Source of the DNA: Alphaproteobacteria bacterium
Lineage (GTDB): Bacteria > Pseudomonadota > Alphaproteobacteria > SMXS01
Length of the DNA stretch: 40,522 nt
Assembly (NCBI GenBank): GCA_004356955.1
Contig: SMXS01000066.1
Location: 1-40,522 of the forward strand
Direction of reading: 5' to 3'
A model generated the notes under the pieces. It searched no databases. It was not told the origin of the DNA and worked only from the letters and a program-made list of their open reading frames with translations. A program made the position numbers and the translations under genes. Positions within the stretch are counted from its first letter, which is position 1. Every line of letters begins with the position of its first letter. This document shows positions 1 through 40,522 of the stretch, piece by piece.

Positions 1-552
1 ACGAATGATAACGACATCCTGTATCGCGCCCTCAGCGATGGTGACTACAGCCGTCGAAACGTTCACGCCACCATCAGCCCGGCAATGGATATTCAGGTTT
101 CCAGCAATTTTGAGCGGCTGTTGTTCGACATGTTCGACCGCAATGGCCCAGCGCTTGCACAGGTAATGGACGTGTTCGCCGAAACAGGTGATCTGCAGAT
201 ATCTGAAGAGCAATTGGCAAAAGTCCGCGAAAAGCTGTTGCCGCATAAAGTGTTAGAGGCTGACGTCCTGTCGACCATCAAAAGTGTCTTTGAACGTACA
301 GGTGTTGAGATTGACCCGCACACCGCTGTTGGTATGGCCGCAGGGCTTCGGATTGACCGCGCCGATGGTGTGCCGCTCGTGGTACTATCGACGGCCCACC
401 CGGCTAAGTTCCCTGACGCGATGGAGCAGGCCTTGGGGCATGAACCGCAGACGCCCGACCGGCTGCGCGCCGTGATGGACGGCATTGAGCGTTTTGCAAC
501 GCTGCCAAATGATGTGGATGCTTTAAAAGCTTATGTGCAAGGTGACAGGTAA
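1..552 (+). CDS. thrC: threonine synthase, C-terminal part (5'-truncated by window edge)
   Basis: The frame is open from base 1, so only the last 183 residues are present. Threonine synthase is a PLP enzyme that converts O-phosphohomoserine to threonine. The segment SNFERLLFDMFDRNG (around residues 36-50 of the visible part) and the late run VVLSTAHPAKFPDAM are typical of the bacterial ThrC C-terminal half; the PLP lysine lies upstream, outside the window. The stop codon (550-552) touches the ATG of the M16 peptidase at 553, which indicates one transcript. thrB, the preceding pathway step, lies about 6 kb away on the opposite strand. Identification is by recognised family sequence, not by alignment. 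Confidence 0.9.
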   Translation, partial: TNDNDILYRALSDGDYSRRNVHATISPAMDIQVSSNFERLLFDMFDRNGPALAQVMDVFAETGDLQISEEQLAKVREKLLPHKVLEADVLSTIKSVFERTGVEIDPHTAVGMAAGLRIDRADGVPLVVLSTAHPAKFPDAMEQALGHEPQTPDRLRAVMDGIERFATLPNDVDALKAYVQGDR

Positions 553-1815
553 ATGACAATACAGCAGACAACATTGCCCAATGGATTGCGGATCGTGACC
601 GAGTCCATGCCGGGCATCGAGTCAACGTCGCTGGGCGTATGGGTCAATGTCGGCGCACGGTCAGAGACGGCCGAGCTCAACGGTATTTCGCACATGTTGG
701 AGCACATGGCCTTCAAAGGTACCAAGACGCGCACTGCCCTGGATATCGCCCAGGAGATTGAATCGGTTGGTGGTCATCTGAATGCCTATACATCGCGTGA
801 GCAGACTGCCTATTTTGCCCGGGTGCTGGGTGACGACGTGCCTTTGGCGGTCGATATCCTTGGTGACATCCTGTTGAATTCAACGTTTGAGACTGACGAA
901 GTTGAGCGCGAACGCGGCGTTATTCTACAGGAAATTGGTGAAGCTCATGACACGCCGGACGATCTGGTGTTTGACCTGTTGCAGGATGCCGCATTCCCGG
1001 ATCAACCCGTAGGCCGGCCCATATTGGGAACGCCAGATCACGTCCGCAGTTTCAATTCGCAAACTCTGTCGAAATATATGGCAGACCAATATCAGGCGAA
1101 ACACATGATGTTTGCAGCTGCTGGTAAGGTCGACCACGACACTTTGGTTGCCCAGATTGGCCAAATTTTTGATGGGTTACAGAATGCGGGTGCCCCTGGG
1201 TTCCAAAAGGCGACGTATCAGGGTGGTGACCGCCGGGTCGAGCGCCCTTTGGAACAGGTCCACCTGACGATCGGTTTCCCCGGTTTCTCTTATGATGATG
1301 ACCATTTCTATGCGGGGCAAATTCTGTCGGCTGTTTTGGGGGGTGGAATGTCGTCCAGATTGTTCCAGGAAGTCCGCGAAAAACGCGGCCTGGCCTATTC
1401 TGTCTATTCATTCTCGGGTTCGCTGATGGATAGCGGCATGTTTGGCATCTATGCGGGAACCGGACCAGATCAGGCGAACGAACTGGGCGCGGTAATTGCG
1501 CAGGAAGTCAAAAAAATCTGCGACGGTATCGGTGTCGATGAGTTCGAGCGGGCCCGAGCACAGCTAAAGGCATCGACCCTGATGGCATTGGAAAGTTCTG
1601 GCACCAGGGTTGAACAATTTGCCCGGCAGCTCTTCGTCTTTGATCGCATCATGCCCATGAGCGAATTGGTTGAAAAGCTGAATTCCGTCACACCTGATCA
1701 GGTGATGGAGGCTGCCAACCGCTTGCTGACGTCAGGGGACATATCGGTTGCGGCCGTTGGTCCTGCGGGCTCGCTGGTCGACTATGACCAATTGGCGGCG
1801 CAGTTCGCTCATTAG
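553..1815 (+). CDS. M16 family zinc metallopeptidase (processing-peptidase-like)
   Basis: This 420-residue protein belongs to the M16 (pitrilysin/mitochondrial processing peptidase beta-like) family. The inverted zinc motif HxxEH is present as HMLEH: His47 and His51 are ligands, Glu50 is the catalytic base, and Glu127 in VILQEIGE is the expected third ligand. A second, inactive M16 half follows, with the Gly-rich stretch LGGGMSSRLFQEVREKRGLAYSVYS near residues 262-286. Length is normal for a single-chain bacterial M16B enzyme. It starts directly after the thrC stop. The physiological substrate is unknown. There is no signal peptide, so it is probably cytoplasmic. It ends 5 bp before the convergent yqgE stop. 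Confidence 0.9.
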   Translation: MTIQQTTLPNGLRIVTESMPGIESTSLGVWVNVGARSETAELNGISHMLEHMAFKGTKTRTALDIAQEIESVGGHLNAYTSREQTAYFARVLGDDVPLAVDILGDILLNSTFETDEVERERGVILQEIGEAHDTPDDLVFDLLQDAAFPDQPVGRPILGTPDHVRSFNSQTLSKYMADQYQAKHMMFAAAGKVDHDTLVAQIGQIFDGLQNAGAPGFQKATYQGGDRRVERPLEQVHLTIGFPGFSYDDDHFYAGQILSAVLGGGMSSRLFQEVREKRGLAYSVYSFSGSLMDSGMFGIYAGTGPDQANELGAVIAQEVKKICDGIGVDEFERARAQLKASTLMALESSGTRVEQFARQLFVFDRIMPMSELVEKLNSVTPDQVMEAANRLLTSGDISVAAVGPAGSLVDYDQLAAQFAH

Positions 1816-1820
1816 TTGGG

Positions 1821-2408
1821 TCAGGCGTGACCTGCCACTGATGACAGCATCGATACATCAATGCCCAGTTTGGCCATGGCTAGTGGCCACTTCAATTCTG
1901 GTTCGGTGGCAAACACCAAATCAGAATCGGTTTCCGTGTGCAGCCAGGCGTTAGCCAGTATTTCGCTTTCCAACTGGCCGGCTGACCAACCTGCATACCC
2001 CAGCACCAACAAGCTGTTGCTGGGGCCTTCATTGGCAGCCAGCGCGCGCAAAATCTCGACGGTCGCAGTGATTGCCAAAATTTCGGATATCACCATGGAC
2101 GAATCTTGTGTGTAGTCCGCAGAGTGCAGCACAAACCCTCTGTTGGGTTCCACTGGCCCGCCGGTAAAAACGCTGATGTCGGCATGAATTTTCGGGATTG
2201 AGATGTCCAATTGTTCCATCAATTCGGGGAATTCGATGTGTGTGGCCGGCTGGTTGATGACGATACCCATTGCGCCTTCTTCGGAGTGTTCGCACATACA
2301 GATGACCGCCCGTTCGAAGCGCGGATCACCCATATTGGGCATGGCCAACAGCAATTTGCCGCGTAAATGGCCTGGTCTCAGCGTCTGTTCGGTGGCAGAA
2401 CTGCGCAT
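1821..2408 (-). CDS. YqgE/AlgH family protein (UPF0301, DUF179)
   Basis: This 195-residue cytoplasmic protein matches the YqgE/AlgH family, with the conserved opening LRGKLLLAMPNMGDPRFERAV (split across residues 13-33) and MGIVINQPA near residues 48-56, plus VFTGGPVEPNRGFVLH in the middle. The family is widespread and structurally characterised, but its biochemical role is not firmly known; AlgH was named from alginate regulation in Pseudomonas. It converges on the M16 peptidase with a 5-bp gap. A minus-strand TATAAT at 2486-2491 could be the -10 box of its promoter, but no good -35 is visible. The ribosome-binding site before the ATG is weak. Confidence 0.88.
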   Translation of the reverse strand: MRSSATEQTLRPGHLRGKLLLAMPNMGDPRFERAVICMCEHSEEGAMGIVINQPATHIEFPELMEQLDISIPKIHADISVFTGGPVEPNRGFVLHSADYTQDSSMVISEILAITATVEILRALAANEGPSNSLLVLGYAGWSAGQLESEILANAWLHTETDSDLVFATEPELKWPLAMAKLGIDVSMLSSVAGHA

Positions 2409-2547
2409 CTCTATAACGAAATTGTGACCATACAGGCCGTCCCCGTCGTGCAGACTTCCTTCGTAAAGCCCGATTCCTTCCCTATATTATAGCGCATGAC
2501 GCCCAAATATCGGGCATTCCTTTTGGCTACATGAAAAGCGAGCATCC

Positions 2548-3402
2548 GTGCCTAAACATATCCGCCTACATCGTTTTTTCCTTGCAACCACGTTCGCTGC
2601 CATTTGGCTTGCCATAGGGGCAATGGGTGCCGCTGCCGAGCCATCATCTGACTGGGTGCGCGCTGAATACGGACAGGTGCGACTGATCGCGGCTTCAGAG
2701 GGATTGAATGACAATGGGCAGGTCATCATCGGCGTTCAGATGCGGCTATTCAAAGGTTGGAAGACCTATTGGCGTACACCTGGCGAAACGGGCATCCCCG
2801 CAAGCTTTGACTGGTCGGGGTCACAAAACGTTGCAAATGCCGATTTGCGCTGGCCGGCACCGACACGCTTTGATGAATATGGCAGTCAGGCTTTTGGCTA
2901 TAAGACCGAAGTTATTTTCCCCGTGACGATACAGGCCCAGGACAAAGGCGGCCCCGTGATGGTGGCCCTTGACCTGCAGTTTGGTGTTTGCCGGGACATC
3001 TGTATGCCCGTCGAAGCCCAGCTGACGATGCCTGTTAATCAGACAAGCACAACTGAGACGCCTCATGCCCGTCATATTGCCAGGTTTGAACGCAAAGTGC
3101 CCTTGTCGTCAGCTGACAGCCCGATACAGATTGAAAGGGCACGATACGACAGCAAGTCAGAAAGGGTGATCGTTGATCTTTCTGGCCCCGACAAGATGAT
3201 TGCGCCAGATGTTGTGCTAGAGCTTCCTGCCGGTTTCGCGCAACAAGCGCCTACCGTCAAATTGGAAGGCGATCACGCGACTGTAGAAATTCCGGTATTG
3301 ATTGATCCTTCCGAAGGCGGCCTGGTGGGGCGGGCAATTTCTATTGTGGCTTGGGACAAAGGCCGCCGCGCTGTAGAGAAACTGGTCACGATTGCGCCCT
3401 GA
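2548..3402 (+). CDS. exported stand-alone DsbD-alpha-like domain protein
   Basis: This 284-residue protein has a signal peptide (basic PKHIRLHR, a hydrophobic run to about residue 28, then AAAEP). It resembles the periplasmic N-terminal domain of DsbD (COG4233-type), with the block VALDLQFGVCRDICMPVEAQL (residues about 140-160) carrying a Cys-x3-Cys pair. In DsbD this domain passes electrons from the membrane domain to periplasmic partners. Here there is no transmembrane DsbD beta domain and no thioredoxin-like gamma domain, so the electron donor must be encoded elsewhere. The start is a GTG at 2548; the only nearby ATG (2531) is out of frame. A peroxiredoxin follows 115 bp downstream, but nothing shows direct cooperation. 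Confidence 0.82.
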   Translation: MPKHIRLHRFFLATTFAAIWLAIGAMGAAAEPSSDWVRAEYGQVRLIAASEGLNDNGQVIIGVQMRLFKGWKTYWRTPGETGIPASFDWSGSQNVANADLRWPAPTRFDEYGSQAFGYKTEVIFPVTIQAQDKGGPVMVALDLQFGVCRDICMPVEAQLTMPVNQTSTTETPHARHIARFERKVPLSSADSPIQIERARYDSKSERVIVDLSGPDKMIAPDVVLELPAGFAQQAPTVKLEGDHATVEIPVLIDPSEGGLVGRAISIVAWDKGRRAVEKLVTIAP

Positions 3403-3433
3403 CAATTCTGCCCAGGTCTGGATTGAATCCGTC

Positions 3434-3460
3434 TTGTATTTCCGGGAAAACTGCTATGAT
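3434..3460 (+). promoter_or_regulatory. candidate sigma70-type promoter for the peroxiredoxin gene
   Basis: A TATGAT box at 3455-3460 is a good -10 match, and TTGTAT at 3434-3439 is a fair -35. The 15-bp spacer is short; a -35 read one or two bases upstream would give a better spacing with a poorer box. The position, about 58 bp before the chosen peroxiredoxin start and after the DsbD-like stop, is sensible. Evidence is consensus matching only. Confidence 0.35.
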
Positions 3461-3517
3461 GCTGGCAGATGCCGCCAAATTGACGGCGCGGTTTATATTT
3501 CAGAGAGAGTAAGACAC

Positions 3518-4000
3518 ATGACAATCAGCGTAGGCGACAAGATCCCCGAAGCAACACTGATGCAGATGACTGGCGACGGTCCTGCACCCGTATCCTCATC
3601 AGACCTTTTTGGTGGCAAAAAAGTCGTGCTATTTGCTGTGCCAGGTGCGTTCACGCCAACCTGTTCTGCCCAGCATTTGCCAAGCTATATCGATAATGCT
3701 GATGCCTTGGTCGCTAAGGGTGCTGACAGCATTGTTTGCATGTCTGTAAACGACGTTTTTGTTATGGATGCCTGGGGCAAAGACCGTGGCGTTGGCGACA
3801 AAGTGCAGATGATTGCCGATGGTAATGGCGATTTCACGACAGCGCTTGGTCTTGGCATGGATGGATCTGGCTTTGGCCTAGGCCAGCGATCGCAGCGTTT
3901 TTCTCTCATTGCTGAAGATGGCGTTGTGACCCATCTAAATCTTGAACAAGGCGGTGAATTCAAGAATTCGGCTGCTGAAGTTGCGCTGAAACAGCTATAG
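3518..4000 (+). CDS. peroxiredoxin, Prx5/AhpE-like hybrid type
   Basis: This 160-residue thiol peroxidase reduces hydrogen and organic peroxides. The peroxidatic site is VPGAFTPTCSAQHLP with Cys49, and a second cysteine, Cys74 (SIVCMSVND), is in the position seen in many Prx5 proteins. The closing block GQRSQRFSLIAEDGVV is typical of this family. The open frame extends upstream to 3392, but the ATG at 3518 is chosen: it follows a purine-rich GAGAGAG ribosome-binding site and begins the family's usual N-terminus (TISVGDKIPEATL). It is cytoplasmic, with no signal peptide. A strong hairpin terminator directly follows, so it is probably a single-gene transcript. Confidence 0.93.
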   Translation: MTISVGDKIPEATLMQMTGDGPAPVSSSDLFGGKKVVLFAVPGAFTPTCSAQHLPSYIDNADALVAKGADSIVCMSVNDVFVMDAWGKDRGVGDKVQMIADGNGDFTTALGLGMDGSGFGLGQRSQRFSLIAEDGVVTHLNLEQGGEFKNSAAEVALKQL

Positions 4001-4029
4001 TATTCTGATGTTTTCATCATGATAAGTAT

Positions 4030-4054
4030 AAAAGGGGGCAGTAGCCCCCTTTTT
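4030..4054 (+). terminator. rho-independent terminator after the peroxiredoxin gene
   Basis: A perfect GC-rich stem pairs AAAAGGGGGC (4030-4039) with GCCCCCTTTT (4044-4053), with a four-base loop AGTA and a T-tract ending at 4054. It lies 30 bp after the peroxiredoxin stop, separating it from the SPFH/NfeD genes. Confidence 0.9.
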
Positions 4055-4119
4055 GTTGCGGAAATTCATCACCATGTAGAGAACTGGATTGATGAAATAT
4101 TTTAACAGGAGGATTTGAA

Positions 4120-5070
4120 ATGGAAATTTTAGTCTATGTATTTGTAGCAATGGTCGTTATTACTATTTCATTGGGTATCAAGACTGTTTCCCAGGGAAAC
4201 GAATACACTGTAGAGCGTTTTGGTAGGTTTACCAAGACGTTACGCCCTGGATTGCACTTCATCATTCCTGTCGTTGACCGAATTGGTGCCAAATTGAACA
4301 TGATGGAACGGGTCATGGATATTTCTTCTCAGGAAGTGATCACCAAGGACAATGCCATGATCAAAGCCAATGGCATCGTGTTCTTTCAGATCATTGACGC
4401 GCCAAAAGCGGCGTATGAAGTAAACAATCTGGATCTGGCAATCCTGAATCTGGTGATGACGAATATTCGGACTGTTATGGGGTCTATGGACCTGGATGAA
4501 CTGTTGTCAAAACGTGATGAAATAAATGTGCGGCTGTTGAACATTGTTGATGATGCAACCACCCCGTGGGGTATCAAAGTCACCCGTATTGAGATCAAGG
4601 ACATCGAACCACCTGCAGATCTGGTGCAGGCTATGGCCCGGCAAATGAAAGCAGAGCGCGAAAAACGCGCGACTATCTTGGAAGCTGAAGGCGTACGCCA
4701 ATCAGAAATTTTGCGCGCTGAAGGCGAAAAACAAGCTGCAATTCTTGATGCAGAGGGGCGCAGGGAAGCCGCCTTTAGGGACGCCGAAGCGCGAGAACGT
4801 GAAGCCCAGGCGGAAGCGGCGGCAACAACAATGGTTTCAGATGCCATTTCGAATGGTAATCAAAATGCAATTAATTATTTTGTAGCCCAGGAATATATTC
4901 GCACCCTGAAAGAGTTTGCGAATTCGCCTAACCAAAAACTGATCTTCATGCCTCTGGAGGCCTCGAGCGTGATTAGTTCGATCGGCGGCATCAGCGAATT
5001 ATTCAAAGAGATCAACTCGCCAGTCACGCCGTCTGGCGGCAGCAACATTCCCAATGTAAGCCGCGACTAG
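4120..5070 (+). CDS. SPFH/Band 7 membrane protein (QmcA/stomatin-like)
   Basis: This 316-residue stomatin-family protein has an N-terminal membrane anchor (residues 2-20), the SPFH opening [21 protein letters not shown], then a long alanine- and glutamate-rich coiled coil (about residues 180-235, repeating [18 protein letters not shown]-type units). It ends with the C-terminal block [20 protein letters not shown] found in QmcA/YbbK-like proteins. Such proteins form large ring assemblies in the inner membrane and influence membrane proteolysis and organisation. A strong AGGAGG precedes the ATG. The next gene encodes an NfeD protein, the standard genomic partner of this family, which supports the assignment. 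Confidence 0.92.
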
Positions 5071-5113
5071 GCCCAATGCAATTCACGACGAGGCCCAATG
5101 TAATTCACGGCAA
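5070..5113. repeat. 22-bp imperfect tandem duplication between SPFH and nfeD genes
   Basis: Two adjacent 22-bp units (5070-5091 and 5092-5113) both read GGCCCAATG-AATTCACG with 19 of 22 positions identical. The first overlaps the last base of the SPFH stop codon, and the second ends in the AAGGAG ribosome-binding site of nfeD. It looks like a local slippage duplication that lengthened the intergenic leader. Confidence 0.85.
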
Positions 5114-5124
5114 GGAGAGAGTTG

Positions 5125-5577
5125 ATGGAGGACTTTGTGTTTGAATTCTGGACTGTATGGAGCTGGCTGGCGATTGGTGTTGGCCTGATCATTGTCGAAA
5201 TGATCGCGCCCGGTTTAATCTTCGTATGGTTTGGTGTCGCGGGCATTGTGACCGGTCTGGTCGTTGGTGTTGCACCCATGATGGCCTGGCCTGCCCAATT
5301 AACTCTGTTTTCTGTGTTGGCGCTCGTCAGCTTGGTCTCGGGCCGAATGTGGTTGAAGAAGCATCCGCTGAAAACCCAGGATGAAAGCCTGAACCGGCGG
5401 GCAGATCAGTATGTGGATCGAACTTTTACGCTGTCCGAGGCCATCGTTAATGGTCAGGGCAAAGTGCAGGTGGATGATTCTATCTGGAAGGTTCGCGGGC
5501 CCGATATGGACCTGGGGTCTTTGGTTCGCGTGGTTGGAACCGATGGCACCGTCCTTAATGTAGAGGCGGAAACCTAG
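5125..5577 (+). CDS. NfeD family membrane protein
   Basis: This protein of about 150 residues has two to three closely packed hydrophobic segments (about residues 8-75: WSWLAIGVGLIIVEMIAPG, IFVWFGVAGIVTGLVVG and the following WPAQLTLFSVLALVSLVSG). A soluble C-terminal OB-fold-like domain follows (about 90-150, with GKVQVDDSIWKVRG). This is the short NfeD1b architecture. NfeD proteins pair with SPFH proteins, here the gene just upstream, and are thought to help membrane protein quality control. A TTG lies one codon upstream, but the ATG at 5125 has the better distance (7 nt) from AAGGAG at 5112-5117. It converges on rnhA with a 9-bp gap. Confidence 0.9.
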   Translation: MEDFVFEFWTVWSWLAIGVGLIIVEMIAPGLIFVWFGVAGIVTGLVVGVAPMMAWPAQLTLFSVLALVSLVSGRMWLKKHPLKTQDESLNRRADQYVDRTFTLSEAIVNGQGKVQVDDSIWKVRGPDMDLGSLVRVVGTDGTVLNVEAET

Positions 5578-5586
5578 TCCCTTTGA

Positions 5587-6024
5587 TTATGAATATTTGA
5601 AGGGATCCATGCCTTTGTTGGCGAGCATGTCAGCGCGCTCGTTGCCGGGGTCGCCTGCATGTCCCTTTACCCAATGCCACGTAATGTTGTGGGCGCCGAT
5701 CAAGGCATCTAATTGTTTCCACAGATCGTCGTTCTTGACCGGCTTTTTCTTGGCGGTGCGCCAGCCATTCTTTTTCCAATTGTGAATCCACGATGTGATG
5801 CCGTCGCGAACATAGACACTGTCCGTATAGAGCGCGACATCACTAGGTGACTTTTTCAACACCTCAAGCGATCTGATGGCCGCCGTCAGTTCCATCCGGT
5901 TATTGGTGGTGTCGGGCTCGCCGCCGCAGAGTTCTTTTTCATGGTCACCATAGCTTAACCACGCGCCCCAGCCGCCGGGGCCCGGGTTGCCTGAACAGGC
6001 GCCGTCTGTGTAAATCGTGATCAT
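5587..6024 (-). CDS. rnhA: ribonuclease HI
   Basis: This 145-residue enzyme cleaves the RNA strand of RNA-DNA hybrids. All four catalytic acidic residues are visible: Asp7 ([11 protein letters not shown]), Glu45 (NNRMELTA), Asp68 (LYTDSVYV) and Asp132 (NERADMLA). His122 sits in the mobile [12 protein letters not shown] segment. Size is standard. It is the last gene of an ispH-thrB-rnhA run, with a 4-bp gap after thrB, an order commonly seen in Alphaproteobacteria. A second RNase H, rnhB, is encoded at 24397. Confidence 0.97.
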
Positions 6025-6028
6025 TTAA

Positions 6029-6991
6029 TTAGCCTAGTCCGTATTCGCCAGCGTTCTTAACGCGCTGGTGGAATTGTAATTTCTTGGCATATTCCATGGG
6101 GTTCTTGGTTTCCACCATCGCCCCTTCAACCTGGTTGATGGAATCATACAAGCGGGTCAGCAAAAAGCGCAGGGCGGCCCCACGTGCCAGGATCGGCAGT
6201 GCGTGAATTTCATCCTCAGTGTAGGGGCGCTCCATGCCATAAGCGGCCGTCATCCGTCGCGCCTTGGTGGCGTTGAACGAGCCATCGCGTTCGAAGCACC
6301 AGGCATTCATGCAGATCGCCAAGTCATAAATAAAGGTGTCGTTGCAGGCGAAGTAAAAGTCGATCAAACCCGACAGATCATTCCCCAAAAAGAATACATT
6401 GTCCGGAAACAGGTCGGCATGGATCACGCCCTCCGGCAGCCCTTCAGGCCAGTTGTCATCAAGGTATTTTAACTCATTGGTGATCAGATTAGCCAAGCCA
6501 GGCTCTATTTCATCGGCAGCCTCCAAACACGTATCGGCCAACGAGCGCCATCCTTCATGGGCCAGGCTGTTGGCACGTTTGCCCGGGAAGTCGACCACAG
6601 CATTATGCATCTGTGCCAGTCCACGGCCAACCTCGGCACAATGATGCGCCGTCGGGCGACCGACAGAAACGCCATTCAGGAACGAAACCAATGCCGCGGG
6701 GCGACCGCACAGCTCACCCAGCTCATCGCCATTCCTGGTTTTGATGGGGACAGGGCAGGCGAGGCCATTTTTGGACAGATGGTCCATCAGGTCCAAGAAG
6801 AACGGCAGCTCGGTCTTGTCTATGCCTGGTTCGTACAGGGTCAGGATGTAGGCACCCTTGGTGGTGGTCAGCAGGTAGTTGGTGTTTTGCACACCCTCGG
6901 CAATGCCTTTGAAGGCCTGGATATCGCCAAGGTCATAATCTTTCAGGAAGGCTTCAAGCTCTTCTTCTTCAACGTGGGTAAAAACGGCCAT
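6029..6991 (-). CDS. thrB: homoserine kinase, aminoglycoside-phosphotransferase (APH) fold
   Basis: This 320-residue kinase phosphorylates L-homoserine to O-phosphohomoserine, the ThrC substrate. It is the APH-like type found in Alphaproteobacteria and pseudomonads, not the GHMP type of E. coli. Visible motifs are the catalytic loop VIHADLFPDNVFF with Asp193 and Asn198, and the metal-binding LIDFYFACND with Asp211. The N-terminus MAVFTHVEEEELEAFL is typical. It sits between ispH (5-bp gap) and rnhA (4-bp gap) and is surely cotranscribed with them. thrC lies near the window start on the other strand, so the pathway is split. Confidence 0.96.
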   Translation of the reverse strand: MAVFTHVEEEELEAFLKDYDLGDIQAFKGIAEGVQNTNYLLTTTKGAYILTLYEPGIDKTELPFFLDLMDHLSKNGLACPVPIKTRNGDELGELCGRPAALVSFLNGVSVGRPTAHHCAEVGRGLAQMHNAVVDFPGKRANSLAHEGWRSLADTCLEAADEIEPGLANLITNELKYLDDNWPEGLPEGVIHADLFPDNVFFLGNDLSGLIDFYFACNDTFIYDLAICMNAWCFERDGSFNATKARRMTAAYGMERPYTEDEIHALPILARGAALRFLLTRLYDSINQVEGAMVETKNPMEYAKKLQFHQRVKNAGEYGLG

Positions 6992-6996
6992 CTAGA

Positions 6997-7941
6997 CTAT
7001 TCCGTTAGCATGGAAGGCAGCTTGAAGCTGACATCTTCGGTGCGGGTAATGACTTCCTCCAGCAATACTTCGTACCGCTGTCTCAGGGCTTCAACGACTT
7101 CTTTTACCAAAATTTCAGGTGCCGATGCCCCAGCTGTGATGCCCAAAGTCGATACGCCCGCCAAGGCAGACCAGTCAATGTCTGTGGCGCGCTGGATTAG
7201 GGTCGATTGTGCGCCACAGCGTTGGGCCACTTCGACCAAACGGCGTGAATTTGATGAATTCGGCGCACCGATCACCAACACATGATCACATTGGCCGGCG
7301 ATGGCCTTGGTGGCTTCCTGCCGATTGGTGGTGGCGTAGCAGATATCTTCCTTGCGTGGCGGGGTGATGGACGGAAAACGTCTCATCAGCACGTCAATGA
7401 TGTCGGCTGTATCGTCAACGGACAGGGTCGTCTGGGTGATGTAGGCGATTTTGTCCGGTCGGTTAGTTTCAAAATCTTTCGCGTCGTCGACAGTTTCAAT
7501 GAGGGTCATCGCCCCGTTTGGTAATTGCCCCATGCTGCCGATGACTTCAGGGTGCCCAGCATGTCCAATCAGTAAGATATGGTAGCCTGCGGCGAAGTGT
7601 CGCTCAGCCTCGCGATGCACTTTGCTGACCAGCGGGCAGGTCGCGTCAACAAACATCAGATTGCGCCGCTTGGCCTCATTGGGAACAGATTTGGGCACCC
7701 CATGGGCAGAAAAGACCACAGGTGCATCGCCTGGGACTTCGTCAAGTTCATCCACAAAAATTGCGCCACGCTGTTGCAGGCCTTCGACGACATAGCGATT
7801 ATGCACGATCTCGTGGCGCACATAGACAGGGGCCCCGAACTTGTCGAGGGCGGTTTCGACGATCTGGATGGCACGGTCAACGCCGGCGCAAAATCCACGC
7901 GGACCGGCGACCAAAACCTTGAGGGATTCTTTTTTATTCAT
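6997..7941 (-). CDS. ispH: 4-hydroxy-3-methylbut-2-enyl diphosphate reductase
   Basis: This is the last enzyme of the MEP isoprenoid pathway. It makes IPP and DMAPP from HMBPP using a 4Fe-4S cluster. The three cluster cysteines are Cys18 ([13 protein letters not shown]), Cys102 (VDATCPLV) and Cys201 ([13 protein letters not shown]). The catalytic neighbourhood HAGHPEVIG and the substrate-binding [15 protein letters not shown] are also present. The open frame reaches 8043, but the ATG at 7941 gives the standard start, [18 protein letters not shown], and a 314-residue protein. The upstream extension resembles nothing in the family and would invade the divergent promoter region. It heads the ispH-thrB-rnhA operon. 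Confidence 0.96.
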
Positions 7942-8045
7942 CCTGCTTTCATCTTGTATGGCTATCTTGTCCAATGTGCAGCCGTTCTCTACTATGCCGG
8001 TGACTAGCCGTTTATATACAACTGAGTGCGAGAGGAATACCACAC

Positions 8046-8285
8046 ATGTCTGAACCTGTAATTGCTGCGACAGAACCGTTTGCCGTCGATGTTAAAGAAG
8101 GCAAGAGCTATTGGTGGTGTGCATGTGGGCAAAGCGCCAAGCAGCCTTTCTGTGATGGCAGCCACAAAGATACCGACTTTGAGCCCCTGGAATACAAGGC
8201 GTCGAAAGACCGCACGGTCTATTTCTGCGGCTGCAAGCAAACTTCGAAAAATCCTATGTGCGATGGCACCCATTCCAAGCTATAA
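8046..8285 (+). CDS. small protein with two CDGSH iron-sulfur motifs
   Basis: This 79-residue protein holds two CDGSH-type 2Fe-2S sites, each with three Cys and one His. The first is Cys25, Cys27, Cys36, His40 (CACG...FCDGSH) and the second is Cys61, Cys63, Cys72, His76 (CGCK...MCDGTH). This is the soluble, bacterial double-CDGSH architecture. Such proteins are redox-active or cluster-carrying, but a specific partner is not established. It is divergent from ispH across about 104 bp that should contain both promoters. A GAGAGGAA ribosome-binding site precedes the ATG. Confidence 0.93.
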
Positions 8286-8333
8286 GCGCCTACCAAGTTA
8301 AGAGATTTGGGAATACTCAGGAACATCCCCTTT

Positions 8334-8876
8334 ATGACGAGCTTTCGCCGCCTTCTACCAGCCCTGTCTGTGATGATATTGCCACTATTGGCCGGGTGTG
8401 GAATCTTTGGAAACCAGGTAAGCCTCGAGTTTACTGACGAAGATAAACAACGGTGCCCACCAGTTGGCATCGTTGCCTATACGGGCGAGATCACGCGGTT
8501 TTTGCCGGGGCCCAGCCGAACGACGGATGATGTTATCAATCGTGGCACAATCAGCGGATTGACCGTCAACTGCTTCAACACCGAAACCGGGGTTGATGCG
8601 ACATTGTCCTTTGATGTCAGTGCCTCTGTCGGGGCAGCGCGACCCAGCGGTTCGGTGGATTTGACCTATTTTGTCACCGTGACGAACGAAGTTGACCAGC
8701 CTTTGGAACGCAAGCTTTATCAGGTCAGCGTGCCCATATCGAACAATCATGGGTTGGTGCGTCAATATGTTGGATTGCAGGTCCCCTTTGACGAGGATGG
8801 CCGACTGGTAGACAAAGAAGTGCTGATTGGTTTTCAACTGACGACTGAGCAACTGACCTACAATATCCACCGCTAA
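8334..8876 (+). CDS. predicted lipoprotein of unknown function
   Basis: This 180-residue protein begins with a short basic region (MTSFRRLL), a hydrophobic core and a lipobox, LLAGC, giving a mature lipid-modified Cys at about position 23. The body is rich in beta-type sequence (TLSFDVSASVGAARP, VDLTYFVTVTNEVDQPL) and ends at LTTEQLTYNIHR. I recognise no named domain, although small alphaproteobacterial lipoproteins of this form are common. An in-frame TTG at 8307 has its own purine tract, but the ATG at 8334 gives a canonical lipoprotein signal. It follows the CDGSH gene by 48 bp and precedes the glycine riboswitch. Confidence 0.75.
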   Translation: MTSFRRLLPALSVMILPLLAGCGIFGNQVSLEFTDEDKQRCPPVGIVAYTGEITRFLPGPSRTTDDVINRGTISGLTVNCFNTETGVDATLSFDVSASVGAARPSGSVDLTYFVTVTNEVDQPLERKLYQVSVPISNNHGLVRQYVGLQVPFDEDGRLVDKEVLIGFQLTTEQLTYNIHR

Positions 8877-8942
8877 CTCATTTAAAATTCAACGCCCCCC
8901 ATAGAGTTGTGTCGAATTTGACATACTATATATGGTTTGACG

Positions 8943-8970
8943 TTGACTCTTTTCAGGCTCTTGGTATTTT
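8943..8970 (+). promoter_or_regulatory. candidate promoter for the glycine riboswitch-gcv operon
   Basis: TTGACT (8943-8948) and TATTTT (8965-8970) are separated by 16 bp. A start site would fall near 8977, just before the first riboswitch helix at 8986, which is where it should be. A second possible promoter with TTGTGT/TATATG lies about 40 bp upstream. Consensus and position only. Confidence 0.45.
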
Positions 8971-8985
8971 CAAACCTGTCTCGTG

Positions 8986-9187
8986 CCCGTGCGGGAGAGA
9001 TTGGTTCTGAAACAGGGTTTGGTTTCAGGATCGGCGCCGAAGAAGCAACCACCCCGGAAACTTTCAGGCAAACGGACCGCACGGGTTTGGACACTCTGGA
9101 AAGTAGGCGTCACAACGCCTCACCGAAGGGGTAAGCCAGGGCCACAATTGGCGCTGGTCAAATCTCTCAGGTTCCGTGACAGAGGGG
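8986..9187 (+). promoter_or_regulatory. tandem glycine riboswitch
   Basis: Two glycine aptamers lie in tandem in the gcv leader. Aptamer 1 closes with a perfect 9-bp P1 helix (8986-8994 CCCGTGCGG with 9077-9085 CCGCACGGG) and contains the conserved GGAGAGA, GCCGAAGAAGCAA and CTTTCAGGCAAA elements. A short linker leads to aptamer 2 (about 9092-9187), with CGCCTCACCGAAGGGGTAA, AATCTCTCAGGT and CCGTGACAGAGG. These are the hallmark sequences of the glycine riboswitch class, and the gene below, gcvT, is the classic target. The known role is to turn on glycine cleavage when glycine is high. The expression platform is considered in the next entry. Confidence 0.95.
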
Positions 9188-9191
9188 GTGG

Positions 9192-9211
9192 CCGCCAATA
9201 TCCATTGGCGG
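9192..9211 (+). promoter_or_regulatory. hairpin between the glycine aptamers and gcvT (possible expression platform)
   Basis: A perfect 8-bp stem, CCGCCAAT (9192-9199) with ATTGGCGG (9204-9211), has the loop ATCC and sits 5 bp after aptamer 2. No T-run follows, so it is not a normal intrinsic terminator. The gcvT ribosome-binding AGGA (about 9225) lies outside the stem. Its 5' arm can instead pair with ATTGGCG at 9147-9153 inside aptamer 2, so it may switch partners on ligand binding. That role is inference. Confidence 0.6.
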
Positions 9212-9236
9212 ACTACTTTGTCGAATCAGGAACAGA

Positions 9237-10349
9237 ATGAGCCAGTCACCACAAGATCAAGCCCTACAACAAACAGCTTTGCATGCACTGCACGTGGAAC
9301 TGGGTGCCGAAATGGTCCCCTTTGCAGGCTATGACATGCCCGTTCGCTATCCGATGGGCATCATGGCCGAGCATCTGCATTGCCGGGAAAAAGCAGCCTT
9401 GTTTGACGTGTCGCATATGGGGCAGTTCAACCTGGCGGGCGATGACGCCGTGGCCGAGTTGGAAAAGCTTGTGCCAGGCGATATCAACAGCTTGAAGACG
9501 GGCCGCATGCGTTATTCGCTGTTGTTGAATGAACAGGGTGGCATTCTGGATGACCTGATGATCACGAGGGGAGCCAAAGACCTGTTTATCGTGGTCAATG
9601 CGGCATGCAAAGACGCGGATGAGGCGCATATGCGCGCGCACCTTGCGGGGGATACCAGGCTGACAAAATTGGATGATCGGGCATTGTTGGCGCTGCAGGG
9701 ACCACAAGCTGCCAATATGATGGGACAGTATGATGCCAAGCTGGCCCAAATGCCGTTCATGAGCGGGATGCAGGCCAGCCTCGATGGTCTGGACTGTTTT
9801 GTTTCACGCTGTGGCTATACTGGTGAGGACGGATATGAAATATCTGTCGCCAATGACCAGGCTGAAGACCTGGCAAGGGCCCTTTTGGCCTTTGATGACG
9901 TCGAGCCTGTCGGCCTGGGCGCGCGCGATACGCTGCGACTAGAGGCAGGCTTATGTCTCTATGGCTCAGACATCGATACAAATACAACGCCCATCGAGGC
10001 GTCCCTGACCTGGACCATCGGCAAACGCCGCAAGATCGAAAAAGATTTCCCCGGTGCTGGCCCGATCATGGATCAATTGTTTGATGGACCAAGCCGACTA
10101 CGCGTTGGCATCAGGCCCGATGGGCGGGCACCGGCACGGGCCCATACAGAAATACTCGATCTGGATGGCAACATCATTGGCGAGATCACCAGCGGTGGAT
10201 ATGGGCCGACAGTCGGCGGCCCTGTGGCCATGGGCTATGTGGACGCGGCCTTTGCCAATGACGGCACAGAGGTCGGATTGAACATCAGGAACAAGGTACA
10301 CAAGGCGCATATAGCGCCGATGCCATTCATCAAAAAGGGTTGGAAATAG
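9237..10349 (+). CDS. gcvT: glycine cleavage system T protein (aminomethyltransferase)
   Basis: This 370-residue protein transfers the methylene group from aminomethyl-lipoyl GcvH to tetrahydrofolate and releases ammonia. Diagnostic segments include the N-terminal VPFAGYDMPVRYPMGI, LFDVSHMGQF, the folate-site region around CGYTGEDGYEI, LGARDTLRLEAGLCLYG and the C-terminal GYGPTVGGPVAMGYV. Length matches the family. It is the first gene after the tandem glycine riboswitch and precedes gcvH by 22 bp. The ATG at 9237 has AGGA about 8 nt upstream. Confidence 0.97.
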   Translation: MSQSPQDQALQQTALHALHVELGAEMVPFAGYDMPVRYPMGIMAEHLHCREKAALFDVSHMGQFNLAGDDAVAELEKLVPGDINSLKTGRMRYSLLLNEQGGILDDLMITRGAKDLFIVVNAACKDADEAHMRAHLAGDTRLTKLDDRALLALQGPQAANMMGQYDAKLAQMPFMSGMQASLDGLDCFVSRCGYTGEDGYEISVANDQAEDLARALLAFDDVEPVGLGARDTLRLEAGLCLYGSDIDTNTTPIEASLTWTIGKRRKIEKDFPGAGPIMDQLFDGPSRLRVGIRPDGRAPARAHTEILDLDGNIIGEITSGGYGPTVGGPVAMGYVDAAFANDGTEVGLNIRNKVHKAHIAPMPFIKKGWK

Positions 10350-10371
10350 TGATCGTACAAAGGACAGCAAT

Positions 10372-10749
10372 ATGAGCGACATTCGATACTCAGAAGATCA
10401 TGAATGGATCATACTTGACGGCGATGTGGGCACCATTGGTATCTCGGACTATGCCCAAGGGGCCCTGGGTGATGTTGTCTTTGTCGAAATGCCCGAAATT
10501 GGCGCGTCCCTCGACAAGGGGGCCGAAGTCGGTGTGATTGAATCTGTCAAAGCCGCCAGTGAAATCTACACACCCGTGTCTGGAGAAATTGTCGCCGTCA
10601 ATGAAGCCGTTGATGGCGACCCGTCCCTGGTGAACACAGACCCATTGGGCGAAGGTTGGCTATTCAAGATCAAGCTTTCGAAGCCGGAAGAGTTGAACGG
10701 CCTGAGCAACCAAGACGCCTATAACAAGTTCCTGGAAGGGCTCGACTAA
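10372..10749 (+). CDS. gcvH: glycine cleavage system H protein
   Basis: This 125-residue lipoyl carrier shuttles the aminomethyl group between the P and T proteins. The lipoylation site is Lys60 in [18 protein letters not shown], and the N-terminal SEDHEWI is typical. The stop codon TAA (10747-10749) shares its last A with the ATG of gcvPA (10749), so the two are translationally coupled. Third component of the cleavage system in this operon; the L protein (dihydrolipoyl dehydrogenase) is not in the window. Confidence 0.98.
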
Positions 10750-12098
10750 TGCGCTATCTGCCACTCACTGATCATGATCGACAAGACATGCTGGCCAGTA
10801 TCGGCGCGTCGTCCATTGACGATCTGTTTGTCGACGTCCCAGAGGGGCTGCTTCAATCTGGTCCTCTGGACCTGCCTAGACATCAAAGTGAGATGGCGGT
10901 GGAACGCGCCATGGAGGCGCTTGCAAAGCAAAACAGGTCGGCCGGCGAGGGGCCATTTTTCCTTGGTGCTGGGGGCTATCGACACCATATCCCGGCCACT
11001 GTTAAGCATCTGATATCGCGGGGGGAATTCCTGACCGCCTATACCCCGTATCAGCCAGAAATCAGCCAGGGAACACTACAGGTGCTGTTCGAATTTCAAA
11101 GCCAGGTCGTGCGGCTCACCGGCATGGAAGTGGCCAATGCATCGATGTATGACGGCTCGACCGCCTGCGCCGAGGCTGTGTTGATGGCGCGTCGGATTTC
11201 CAAGAAGAAAAAAGTGATCGTCTCGGGCGGGCTGCATCCGCAATATGCCGATGTCATTCGGACCATGACGCGATTCACAGATGATGATGTGAACTTTCAG
11301 GCGCCAACGCCACACATCGATGATGATGCGTTGATTGCGGTGCTGGATGATCAGACATCGTGTGTCGTGGTGCAGAATCCAGATGTGTTTGGCAATGTCC
11401 GCGACCTTACCAGTCTGGCAGAGGCAGCCCATGCGGTGGGGGCTCTGTTAATTGCCACCGTGACCGAGATTGTCTCGCTGGGGGCCATTCGATCTCCCGG
11501 CGAAATGGGCGCTGACATTGTTGTTGGCGAAGGCCAATCGATCGGCAACGCGTTGAGTTTCGGCGGGCCATATCTGGGCCTGTTTGCAACCCGGCTACGC
11601 TATGTCCGCCAGATGCCAGGGCGTCTGTGTGGTGAAACAGTAGACAGCGATGGCAAGCGCGGCTTTGTGCTAACCCTGTCGACCCGCGAACAACATATCA
11701 GGCGGGAAAAAGCGACGAGTAACATCTGCACTAATTCTGGTCTTTGTGCGCTGGCATTTTCCATTCACCTGTCTTTGCTGGGTGAGAAGGGGCTGCGGCA
11801 GATGGCCCATATCAATCATATGCGGGCTGTTCAACTGGTCGATGCCCTGGGACAAATAGAGGGCGTCGAGGTCCTCAACGACACCTTCTTTAATGAAGTC
11901 ACCATCAGGGTGCCGGGCGATGCACGTGAATTGGTTAACAGACTGGCCGAACTTGGTATTCTGGCCGGCGTTTCCGGTGGCCGATTGTTCGATTCACTCA
12001 CAGATATGGCCGATCTGATCATACTGGCAGCAACCGAAACAACGACAGATGAAGATATCCATGCCCTGGCCAGTGCCCTGCGGGAGGCACTGTCATGA
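10749..12098 (+). CDS. gcvPA: glycine dehydrogenase (decarboxylating) subunit 1
   Basis: This 449-residue protein corresponds to the N-terminal half of the P protein in organisms with a split GcvP. Recognisable segments are the opening [54 protein letters not shown] (about residues 74-110) and [15 protein letters not shown]. It forms a heterotetramer with GcvPB and catalyses PLP-dependent decarboxylation of glycine with transfer to GcvH. The start overlaps the gcvH stop by one base, and its own stop overlaps the gcvPB start (ATGA). Confidence 0.97.
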
Positions 12099-13642
12099 TG
12101 AACCGTCAGGGCAGGCCGTCCCAGCCTAGCGATGCAACGACTGCACCCATTTCTGCGACGTGGACAGGCCATCGCGCGCTTGACCTGAACGAGCCTTTGC
12201 TATTTGAACAAGATCGACCGGGTGTAACCGGCGTTGATTTCGAACCGGTGAGTGAAGGCAAAACTCGATTGGGTGGCCTGGAACGGGATGAGAAAATCGG
12301 CCTGCCTGGGCTGACGGAATCGCAAGTCGTGCGACACTATACCCGCCTCAGTCGCAAGAACTACGCCATCGATATGGGCATATTCCCGCTGGGGTCCTGC
12401 ACCATGAAACACAATCCGAGGCTCAATGAAGCCGTGGCAGCCATGCCGGGTTTTGCCGATATTCATCCGCTGCAGCCCATGGCGTCAGTGCAGGGGGCCT
12501 TGGGCGTGATGGAACAATTGTCGCACTGGTTGAAGACCCTGACTGGCATGCCAGGGGTGTCCCTGTCGCCCAAGGCTGGGGCTCATGGCGAATTGTGTGG
12601 CTTGATGACCATTCGTGCAGCGTTGGAGGCACGTGGTGACGCGCGGGTGCGCGTGCTGGTGCCAGAATCCGCGCACGGGACAAACCCGGCGACGGCAGCC
12701 CAGTGTGGTTACAAAGTTGATTCTATCCCCGCCAATGATGAAGGTCGGGTGGACATTGAGGCCCTGGCGGAAAAACTGGGTGACGACGTTGCCGCCATCA
12801 TGTTGACCAATCCCAATACGTGCGGATTGTTCGAACGCGACATCATCGAAATTGCCGCCATGACCCACGCTGCGGGGGCCTTTTTCTATTGTGATGGCGC
12901 CAATTTCAACGCCATTGTCGGCAAAGTGCGGCCCGGCGATCTGGGCATCGACGCCATGCATATCAACCTGCACAAGACGTTTTCGACCCCGCATGGCGGG
13001 GGTGGGCCGGGGTCTGGGCCTGTTGTGTTCTCAGAGGCGCTGGTGCCCTTCGCTCCGTCGCCATTTATCGCCAGAGAGGGTGATACTCTGCGGCTGGTCG
13101 AAGATTGTGCCGACGGGGCCGTCGGCCGAATGGCGGCTTTTCACGGACAGATGGGCATGTATGTCAGGGCACTGACTTACATGTTGAGCCACGGAAGTGA
13201 TGGCTTGGCTCAGGTAGCCGAAGACGCGGTTCTCAATGCGAATTATGTGTTGGAAGGCCTGAAGGATGTCATGTCGCCCTCTTTTGAAGGACCCTGTATG
13301 CACGAGGCGTTGTTTGACGACCGTTTCCTCAAAGACACTGGCGTGACAACGCTCGATTTCTCGAAAGCTCTGATTGATGAAGGGTTTCACCCCATGACCA
13401 TGTATTTCCCTTTGGTCGTGCAGGGGGCCATGCTGATTGAACCGACCGAAACCGAAAGCAAAGAGAGCCTCGACGAATTTATTGGCGCCTTGCGCCATCT
13501 GGCGACAATGGCCAGCGCGGGTACCAGCAACAGCTTTGCTGCGGCACCGCAATATTCCCCCGTGACCAGGTTGGACGAAACCCAGGCGGCGCGCAACCCG
13601 GTGCTGTCGTATCAAGTGCCGGATCAGGATGCCGCCGAATAG
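12095..13642 (+). CDS. gcvPB: glycine dehydrogenase (decarboxylating) subunit 2
   Basis: This 515-residue protein is the C-terminal half of the split P protein and carries the PLP site. The Schiff-base lysine is Lys294 in [20 protein letters not shown]. Other family blocks are [32 protein letters not shown] and the C-terminal [20 protein letters not shown]. It begins inside the gcvPA stop with a 4-base ATGA overlap, a sign of coupled translation for a stoichiometric complex. It is the last gene of the operon; no clear terminator is visible in the 46 bp before the next gene. Confidence 0.97.
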
Positions 13643-13688
13643 CAAGAACCGGGTGGTTATCATCTGATTGCGGGCATAGATTGGCCCT

Positions 13689-14552
13689 ATGAGCAATGAC
13701 ACATACACAATGATTGAAGGCGTCCTGGACCAATTGGTCCAGATGCCTGACCCGCAACCCAGCCTGACCGATCTGGCCAATTCCGTTGGCCTCAGCGAGT
13801 TTCATTTCCAGCGACTGTTTAAGGATTGGGTTGGCGTCAGCCCCAAGAAGTTCATGCAACATCTGACGCTCGAGGCGGCCAAAGACCGGCTGCGTGCATC
13901 TGCCAATGTGTTGGATGCCAGCTATGACGCAGGGCTGTCAGGGCCGGGACGCCTCCATGATCTGATGATCAATGTTGAAGCCATGACCCCTGGTGAATAC
14001 AGAAAAGGCGGCAAAGGCCTGACGATCTATCATGGTCGCCATGACACACCGTTTGGGGTTTGTGATTTGTTCATGACCGATCGGGGTATATGTGGCTTGG
14101 AGTTCCCAGCAGGGGACAAATCATCCCGGGTCATGTTTGCGCGCTGGCCCCATGCAGATTTTGTTGAGGCACCCTCAAAAACTCGGCCCTTCATTGACCT
14201 GGTATTCAGCCGTAGCGCAGTGCAGAGCGTGCCAGGCGTCCTGTCCCTGTACCTAGGTGGCAGCAAGTTCCAGTTGCAGGTATGGAAGGCACTTTTGTCG
14301 ATACCCTCGGGAACTCTGTCGACCTATGGCGATATTGCCGAAAGCTTGCATATGGGGCGACAGGGCGCCCGGGCCGTCGGTGGCGCGGTTGGGGCAAACC
14401 CCATTGGCTGGCTGATCCCCTGCCATCGGGTTATTCGCCAAAGTGGTGCTATCAGTGGCTATCGCTGGGGTGAAACCAGAAAGCTGGCCATGTTGGGCTG
14501 GGAAGCCTCTTACGACGGCATACCCCAAATACAAAAAAGGGCCGCCCGATAA
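13689..14552 (+). CDS. AraC-HTH / methylated-DNA-protein cysteine methyltransferase fusion (Ada without N-terminal domain)
   Basis: This 287-residue protein has an AraC-type helix-turn-helix region at about residues 15-105 (LTDLANSVGLSEFHFQRLFKDWVGVSP) and an O6-methylguanine-DNA methyltransferase domain at about 115-275. The acceptor is Cys245 in IPCHRVIRQSGAISGYRWG, which repairs O6-alkylguanine by irreversible transfer to itself. The zinc/Cys methylphosphotriester domain of E. coli Ada, which senses damage and activates the regulon, is absent from the N-terminus. It therefore resembles the shorter AraC-Ogt proteins, and whether it still regulates genes is open. Its stop lies inside the terminator of the convergent ATP synthase operon. 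Confidence 0.88.
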   Translation: MSNDTYTMIEGVLDQLVQMPDPQPSLTDLANSVGLSEFHFQRLFKDWVGVSPKKFMQHLTLEAAKDRLRASANVLDASYDAGLSGPGRLHDLMINVEAMTPGEYRKGGKGLTIYHGRHDTPFGVCDLFMTDRGICGLEFPAGDKSSRVMFARWPHADFVEAPSKTRPFIDLVFSRSAVQSVPGVLSLYLGGSKFQLQVWKALLSIPSGTLSTYGDIAESLHMGRQGARAVGGAVGANPIGWLIPCHRVIRQSGAISGYRWGETRKLAMLGWEASYDGIPQIQKRAAR

Positions 14553-14565
14553 TCGGCCAGCCCTT
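14533..14565 (-). terminator. rho-independent terminator of the F0 ATP synthase operon
   Basis: Read on the minus strand, GAAGGGC pairs across an inner CCGAT/ATCGG stem with GCCCTT and is followed by a six-T tract (the A-tract at 14533-14538 on the plus strand). Outer arms are 14537-14542 and 14560-14565; inner arms are 14546-14550 and 14552-14556. It begins 22 bp after the atpF stop and overlaps the last codons of the convergent AraC-MGMT gene. A second small stem-loop (GCGTCT/AGACGC, 14572-14586) lies between it and atpF. Confidence 0.8.
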
Positions 14566-14586
14566 CAGCGCGCGTCTAACAGACGC

Positions 14587-15219
14587 TTAATTCAGATGTT
14601 GTCCCAGTTCGGCAATGGATTTGTCGACAAGGGCGTCGGCCTGTTCAGCATGCAGGTTCTCGGCCACCAATATACGAGCAGCGGCGACGGCGACTTCAAC
14701 CGCCACATCGCGAACTTCTTTGACGGCCGCAGCCTCAGCCCGGGTGATCTTGTCCTGGGCCATGGCTTCGCGACGCGCAATCGTTTCTTCCAATGCGACT
14801 TTAGCATCAGCAGTGGCGCGTTCGGCCTCGACCTTGGCGTGGTCCAAAATTTCCTGAGCCTCGCCTATGGCGTCGCGCTGTTGGCGTTCGTACGAGGCCA
14901 GCAGAGTTTGCGCTTCTTCACGCAGTTTACGGGCTTCATCAACCTGGCTGGCGATGCCTTCGCTACGTTCGTCCAGCACCCGAGCAATCATTGCGGGCAG
15001 TTTCAGGAACACGAGCCCAACAATGAAGAACGTGAACGAGATCAGAACCCAAAAGGTTGGATCCTCGTAAAAGGCTTCTTCAACCCCGGGAAGGGGACCA
15101 TCGATGGCCTGTTCCATCGTGGCGGCAAATTCGTCGACCGGCGCAGTTTCATTGGCAGGTACAGTCTCACCGGCAGGTGCAGTGTCTACACTATCTATCG
15201 CTGTTTCGTGATGGGCCAT
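14587..15219 (-). CDS. atpF: F0F1 ATP synthase subunit b
   Basis: This 210-residue protein is one of the two peripheral-stalk subunits joining F0 to F1. It has an acidic N-terminal extension (about residues 1-45), a single membrane helix (FWVLISFTFFIVGLVFLKLPAMI, about 49-70) and a long charged coiled coil rich in Ala, Glu and Arg. It is the last gene of the operon, after the b' gene with a 1-bp gap. The extra 45 residues before the membrane helix are longer than in E. coli b, but such extensions occur in Alphaproteobacteria. The assignment as b, not b', follows the usual alphaproteobacterial order. Confidence 0.9.
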   Translation of the reverse strand: MAHHETAIDSVDTAPAGETVPANETAPVDEFAATMEQAIDGPLPGVEEAFYEDPTFWVLISFTFFIVGLVFLKLPAMIARVLDERSEGIASQVDEARKLREEAQTLLASYERQQRDAIGEAQEILDHAKVEAERATADAKVALEETIARREAMAQDKITRAEAAAVKEVRDVAVEVAVAAARILVAENLHAEQADALVDKSIAELGQHLN

Positions 15220-15220
15220 C

Positions 15221-15718
15221 TTAGTTCAACCCTGCGCGTGTCAATTCAGCATCAAGGGCTGCGTTAACAATTGCGTCATCTGGTGTCGTGCCCAGCAATT
15301 GCGAAACAACATCACGCGTTGCAGACTCTGCAATTTCACGGACATTGGCCATGGCATCATCGCGGGCAGCCCTGATTTGGGCCTCTGCTTCGGTTGCACG
15401 TTCAGCCAGTCGGGCCTCGGCTTCTGCCTGTTGGACAGCAGCGTCTGCCTGGACCTTTGCGCGGGTTTCTGCGGCAAGAGCGCTGGCTTTGGCACGCGCT
15501 TCGCTTAGGGCTGCTTCATAGGCCCTCAGCGCGTCCTGGGCCTCATTATTCAGCTTTTGCGCAGCATCGAGGTCATTGGCAATGCGCTGCTCGCGTGACA
15601 ACAAAACGTCTGATACGCGGGGCAGGGCAACCTTCGCCATGAGCAGGTAAAGGGCACCAAATGTGATGACCAGCCAAAAAAGCTGAGGCGCAAAATCATT
15701 GAGTTCGAGCTGAGGCAT
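15221..15718 (-). CDS. F0F1 ATP synthase subunit b'
   Basis: This 165-residue protein has an N-terminal membrane helix (FAPQLFWLVITFGALYLLMAKVALP, residues about 8-32) followed by a coiled coil with repeated Ala/Glu-rich heptads (AVQQAEAEARLAERATEAEAQIRA). The motif FWLVITFGALY is characteristic of b and b' subunits. Phototrophs and many Alphaproteobacteria carry both b and b', and the order atpE-b'-b seen here fits that pattern. It pairs with atpF to form a heterodimeric stalk. An 83-bp gap separates it from atpE. Confidence 0.9.
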   Translation of the reverse strand: MPQLELNDFAPQLFWLVITFGALYLLMAKVALPRVSDVLLSREQRIANDLDAAQKLNNEAQDALRAYEAALSEARAKASALAAETRAKVQADAAVQQAEAEARLAERATEAEAQIRAARDDAMANVREIAESATRDVVSQLLGTTPDDAIVNAALDAELTRAGLN

Positions 15719-15801
15719 GGGACGGGTTCCAGTTCTGAAAATTGGCCCTGACAGCGACCCCGACAGAGCCCTTTACAGGTGCCCAGACAGAGAAAGTCAG
15801 A

Positions 15802-16026
15802 TTAGCCGAACAGAATGATCATAGAGACCACAAAGCCGAACAGACCTGTTGCTTCGCAAAGTGCGAAACCAATATACATATTGGTGGTCTGAGAGGCCGC
15901 AGCGGCTGGGTTGCGAAGGGCACCGGCAAGGAAGTTGCCGAACACAAGGCCAATACCAACACCGGCACCGATAAGGGCCGTTGCCGCGATACCAGCACCA
16001 ATCATGCGAGCTGCTTCAGTTTCCAT
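15802..16026 (-). CDS. atpE: F0F1 ATP synthase subunit c
   Basis: This 74-residue proteolipid forms the rotor ring. Two hydrophobic helices flank the polar loop Arg38-Asn39-Pro40, and the ion-binding carboxylate is Glu58 in GFALCEATGLFGF. The first helix holds the tight glycine repeat GAGVGIGLVFG. Nothing in the ion-binding site resembles the extended Na+-type motif, so proton coupling is likely. It lies 35 bp downstream of atpB in transcription order. Confidence 0.97.
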   Translation of the reverse strand: METEAARMIGAGIAATALIGAGVGIGLVFGNFLAGALRNPAAAASQTTNMYIGFALCEATGLFGFVVSMIILFG

Positions 16027-16061
16027 TTTAATTTCTCCAGTTGAGAGGAAATAAATCCGTT

Positions 16062-16787
16062 TTAGTGAAGGTGAATTGCATCATTAAGATAGATGCATGC
16101 GAGGATCGAGAAGATATAGGCCTGTAGAATGGCCACAATAATTTCCAGTCCGGTCAGCGCGACCATAAAGGCCAGCGGCAAAATACCGTACATACCCAGC
16201 GAAATCACAAACCCAGCGAACACTTTCAGCATGGTATGGCCGGCCATCATATTAGCGAACAGACGGACAGACAGGCTGATGGGGCGGATAAAGTAAGAGA
16301 TGATTTCGATCGGGATCAGAATAACGAGCAAGATCGGCGAGGCGCCTTTGGGCGCGAACAGCTTGGTATAGCCTATGCCGTGGCGGGAGAAGCCAATGAT
16401 GGTAACGCCTATAAAGACAAAGCCAGACATGGCGAAGGTCACAACGATGTGGCTGGTAACAGTAAAGCTGTAGGGGATCATACCCAGCAGATTAAGGGCG
16501 AGAATGAAGGTGAAGAGGCTGAAAATAAACGGGAAATAGCGCTGCGCTTCTGAGCCAGCGGTGTCTCGTATCATGTTGGCGACAAGTTCGTAACTCATCT
16601 CCACCATCGATTGCCAACGACCGGGTACCAGCGCCTTCTGCCGCATTCCCAAGATAACAAAAGCACAAATCACGATCAGGGCAGCAACCATAAACACGGA
16701 CGAATTCGTAAACGATACATCAATGCCGCCGGCTTCGAGTTCGACGATGCGGTTGATCCTAAACTGGTCGAGAGGATTGTGGGCCAC
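16062..16787 (-). CDS. atpB: F0F1 ATP synthase subunit a
   Basis: This 241-residue multi-spanning membrane protein forms the proton half-channels. The essential arginine is Arg175 in ISLSVRLFANMMAGH, equivalent to Arg210 of E. coli. Other conserved stretches are LLGMIPYSFTVTSHIVVTF and the C-terminal GLEIIVAILQAYIFSILACIYLND (residues about 212-235). Length is normal for Alphaproteobacteria. It is the second gene of the operon, 57 bp after atpI. Confidence 0.97.
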   Translation of the reverse strand: MAHNPLDQFRINRIVELEAGGIDVSFTNSSVFMVAALIVICAFVILGMRQKALVPGRWQSMVEMSYELVANMIRDTAGSEAQRYFPFIFSLFTFILALNLLGMIPYSFTVTSHIVVTFAMSGFVFIGVTIIGFSRHGIGYTKLFAPKGASPILLVILIPIEIISYFIRPISLSVRLFANMMAGHTMLKVFAGFVISLGMYGILPLAFMVALTGLEIIVAILQAYIFSILACIYLNDAIHLH

Positions 16788-16844
16788 GATATTATCCTTG
16801 GAGGGGTTGCTTTAGCAAATGATCAGCTTGTGTGTTCAGGTTTG

Positions 16845-17135
16845 TTAATCTTCTTCATTCAGTGTCGCTGCCGTGCGAATGACATTTCTGATACCAGCTG
16901 CGGTGCCCAGGACCATCATGACGATCAACATCCACGGAGTTGTTCCCAGCCATCTATCCAATAGCAGTCCGCCGATGACGCCGAATGCTACACCCGATAT
17001 CAAGTCAATTCCAATTCGAAAAGCAACTCCCGCCGAGCTTAAAGACTGTTCCGATTTCGGCTCGTTCTCCGCCCGCACTTTTTTGATGCGTGCATCCAGT
17101 TCTGACATCTCCCCGTGGGGGTCATGTTCTTTCAA
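16845..17135 (-). CDS. atpI: AtpZ/AtpI family F0 assembly protein
   Basis: This 96-residue protein has a charged N-terminus and two membrane helices (GIDLISGVAFGVIGGLLLDRWLG and WMLIVMMVLGTAAGIRNVI) in the AtpI/AtpZ pattern. Such proteins assist c-ring assembly or Mg2+/Ca2+ handling; the exact role varies between species. The chosen start is TTG at 17135: a near-perfect AAAGGAGG lies 7 nt upstream, while the in-frame ATG nine codons later has no properly spaced site. It is the first gene of the F0 operon, downstream of a strong promoter. Confidence 0.88.
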   Translation of the reverse strand: MKEHDPHGEMSELDARIKKVRAENEPKSEQSLSSAGVAFRIGIDLISGVAFGVIGGLLLDRWLGTTPWMLIVMMVLGTAAGIRNVIRTAATLNEED

Positions 17136-17183
17136 GCCGACCTCCTTTTAAATGCCGGGAATCGGCACCTTGAAGGCGGGTGC

Positions 17184-17212
17184 ACCATAGTGGGTGCCCC
17201 ATATGGTGTCAA
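17184..17212 (-). promoter_or_regulatory. sigma70-type promoter of the F0 ATP synthase operon
   Basis: On the minus strand, a perfect TTGACA (-35, positions 17212-17207) and TATGGT (-10, 17189-17184) are separated by exactly 17 bp. Transcription would start near 17177, leaving a leader of about 40 nt before the atpI TTG. It lies in the 132-bp gap after smc, so F0 transcription need not depend on smc. Confidence 0.75.
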
Positions 17213-17267
17213 GGGGGTTGAGAAAGTTCATAACCCATTGATAATAATAGATATAATACGTTGTCAG

Positions 17268-20200
17268 TTACTCTGCTGCAATCAATTCTTCTGCCTGATC
17301 CAGGTCTACAGAAACCAGTTGAGAAACACCCTGTTCACCCATCGTTACACCGTATAATCGGTCCAGATGAGACATGGTGATCGGATGATGAGAAACGATC
17401 AGGAAACGGGTGCCTGTTTGCTCGGTCATTTCGTGTAGCAGTTTGCAAAAGCGCTCGACATTTGCGTCATCCAGCGGGGCATCAACTTCATCGAGAACGC
17501 AGATCGGCGCCGGGTTGGTCATGAACACGGCAAAAATTAGCGACAGGGCGGTCAATGCCTGTTCGCCGCCAGACAGCAATGACATGGATTGCAGGCGCTT
17601 GCCTGGTGGGCTGGCCATTATCTCGAGGCCGGCTTCAAGGGGATCATCAGATTCCGTCAGTTCCAGATGTGCGTTACCGCCACCGAACAAGCGTTTGAAC
17701 AGATCTGTGAAATGTTCATTTACTTCAGTAAAGGCGGTGGCCAGGCGATCCTTGCCCTCGCGGTTCAGGTTGGTAATGGCCCGACGCAATTTGTCGATGG
17801 CGGCTTGCAGGTCGGCTTTCTCGTTTGTCATGGTGGTCAGGTCCGTCTGGATTTCCTCGGCCTCCTGATCTGCCCGCAGATTAACCGGGCCCATGGTGTC
17901 GCGTTCGTGCCGCAATCGCTCAAGACGTTTGGAGACATCTTCCAGATCAGGTAGGGGCGTGTCTGGTTTGTGGCCTGAAATTTCCAGCGTGTCTTCGGGG
18001 TTGCATTCCAACTCTTCTTCGATCCGAACCTTCAGGTCGGCAATACGTTCCTGCGATTGTTCCACCAGGCCCTCGGCACGCACACGTTCCTCGCGGGCCT
18101 CTGCCATGCTGCGCTGGGCGCTAGTCAAGGCTTTGTCGAAACCAGCAAGATCAGAGTCGGCTTCGGCTAATTGGGCTGCGGCTTCCTGACGGGCCTTTGC
18201 TGCCTTGTCCATTTCCTCCGTCAGTGATTCACGACGGGCCTTCAATTGCGCAGGCTTGGATTCCAGGGCGCTCAGCTCTTCTTCTGTCTGACGCTTTCGT
18301 TCTGCCAATTGCTTAATTTGAGTGTCAGCACCGGATTGGCGTCCAATCCAGGATTCCAGCTCGCTTGTGATTGTCTTCAGGCGGTGTTGCCTTTGCTGTG
18401 CTTCACGGACCAGGAAGTCACGATTTTGGCGGGCTTCGGCCAGTTTTTCCTGTGCTTCATGCAAAGATGTGCGCGCCGTATCCAATTTGTCCTGATAGTC
18501 TTGGACGACGGGCATGTCGGCCAATTCTTGCGCCAGGGTTTCCTTGCGCTCGGCCACATCTTTGCGATCCGTGCGTAGTCTGGTCAGGGTTTCGTCCAAC
18601 GACTGAATGCGGCTTGTCTTTTTGGCATCCAGTTGGGCGATATCAGCTTCTTTGTTTCTGGCGTCGATCAGTGCGTCCTGGGCATCCTGCAAGTCAATCC
18701 GCGCCTGGGTTTCCAGTGCGACGGCTTCACTGGTGCGTTCATTGGCATCGGTCCAGGCGGCCTCTGTGGCATTGACGACGCTTTGTTTGCCTTCAATATC
18801 GCCTGCCAATGCGTCCAGACGATTGCGTTGTTCCAGGCGAACCGCTGCAGCCGACGGCGCGCCCGCACGGGATGTTTTGCCATCCCATCGCCACGCGGCG
18901 CCGTCTCGACTAACCAGAATTTGTCCAGGTGCCAGCGCTGCCTGCAGCGCATCGCCAGCATCTTCGTCAACAACACCAATGAATCCCATAATGCGGCCCA
19001 GTGCTTTGGGCGCAGCGATATGGTCGGCAAGGGATGCCGTGCCTGTCGGCAGATCCGGTACGTCGCTAAGAGGATCGAGAGTTCGCCAAAAGGCCGCCGC
19101 TTCGTCATCAGCTGACAAAGACAGATCGTCACCAAAGGCTGCTGCCAACGCTGTTTCGAACCCAGGGTCGACCTTCAATTCATCGAGAATGGGTGATCCA
19201 TTGTCGTCACTGTCGGCAATCAGTGATTCCAGTGCTTTTTGTTCTGCCTGCAAGGGTGACAGATCATTACGAGCGTCTTCAAAGTCTTGGCGGGCTTCGG
19301 CCTCTGTGTCCTTGGCTTTGCTGGCGCTGAGGGTATGGGCTTCGAAGCTCTCCTGGGTATTTTCTGTCGTTTTGCGGGCTTCTGTCGTCGCGGCGGCCGC
19401 TTCGCGGGCTTCTGGGTTGTCCTTCGCCGAAGCAGTCAGCGTGGCATGTTCGTCCATGGAGCCTTCGATGCGGCGATCCAGGTCACCCAATTGGATGTCG
19501 AGGCTGGCGGATTGCTGGGTCAGGCTTTCTTTTTGGGCACTAAGGCGTGTGTATTCTTCGCCTGCAGCGTCAGCCAGATTGCGCGTTTTATCGACGTTAT
19601 TGGTGGCTTCATCAAGACGGATTTCTTCGGTGGCTAATACCTGATGATGATTGTCTTCTTGCGAAGAAACCTCCCTTTGTTCGGTCGTCAGGCGTTCGAT
19701 ATGGCCGCTTGCGTCAGTCAGCATGGCTTTTTCGCGGTCTTCATCCTGGTCTATCTGGCCATGGCGCCCCTTCAGTTGGGCAAGCTCGCGATTGGTGCGT
19801 TCTTCTTCGGCATCAAGGCTTTCTTTGGCGACTGTCAGACGATGTTCTGCCGCTGCGCGTTCTGTCTCTACCTGTCGTAGGGGCGGGACCCTGGCACCCG
19901 CAGTTGCCTGTTCTGTGCTGGCCTTGGCCTGGATGCGTGTGCGTTCTGTCACCACCAGATCGATGGCTGTCAGGCCGCTCTGCGATTGTTCCAATGCCGC
20001 CTGGGCATGAACCCAGCGCAGGTGCAACATCATGGCCTCGGCAGCGCGCAAGCGGGTCGACAGGGTGCGATAGCGCGCCGCCTGACGCGCCTGACGTTTC
20101 AGGGCGGATAATTGACCCTCGATCTGGGTCATGACGTCTTGCAGACGCTCCAGATTTGTCTCAGCAGCACGCAATCGTAATTCGGCTTCATGACGGCGGG

Positions 20201-20723
20201 AATGAAGCCCAGAAACGCCTGCGGCTTCCTCTAACAGGGCAGCCCTGTCGCGCGGTTTGGCATTGATCAGCGCGCCGATGCGACCTTGCGATACCAGTGA
20301 TGGAGAGTGCGCCCCTGTTGCCAGATCGGCAAACAGCAGGTGAACGTCCCGGGCACGGGCCTCGCGGCCATTGACCCGATAAGCCGAGCCGGACTCGCGT
20401 TCGATCCGCCGTGAAATTTCAATCTGTTCAGAATCATTGAGAGCGGCTGGGGCTTTGTGGTCAGAATTGTCGATCAGCAGGCTGACTTCGGCAAGGTTTC
20501 GCGATGGTCGTGTGGCGGTACCAGCAAAGATGACATCATCCATGCCGCTGCCACGCATGTTGGATGGCTTGGTTTCGCCCATCACCCAGCGCAGGGCTTC
20601 AAGCAGGTTGGATTTGCCACAGCCATTGGGGCCAACAATGCCCGTTAAACCAGGTTCAATGTACAATTCCGTCGGATCAACGAACGATTTGAACCCCGAT
20701 AGTCTAAGCCGTGTAAATTCCAA
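17268..20723 (-). CDS. smc: chromosome segregation ATPase SMC
   Basis: This 1151-residue protein has the full SMC layout: Walker A GPNGCGKS (residues 31-38) in the N-terminal head, a coiled coil, a central hinge (about 500-620), a second coiled coil and the C-terminal head. The latter has signature LSGGEQ (1050-1055), Walker B ICVLDEVDAPLDD (about 1074-1086) and the switch His in IVSHHPITM. It works as a dimer with ScpA/ScpB to extrude DNA loops and organise replicated chromosomes. It follows the DsbA-like gene by 26 bp and is probably cotranscribed with it. The very long antisense reading frames across it are composition artefacts. Confidence 0.97.
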   Translation of the reverse strand: MEFTRLRLSGFKSFVDPTELYIEPGLTGIVGPNGCGKSNLLEALRWVMGETKPSNMRGSGMDDVIFAGTATRPSRNLAEVSLLIDNSDHKAPAALNDSEQIEISRRIERESGSAYRVNGREARARDVHLLFADLATGAHSPSLVSQGRIGALINAKPRDRAALLEEAAGVSGLHSRRHEAELRLRAAETNLERLQDVMTQIEGQLSALKRQARQAARYRTLSTRLRAAEAMMLHLRWVHAQAALEQSQSGLTAIDLVVTERTRIQAKASTEQATAGARVPPLRQVETERAAAEHRLTVAKESLDAEEERTNRELAQLKGRHGQIDQDEDREKAMLTDASGHIERLTTEQREVSSQEDNHHQVLATEEIRLDEATNNVDKTRNLADAAGEEYTRLSAQKESLTQQSASLDIQLGDLDRRIEGSMDEHATLTASAKDNPEAREAAAATTEARKTTENTQESFEAHTLSASKAKDTEAEARQDFEDARNDLSPLQAEQKALESLIADSDDNGSPILDELKVDPGFETALAAAFGDDLSLSADDEAAAFWRTLDPLSDVPDLPTGTASLADHIAAPKALGRIMGFIGVVDEDAGDALQAALAPGQILVSRDGAAWRWDGKTSRAGAPSAAAVRLEQRNRLDALAGDIEGKQSVVNATEAAWTDANERTSEAVALETQARIDLQDAQDALIDARNKEADIAQLDAKKTSRIQSLDETLTRLRTDRKDVAERKETLAQELADMPVVQDYQDKLDTARTSLHEAQEKLAEARQNRDFLVREAQQRQHRLKTITSELESWIGRQSGADTQIKQLAERKRQTEEELSALESKPAQLKARRESLTEEMDKAAKARQEAAAQLAEADSDLAGFDKALTSAQRSMAEAREERVRAEGLVEQSQERIADLKVRIEEELECNPEDTLEISGHKPDTPLPDLEDVSKRLERLRHERDTMGPVNLRADQEAEEIQTDLTTMTNEKADLQAAIDKLRRAITNLNREGKDRLATAFTEVNEHFTDLFKRLFGGGNAHLELTESDDPLEAGLEIMASPPGKRLQSMSLLSGGEQALTALSLIFAVFMTNPAPICVLDEVDAPLDDANVERFCKLLHEMTEQTGTRFLIVSHHPITMSHLDRLYGVTMGEQGVSQLVSVDLDQAEELIAAE

Positions 20724-20749
20724 CCGTTCCTCCCCTATTGATCACCGGC

Positions 20750-21454
20750 TTATTGATCGCCGGACAACAACCCTTCGATGTGCCTTGCCAGAGTATTGTA
20801 ATTGGCACCGCCTTCGACCAATTGTCCGTTGACGACGATGGCAGGTGTCCCACTGACGTCATAACGTGTACGGCCTTCGGCTGCTTTTGCGGCAATGCGC
20901 TTTTGCAGCGCTTCATTTTCCTGGCAGGTTTCGTACATGCTTGCCGTAATGCCTAAATCCTCGCCGATGGCTCTCAGCCGGCTACGGATTTTGCTGGGGC
21001 TGCTGGCCAAGATCCATTCTTCCTGGCGCACAAACACTTCGTGGACGACTTCAAAATACCGATCTTTGCCAGCGCAACGGGCCATGATAGAGGCCTCTAG
21101 CGCATACGCATCAAGCGGAAATTCCCGAAATACGAAGTTGATTTTGCCCGTATCGATATAATTTTCTTTGAGGCGCGGGTAGACGTGTTTGTGAAACCCG
21201 GCGCAATGCGAACAGGTCATGGATGCGAATTCGATGACCGTAACCGGTGACTCTGGATTTCCCTGCATCATGTCGCCCATTGCTATCTTTGGAGCGATCT
21301 CTGAAGCGGGACCCTGGGCTTCGACAGAAACATCAGTTTTACTGTCCGAAGCAGTGGCATTTTCGTTGCCACAGCCAGCCAAAACAGCCAATAGGGCCAG
21401 TCCCGCAAAAGCGGCTAAGGGCGAAAAGGGGCGTTTATATAGAGTGTCAGTCAT
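20750..21454 (-). CDS. DsbA family thioredoxin-fold lipoprotein
   Basis: This 234-residue protein has a lipoprotein signal (LLAVLAGC, Cys28), a Ser/Ala-rich linker and a DsbA-type thioredoxin domain. The redox motif is Cys81-Ser-His-Cys84 (FASMTCSHCAGFHKHVYP), with an inserted helical region and a cis-proline loop, VSGTPAIVVNG. It resembles BdbD/DsbA-like periplasmic oxidases or reductases; the redox direction cannot be told from sequence. In Alphaproteobacteria a gene of this kind regularly sits between dciA and smc, as here (73-bp gap to dciA, 26 bp to smc). That association has no obvious biochemical explanation. Confidence 0.9.
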   Translation of the reverse strand: MTDTLYKRPFSPLAAFAGLALLAVLAGCGNENATASDSKTDVSVEAQGPASEIAPKIAMGDMMQGNPESPVTVIEFASMTCSHCAGFHKHVYPRLKENYIDTGKINFVFREFPLDAYALEASIMARCAGKDRYFEVVHEVFVRQEEWILASSPSKIRSRLRAIGEDLGITASMYETCQENEALQKRIAAKAAEGRTRYDVSGTPAIVVNGQLVEGGANYNTLARHIEGLLSGDQ

Positions 21455-21527
21455 ATGCTACCTACTAGATGTTGTGTCAGTATAGGGGGATTCGGGTGAT
21501 ACAGACAATAGATCAATTCGTCTGATT

Positions 21528-22076
21528 TCAATTGTCTGCTTCATCACCTTTAGAGGTTGGTTCGGCGTCATTGTCGGTGTCGTCATCGTTGGGGGTGGCC
21601 AAAACGTGTTCACCAATGCCGCGTAGGGCGCTGCGGAGACGATTGTCTTTGGTATCGCCAACCACAGTGTCGAGATGGCTTTCCTGCTCGCGGGTCAGTG
21701 ATGGTTTTGTCTTCCTTTTTTTTAGGACCTTTGGCGGTAAGGGGCCTTGTTTGATGACGAGTTTTTCCACGGCCCCATACCCAAAATAGGTATTGATCCT
21801 GTCGAGAATTTCAACACTGCGATGTTGTAGCTCGAGCGCGAAAGCGCCTTCAACTCGAACGAACAATGTGCCGCCATGGCGGGCGGCACGCGGGAAGCTG
21901 ATGCGTTCAGGGTGGGAATACTGACCCATGGAAGAGCCGACAATGGTTTCCCACTTCGTGACAATTTCCTGCCGGGCAAAGCCTTGCCTGCGAAACAGCG
22001 GGCCCAACATGCCACGCGTCAGCTGAGACAGGGATCTGTTGCCTCTGATTCGATCTGGTTTCGGTTTGGCTTTCAT
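21528..22076 (-). CDS. DciA-like protein (DUF721)
   Basis: This 182-residue protein has an N-terminal DUF721 region, seen in LTRGMLGPLFRRQGFARQEIVTKWETIVG (split; residues about 19-47) and GGTLFVRVEGAFALELQHRS, typical of DciA relatives. DciA helps load the replicative helicase DnaB in bacteria that lack DnaC. The C-terminal third is charged and low in complexity (ends DNDAEPTSKGDEADN) and is probably disordered. It is divergent from mutY and is the first gene of the dciA / DsbA-like / smc run. DUF721 members vary, so helicase loading is inferred from the family. Confidence 0.85.
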   Translation of the reverse strand: MKAKPKPDRIRGNRSLSQLTRGMLGPLFRRQGFARQEIVTKWETIVGSSMGQYSHPERISFPRAARHGGTLFVRVEGAFALELQHRSVEILDRINTYFGYGAVEKLVIKQGPLPPKVLKKRKTKPSLTREQESHLDTVVGDTKDNRLRSALRGIGEHVLATPNDDDTDNDAEPTSKGDEADN

Positions 22077-22143
22077 ATCGTATTTTTGTCAGGCGCCAGA
22101 TAGGATGGCAAATCCTTTATACACCCAGAACAGAATGAACTTG

Positions 22144-23190
22144 ATGAAGCCTGCTGAAATGCCAACCCAATTGCTTGACTGGTACGATCAGCACAGGCGG
22201 GTTTTGCCCTGGCGTGCCCTGCCTGGCGAGGAAGCCGATCCGTATCGGGTATGGCTTAGTGAGATCATGCTGCAGCAGACAACGGTGGCAACGGTCAAAA
22301 ATCGATTTGAGACTTTCATGCGCCGCTGGCCGACTGTCAGCGATCTGGCGGCGGCATCGTTGGACGACGTCCTGACTGAGTGGGCCGGGCTGGGCTATTA
22401 CGCCCGAGCCCGTAATCTGCACAAATGCGCCATCGCAATATCCAATGAACTGGGTGGTCGGTTCCCGAACTCAACAGAAGCCCTCAAGGATCTTCCGGGT
22501 ATCGGTGACTATACATCTGCGGCGATCACAGCCATCGCCTTTGATCAACGGGCCACCGTGGTTGACGGCAATGTGGAACGCGTCATTGCCCGACTACACC
22601 GAATTCAAGAGCCTTTGCCCCGTAGCAAAAAGAATATCAAAAAGTTTGCCGCAGCCATGACTCCCGCAAGGCGGGCAGGCGATTACGCGCAGGCCGTGAT
22701 GGACCTTGGAGCGACAATTTGCACCCCCCGCAAGCCGATGTGCGGGAATTGTCCCTGGTCGAATGCTTGTGAAGCGCGCTCGGTCGGCGATCAAGAGCTG
22801 TACCCGGTTAAAGCACCCAAGAAAAAGCGACCAACGCGGCGTGCGTCTATTTACTGGATTGAACGGCAGGCTGACGAGGGTGCGGAAGTCTGGATGAGAC
22901 GCCGGCCTGAAAAAGGCTTGTTGGGTGGCATGATGGAGTTTCCATCAAGTGAGTGGCTGGAAGCCACGCCTGAAGGGCCCTCTGGCGATGGCTGGCAGCC
23001 GTTGAACGGCCAAATTATCCACGTCTTCACCCATTTTCGGCTGGAACTGGACGTGTTTCAACGTACTGATGGCGTAACGGCTGGACTAGATGGGAAATGG
23101 GTCGCTGTGCGTCGGCTGGGCGATATTGCCCTGCCGACGTTGATGAAGAAGGTCAGTGATCTGGTGCTACAGGACCGCCAGAGCCGTTAG
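22144..23190 (+). CDS. mutY: A/G-specific adenine DNA glycosylase
   Basis: MutY removes adenine mispaired with 8-oxoguanine. It has WRALPGEEADPYRVWLSEIM with the catalytic Glu, the helix-hairpin-helix LPGIGDYTSAA, VVDGNVERVIAR with the catalytic Asp, and the 4Fe-4S loop with spacing Cys-x6-Cys-x2-Cys-x5-Cys (CTPRKPMCGNCPWSNAC). A C-terminal NUDIX-like domain (about residues 235-345) recognises 8-oxoG. The frame is open from 22039, with candidate ATGs at 22105, 22135 and 22144. I prefer 22144 because it gives the family's usual short lead into LLDWYDQHRR, but none has a good ribosome-binding site. It is divergent from dciA and converges on ccrM with a 9-bp gap. Confidence 0.94.
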   Translation: MKPAEMPTQLLDWYDQHRRVLPWRALPGEEADPYRVWLSEIMLQQTTVATVKNRFETFMRRWPTVSDLAAASLDDVLTEWAGLGYYARARNLHKCAIAISNELGGRFPNSTEALKDLPGIGDYTSAAITAIAFDQRATVVDGNVERVIARLHRIQEPLPRSKKNIKKFAAAMTPARRAGDYAQAVMDLGATICTPRKPMCGNCPWSNACEARSVGDQELYPVKAPKKKRPTRRASIYWIERQADEGAEVWMRRRPEKGLLGGMMEFPSSEWLEATPEGPSGDGWQPLNGQIIHVFTHFRLELDVFQRTDGVTAGLDGKWVAVRRLGDIALPTLMKKVSDLVLQDRQSR

Positions 23191-23199
23191 CCAAAGCCC

Positions 23200-24396
<1,197 letters not shown>

Positions 24397-24424
<28 letters not shown>

Positions 24425-25008
24425 ATAATCTTACGTATGGGGGCGTAGGTTTTTCGGTGATGTGGCGAAACCCCTACCAGATTTAGCCCCTGTTGGTGCA
24501 GCGATGTACCATATCCTGCGTTTCGCTCCCAACCGTAGTCCGGCCAGGTTTTTGCCAGGTCAGCCATGATTTGATCACGCGTAACTTTTGCAATAATAGA
24601 CGCCGCAGCGATTGAAAAACTGCGTGCATCACCTTTTATGATGGCCTGGGACGGGATTTCCATTTCCGGACATCTGTTGCCGTCAATCAACACAAAGGCC
24701 GGTTTTTGGGGCAGGTTTTCAACCGCCCGAACCATGGCCAGCATCGTCGCTTGCAGGATATTTAACGCGTCAATTTCTTCGACAGAGGCCTGCCCAACAC
24801 CGACTTTTGCCTGGGCCATAATCAAGCCGAACAGGATGCCTCTTTTCTTGGCGGACAACTTTTTGGAATCATCGAGCCCGTCAGGAAAATTGGTTTGATC
24901 CAGGATCACGGCTGCTGCAACAACAGGTCCGGCCCAGGGGCCACGACCGGCCTCGTCAACACCGGCAACCGGGTTGTCGTGTACAAGTTCAAATGAAAAG
25001 TCAGGCAT
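24397..25008 (-). CDS. rnhB: ribonuclease HII
   Basis: This enzyme of about 203 residues removes single ribonucleotides and RNA primers from DNA. The signature VAGVDEAGRGPWAGP carries the first two catalytic acids (Asp17, Glu18 from the chosen start); FVLIDGNRCPE and KVTRDQIM carry the others. The C-terminal YGTSLHQQGLNLVGVSPHHRKTY region (in two parts) is typical. The frame can start at a GTG (25023), but the ATG at 25008 gives a conventional N-terminus. It lies between the radical SAM gene and ccrM on the same strand, a frequent alphaproteobacterial order. Its 3' end holds two of the GANTC sites of the ccrM leader. Confidence 0.96.
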
Positions 25009-25086
25009 GGGTCTTTCTATCACGAGAGGCGATCTCTCAGAAAGAACCCACTTGCTCTGTCGAAGAATATGCGGGCTACCGATGAA

Positions 25087-26256
25087 TTAGTGGATGCTCT
25101 GTTCAAACAGGCTGAACTGATCCCCCGGCGCAGGCGGTGGGGAAAAGCTGTCGCTGTCCAGTTTTGCGCTGCCACCAGAGCGCCCCCCCATACTGTTGCC
25201 AATGCGGTGATGGACCAGACCAAGGCGTTTGCACGCCAGATCAAAACGGTCGCCCAGCATGGCGGCATAGGCACCCGTGCCCGTCATACGTTTGCCGAAC
25301 CGGGCATCATTGGCTTTGCCGCCCCGCATACTATGGATCATGCGGAATACTTTACGTGCCTTGTCGGGATAGTGTTCTTGCAGCCATTCGCCAAACAGAT
25401 CCTTGATTTCAAACGGCAGGCGCAAAACTACATAAGCGGCGCTGCGGGCACCGGCACTGGCGGTCTGCGCTAAAATATTGTCGAGCTCGTGCTCTGTCAG
25501 GCCCGGAATGATGGGTGCAACCATCACGCCGGTGGGGATGCCGGCATCAGATAAGGCACGAATTGTGTCGATCCGGCGAGCGGGCGTTGCCGCCCGTGGT
25601 TCCATCCGCCGCGACAATTGACGGTTCAAAGAGGTGACCGAGACAAAGACGCTAACCAGATTACGCTTGGCCATGTCGGCCAATATGTCAATGTCCCGCA
25701 AGATCATGGCTGACTTGGTGACGATATAGACCGGGTGATTATAGGCGTTCAGAACCTCAAGAATCTGACGGGTGATCTTCAGATCGCGCTCGATGGGCTG
25801 ATAGCAATCGGTGTTCATGCCCAGGCCAATAGGCGCGGCCTTATAGGTGGGCTTGCGCAGCTCGTCTTCCAATTTTTCGACGATGTTATATTTGGCAAAT
25901 ATCTTGCTTTCAAAATCCAACCCTGGTGACAGGCCATAAAAAGCATGGCGCGGTCGCGCATAACAATAGATGCAGCCATGTTCGCACCCCTGATAGGGGT
26001 TGATGGAGCGGTCAAACCCAATGTCTGGCGAATTGTTATAGGTAATGGCCTTGCGCACATTTTCGGGCATAACCTGGGTGCGCAGGGGCGTGACCGGTTC
26101 ATCAAAACTTGCCCAGCCATCATCAAACGGGGTGGTCGCAAAGCGCTCATACCGCCCGTCGGGTTGGCTGATACTACCGCGCCCCCTTGCGTGCACTCTG
26201 GGGTCCAGCGCAGCCCGGGCAGGGGCTATATCAATATTGATTGCTGTATTGGTCAT
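25087..26256 (-). CDS. PA0069-family radical SAM protein
   Basis: This 389-residue protein carries a radical SAM cluster motif, Cys91-x3-Cys95-x2-Cys98 (NPYQGCEHGCIYCYARP), with the preceding SINPYQG typical of the PA0069/SplB-like group. Other family blocks are GMNTDCYQPIER, SVTSLNRQLSRRMEPR and the GVMVAPIIPGLTEHEL stretch. It is expected to bind a 4Fe-4S cluster and S-adenosylmethionine; the reaction and substrate are not known. The gene begins a minus-strand run with rnhB (about 78 bp downstream) and ccrM. It is divergent from the glycosyltransferase pair. Confidence 0.88.
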   Translation of the reverse strand: MTNTAINIDIAPARAALDPRVHARGRGSISQPDGRYERFATTPFDDGWASFDEPVTPLRTQVMPENVRKAITYNNSPDIGFDRSINPYQGCEHGCIYCYARPRHAFYGLSPGLDFESKIFAKYNIVEKLEDELRKPTYKAAPIGLGMNTDCYQPIERDLKITRQILEVLNAYNHPVYIVTKSAMILRDIDILADMAKRNLVSVFVSVTSLNRQLSRRMEPRAATPARRIDTIRALSDAGIPTGVMVAPIIPGLTEHELDNILAQTASAGARSAAYVVLRLPFEIKDLFGEWLQEHYPDKARKVFRMIHSMRGGKANDARFGKRMTGTGAYAAMLGDRFDLACKRLGLVHHRIGNSMGGRSGGSAKLDSDSFSPPPAPGDQFSLFEQSIH

Positions 26257-26343
26257 GAAAACAACTTAACAAATAAATAGGAACAAAACAAGAACATACG
26301 TAATTGTGGCGTATTGGTAGGGTTGCCCCTTACACTCGCTCGC

Positions 26344-27030
26344 ATGCTGAGCGTGATCATTCCTGTATTAAACCCTGACGACCGGCTGGCCCTTGTGCTG
26401 GCGTCAGTGCAGGTGGAGCTGGGCAGTCTGGCGTCCGAGATTATTGTCGTCAGCGCCGGCATGTCTGATCAGTGCCGTATCGACTGCGAAGAAAGAGGCG
26501 TGAAGATTATCGCTGCAGAACCGGGCAGGGGGCGACAACTTGCCATAGGGGCCGACGCGGCGACATCTTCATGGCTGTTGTTCCTGCACGCAGACACCAT
26601 TTTGCAGACTGGTTGCGGCTCGTTAGCTGCCGTGTTTCTGATGGACCCGGTGAATGAAGACCGCGCGGGTTGGTTTCAGCTGTCTTTTGACGACCAGGCA
26701 AAAGGCGCGACGCGTGTAGCCCGCTGGGCCAATTGGCGATCCCGCCGTTGGGGTCTGCCTTATGGGGACCAGGGGTTGTTGATCAGCAGAACTTTGTACG
26801 ATCAAATCGGTGGGTATGCCGACTTGCCGTTGATGGAAGACGTCGACCTTGTCCGGCGCATTGGCCGTGGGCGACTTGTCGGCTTGCAAGGGGCAATAGA
26901 AACATCGGCTGCGCGTTATCAAAAGGGTGGCTATTGGTGGCGACCTGCGCGAAATTTGTTTTGTCTTTTTCTTTTCTATTGTCGTGCGCCCATTGGCCTG
27001 ATCGACAGAATTTACCGAGGTCGATCTTGA
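26344..27030 (+). CDS. TIGR04283-type glycosyltransferase, family 2 (arsenosugar-associated name)
   Basis: This 228-residue GT-A glycosyltransferase opens with MLSVIIPVLNPDDRL and has AEPGRGRQLAIGADAA, the FLHADTIL acidic motif for nucleotide-sugar/metal binding, and YGDQGLLISRTLYDQIGGY followed by MEDVDLVRR. It ends with a hydrophobic C-terminal stretch. The family has been annotated as arsenosugar biosynthesis because some members sit beside arsM-like genes, but many members have no such context and none is in this window. The ATG at 26344 is preferred to an upstream TTG (26314) because it begins the conserved strand. The stop overlaps the next gene's start (TTGA). Confidence 0.82.
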   Translation: MLSVIIPVLNPDDRLALVLASVQVELGSLASEIIVVSAGMSDQCRIDCEERGVKIIAAEPGRGRQLAIGADAATSSWLLFLHADTILQTGCGSLAAVFLMDPVNEDRAGWFQLSFDDQAKGATRVARWANWRSRRWGLPYGDQGLLISRTLYDQIGGYADLPLMEDVDLVRRIGRGRLVGLQGAIETSAARYQKGGYWWRPARNLFCLFLFYCRAPIGLIDRIYRGRS

Positions 27031-27617
27031 AGCAGCATTTGGTGGTCTTTGCCAAGCAACCGGTAATGGGCGCCGTCAAAAAACGCCTGGCTAAAGATAT
27101 CGGGTTGGTCAAAGCCACCTGGTTCTATCGGCAGAACCTGACGCGGATTCTGCGCATCTTGGCGCGCGACAGTCGCTGGCAATTGTGGTTGGCCCTCAGC
27201 CCAGAAAACGCCAGTCTCTGGCCCGGTATCCCCGCCAATACGCGCATCATCACCCAGGGGCATGGCGACCTGGGCGACCGAATGGACCGCGTAATGCAGA
27301 GCCTGCCGCCCGGACCCGTGGCCATTATTGGCTCTGATATACCGGGCGTGTTGCCGCGACATATCAACTGCGTGTTCAATGTTTTGAAGCGCGATGACGT
27401 CGTCATCGGCCCGGCAGGCGATGGCGGCTATTGGGTCATCGGCATGAAACGCCGACCCGTCCCACGCGGTGCTTTCAAGAATGTTGACTGGTCCAGCGGT
27501 ATGGAGATGTTCCAGACGCTGGGCAATCTGACCCGCTGGAACCGGCGCTGGGCGTCAGAGTTGCACGATATTGATGATGGCGATGACTGGGATGCGTGGC
27601 GCAGGCGTCTGAGATGA
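27027..27617 (+). CDS. TIGR04282-type DUF2064 nucleotidyl/glycosyl transferase
   Basis: This 196-residue protein has a Rossmann-type nucleotide-binding start (LVVFAKQPVMGAVKKRLAKDIG), AIIGSDIPGVLPRHI (about residues 94-108) and GPAGDGGYWVIGMKR (about 131-145), which identify the DUF2064/CofC-like family. It is almost always paired with a TIGR04283 glycosyltransferase, as here. The frame extends far upstream inside the previous gene, but TTG at 27027 is the likely start: it overlaps the upstream TGA (27028-27030) as TTGA and has GAGG six bases before it. Substrate unknown. Confidence 0.8.
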   Translation: MKQHLVVFAKQPVMGAVKKRLAKDIGLVKATWFYRQNLTRILRILARDSRWQLWLALSPENASLWPGIPANTRIITQGHGDLGDRMDRVMQSLPPGPVAIIGSDIPGVLPRHINCVFNVLKRDDVVIGPAGDGGYWVIGMKRRPVPRGAFKNVDWSSGMEMFQTLGNLTRWNRRWASELHDIDDGDDWDAWRRRLR

Positions 27618-27675
27618 GTGCTCGGCCAGCTTCCATAGGGGTTATGGCCTACAGTAAGGGCGAAATAATCTTACC

Positions 27676-27812
27676 GTTCGTGCCGAGTGATTTGTGGCTT
27701 CAGCGATAAATTGTATCTAGGTACGGGTGCAGGGCGGCCAATGTTGACCTACATTGGCGGGTTCATACCTCGATACAATTCCTCCCTGCGGCCGAAACCA
27801 CTCGGCACGAAC
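27676..27812. repeat. 137-bp nested palindromic element in a convergent intergenic gap
   Basis: Three inverted repeats are nested around one centre. The outer arms are a perfect 14 bp (27676-27689 GTTCGTGCCGAGTG with 27799-27812). Middle arms pair AATTGTATC-AGGTA (27709-27723) with TACCT-GATACAATT (27766-27780), with one mismatch. Inner arms are a perfect 8 bp (27737-27744 GCCAATGT with 27751-27758) around a 6-base loop. AAATAATC occurs on both sides (27663-27670 and 27828-27835), but at unequal distances. It fits a small non-autonomous mobile element, a structured RNA, or a two-way terminator-like structure for the converging genes. No transposase is nearby. Confidence 0.75.
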
Positions 27813-27837
27813 ATTAGCGTTAAACGCAAATAATCCT

Positions 27838-27889
27838 GTCATTCTTGCCGCAGCCTTTGTCGGCCTGCCGCAGCCTTTGTCGGGATGAC
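27838..27889. repeat. tandem 20-bp repeat inside a REP-like sequence
   Basis: An 18-bp unit, TGCCGCAGCCTTTGTCGG, occurs at 27846-27863 and again at 27866-27883, a 20-bp period. It is flanked by the short inverted repeat GTCAT (27838-27842) / ATGAC (27885-27889). The minus-strand reading GTCATCCCGACAAAGG resembles dispersed intergenic REP-type sequences. With the nested palindrome just upstream, it fills most of the 357-bp gap between the transferase gene and the cupin gene. I see no credible gene in this gap. Confidence 0.7.
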
Positions 27890-27974
27890 GCGGGAATTGG
27901 TTAATCCAGCGGATCATCGAATTCTAAACCTCTGGATCACTGAACTTGTCAGTCCGAACTGTAAAAAGCCCTCG

Positions 27975-28439
27975 CTATTTCTCAGCTAGCTCAACAATTT
28001 GCGTATCGGTACCCATGGTTAGTTTGCGTTTACCGAGTTTTGGGAAATCAGCGATTTCAATCTCATGGGCTTCGCCCCCCATCAAGATGGTCAGATCTAT
28101 TGTGCCGGTGTTTCGCAGATGATGGGCTTTGGATGGCGTGGGGAAACCAAGGAAGTCGCCAGCACTAACGGGATAGTCTTGTCCGTCAATTTCCGCTGTA
28201 CCGTTGCCATTTAGAATGTACACCCATTCTTCGTCCCGATGGTGAGCGTGATAGACGAAGCTTTCTTTTCCGGGTGGGATAACGGCCTTGATAACAATGG
28301 CTCGGGACATGCCAGTGCGTCGAGCCAGTTGATTCATAGTGATTTCGGACTTTTCATTCCACGGGTGAGAGAAACTGTGGACACCGGCGCTTTCATCACC
28401 TGCTGAAACTATGGAAGTGGTCGTTTTTATGTCTGGCAC
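27975..28439 (-). CDS. cupin domain protein
   Basis: This 154-residue protein is a single-domain cupin. Motif 1 appears in VYHAHHRDEEWVYILNGNG, with two His and a Glu as likely metal ligands, and motif 2 in GDFLGFPTPSKAHHLRNTG, with His and Asn. A beta-barrel fold with one metal site is expected; substrate or function cannot be told. The N-terminal half contains SFSHPWNEKSEITMNQLARRTGMSR, not a clear DNA-binding domain. A TTG start at 28463 is possible, but GTG at 28439 has AGAGGA at ideal distance. It faces the repeat-rich gap on its 3' side. Confidence 0.82.
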   Translation of the reverse strand: MPDIKTTTSIVSAGDESAGVHSFSHPWNEKSEITMNQLARRTGMSRAIVIKAVIPPGKESFVYHAHHRDEEWVYILNGNGTAEIDGQDYPVSAGDFLGFPTPSKAHHLRNTGTIDLTILMGGEAHEIEIADFPKLGKRKLTMGTDTQIVELAEK

Positions 28440-28526
28440 GGCTGTTCCTCTATTTCGTATCAATGCCTGTCCTTACGTCGCCTAGGCAAGGTGCGCATCA
28501 CTTTGACAGAAGCCAACAATTGACGG

Positions 28527-29069
28527 CTAGGTAGGCGGATTATCCAAATGTTCCTGCAAGCGGGGCATCAGTTCGACGAAGTTGCAGGGTTTGAAGCGGA
28601 AGTCGAGTTGGTCTTTCAGGATGCCGTCCCAGCCGTCTTTGCAGGCGCCGGGAGAGCCCGGCAGCGCGAATAAATATGTGCCGCCTGCCACGCCACCGGT
28701 GGCGCGGGATTGGATGGTCGACGTGCCGATTTTGTCATAGCTCAGCATGCGGAATAGTTCGCCAAAGCCATCGATTTTTTTCTCAAATATGGCCTCGAAC
28801 GCCTCGGGCGTTACATCGCGACCGGTCAGGCCGGTTCCGCCTGTGGAAATGATTGCATCGATTTCCCTGTCGTCTATCCACTTTTGCAGCTGGCCGGTGA
28901 TGGCCGAGACATTATCGGTGACGATTTGCCGGTCCGCCAGATTGTGCCCGGCCTCGGTCAATCGGTCGACCAGGATGGTGCCGGATTTGTCATCTGCAAG
29001 CGTCCGACTGTCAGACACGGTCATGATGGCGATATTCAGGGGCAAAAAGGCTCGGGCTGATTGGCTCAT
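28527..29069 (-). CDS. moaB: molybdenum cofactor biosynthesis protein MoaB
   Basis: This 180-residue MoaB/MogA-fold protein has IAIMTVSDSRTLADDKSG near the N-terminus, the nucleotide/molybdopterin-binding ISTGGTGLTGRDVTPEA (about residues 74-90) and FALPGSPGACKDGWDGIL (about 133-150). The family adenylylates molybdopterin or has an uncertain accessory role in Moco synthesis. No other moa, moe or mob genes are present here, so it is an isolated locus. It follows the lytic transglycosylase gene by 9 bp on the same strand. Confidence 0.93.
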   Translation of the reverse strand: MSQSARAFLPLNIAIMTVSDSRTLADDKSGTILVDRLTEAGHNLADRQIVTDNVSAITGQLQKWIDDREIDAIISTGGTGLTGRDVTPEAFEAIFEKKIDGFGELFRMLSYDKIGTSTIQSRATGGVAGGTYLFALPGSPGACKDGWDGILKDQLDFRFKPCNFVELMPRLQEHLDNPPT

Positions 29070-29078
29070 AGTTGGCTC

Positions 29079-30848
29079 TTACGGTGACGTGTTGAAGGCG
29101 GTTTGTTGGTCAAGCGAGGAATAGCGGGGCCATTGCCCGCTGGCAATTAAATCCAGCGTCGGGGCGGGCTGTCCCATGCGGATGCGATATATCCACAAAT
29201 TGGCAAAAACCCGTTCCACATAATTTCGGTTTTGGCGATTGGGGATGGATTCCATAAACAACAGCCAGTCATCGCCATGGCCCGTGCGTTTCTTCCACTT
29301 GCCGATGTTGCCCGGCCCCGCGTTGTAGGCGGCGACGGCCAGCATCAAATTGCCGCCGGTGACCTTTAGGTTCAACAAGTAGAGGAAGTATTTCTGCCCC
29401 AGCATCATGTTGAACGCGGGGTCGAACAATTTGCGCCGATCTTTTTTGCGTAAGTGGCGGTCGCGTTGGATGTAGGCGGCTGTGGCCGGCATCAGCTGCA
29501 TCAGGCCGCTGGCCCCGGCATAACTGACAGCCGTGGGGGTGAACTCTGATTCCTGACGCATGACCGCGAACAGGAACGCCTTGTCTAATTTATAGCCGTA
29601 CGACGGCGTCCAGGTTGGCATCGGGTACAGGCCACCGTCGATGGCCTGGTCATGATCATTGATAATGCGGCGCGCCAGTTTGGCGGTGCTGCCATGCAAG
29701 TCCATCTCGATGGCGATGGGTAGTAGTTCGCGGTCATCCCCGGGCGGCAATCGCCGGTGTGCCATTTGGAATTCACGATCGGCCATTTCTGGATTGCCCA
29801 TCTGCCACAGCGCGATGGACCGGCGCATGCCGTCGATTGACAGGGCGTTTTCCACTTGGGCCAGTTCAGGCGACGGGACGTCCCAGGAAAATGATGGTTC
29901 CCTACCCAGCTGCCGCAGCGCTAATTGGCCATAGAATGTGCGCTTTTCAACAGAGGCCTTCTGCAACATCTCGCTGACGCGCTCAGGCTGTTCGCCCTTT
30001 AGATAAGACCGCGACGCCCAATAGGCCCCGGCCGACCGCAGCCAACTATTTGAATCGGGCGAAGACTGCACAGCGCTGAACAGATTGGCAGCATGGGCCC
30101 AATGGCCAAGCTTCCAGGCGGCCAGCCCGGCGACCCAGCTGGCCTCGGGCAATTGATCAATCGACCGCACTGACGCGATGGTGCCCAGGGCCTCGGCCTT
30201 TTCCAGCTGGCCCCGATAATAATAGGCGGCGGCAATCAGTGACATTTGGCTATCAAAGGCTATTTCAGTGAAAATGCCTTGGTCTTCAGCAGCCCATAGC
30301 CGCTTTTCGGCCTTTTCGACCATGCCTTTCTTCAGGTACGACCGGATTTTGGAGCGTACGGCATAATTTGCTCGATTGATCTTTCGCTGCTCCACGCTGA
30401 TGGGCGGCGATGGTGGCGGGGGGCCCAGGTCGGGCTCTTCATATTTGCGGGGGACAGGCGATACAGGGGCACGTGATTTTGCGGGTTTGCGTCGCATCGC
30501 CAGGCGGTAAATGCGATAGGCCTCTGGATGGTCGGCATATTTTGCCATCCATTTACGCAGTTCCTTGTATTTGGACGTGTACTTTGTCGGGTGCATATAG
30601 CGTTGAAACAGCACATGCCCCATCAGAATGTCGTTGTCGATTTTCTTGATAAGTTTATCAGCTGCTTTCCACTCTCCGTCTACCTGCAGCACAAAGACTT
30701 CTTGATAAAGTGGAATGTCTGCCTCGGTTAGGACAGACAGTTTAGAGGCAGCAGTATCTTCCTGGGCAAGCAGTGCCGGAGCGGCGGCCAGCGATACCAA
30801 GGCGACAAGTACTGCAGCATATAGGCGTCTGATTATTATGATCGTCAC
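29079..30848 (-). CDS. soluble lytic murein transglycosylase (Slt-like)
   Basis: This 589-residue exported protein has a signal peptide (about 1-28, cleavage near ALLAQE), a long alpha-superhelical region with sel1/TPR-like helix pairs (about 40-400), and a C-terminal SLT domain. The catalytic Glu433 lies in VMRQESEFTPTAVSYAGASG, followed by GLMQLMPATAAYIQ and LAVAAYNAGPGNIGKWK. This is the Slt70 arrangement, which cleaves peptidoglycan to 1,6-anhydromuropeptides in the periplasm. The gene lies 3 bp after the uracil-DNA glycosylase gene and 9 bp before moaB, so the three are likely cotranscribed despite unrelated roles. Confidence 0.92.
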   Translation of the reverse strand: MTIIIIRRLYAAVLVALVSLAAAPALLAQEDTAASKLSVLTEADIPLYQEVFVLQVDGEWKAADKLIKKIDNDILMGHVLFQRYMHPTKYTSKYKELRKWMAKYADHPEAYRIYRLAMRRKPAKSRAPVSPVPRKYEEPDLGPPPPSPPISVEQRKINRANYAVRSKIRSYLKKGMVEKAEKRLWAAEDQGIFTEIAFDSQMSLIAAAYYYRGQLEKAEALGTIASVRSIDQLPEASWVAGLAAWKLGHWAHAANLFSAVQSSPDSNSWLRSAGAYWASRSYLKGEQPERVSEMLQKASVEKRTFYGQLALRQLGREPSFSWDVPSPELAQVENALSIDGMRRSIALWQMGNPEMADREFQMAHRRLPPGDDRELLPIAIEMDLHGSTAKLARRIINDHDQAIDGGLYPMPTWTPSYGYKLDKAFLFAVMRQESEFTPTAVSYAGASGLMQLMPATAAYIQRDRHLRKKDRRKLFDPAFNMMLGQKYFLYLLNLKVTGGNLMLAVAAYNAGPGNIGKWKKRTGHGDDWLLFMESIPNRQNRNYVERVFANLWIYRIRMGQPAPTLDLIASGQWPRYSSLDQQTAFNTSP

Positions 30849-30851
30849 AAG

Positions 30852-31715
30852 CTAGTTAACCTCGACATGTAAATGCTTTTGCATCGATAGCAGATCCCGC
30901 CAAGCATCGCGTTTGAGCGCGGGTTGTCGCAACAGATAGGCCGGATGATAAGTTGGCAGACATGGGCATGTATAATTGCCGCCTGCGTATTCACCCCATT
31001 TGCCACGCAGTTTGGTGATGCCGGTGGTGGTGTTCATCAGGGTGCTGGCGGATGTCCCCCCCAACAGCAACAGCGCCTTGGGTTGCACAAGTTCAATATG
31101 ACGCGTCAGGAAGGGCAGGCACAGCTCTGACTCAAAAGGTGTCGGCTTGCGATTACCGGGCGGCCGCCAGGGCAGGATATTGGTGATATAGACAGATGTT
31201 CTGTCCCGACCAATGGCCGCCAGCATACGATCCAGTAATTGTCCGCTGACGCCCACAAAGGGCACGCCCTGTCTGTCTTCGTCAGCACCTGGTGCTTCGC
31301 CAATTATCATCAGGTCTGCCTTGGGGTTCCCATCTGCGAATACCAGATTTTGTGCGGTTGCTTGCAAGGGGCACTGGTCAAATACAGTCAATTTGTCGCG
31401 AAGTTCATCCAAGCTGTTGCAAGCCTGGGCTATGGCTTGGGCATTGGCTGTTGTTTCTTCTGCAGATTGCAATTGGATAACTGGCTCTGACTTGCGAATG
31501 ACAGGAGCGGGTCTTTTTGCCTTTGGTGTTGTTTCAGGGGCTGGTTTAGGGGGGGATTCAGGGGTTAGTTTTGCGGTGGGCTTAGGGGCTGGTTCCGGCT
31601 CGGCAACGGCGTTGAGGTGGTTGATGGGCACATCGCCAATGGCTTCATCAGCACCGGCGTCGATGTGCCATTGAAGTTGTTCCAGCGCATTTCCCAGAGG
31701 TTCCGTCGAATCCAT
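30852..31715 (-). CDS. uracil-DNA glycosylase, family 4-like, with incomplete Fe-S cysteine set
   Basis: This 287-residue protein has a Pro/Ala-rich, probably disordered N-terminal region (about 1-100) and a UDG domain with [34 protein letters not shown] and [13 protein letters not shown]. It should excise uracil from DNA. Family 4 enzymes hold a 4Fe-4S cluster on four Cys. Here the first Cys-x2-Cys appears as Phe-x2-Cys (VFDQCPL), and the expected KCRPPGNR is PWRPPGNR; only two of four ligands remain. The start at 31715 (MDSTEPLGN) is preferred over 31775, although neither has a clear ribosome-binding site. Confidence 0.86.
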
Positions 31716-31835
31716 AGGACAGGGTAACGCGAAGCGACATTCATACCAAGAGACAGACTGAGAAAATCGCCTCATTTATGTAGGACCGCTTGGGAATCAT
31801 CTATAGTGAACAAAATTCACCGAAGGATTGAGACC

Positions 31836-32129
31836 ATGGACGAACAAATAACAACAGAGCTGGAAGCCGCCGCCTTTCGCCGCCTTGTCAGCCATTTACA
31901 GGGCAGGCCAGAAATACAGAATATCGACCTGATGAATCTGGCCGGTTTTTGCCGCAACTGCCTGTCAGACTGGTATCGCGAGGCCGCCGAGGACAAAGGC
32001 CTGACCCTGGACAAAGCCGCTGCCCGTGAAATCGTCTATGGCATGCCCTATTCAGAATGGAAGGCCAAACACCAGTCTGAGGCCAGCCCAGAGCAATTGG
32101 CAGGTTTCAAAAAGTCGAAACCGGTATAG
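31836..32129 (+). CDS. DUF1244 family protein
   Basis: This 97-residue protein matches the alphaproteobacterial DUF1244 family. It shows the core IQNIDLMNLAGFCRNCLSDWYREAAEDKG (two pieces, about residues 27-57) with a conserved Cys-x2-Cys, and IVYGMPYSEWKAKHQ near the end. A small metal-binding helical protein is plausible, but no function is known. The ATG at 31836 has AAGGA nine bases upstream; an in-frame GTG at 31806 is less well placed. It is divergent from the UDG gene. Confidence 0.88.
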   Translation: MDEQITTELEAAAFRRLVSHLQGRPEIQNIDLMNLAGFCRNCLSDWYREAAEDKGLTLDKAAAREIVYGMPYSEWKAKHQSEASPEQLAGFKKSKPV

Positions 32130-32157
32130 TTCTTGGCCAGTTGGCCGATAGCGAGAA

Positions 32158-32187
32158 TTGACCCCCATGCCCGCAGACGCTTATAAA
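32158..32187 (+). promoter_or_regulatory. candidate sigma70-type promoter for ETF-ubiquinone oxidoreductase
   Basis: TTGACC (32158-32163) and TATAAA (32182-32187) are separated by 18 bp, in the 100-bp gap before the ETF-QO gene. The leader would be about 36 nt. Matches are 5 of 6 at both boxes. Consensus only. Confidence 0.5.
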
Positions 32188-32229
32188 GCGGGAACAACTT
32201 ATTGAACACCGAAGTGCGAAGGGCAGGAT

Positions 32230-33876
32230 ATGGAACGCGAATCAATGGAGTATGACGTTGTCATCGTCGGTGGTGGACCGGCTGGGTTGGCAGCGGCTAT
32301 TCGGCTGAAGCAACTTTGCGCGGAAAATGACGCCGATTTCAGCGTTTGCGTTCTGGAAAAAGGGTCCGAAATTGGTGCCCACATTCTGTCCGGTGCGGTG
32401 ATCGAACCGCGCGCCCTGAACGAGCTGATCCCCGACTGGAAAGAAAAAGGCGCGCCGCTAAACACACCGTGTACCAAAGACAAGTTCATGCTTCTGACCG
32501 AAAAAAGGTCGTTTAGTATCCCCGGCTTCATCCTGCCACCAGTGTTGCATAATAAGGGTAATTACATTGTCAGCCTGGGCAATGTGACCCGCTGGCTTGG
32601 CGAACAAGCAGAGGAATTGGGTGTTGAAATATACGCGGGCTTTGCCGCAGCTGAAATTGTCTATCATGACGATGGCAGCGTCAAAGGCGTTGCCACGGGT
32701 GACATGGGTATCGGCAAAGATGGCCAAGAAAAGCCCAGCTACGAACGGGGCATCGAATTGCACGCCAAATACACTTTCTTTGCCGAGGGCGCTCGCGGCT
32801 CACTGACCAAAGAGCTGACCAAGAAATTTGGCCTGCGTGATGGTATAGGCCCACAAAAATATGGCCTTGGCATCAAGGAATTGTGGGAAATCGACCCGGC
32901 CAAGCACAAAGAAGGCTTTGTGCAACACACCTTTGGGTGGCCCATGGATAACAAGTCCTATGGTGGGTCCTTCCTGTATCATCTGGAAAACAATATGGTC
33001 TCGGTCGGTTTTGTGACGGGACTTGATTACAAAAACCCCTATCTGTCGCCGTTTGAAGAGTTTCAACGCTACAAGGCGCACCCTGCTATTCGTCCAACAT
33101 TCGAAGGCGGCAAGCGCATATCATATGGTGCCCGGGCATTGACGGCTGGTGGCTTCCAGTCTGTGCCGCATCTGGTGTTCCCCGGTGGGCTGCTGATCGG
33201 TTGTGCTGCTGGCTTCATGAACCTGCCAAAGATCAAGGGCAGTCACAACGCGATGAAGACGGGCATGATGGCTGCAGAGTCAGCCTTTGCCGCACTACAA
33301 GGTGGCTCTGAAGGTAAAGATGCGCTGACCTCTTATACAACGGCCTATGAAAACTCGTGGGTGTATAAGGACCTTAAGGCTGTCCGCAATGCCAAACCGG
33401 CCTTTGCATGGGGCCTGTTGCAGGGTGTTATGATGTCGGGCATCGAGGGTTGGCTGTTTGGCAAATTGCCCTTCACACTGAAGCACAAAAAGGCCGACCA
33501 TGAGGGACTTGGAAAAGCTGCAGACTACAAGCCCATCGACTATCCCAAGCCTGATGGCGAGGTGACGTTCGATCGTCTGTCTTCGGTGTTTATCTCGAAC
33601 ACCAATCATGAAGAAGACCAGCCTGCGCATTTAAAACTGCTTGATGACGCGGTCCCGATTACTATCAATCTGGCCGAGTATGATGCGCCGGAACAGCGTT
33701 ACTGTCCGGCAGGGGTGTATGAAATCATCGCCGAACAGGACGGCTCTAACCCGCAACTTCAGATCAACGCCCAAAACTGCGTGCATTGTAAAACCTGTGA
33801 CATCAAGGACCCAACCCAAAATATCAATTGGGTTGTGCCCGAAGGTGGCGGTGGACCAAACTATCCCAATATGTAA
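32230..33876 (+). CDS. electron transfer flavoprotein-ubiquinone oxidoreductase
   Basis: This 548-residue flavoprotein passes electrons from ETF to ubiquinone in the inner membrane. The FAD-binding [19 protein letters not shown] is at about residues 8-26. [23 protein letters not shown] and the quinone-domain stretch [20 protein letters not shown] are family signatures. The C-terminal 4Fe-4S domain has Cys in [10 protein letters not shown] and in [19 protein letters not shown], and ends [15 protein letters not shown]. The length matches mitochondrial and bacterial ETF-QO. ETF itself (etfA/etfB) is not in the window. A second in-frame ATG lies five codons in. Confidence 0.96.
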
Positions 33877-33910
33877 GAGACGCGTAACAAGTAGAGGAGC
33901 AGGCCTAACT

Positions 33911-35644
33911 GTGTCTGACAATCAATCTAAAAATATACGCGGCTTGGCCGTGGCCGCGATCATGGTTTTGGCCCTGGGCGTGTCTGTGGCATGGTCCGGC
34001 ACCGCAATGGCGACCGACGAAACCTCGGATGAAAAAACTATTGCTCTGTTCAGCGACTATTTGTCGGGTCGGTTCGCATCGACCCATCGCGATACCAATG
34101 TGGCCGCCAGTTATCTGAATCGGGCAGTCGCCAATGACCCGGACAATGTTGACTTGGTCCGTCAGGCTTTTTCGATGTCTTTGGCGAGTGGCGATTACGA
34201 TGCTGCAGCGTCTCTGGCAGCCAAGTTGGCGACCTTTGAGGACCAACACACGTCGCTGGTCGATCTCGTGTTGACGGCAGACGCCATTCGGTTGGCAGAT
34301 TATGACCTTACCCTGGAACGACTGGCGGTGGTTGGTGACGAGGGTATTATCACTTTGATTGACCCGCTGGCCCGTGCATGGATCGCCGCAGAGCGTGGCG
34401 ACGAAGTCCAGGTCTTTGCCTTGCTGGAAAGTCTTAAGGCTAGCGAGAGCTTTGAAATATTTGGCGAAATCCACGAAGCGTATATTCTGGATTACCTTGG
34501 GCACAATGATCGCGCGATCTCAGCCTATTTGAAGGTCCTTGTTCGCCTGGAAGGGACTGACCTTCAGGTGGCTTTTGCCTATGGCAATTTGTTGGAACGT
34601 ATAGGCAAGGGCAAAGCTGCCAAGCTGCTATACGATGAATTCCTCAAGAGAATTCCCGAAAACCTGATGATGGCAGAGGCGCGGGATCGTGCAGCGGCAG
34701 GGATTATTCCCAGCCGCTTTATCCGGTCGCCCGCCGACGGGCTTGCCGAGGCTTATTTCAATACCAGTCGCCGTTTGTCCAATCGTCGGTCCCGGTCGCC
34801 GGCCCAGATTTATCTGCGGCTGACATTGATGCTGCGCCCTGACTTTCCGGTCGCCCAATTGTTAATGGCTAGCCTGATGGAACGTGACCGTTTGTGGGAC
34901 CAGGCGCTCGTCGAATATGAGAAATTTTCGGGGGATCCTCTCTATGGCTGGCAGGCTCGGTTCGAAAAGACGGTCCTGCTGACGCGATTGGATCGTAGTG
35001 ACGAGGCCCTGGCTGACTTACGTCAGATGTATATAGAACGTCCCAAGGATGTCGCTGTTTTGGCTGCCTTGGCTAACCTGTTGCGTGACAAGAAAGAATA
35101 CGCCGAATCAACGCCTTACTATAATGCAGTGATCAAGCTTATCGGCGAGCCCGAGGCAGCGCATTGGCCGCTTTACTATTCACGTGGTGTGGTGTTGGAA
35201 CGTCAGGGAAAATGGAGCCGCGCCGAAAAGGATTTTCGGCAGGCTTTGGCGTTGCAGCCAGAGGAACCGGTGGTGCTGAACTATCTGGGCTATAGCTGGC
35301 TTGAACAGGGCAAAAACCTGGATGAAGCATTGCTTATGATCGAAAAGGCAGTCGAAAAACGGCCAGAAGATGGCTATGTCATCGACAGTCTGGGGTGGGC
35401 GCTTTACCAGCTGAAACAGTATGAAGAATCAATTTCTTGGCTTGAGAAGGCCATCATGTTGCAGCCCGAAGATCCAACCATCAATGATCATCTGGGCGAT
35501 GCATATTGGCGACACGGGCGACGGCTGGAAGCGCGATTCCAATGGCGCCACGCTCTGGTGATGAAACCGCCCGTCGAAGATGTCGAACGCATCCGCAAAA
35601 AACTAAGGGATGGACTGCCAGACAAACATGTCCGTCGCCGCTAG
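33911..35644 (+). CDS. exported tetratricopeptide repeat protein
   Basis: This 577-residue protein starts at GTG 33911, after the ETF-QO stop; the open frame upstream runs inside ETF-QO and is not coding. It has a signal peptide or N-terminal anchor (IRGLAVAAIMVLALGVSVAWSG, about residues 9-30). TPR-type helix pairs follow along most of the length, clearest at the end (EEPVVLNYLGYSWLEQGKN, DGYVIDSLGWALYQLKQYEES, DPTINDHLGDAYWRHGRRLEA). It probably forms a periplasmic or membrane-attached scaffold; the partner is unknown. AGAGGAG lies about 11 nt upstream. ispE follows by 6 bp. Confidence 0.88.
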   Translation: MSDNQSKNIRGLAVAAIMVLALGVSVAWSGTAMATDETSDEKTIALFSDYLSGRFASTHRDTNVAASYLNRAVANDPDNVDLVRQAFSMSLASGDYDAAASLAAKLATFEDQHTSLVDLVLTADAIRLADYDLTLERLAVVGDEGIITLIDPLARAWIAAERGDEVQVFALLESLKASESFEIFGEIHEAYILDYLGHNDRAISAYLKVLVRLEGTDLQVAFAYGNLLERIGKGKAAKLLYDEFLKRIPENLMMAEARDRAAAGIIPSRFIRSPADGLAEAYFNTSRRLSNRRSRSPAQIYLRLTLMLRPDFPVAQLLMASLMERDRLWDQALVEYEKFSGDPLYGWQARFEKTVLLTRLDRSDEALADLRQMYIERPKDVAVLAALANLLRDKKEYAESTPYYNAVIKLIGEPEAAHWPLYYSRGVVLERQGKWSRAEKDFRQALALQPEEPVVLNYLGYSWLEQGKNLDEALLMIEKAVEKRPEDGYVIDSLGWALYQLKQYEESISWLEKAIMLQPEDPTINDHLGDAYWRHGRRLEARFQWRHALVMKPPVEDVERIRKKLRDGLPDKHVRRR

Positions 35645-35650
35645 ACGACC

Positions 35651-36535
35651 ATGTCAGACCCTCAGTCGACGATACGAGAGGCAGCAAAGGCAAAGCTGAA
35701 CCTTTATCTGCATGTGACAGGACGACGGCCCGATGGCTATCACAAACTGGATACGCTGTTTGCGTTTGTTGAATTTGGAGATGTGTTGGCCATTGAGCAG
35801 GCAGATAAATTTTGTCTGGTTCATCGGGGCGACTATCGAAACGATCTGCCAACCCCACAAAACAATCTGGTTTGGAAGGCTGCGCATCTGCTGGCTGATG
35901 CATACAATCGCGACGCGTCGGTTAGGGTCAATCTAGAGAAACGCTTGCCAATTGCCTCTGGCCTGGGTGGCGGATCGGCTGATGCGGCTGCCGTTCTTCG
36001 GGGGCTGTGTACATTATGGGGAATTTCCGTCAATGACCCAGCAGTGCAGGACATCGCCGCCAATCTGGGTGCCGATGTACCTGTTTGTGTCTTTAGCACT
36101 GCGGCGCTGGCGACCGGGGTTGGCGATCACTTGCAGCCCGTGGCTTTACCTGCCTGCGGTGTCCTTTTGGTGAACCCAAATATTCCACTGGAAACTAGGG
36201 ATGTTTTCGCTGCATTCAAACGAAGCAATGCCTCATTTTCGGGCCAGAATCAGCCCGACAAAATGGCAGACTTCGATGCGATGGTTGGGGCGATGACCTG
36301 TCGAAGCAATGACTTGGAACAGGCTGCTATTGGCTTGCAACCGGTTATTGCTGAAATGTTGAATGCCGTCGATCAACTGCCTGGTTGTGCTTTGGCGCGA
36401 ATGAGTGGCAGTGGTGCCAGTTGCTTTGGCCTATTCAAGACGGCGACTGGCGCTAGAGTGGCAGCCAAAGTGTTGCAAAATAATCAACCCGATTGGTGGA
36501 TACAGCCAACACAGATATCAGGGACAATGAATTGA
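35651..36535 (+). CDS. ispE: 4-(cytidine 5'-diphospho)-2-C-methyl-D-erythritol kinase
   Basis: This 294-residue GHMP kinase of the MEP pathway phosphorylates CDP-methylerythritol. It has the N-terminal AKAKLNLYLHVTGRRPDGYHKL with the catalytic Lys, the ATP-binding LPIASGLGGGSADAAAVLRGL region (about residues 98-118) with its Asp, and the C-terminal ARMSGSGASCFGLF. The start is ATG 35651, 6 bp after the TPR gene stop. Its stop, TGA (36533-36535), overlaps the TTG start of the next gene (TTGA). ispH, another enzyme of the pathway, is at the other end of the window. Confidence 0.97.
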   Translation: MSDPQSTIREAAKAKLNLYLHVTGRRPDGYHKLDTLFAFVEFGDVLAIEQADKFCLVHRGDYRNDLPTPQNNLVWKAAHLLADAYNRDASVRVNLEKRLPIASGLGGGSADAAAVLRGLCTLWGISVNDPAVQDIAANLGADVPVCVFSTAALATGVGDHLQPVALPACGVLLVNPNIPLETRDVFAAFKRSNASFSGQNQPDKMADFDAMVGAMTCRSNDLEQAAIGLQPVIAEMLNAVDQLPGCALARMSGSGASCFGLFKTATGARVAAKVLQNNQPDWWIQPTQISGTMN

Positions 36536-37389
36536 CGGCTCGATTAAAGTTGCAGGCACTTTGCATGGGATTGTGCATAGCCGTGGGGCTATCGCTGATG
36601 GGCGGTATGACCAAGGCGTATGGCGCAGTCAATGACCTGCAGCTGACCTGGATTCAGGCCCGAGTTGCGGCGTCTCATCTGAACGGTATTGGCATTGCCT
36701 ATTTCAGGATGTCGACGAAAGCGGGCAAGAGGTTTTTTAGGGATTATGATGCGCCCCCTAAGCCCGTGGTTGTCTACATGCACGGGTGCACTGGTTTTTC
36801 CGCAGAAGATCGCAAGGTTATCAAGCAGATCGCAGAGGCCGGTTTCATTGTTGTTGCGCCGGACAGTATGGCAAGGGCCTACCGCCCCAGGCAATGTTCG
36901 CCGCGGGCTAAAAAGGGCGGGGCTCACCCGTTCGTCTTTGACTTTCGACAGGCCGAGATTAACTATGCCCTCGACAATCTGTGGCAACAGCCTTGGGTCG
37001 ATTGGGGCAATCTGTTTTTGGTTGGCGTTAGTGAAGGTGGCCTGGCGACGGCGCACTATCGCGGCGACTACTTTCGAGCACGGGTGATTACACAATGGAC
37101 CTGTCAGGGCGCGCCGTTGGTTCAGGGTATTTCGGTCCCCGACGATACGCCGATCCTGTCCATCGTTCAAAAGAACGACCCTTGGTACAATGGTGCCGAA
37201 AGCCAGCAGTCTGGCCATTGCGGCAGTTTTTTTGGTGACCGCCCTGGATCAACATCGATCATCATCGATGGGGATTCCGAGCACAGAGTAATGCAAGACG
37301 ACAAAGTGATGGATCGAATCATTCAGTTCCTGAACGATAATCTGGCCCCAGTAGCAGAACCTCTCAGCCCTTCGGACCTGGTAGAATAG
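36532..37389 (+). CDS. exported alpha/beta hydrolase (dienelactone-hydrolase-like)
   Basis: This protein of about 285 residues has a signal peptide (about 1-32, ending near KAYGA). The alpha/beta-hydrolase fold shows the oxyanion strand VVVYMHGCTGF, the nucleophile elbow VGVSEGG with Ser167, a likely acid Asp216 (QKNDPWY) and His251 (GDSEHRV). Extra Cys residues (CSPRAKK, TCQGAP, GHCGSF) could form disulfides after export. The substrate is unknown. Start TTG 36532 overlaps the ispE stop and has AGGGA seven bases upstream; the frame also allows TTG 36493. The end overlaps the convergent ElyC-like gene by 26 bp. Confidence 0.8.
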   Translation: MTARLKLQALCMGLCIAVGLSLMGGMTKAYGAVNDLQLTWIQARVAASHLNGIGIAYFRMSTKAGKRFFRDYDAPPKPVVVYMHGCTGFSAEDRKVIKQIAEAGFIVVAPDSMARAYRPRQCSPRAKKGGAHPFVFDFRQAEINYALDNLWQQPWVDWGNLFLVGVSEGGLATAHYRGDYFRARVITQWTCQGAPLVQGISVPDDTPILSIVQKNDPWYNGAESQQSGHCGSFFGDRPGSTSIIIDGDSEHRVMQDDKVMDRIIQFLNDNLAPVAEPLSPSDLVE

Positions 37390-38152
37390 TGTTGATCCGA
37401 TCAAGTAAGTAGTATGCCGCCAGGGACATCCACGCCCGAGCAGCGTGGTCAAACATCCTGATGTTATGGCTGACATTAAGGGTGAACAGCGGTTGACCAT
37501 CGTAAGTCTGGTAATCTACGGGGTAGGGGATTACTTCCCATTGGATCCGTCTGAATACACCAACAGAACGGGGCATATGTGATGCCGAAGTGACCAATAC
37601 CCAGGTTTCGGTTTCTGTCGGTTTAACCAGATCATAGGTAAAAAGCGCGTTTTCAAACGTATTGCGTGCCTTTGTTTCCAGCAAAATTTGGTCTGACGGA
37701 ATGCCCAGATCTCGATAAAGTTGCCCGGCGATTTCGGCCTCTGAAAGCCTGTCCGAACTTTTCCACTTTCCGCCTGAATAGAGCAGTTTTGCCTCGGGAT
37801 GGGCTTTGGCCAGGCTGGCGCCGACGATCATGCGTTCGGCCTGGCTCAGGATACTGATTTGGCCCCGAGCCTCTGTGATGCGTGGGTTACCAGCGTCACC
37901 CATTACGATAATGCCGGTCAAACGGTCAGGCAGTTCAGGGATGGGAAATCTGTTTTCCAGCGGCTCAAACAACCAAATATGCAAAGGCAGTAGGCCGATG
38001 AGCAAAAGGGCGCTGACACTTATTTGCAGCAGTCTTCTGCCAAATTTCCGGCCCGGCAACACGACGGACAATATTGCACCGAAAAGCAACACCGCGAATA
38101 TCAAGTTCGATGCCAATATAAATGGAGAAATTATGGACAATATGCCCGACAT
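37364..38152 (-). CDS. YdcF/ElyC family membrane protein (DUF218)
   Basis: This 262-residue protein has two N-terminal membrane helices (about 5-30 and 40-62) and a DUF218 domain from about 75. Seen there are GIIVMGDAGNPRITEARGQIS, AKLLYSGGKWKSSDRLSEAEIAG, LETKARNTFENALF and WVLVTSASHMPRSVGVFRR. The order acidic/GG then ARNTxENA then SxxHMxR is the ElyC/SanA/YdcF signature. ElyC in E. coli affects envelope and peptidoglycan lipid-carrier metabolism; the molecular activity is unsettled. Its stop lies inside the convergent hydrolase gene, so the two transcripts share a 26-bp tail overlap. Confidence 0.88.
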   Translation of the reverse strand: MSGILSIISPFILASNLIFAVLLFGAILSVVLPGRKFGRRLLQISVSALLLIGLLPLHIWLFEPLENRFPIPELPDRLTGIIVMGDAGNPRITEARGQISILSQAERMIVGASLAKAHPEAKLLYSGGKWKSSDRLSEAEIAGQLYRDLGIPSDQILLETKARNTFENALFTYDLVKPTETETWVLVTSASHMPRSVGVFRRIQWEVIPYPVDYQTYDGQPLFTLNVSHNIRMFDHAARAWMSLAAYYLLDRINTILPGPKG

Positions 38153-38285
38153 ATAGCCTCCAGCGGATCAGTCAGGATCTACTGTGGGCACTATAGACTG
38201 TTGGGGGTTTTTTACCCAATGCTACCTGCTGGGGGTTCAATTGGGCTCTGTTGTAAATTAGCAGCGAAATTGGCCAGAAAAGCCG

Positions 38286-38314
38286 TTGATCCTGAAACAC
38301 GATCAGACTATGTT
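38286..38314 (+). promoter_or_regulatory. candidate promoter of tRNA-Gln
   Basis: TTGATC (38286-38291), a 17-bp spacer and TATGTT (38309-38314) lie directly before the tRNA. Transcription would begin near 38321, about 10 bp before the mature 5' end at 38331. Upstream (38195-38250) is only a short imperfect direct repeat (CTGTTGGGGGTT / CTGCTGGGGGTT). Confidence 0.5.
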
Positions 38315-38330
38315 CGCGGCCTCGCGATGA

Positions 38331-38405
38331 TGGGGCGTAGCCAAGTGGTAAGGCATCGGGTTTTGATCCCGTGTACCGTAGGTTCGAGTCCTACCGCCCC
38401 AACCA
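38331..38405 (+). tRNA. tRNA-Gln (anticodon UUG)
   Basis: The full cloverleaf fits in 75 nt. The acceptor stem pairs TGGGGCG (38331-38337) with CGCCCCA (38395-38401). The D arm contains AGCCAAGTGGTAAGGC, the anticodon loop TTTTGAT gives anticodon TTG (38363-38365), and the T arm is GTAGG-TTCGAGT-CCTAC. The 3' CCA is encoded (38403-38405) after discriminator A. The U1-A72 pair at the acceptor top is usual for tRNA-Gln. It stands alone between the ElyC-like and MaoC genes. Confidence 0.97.
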
Positions 38406-38487
38406 TCTCCTCCCACCATCTGCTCCCCCACCATTTGCCAGAGCGCATGATGGCCTTGTCCAGTACGGCAATTCGGCAACAAGAGTT

Positions 38488-38952
38488 TTAGGCTGGGTAT
38501 ACCAGACCAAGCGTTTCTGCGATCAGGGCAGGGCGGTCCTGACCTTCGATTTCGATCTTAACTTCGTTGATAGACTGGACCGAGCCGTCGGGACGAACGG
38601 TGACTTGCTTGAGGGTTTGGGTGGCGCGAACGCGAGAACCCACAGGGACCATATTGGTGAAACGCACCTTGTTGGTGCCATAGTTGATGCCCCGGGCCAC
38701 ACCATCGATACTCATAATTTGGCCTGTCAGCATGGGCAGCAGCGACAAGGTCAAAAAGCCATGGGCAATCGTCTTGCCGTTTTCCATTTCTTTGGCGGCG
38801 CGTTCAACGTCGACATGGATCCACTGATGATCGCCAGTGGCATCGGCGAACTTATTGATGCGTTCCTGGTCAATTTCGACCCAGTCGGATGAACCGATGA
38901 CTTGGCCTTCGAGGCTGGCTAGATCGTTAATGTGAATAATACGGGGGGCCAT
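38488..38952 (-). CDS. MaoC family dehydratase ((R)-enoyl-CoA hydratase-like)
   Basis: This 154-residue single hot-dog domain protein carries the R-hydratase motif FADATGDHQWIHVD, with catalytic Asp41 and His46, followed by the family's IAHGFLTLSLLPML. It is expected to hydrate trans-2-enoyl-CoA to the (R)-3-hydroxy form; the acyl preference is unknown, and there are no adjacent fatty acid or PHA genes. ATG 38952 follows the AAGGAA ribosome-binding site on the minus strand. Its upstream side faces the MITE-like element. Confidence 0.93.
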   Translation of the reverse strand: MAPRIIHINDLASLEGQVIGSSDWVEIDQERINKFADATGDHQWIHVDVERAAKEMENGKTIAHGFLTLSLLPMLTGQIMSIDGVARGINYGTNKVRFTNMVPVGSRVRATQTLKQVTVRPDGSVQSINEVKIEIEGQDRPALIAETLGLVYPA

Positions 38953-39019
38953 GAGCTTCCTTTCACGAAATTATGTTTTGCGCGTGCACCATAACCTCAC
39001 AAAATACATAAGGTAAAGT

Positions 39020-39286
39020 CTAGGGTCAGGACCCACTAATGAGGCCCATTCTGCGCGAGCAGATTTTGTCAGGGTATAGGAAGAAAGTCGACGCCATATA
39101 TTCATATGGCTAGGCTTACTGACGCATTCCCTGGCAAAGGATGCCGCGCCCTTCGAGTTTACCAAGATTGATCAGGGGCGGCGTCAACAAGGCTTGAAGG
39201 GAAATACCCCATCTGCGCCCTGTTTCCTTGCCCCTGATCAATCTTGGTCAACAGAATTGGACCTCATTAGTGGGTCCTGACCCTAG
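39020..39286. mobile_element. 267-bp MITE-like element with 25-bp terminal inverted repeats
   Basis: Perfect 25-bp inverted repeats end the element (39020-39044 and 39262-39286), each beginning CTAGGGTCAGGACCC, so each tip is itself a short palindrome (GGGTC-AG-GACCC). Inside are a perfect 19-bp inverted repeat (39161-39179 and 39230-39248, ACCAAGATTGATCAGGGGC) and a 7-bp hairpin (GCCATAT 39093-39099 / ATATGGC 39104-39110). No transposase is encoded; a 64-codon minus frame here is not gene-like. CTAG at both tips may be part of the element or a 4-bp target duplication. It fills most of the 354-bp gap between the maoC-like gene and the next lipoprotein gene. Confidence 0.8.
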
Positions 39287-39306
39287 GCGTACGAATAGGC
39301 AGTGAT

Positions 39307-40522
39307 ATGTGTTTTTTTAGGACCTCGTCGATCAACCGTGTTGTGATCATGGCAACGATAGTTGTCGGGTTGCTTGGTGGATGTATCACAAGGACGGCTG
39401 ACGATCTGGCAGACAGAGAATGGGTTGAGCTAAAGTCAGACCACTTCATCGTCTATAGCGAGGTGGGCGAATTCTGGTCGAGACGTATGTTGCAACGTCT
39501 TGAAATCTTTCGATCCTTTGTTATCAGTCACCTGGATCTGGCAGGTGCCGACAACCCCCTGCCATTTCGTATTGTGTTGATGCGCAACGCCAGTTCCTTG
39601 CAGGCCATTGTCCCAAGAACAGACATATTCGGCATGTACCAAACCACATACCAAGGTGGCATGGCACTGGTTGATATGTCAGCACGGGCGCAGGATGGCA
39701 CGAGTTCACTGGAAATAATCTACACGCCTAGCGGACCCATCTACCGGGCTCGAACCGGCACAAGGCCGATCAGCATGGAAGGGGTCTTGCACGAATATGT
39801 GCACCATTTGTTGGCGAATGACACGAGCCGACGGTATCCACTTTGGTTTAACGAAGGCTATGCTGAATATCTGTCGACGTTTGATATTGCCGCCAATGGT
39901 CAGGCCATCGTGGGGCAGGCCCCCATGCATCGCGTCGAGGCGCTACAGAAAGCGCGCTGGATACCCCTTGACCGGCTGTTTCAGGTCAAGGGATATGAAG
40001 AAGGCCACGGATATGGGGATTTTTACGCCCAAGCCTGGGCGGTTGTGCACTATATGCTTGCCGATGCAGAGCGCGCCGAACAGACCGATAGGTTTCTGGA
40101 TCAGCTGAATGAAGGCGAGGATCTGATAGCGGCGTTCGAGGCCTCTTTTGACATGCCACTCCAGCAAATGTCTGCTGGCGCAAGGTCCAAGGCCAAAAAT
40201 CGTCGCACGTCCAGTCGTCGGCTGGACTTCGAAACAGAGATTGCATCGGATGCAGTTCCTCGATTGTTGTCTTTGGACGAACGGTCTGTACTGCTGGCTG
40301 AAATGATCCTGACGTTTTCACCAGATCGTCGGGTGGCGTTGCCGCATCTGCAACAAGCCTTGCAGTACAACGTGGCAAACATTCGTGCCCGGGCGCTGTT
40401 GGCAGGCCTGCATATGTATTATGGAGAAGATCAGTTGGCTCTGGACACGCTGAATGGCGCATCTGACGATGCCATGGACGCCGATATTCAGTGTCAATTT
40501 GGGCACTTCTATGCCGACAAGG
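39307..40522 (+). CDS. lipoprotein zinc metallopeptidase, gluzincin type (3'-truncated by window edge)
   Basis: Open from ATG 39307 to the window end (405 residues visible). A lipoprotein signal is present: RTSSINRVVIMATIVVGLLGGC, with lipobox Cys26. The peptidase motif is HExxH as LHEYVHHLL (His162, Glu163, His166), with the downstream acidic ligand Glu183 in WFNEGYAEYLS. This is the peptidase MA/DUF1570-like arrangement of HExxH plus NEGxAE. The region after about residue 330 is helical and may be TPR-like (LPHLQQALQYNVANIRARALLAGLHM). It is anchored in the envelope; substrate unknown. Its start lies 20 bp after the MITE-like element, with a weak AGG eight bases upstream. Confidence 0.82.
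   Translation, partial: MCFFRTSSINRVVIMATIVVGLLGGCITRTADDLADREWVELKSDHFIVYSEVGEFWSRRMLQRLEIFRSFVISHLDLAGADNPLPFRIVLMRNASSLQAIVPRTDIFGMYQTTYQGGMALVDMSARAQDGTSSLEIIYTPSGPIYRARTGTRPISMEGVLHEYVHHLLANDTSRRYPLWFNEGYAEYLSTFDIAANGQAIVGQAPMHRVEALQKARWIPLDRLFQVKGYEEGHGYGDFYAQAWAVVHYMLADAERAEQTDRFLDQLNEGEDLIAAFEASFDMPLQQMSAGARSKAKNRRTSSRRLDFETEIASDAVPRLLSLDERSVLLAEMILTFSPDRRVALPHLQQALQYNVANIRARALLAGLHMYYGEDQLALDTLNGASDDAMDADIQCQFGHFYADK

Follow-up and report, generated by a model that had tools for sequence, protein, structure and literature searches.

The 267-bp stretch at positions 39020–39286 of the window (the whole 40,522-nt stretch of DNA that was analysed) is an insertion. With a probability of roughly 0.8, we interpret it as a non-autonomous, MITE-like mobile element that entered a YTAR site with duplication of the TA and belongs to a large, old family with a common branched fold. 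The usual definition of a MITE rests on the end sequences that its transposase recognizes. In this family, the end sequences varied by host, whereas the centre, the branched fold and the target site were common to copies from Nitrosomonas to Rhizobium.

Architecture and insertion site of the element

The element was self-complementary over nearly its full length. The predicted fold of the element region had an energy of −166.7 kcal/mol, compared with a mean of −88.2 for shuffled sequences (z −14.9), and none of 200 shuffles equalled it. Terminal inverted repeats of 25 bp (CTAGGGTCAGGACCCACTAATGAGG) were located at 39020–39044 (plus strand) and 39262–39286 (minus strand) with no mismatch between them, in agreement with a preliminary description of this DNA; the left repeat holds the sub-palindrome GGGTC-AG-GACCC. 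The same description had recorded short CTAG tips. These were present, but their nature is that of a YTAR target with the TA duplicated (39021–39022 and 39284–39285), as judged from the YTAR pattern with TA at both ends across copies and from an empty site in a relative (see below), and the element proper spans 39023–39283. The whole element including its target (C + TA ... TA + G) was assigned to the plus strand from its conserved junction, in which TTCTG precedes CAGAA, with the sister copy and the family models as further evidence.

Within the terminal repeats, a TTCTG box (39049–39053) pairs with a CAGAA box (39252–39256), which closes the junction. Enclosed by these boxes, and like them on the plus strand, are arm 1 (39053–39149), with the base GCGCGAGCA / TGCCGCGC and a segment, TTCTGCGCGAGCAGATTTT, that is identical in the Nitrosomonas copies; a possible mini-hairpin (CCCTTCGAG, 39149–39157), for which relatives mostly had CCC-NNN-GGG when alignments were inspected by eye; and arm 2 (39157–39252), detected by repeat search and folding. 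Arm 2 consists of a tip and a 23-nt internal inverted repeat (39157–39179 / 39230–39252, 96%). The 19-bp internal repeat reported earlier is the exact core of this longer repeat, and it represents a single arm of a bigger branched fold that takes up almost the entire element. No transposase gene was present in the element; the frames of at least 50 amino acids touching it (64 and 60 amino acids) both crossed its edges.

According to reading frames and domain searches, the element is flanked by a MaoC-domain gene (38488–38952, minus strand) and a gene for a DUF1570 / M9-like peptidase-like lipoprotein (39307–40521, plus strand) that runs off the window. Its right edge lies 20 bp upstream of the ATG at 39307, the distance given previously. 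In a genome of the same genus (G001), the MaoC–lipoprotein gene pair was kept without the element: the alignment stopped at the insertion point and resumed beyond it. The intergenic space minus the element, counted from the alignment, was approximately 90 bp in both genomes, so the element was added to that space. The preliminary description was therefore wrong in stating that nearly all of the regulatory space had been replaced, since the original DNA of approximately 90 bp is still present on either side of the insertion. The lipoprotein gene is now set approximately 267 bp apart from DNA formerly between the two genes, and an effect of the element on its expression is possible. No sigma-70-like site was found in 38900–39400.

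A sister copy was detected in the host genome (2.19 Mb, 171 contigs) at C54:680–945. It was full length, 72% identical, had the same fold and was located between other genes. The empty site in G001 and this sister copy, both of which the preliminary description had proposed to look for, support its view of a MITE-like insertion free of a transposase, together with the TA duplication at YTAR and the many related copies. They also bear on the reading that the stretch is a conserved, non-mobile regulatory region of the maoC–lipoprotein pair. Its location in a divergent intergenic region, with a start codon 20 bp away, would suit such a role, but the same place is empty in G001 and the C54 copy has other neighbours; the G001 site led us to reject this reading, which is extremely improbable. 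Further copies were absent from 59 relatives of the window's genome, by DNA search and by model, so movement within this lineage is shown only by the vacant G001 site together with the C54 copy. In total, the host genome contained two full copies and approximately 17 solo palindromes.

Family distribution, conserved fold and variable ends

Seven additional genomes from the window's class contained relatives of the element, as did an Afifella MAG, a Nitrosomonas MAG (at approximately 30 places) and 193 plasmid records of the Rhizobium/Sinorhizobium type. A pattern derived from the stretch common to the two host copies matched 29 genome-contig stretches, of which 18 were from one Nitrosomonas MAG and one from the Afifella MAG; the remaining 10 were unrelated, being coding or chance matches by inspection, and were discarded. 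Of these 29 stretches, 17 were verified with the covariance model R1, and two further Nitrosomonas stretches were recognized by eye as shortened copies. In Nitrosomonas sp. HKST-UBA151, the model had 14 hits, and a search with the end sequence from this genome had 71, compared with none for the reversed control. The element has undergone a burst in this genome, where its copies form two sub-families that end in ..CATGA and ..CATGT, and many assembly contigs break inside copies.

From its gene content, the window's class was taken to be the Alphaproteobacteria. Among 385 genomes of this class searched with a second model, nine had a hit at E ≤0.01: the host genome, seven clear others from different families and one weak hit (G159, E 0.008), which was without junction boxes and was dropped. 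The best four candidates per genome were scored in this search, so the copy numbers are lower bounds. With a Rhizobium copy as the query, 408 places were matched in the 193 plasmid records (out of 72,556), mainly from Rhizobium and Sinorhizobium. Copies with one arm missing were also present. Copies on three Rhizobium plasmids (H34, locus L193, and H35 and H37) were approximately 80 bp longer and matched in two pieces; one part seems extended. In Martelella mediterranea, a 'hypothetical protein' annotated over an element copy (NZ_CP020331.1, 58414–58818; L173:2001–2405) is probably no gene. Nothing useful was obtained when the window copy and one Nitrosomonas copy were searched against phage and plasmid DNA, the copy from G375 against plasmid DNA or the Rhizobium copy against phage DNA, and viral contigs had no match to the element.

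The aligned copies had a common plan, consisting of a terminal stem, the closing box TTCTG/CAGAA and two arms with a CCC-NNN-GGG stretch between them. The closing box covaried among copies (TTCCG/CGGAA, GCTGC/GCAGC). Fifteen copies from 11 genomes were aligned with MAFFT on sequence alone. Standard pairs made up 89.4% of the 1192 cells, a percentage biased upward by the prediction of the structure from this same alignment, and double changes were present in 70 of 80 pairs. The covariation score was 0.752, still far above the 0.14–0.19 (maximum 0.185) obtained when the partners were slid. Mean pairwise identity was 0.62–0.68 in the junction boxes and 0.70 in the tip, compared with 0.45 in the ends and 0.40–0.48 across arm 2, distal arm 1 and the ends. 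Between the window copy and the Nitrosomonas copies, 19 junction bases were identical. Within individual copies (29 in all, the Martelella copy being read on the wrong strand), the terminal repeats were complementary at 14–22 of 22 positions, yet they differed between hosts. Two copies in one genome (G327; L157 and L166) had quite different terminal repeats, each internally paired.

Such paired changes could also arise by mutation rather than selection, through template switching or arm conversion in a quasi-palindrome whose fold as such would need no function, a process compatible with a mobile element. The outer ends, expected to be transposase targets, drift in pairs as well, and the strand bias reported below was not significant, both as this mutational route would predict. 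It leaves unexplained why the junction boxes are more conserved than the arms and ends, and why the arm layout was kept over such distances. We regard it as a real possibility, though on the doubtful side.

Conserved junction boxes beside variable arms, the identical junction bases and the very strong covariation would be expected if the element encoded a structured non-coding RNA, with the junction as its functional site and mobility being secondary. On pairs chosen by RNAalifold, a choice that favours G.T, there were 68 G.T against 25 A.C cells. With a strand-neutral choice of pairs, however, the counts were 63 and 47 (p 0.15). In a set that included the Martelella copy in the wrong orientation, 1x1 mismatches gave 49 G.T against 31 A.C, and the sense strand folded better in just 19 of 29 copies. 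No Rfam family matched above its gathering score over the element in the window and 13 other loci, miRNA models and one sRNA model falling far below their cut-offs, and the lack of a sigma-70-like promoter mentioned above also speaks against a transcribed RNA. No significant evidence pointed to selection acting on a single strand or on a folded RNA, and we consider an RNA function unlikely. Our guess is that the junction is conserved because it is needed for mobility, by protein binding or as a DNA fold, and not in the form of an RNA.

Target site, solo palindromes and candidate transposase

In the 34 copies examined, the base left of the TA was Y in 28 of 29 scored cases and the base right of it was R in 29 of 33. 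The right side departed from YTAR in L103, L113, L160 and L168, as did the left side in L160; six other ends were unscorable. The left and right flanking bases varied independently, which fits duplication of TA alone. For a MITE-like element, a transposase made elsewhere would read the tips (TA, then GRG, then the paired stem) and move the element into a YTAR site elsewhere. Because the TA is directly followed by a G of the element, a TAR stop codon hit by an insertion would still read as a TAG stop, so stop codons would be tolerated as landing sites.

Long palindromes are unstable, and we propose that full copies collapse to solo palindromes by deletion between short direct repeats in both ends. 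The 18-bp solo CTAGGGTCAGGACCCTAG had 37 occurrences in the host genome with ≤3 mismatches (counting both strands), compared with none for the reversed control; at one mismatch, it was absent from all 59 relatives. When deletions between 5-bp direct repeats of the two ends were predicted for the window element, two of the three products equalled the 18-bp solo or its complement exactly, while no exact copy of the third, 37-bp product was found. In Nitrosomonas, the sole predicted deletion product, minus its outer bases, was the 30-bp solo present there at two distinct sites.

Of the 22 places other than the window, 17 solos were examined, and in 15 of them the TAG of the solo was the precise end of a frame of at least 90 codons. 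At the same loci, such stops were found at 106 of 476 control YTAR sites, or at 106 of the 232 not deep inside a frame. Solos were thus in excess at stop codons, though much of this follows from where YTAR sites occur. With a looser rule (70 codons), 14 of 34 full or arm-deleted copies had such a stop ≤4 bases from a tip; the window copy was not among them. At C55:8288 and C148:1864 (L048 and L045), two convergent pairs of long frames were observed, with the TAG stops of each pair in one 18-bp palindrome. The solos provide a ready count of long-palindrome collapse and suggest stop codons as a tolerated landing site.

An autonomous parent with the same ends, which the preliminary description had envisaged, could not be demonstrated: the searches revealed no autonomous element whose ends agreed in full, and one IS5-type element resembled the outer 12 bp only. 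This was the only DUF4096 IS5-type IS found in the host genome (C110:315–1148, locus L040), an 834-bp element with DUF4096 and DDE_Tnp_1 domains in two frames. Like the window element (GGGTCAGGACCC at its outer 12 bp, compared with GGGTCTGAACCC / GGGTCTGGACTC), it was flanked by CTAG. These similarities in outer sequence and flanks, together with its transposase domains, would fit an origin of the window element as a deletion derivative of this single IS. Against such an origin, no internal match to the IS emerged when the element was used as a query on the host genome, and relatives with the same core occurred in genomes with other ends and without a DUF4096 gene. The IS may thus at most move the element rather than be its source, and we consider the derivation very unlikely.

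The DUF4096 domain was found in three of ten carrier genomes searched (the host genome, Afifella and G126), and not in the other seven. End pairs around DUF4096 loci gave nothing clear, C67:48859 in the Nitrosomonas MAG, considered as a parent, showed only a one-sided end, and no annotated transposase lay under the match to the Rhizobium end among the best 40 of 165 plasmid records. An IS5-type transposase acting in trans is our reasoned guess for a mobiliser of the element.

If a single transposase mobilised the whole family, ends that vary from host to host would be unusual. This variation, seen even between the two G327 copies, counts against our MITE-like reading of the element. We put forward, tentatively and as a rather doubtful proposal, a class of mobile DNA in which the functional part is the folded multi-arm junction and the terminal repeats are free to change if kept paired. 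Equally tentatively, structure combined with a short tip (TA-GRG), and not an invariant end sequence, might be what allows such elements to spread between bacterial classes. As part of the same conjecture, they might be moved by borrowed local transposases or by one that recognizes both fold and tip, and might leave solos at stop codons on decay. The natural copies allow the question to be asked of whether a transposition system can recognise a shape plus a short tip, and Rhizobium leguminosarum, with many copies on its plasmids, is a workable test host.

Comparison with known systems

MITEs as such are already known, and part of this family may already have a name. No published description of the element family was found in open-licence PMC full text, and papers on rhizobial repeats may overlap with it. 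IS711 and its relatives belong to the IS5 family. In Brucella, IS711 is reported to duplicate the TA of YTAR, as does the present element, and palindromic repeats associated with the IS and a two-frame transposase like that of the C110 IS are described (PMC2266754). The window element differs in having no transposase, and matching full ends were not found; Bru-RS was likened to it by description (PMC2266754).

The Caulobacter CIR repeats are likewise intergenic, have two long inverted-repeat arms and occur in several alphaproteobacteria, but they are approximately 110 bp long, carry GANTC in the terminal loop and have no 5'–3' terminal stem (PMC2229807). GANTC was absent from the window copy and occurred somewhere in 14 of 29 copies. 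Membership in the CIR repeats was rejected, as the ends of the window copy pair over 25 bp and it contains no GANTC. Dozens of structured intergenic repeats (RIME, Sm, ABC) are described for rhizobial genomes (PMC2573895, PMC2245857), and the present family is also abundant there; likened by description, its rhizobial members may already be named among them. Coxiella QMITE2 is described as a MITE that has a partly conserved stem and is related to elements of Bradyrhizobium and Rhodobacter. It was set apart by that description, having a length of 150–190 bp, variable direct repeats of 7–11 nt and a GTAG REP, compared with the TA at YTAR and the other layout found here (PMC5896051).

REPs and REPINs, which are GTAG- or CGTC-tagged hairpins of 20–40 bp (in inverted pairs for REPINs), were rejected as an identity for the element, since its tips are YTAG and the whole forms one branched fold; each of its terminal repeats does contain a short sub-palindrome. 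ERIC, RUP and Correia elements are bacterial TA-type MITEs. Such MITEs resemble the present element in being small and gene-free, with terminal inverted repeats, TA ends, a stable predicted stem and an often intergenic location (PMC10969869, PMC5896051). In contrast to them, the family described here has an internal junction common to hosts of different classes, whereas its terminal repeats are not.
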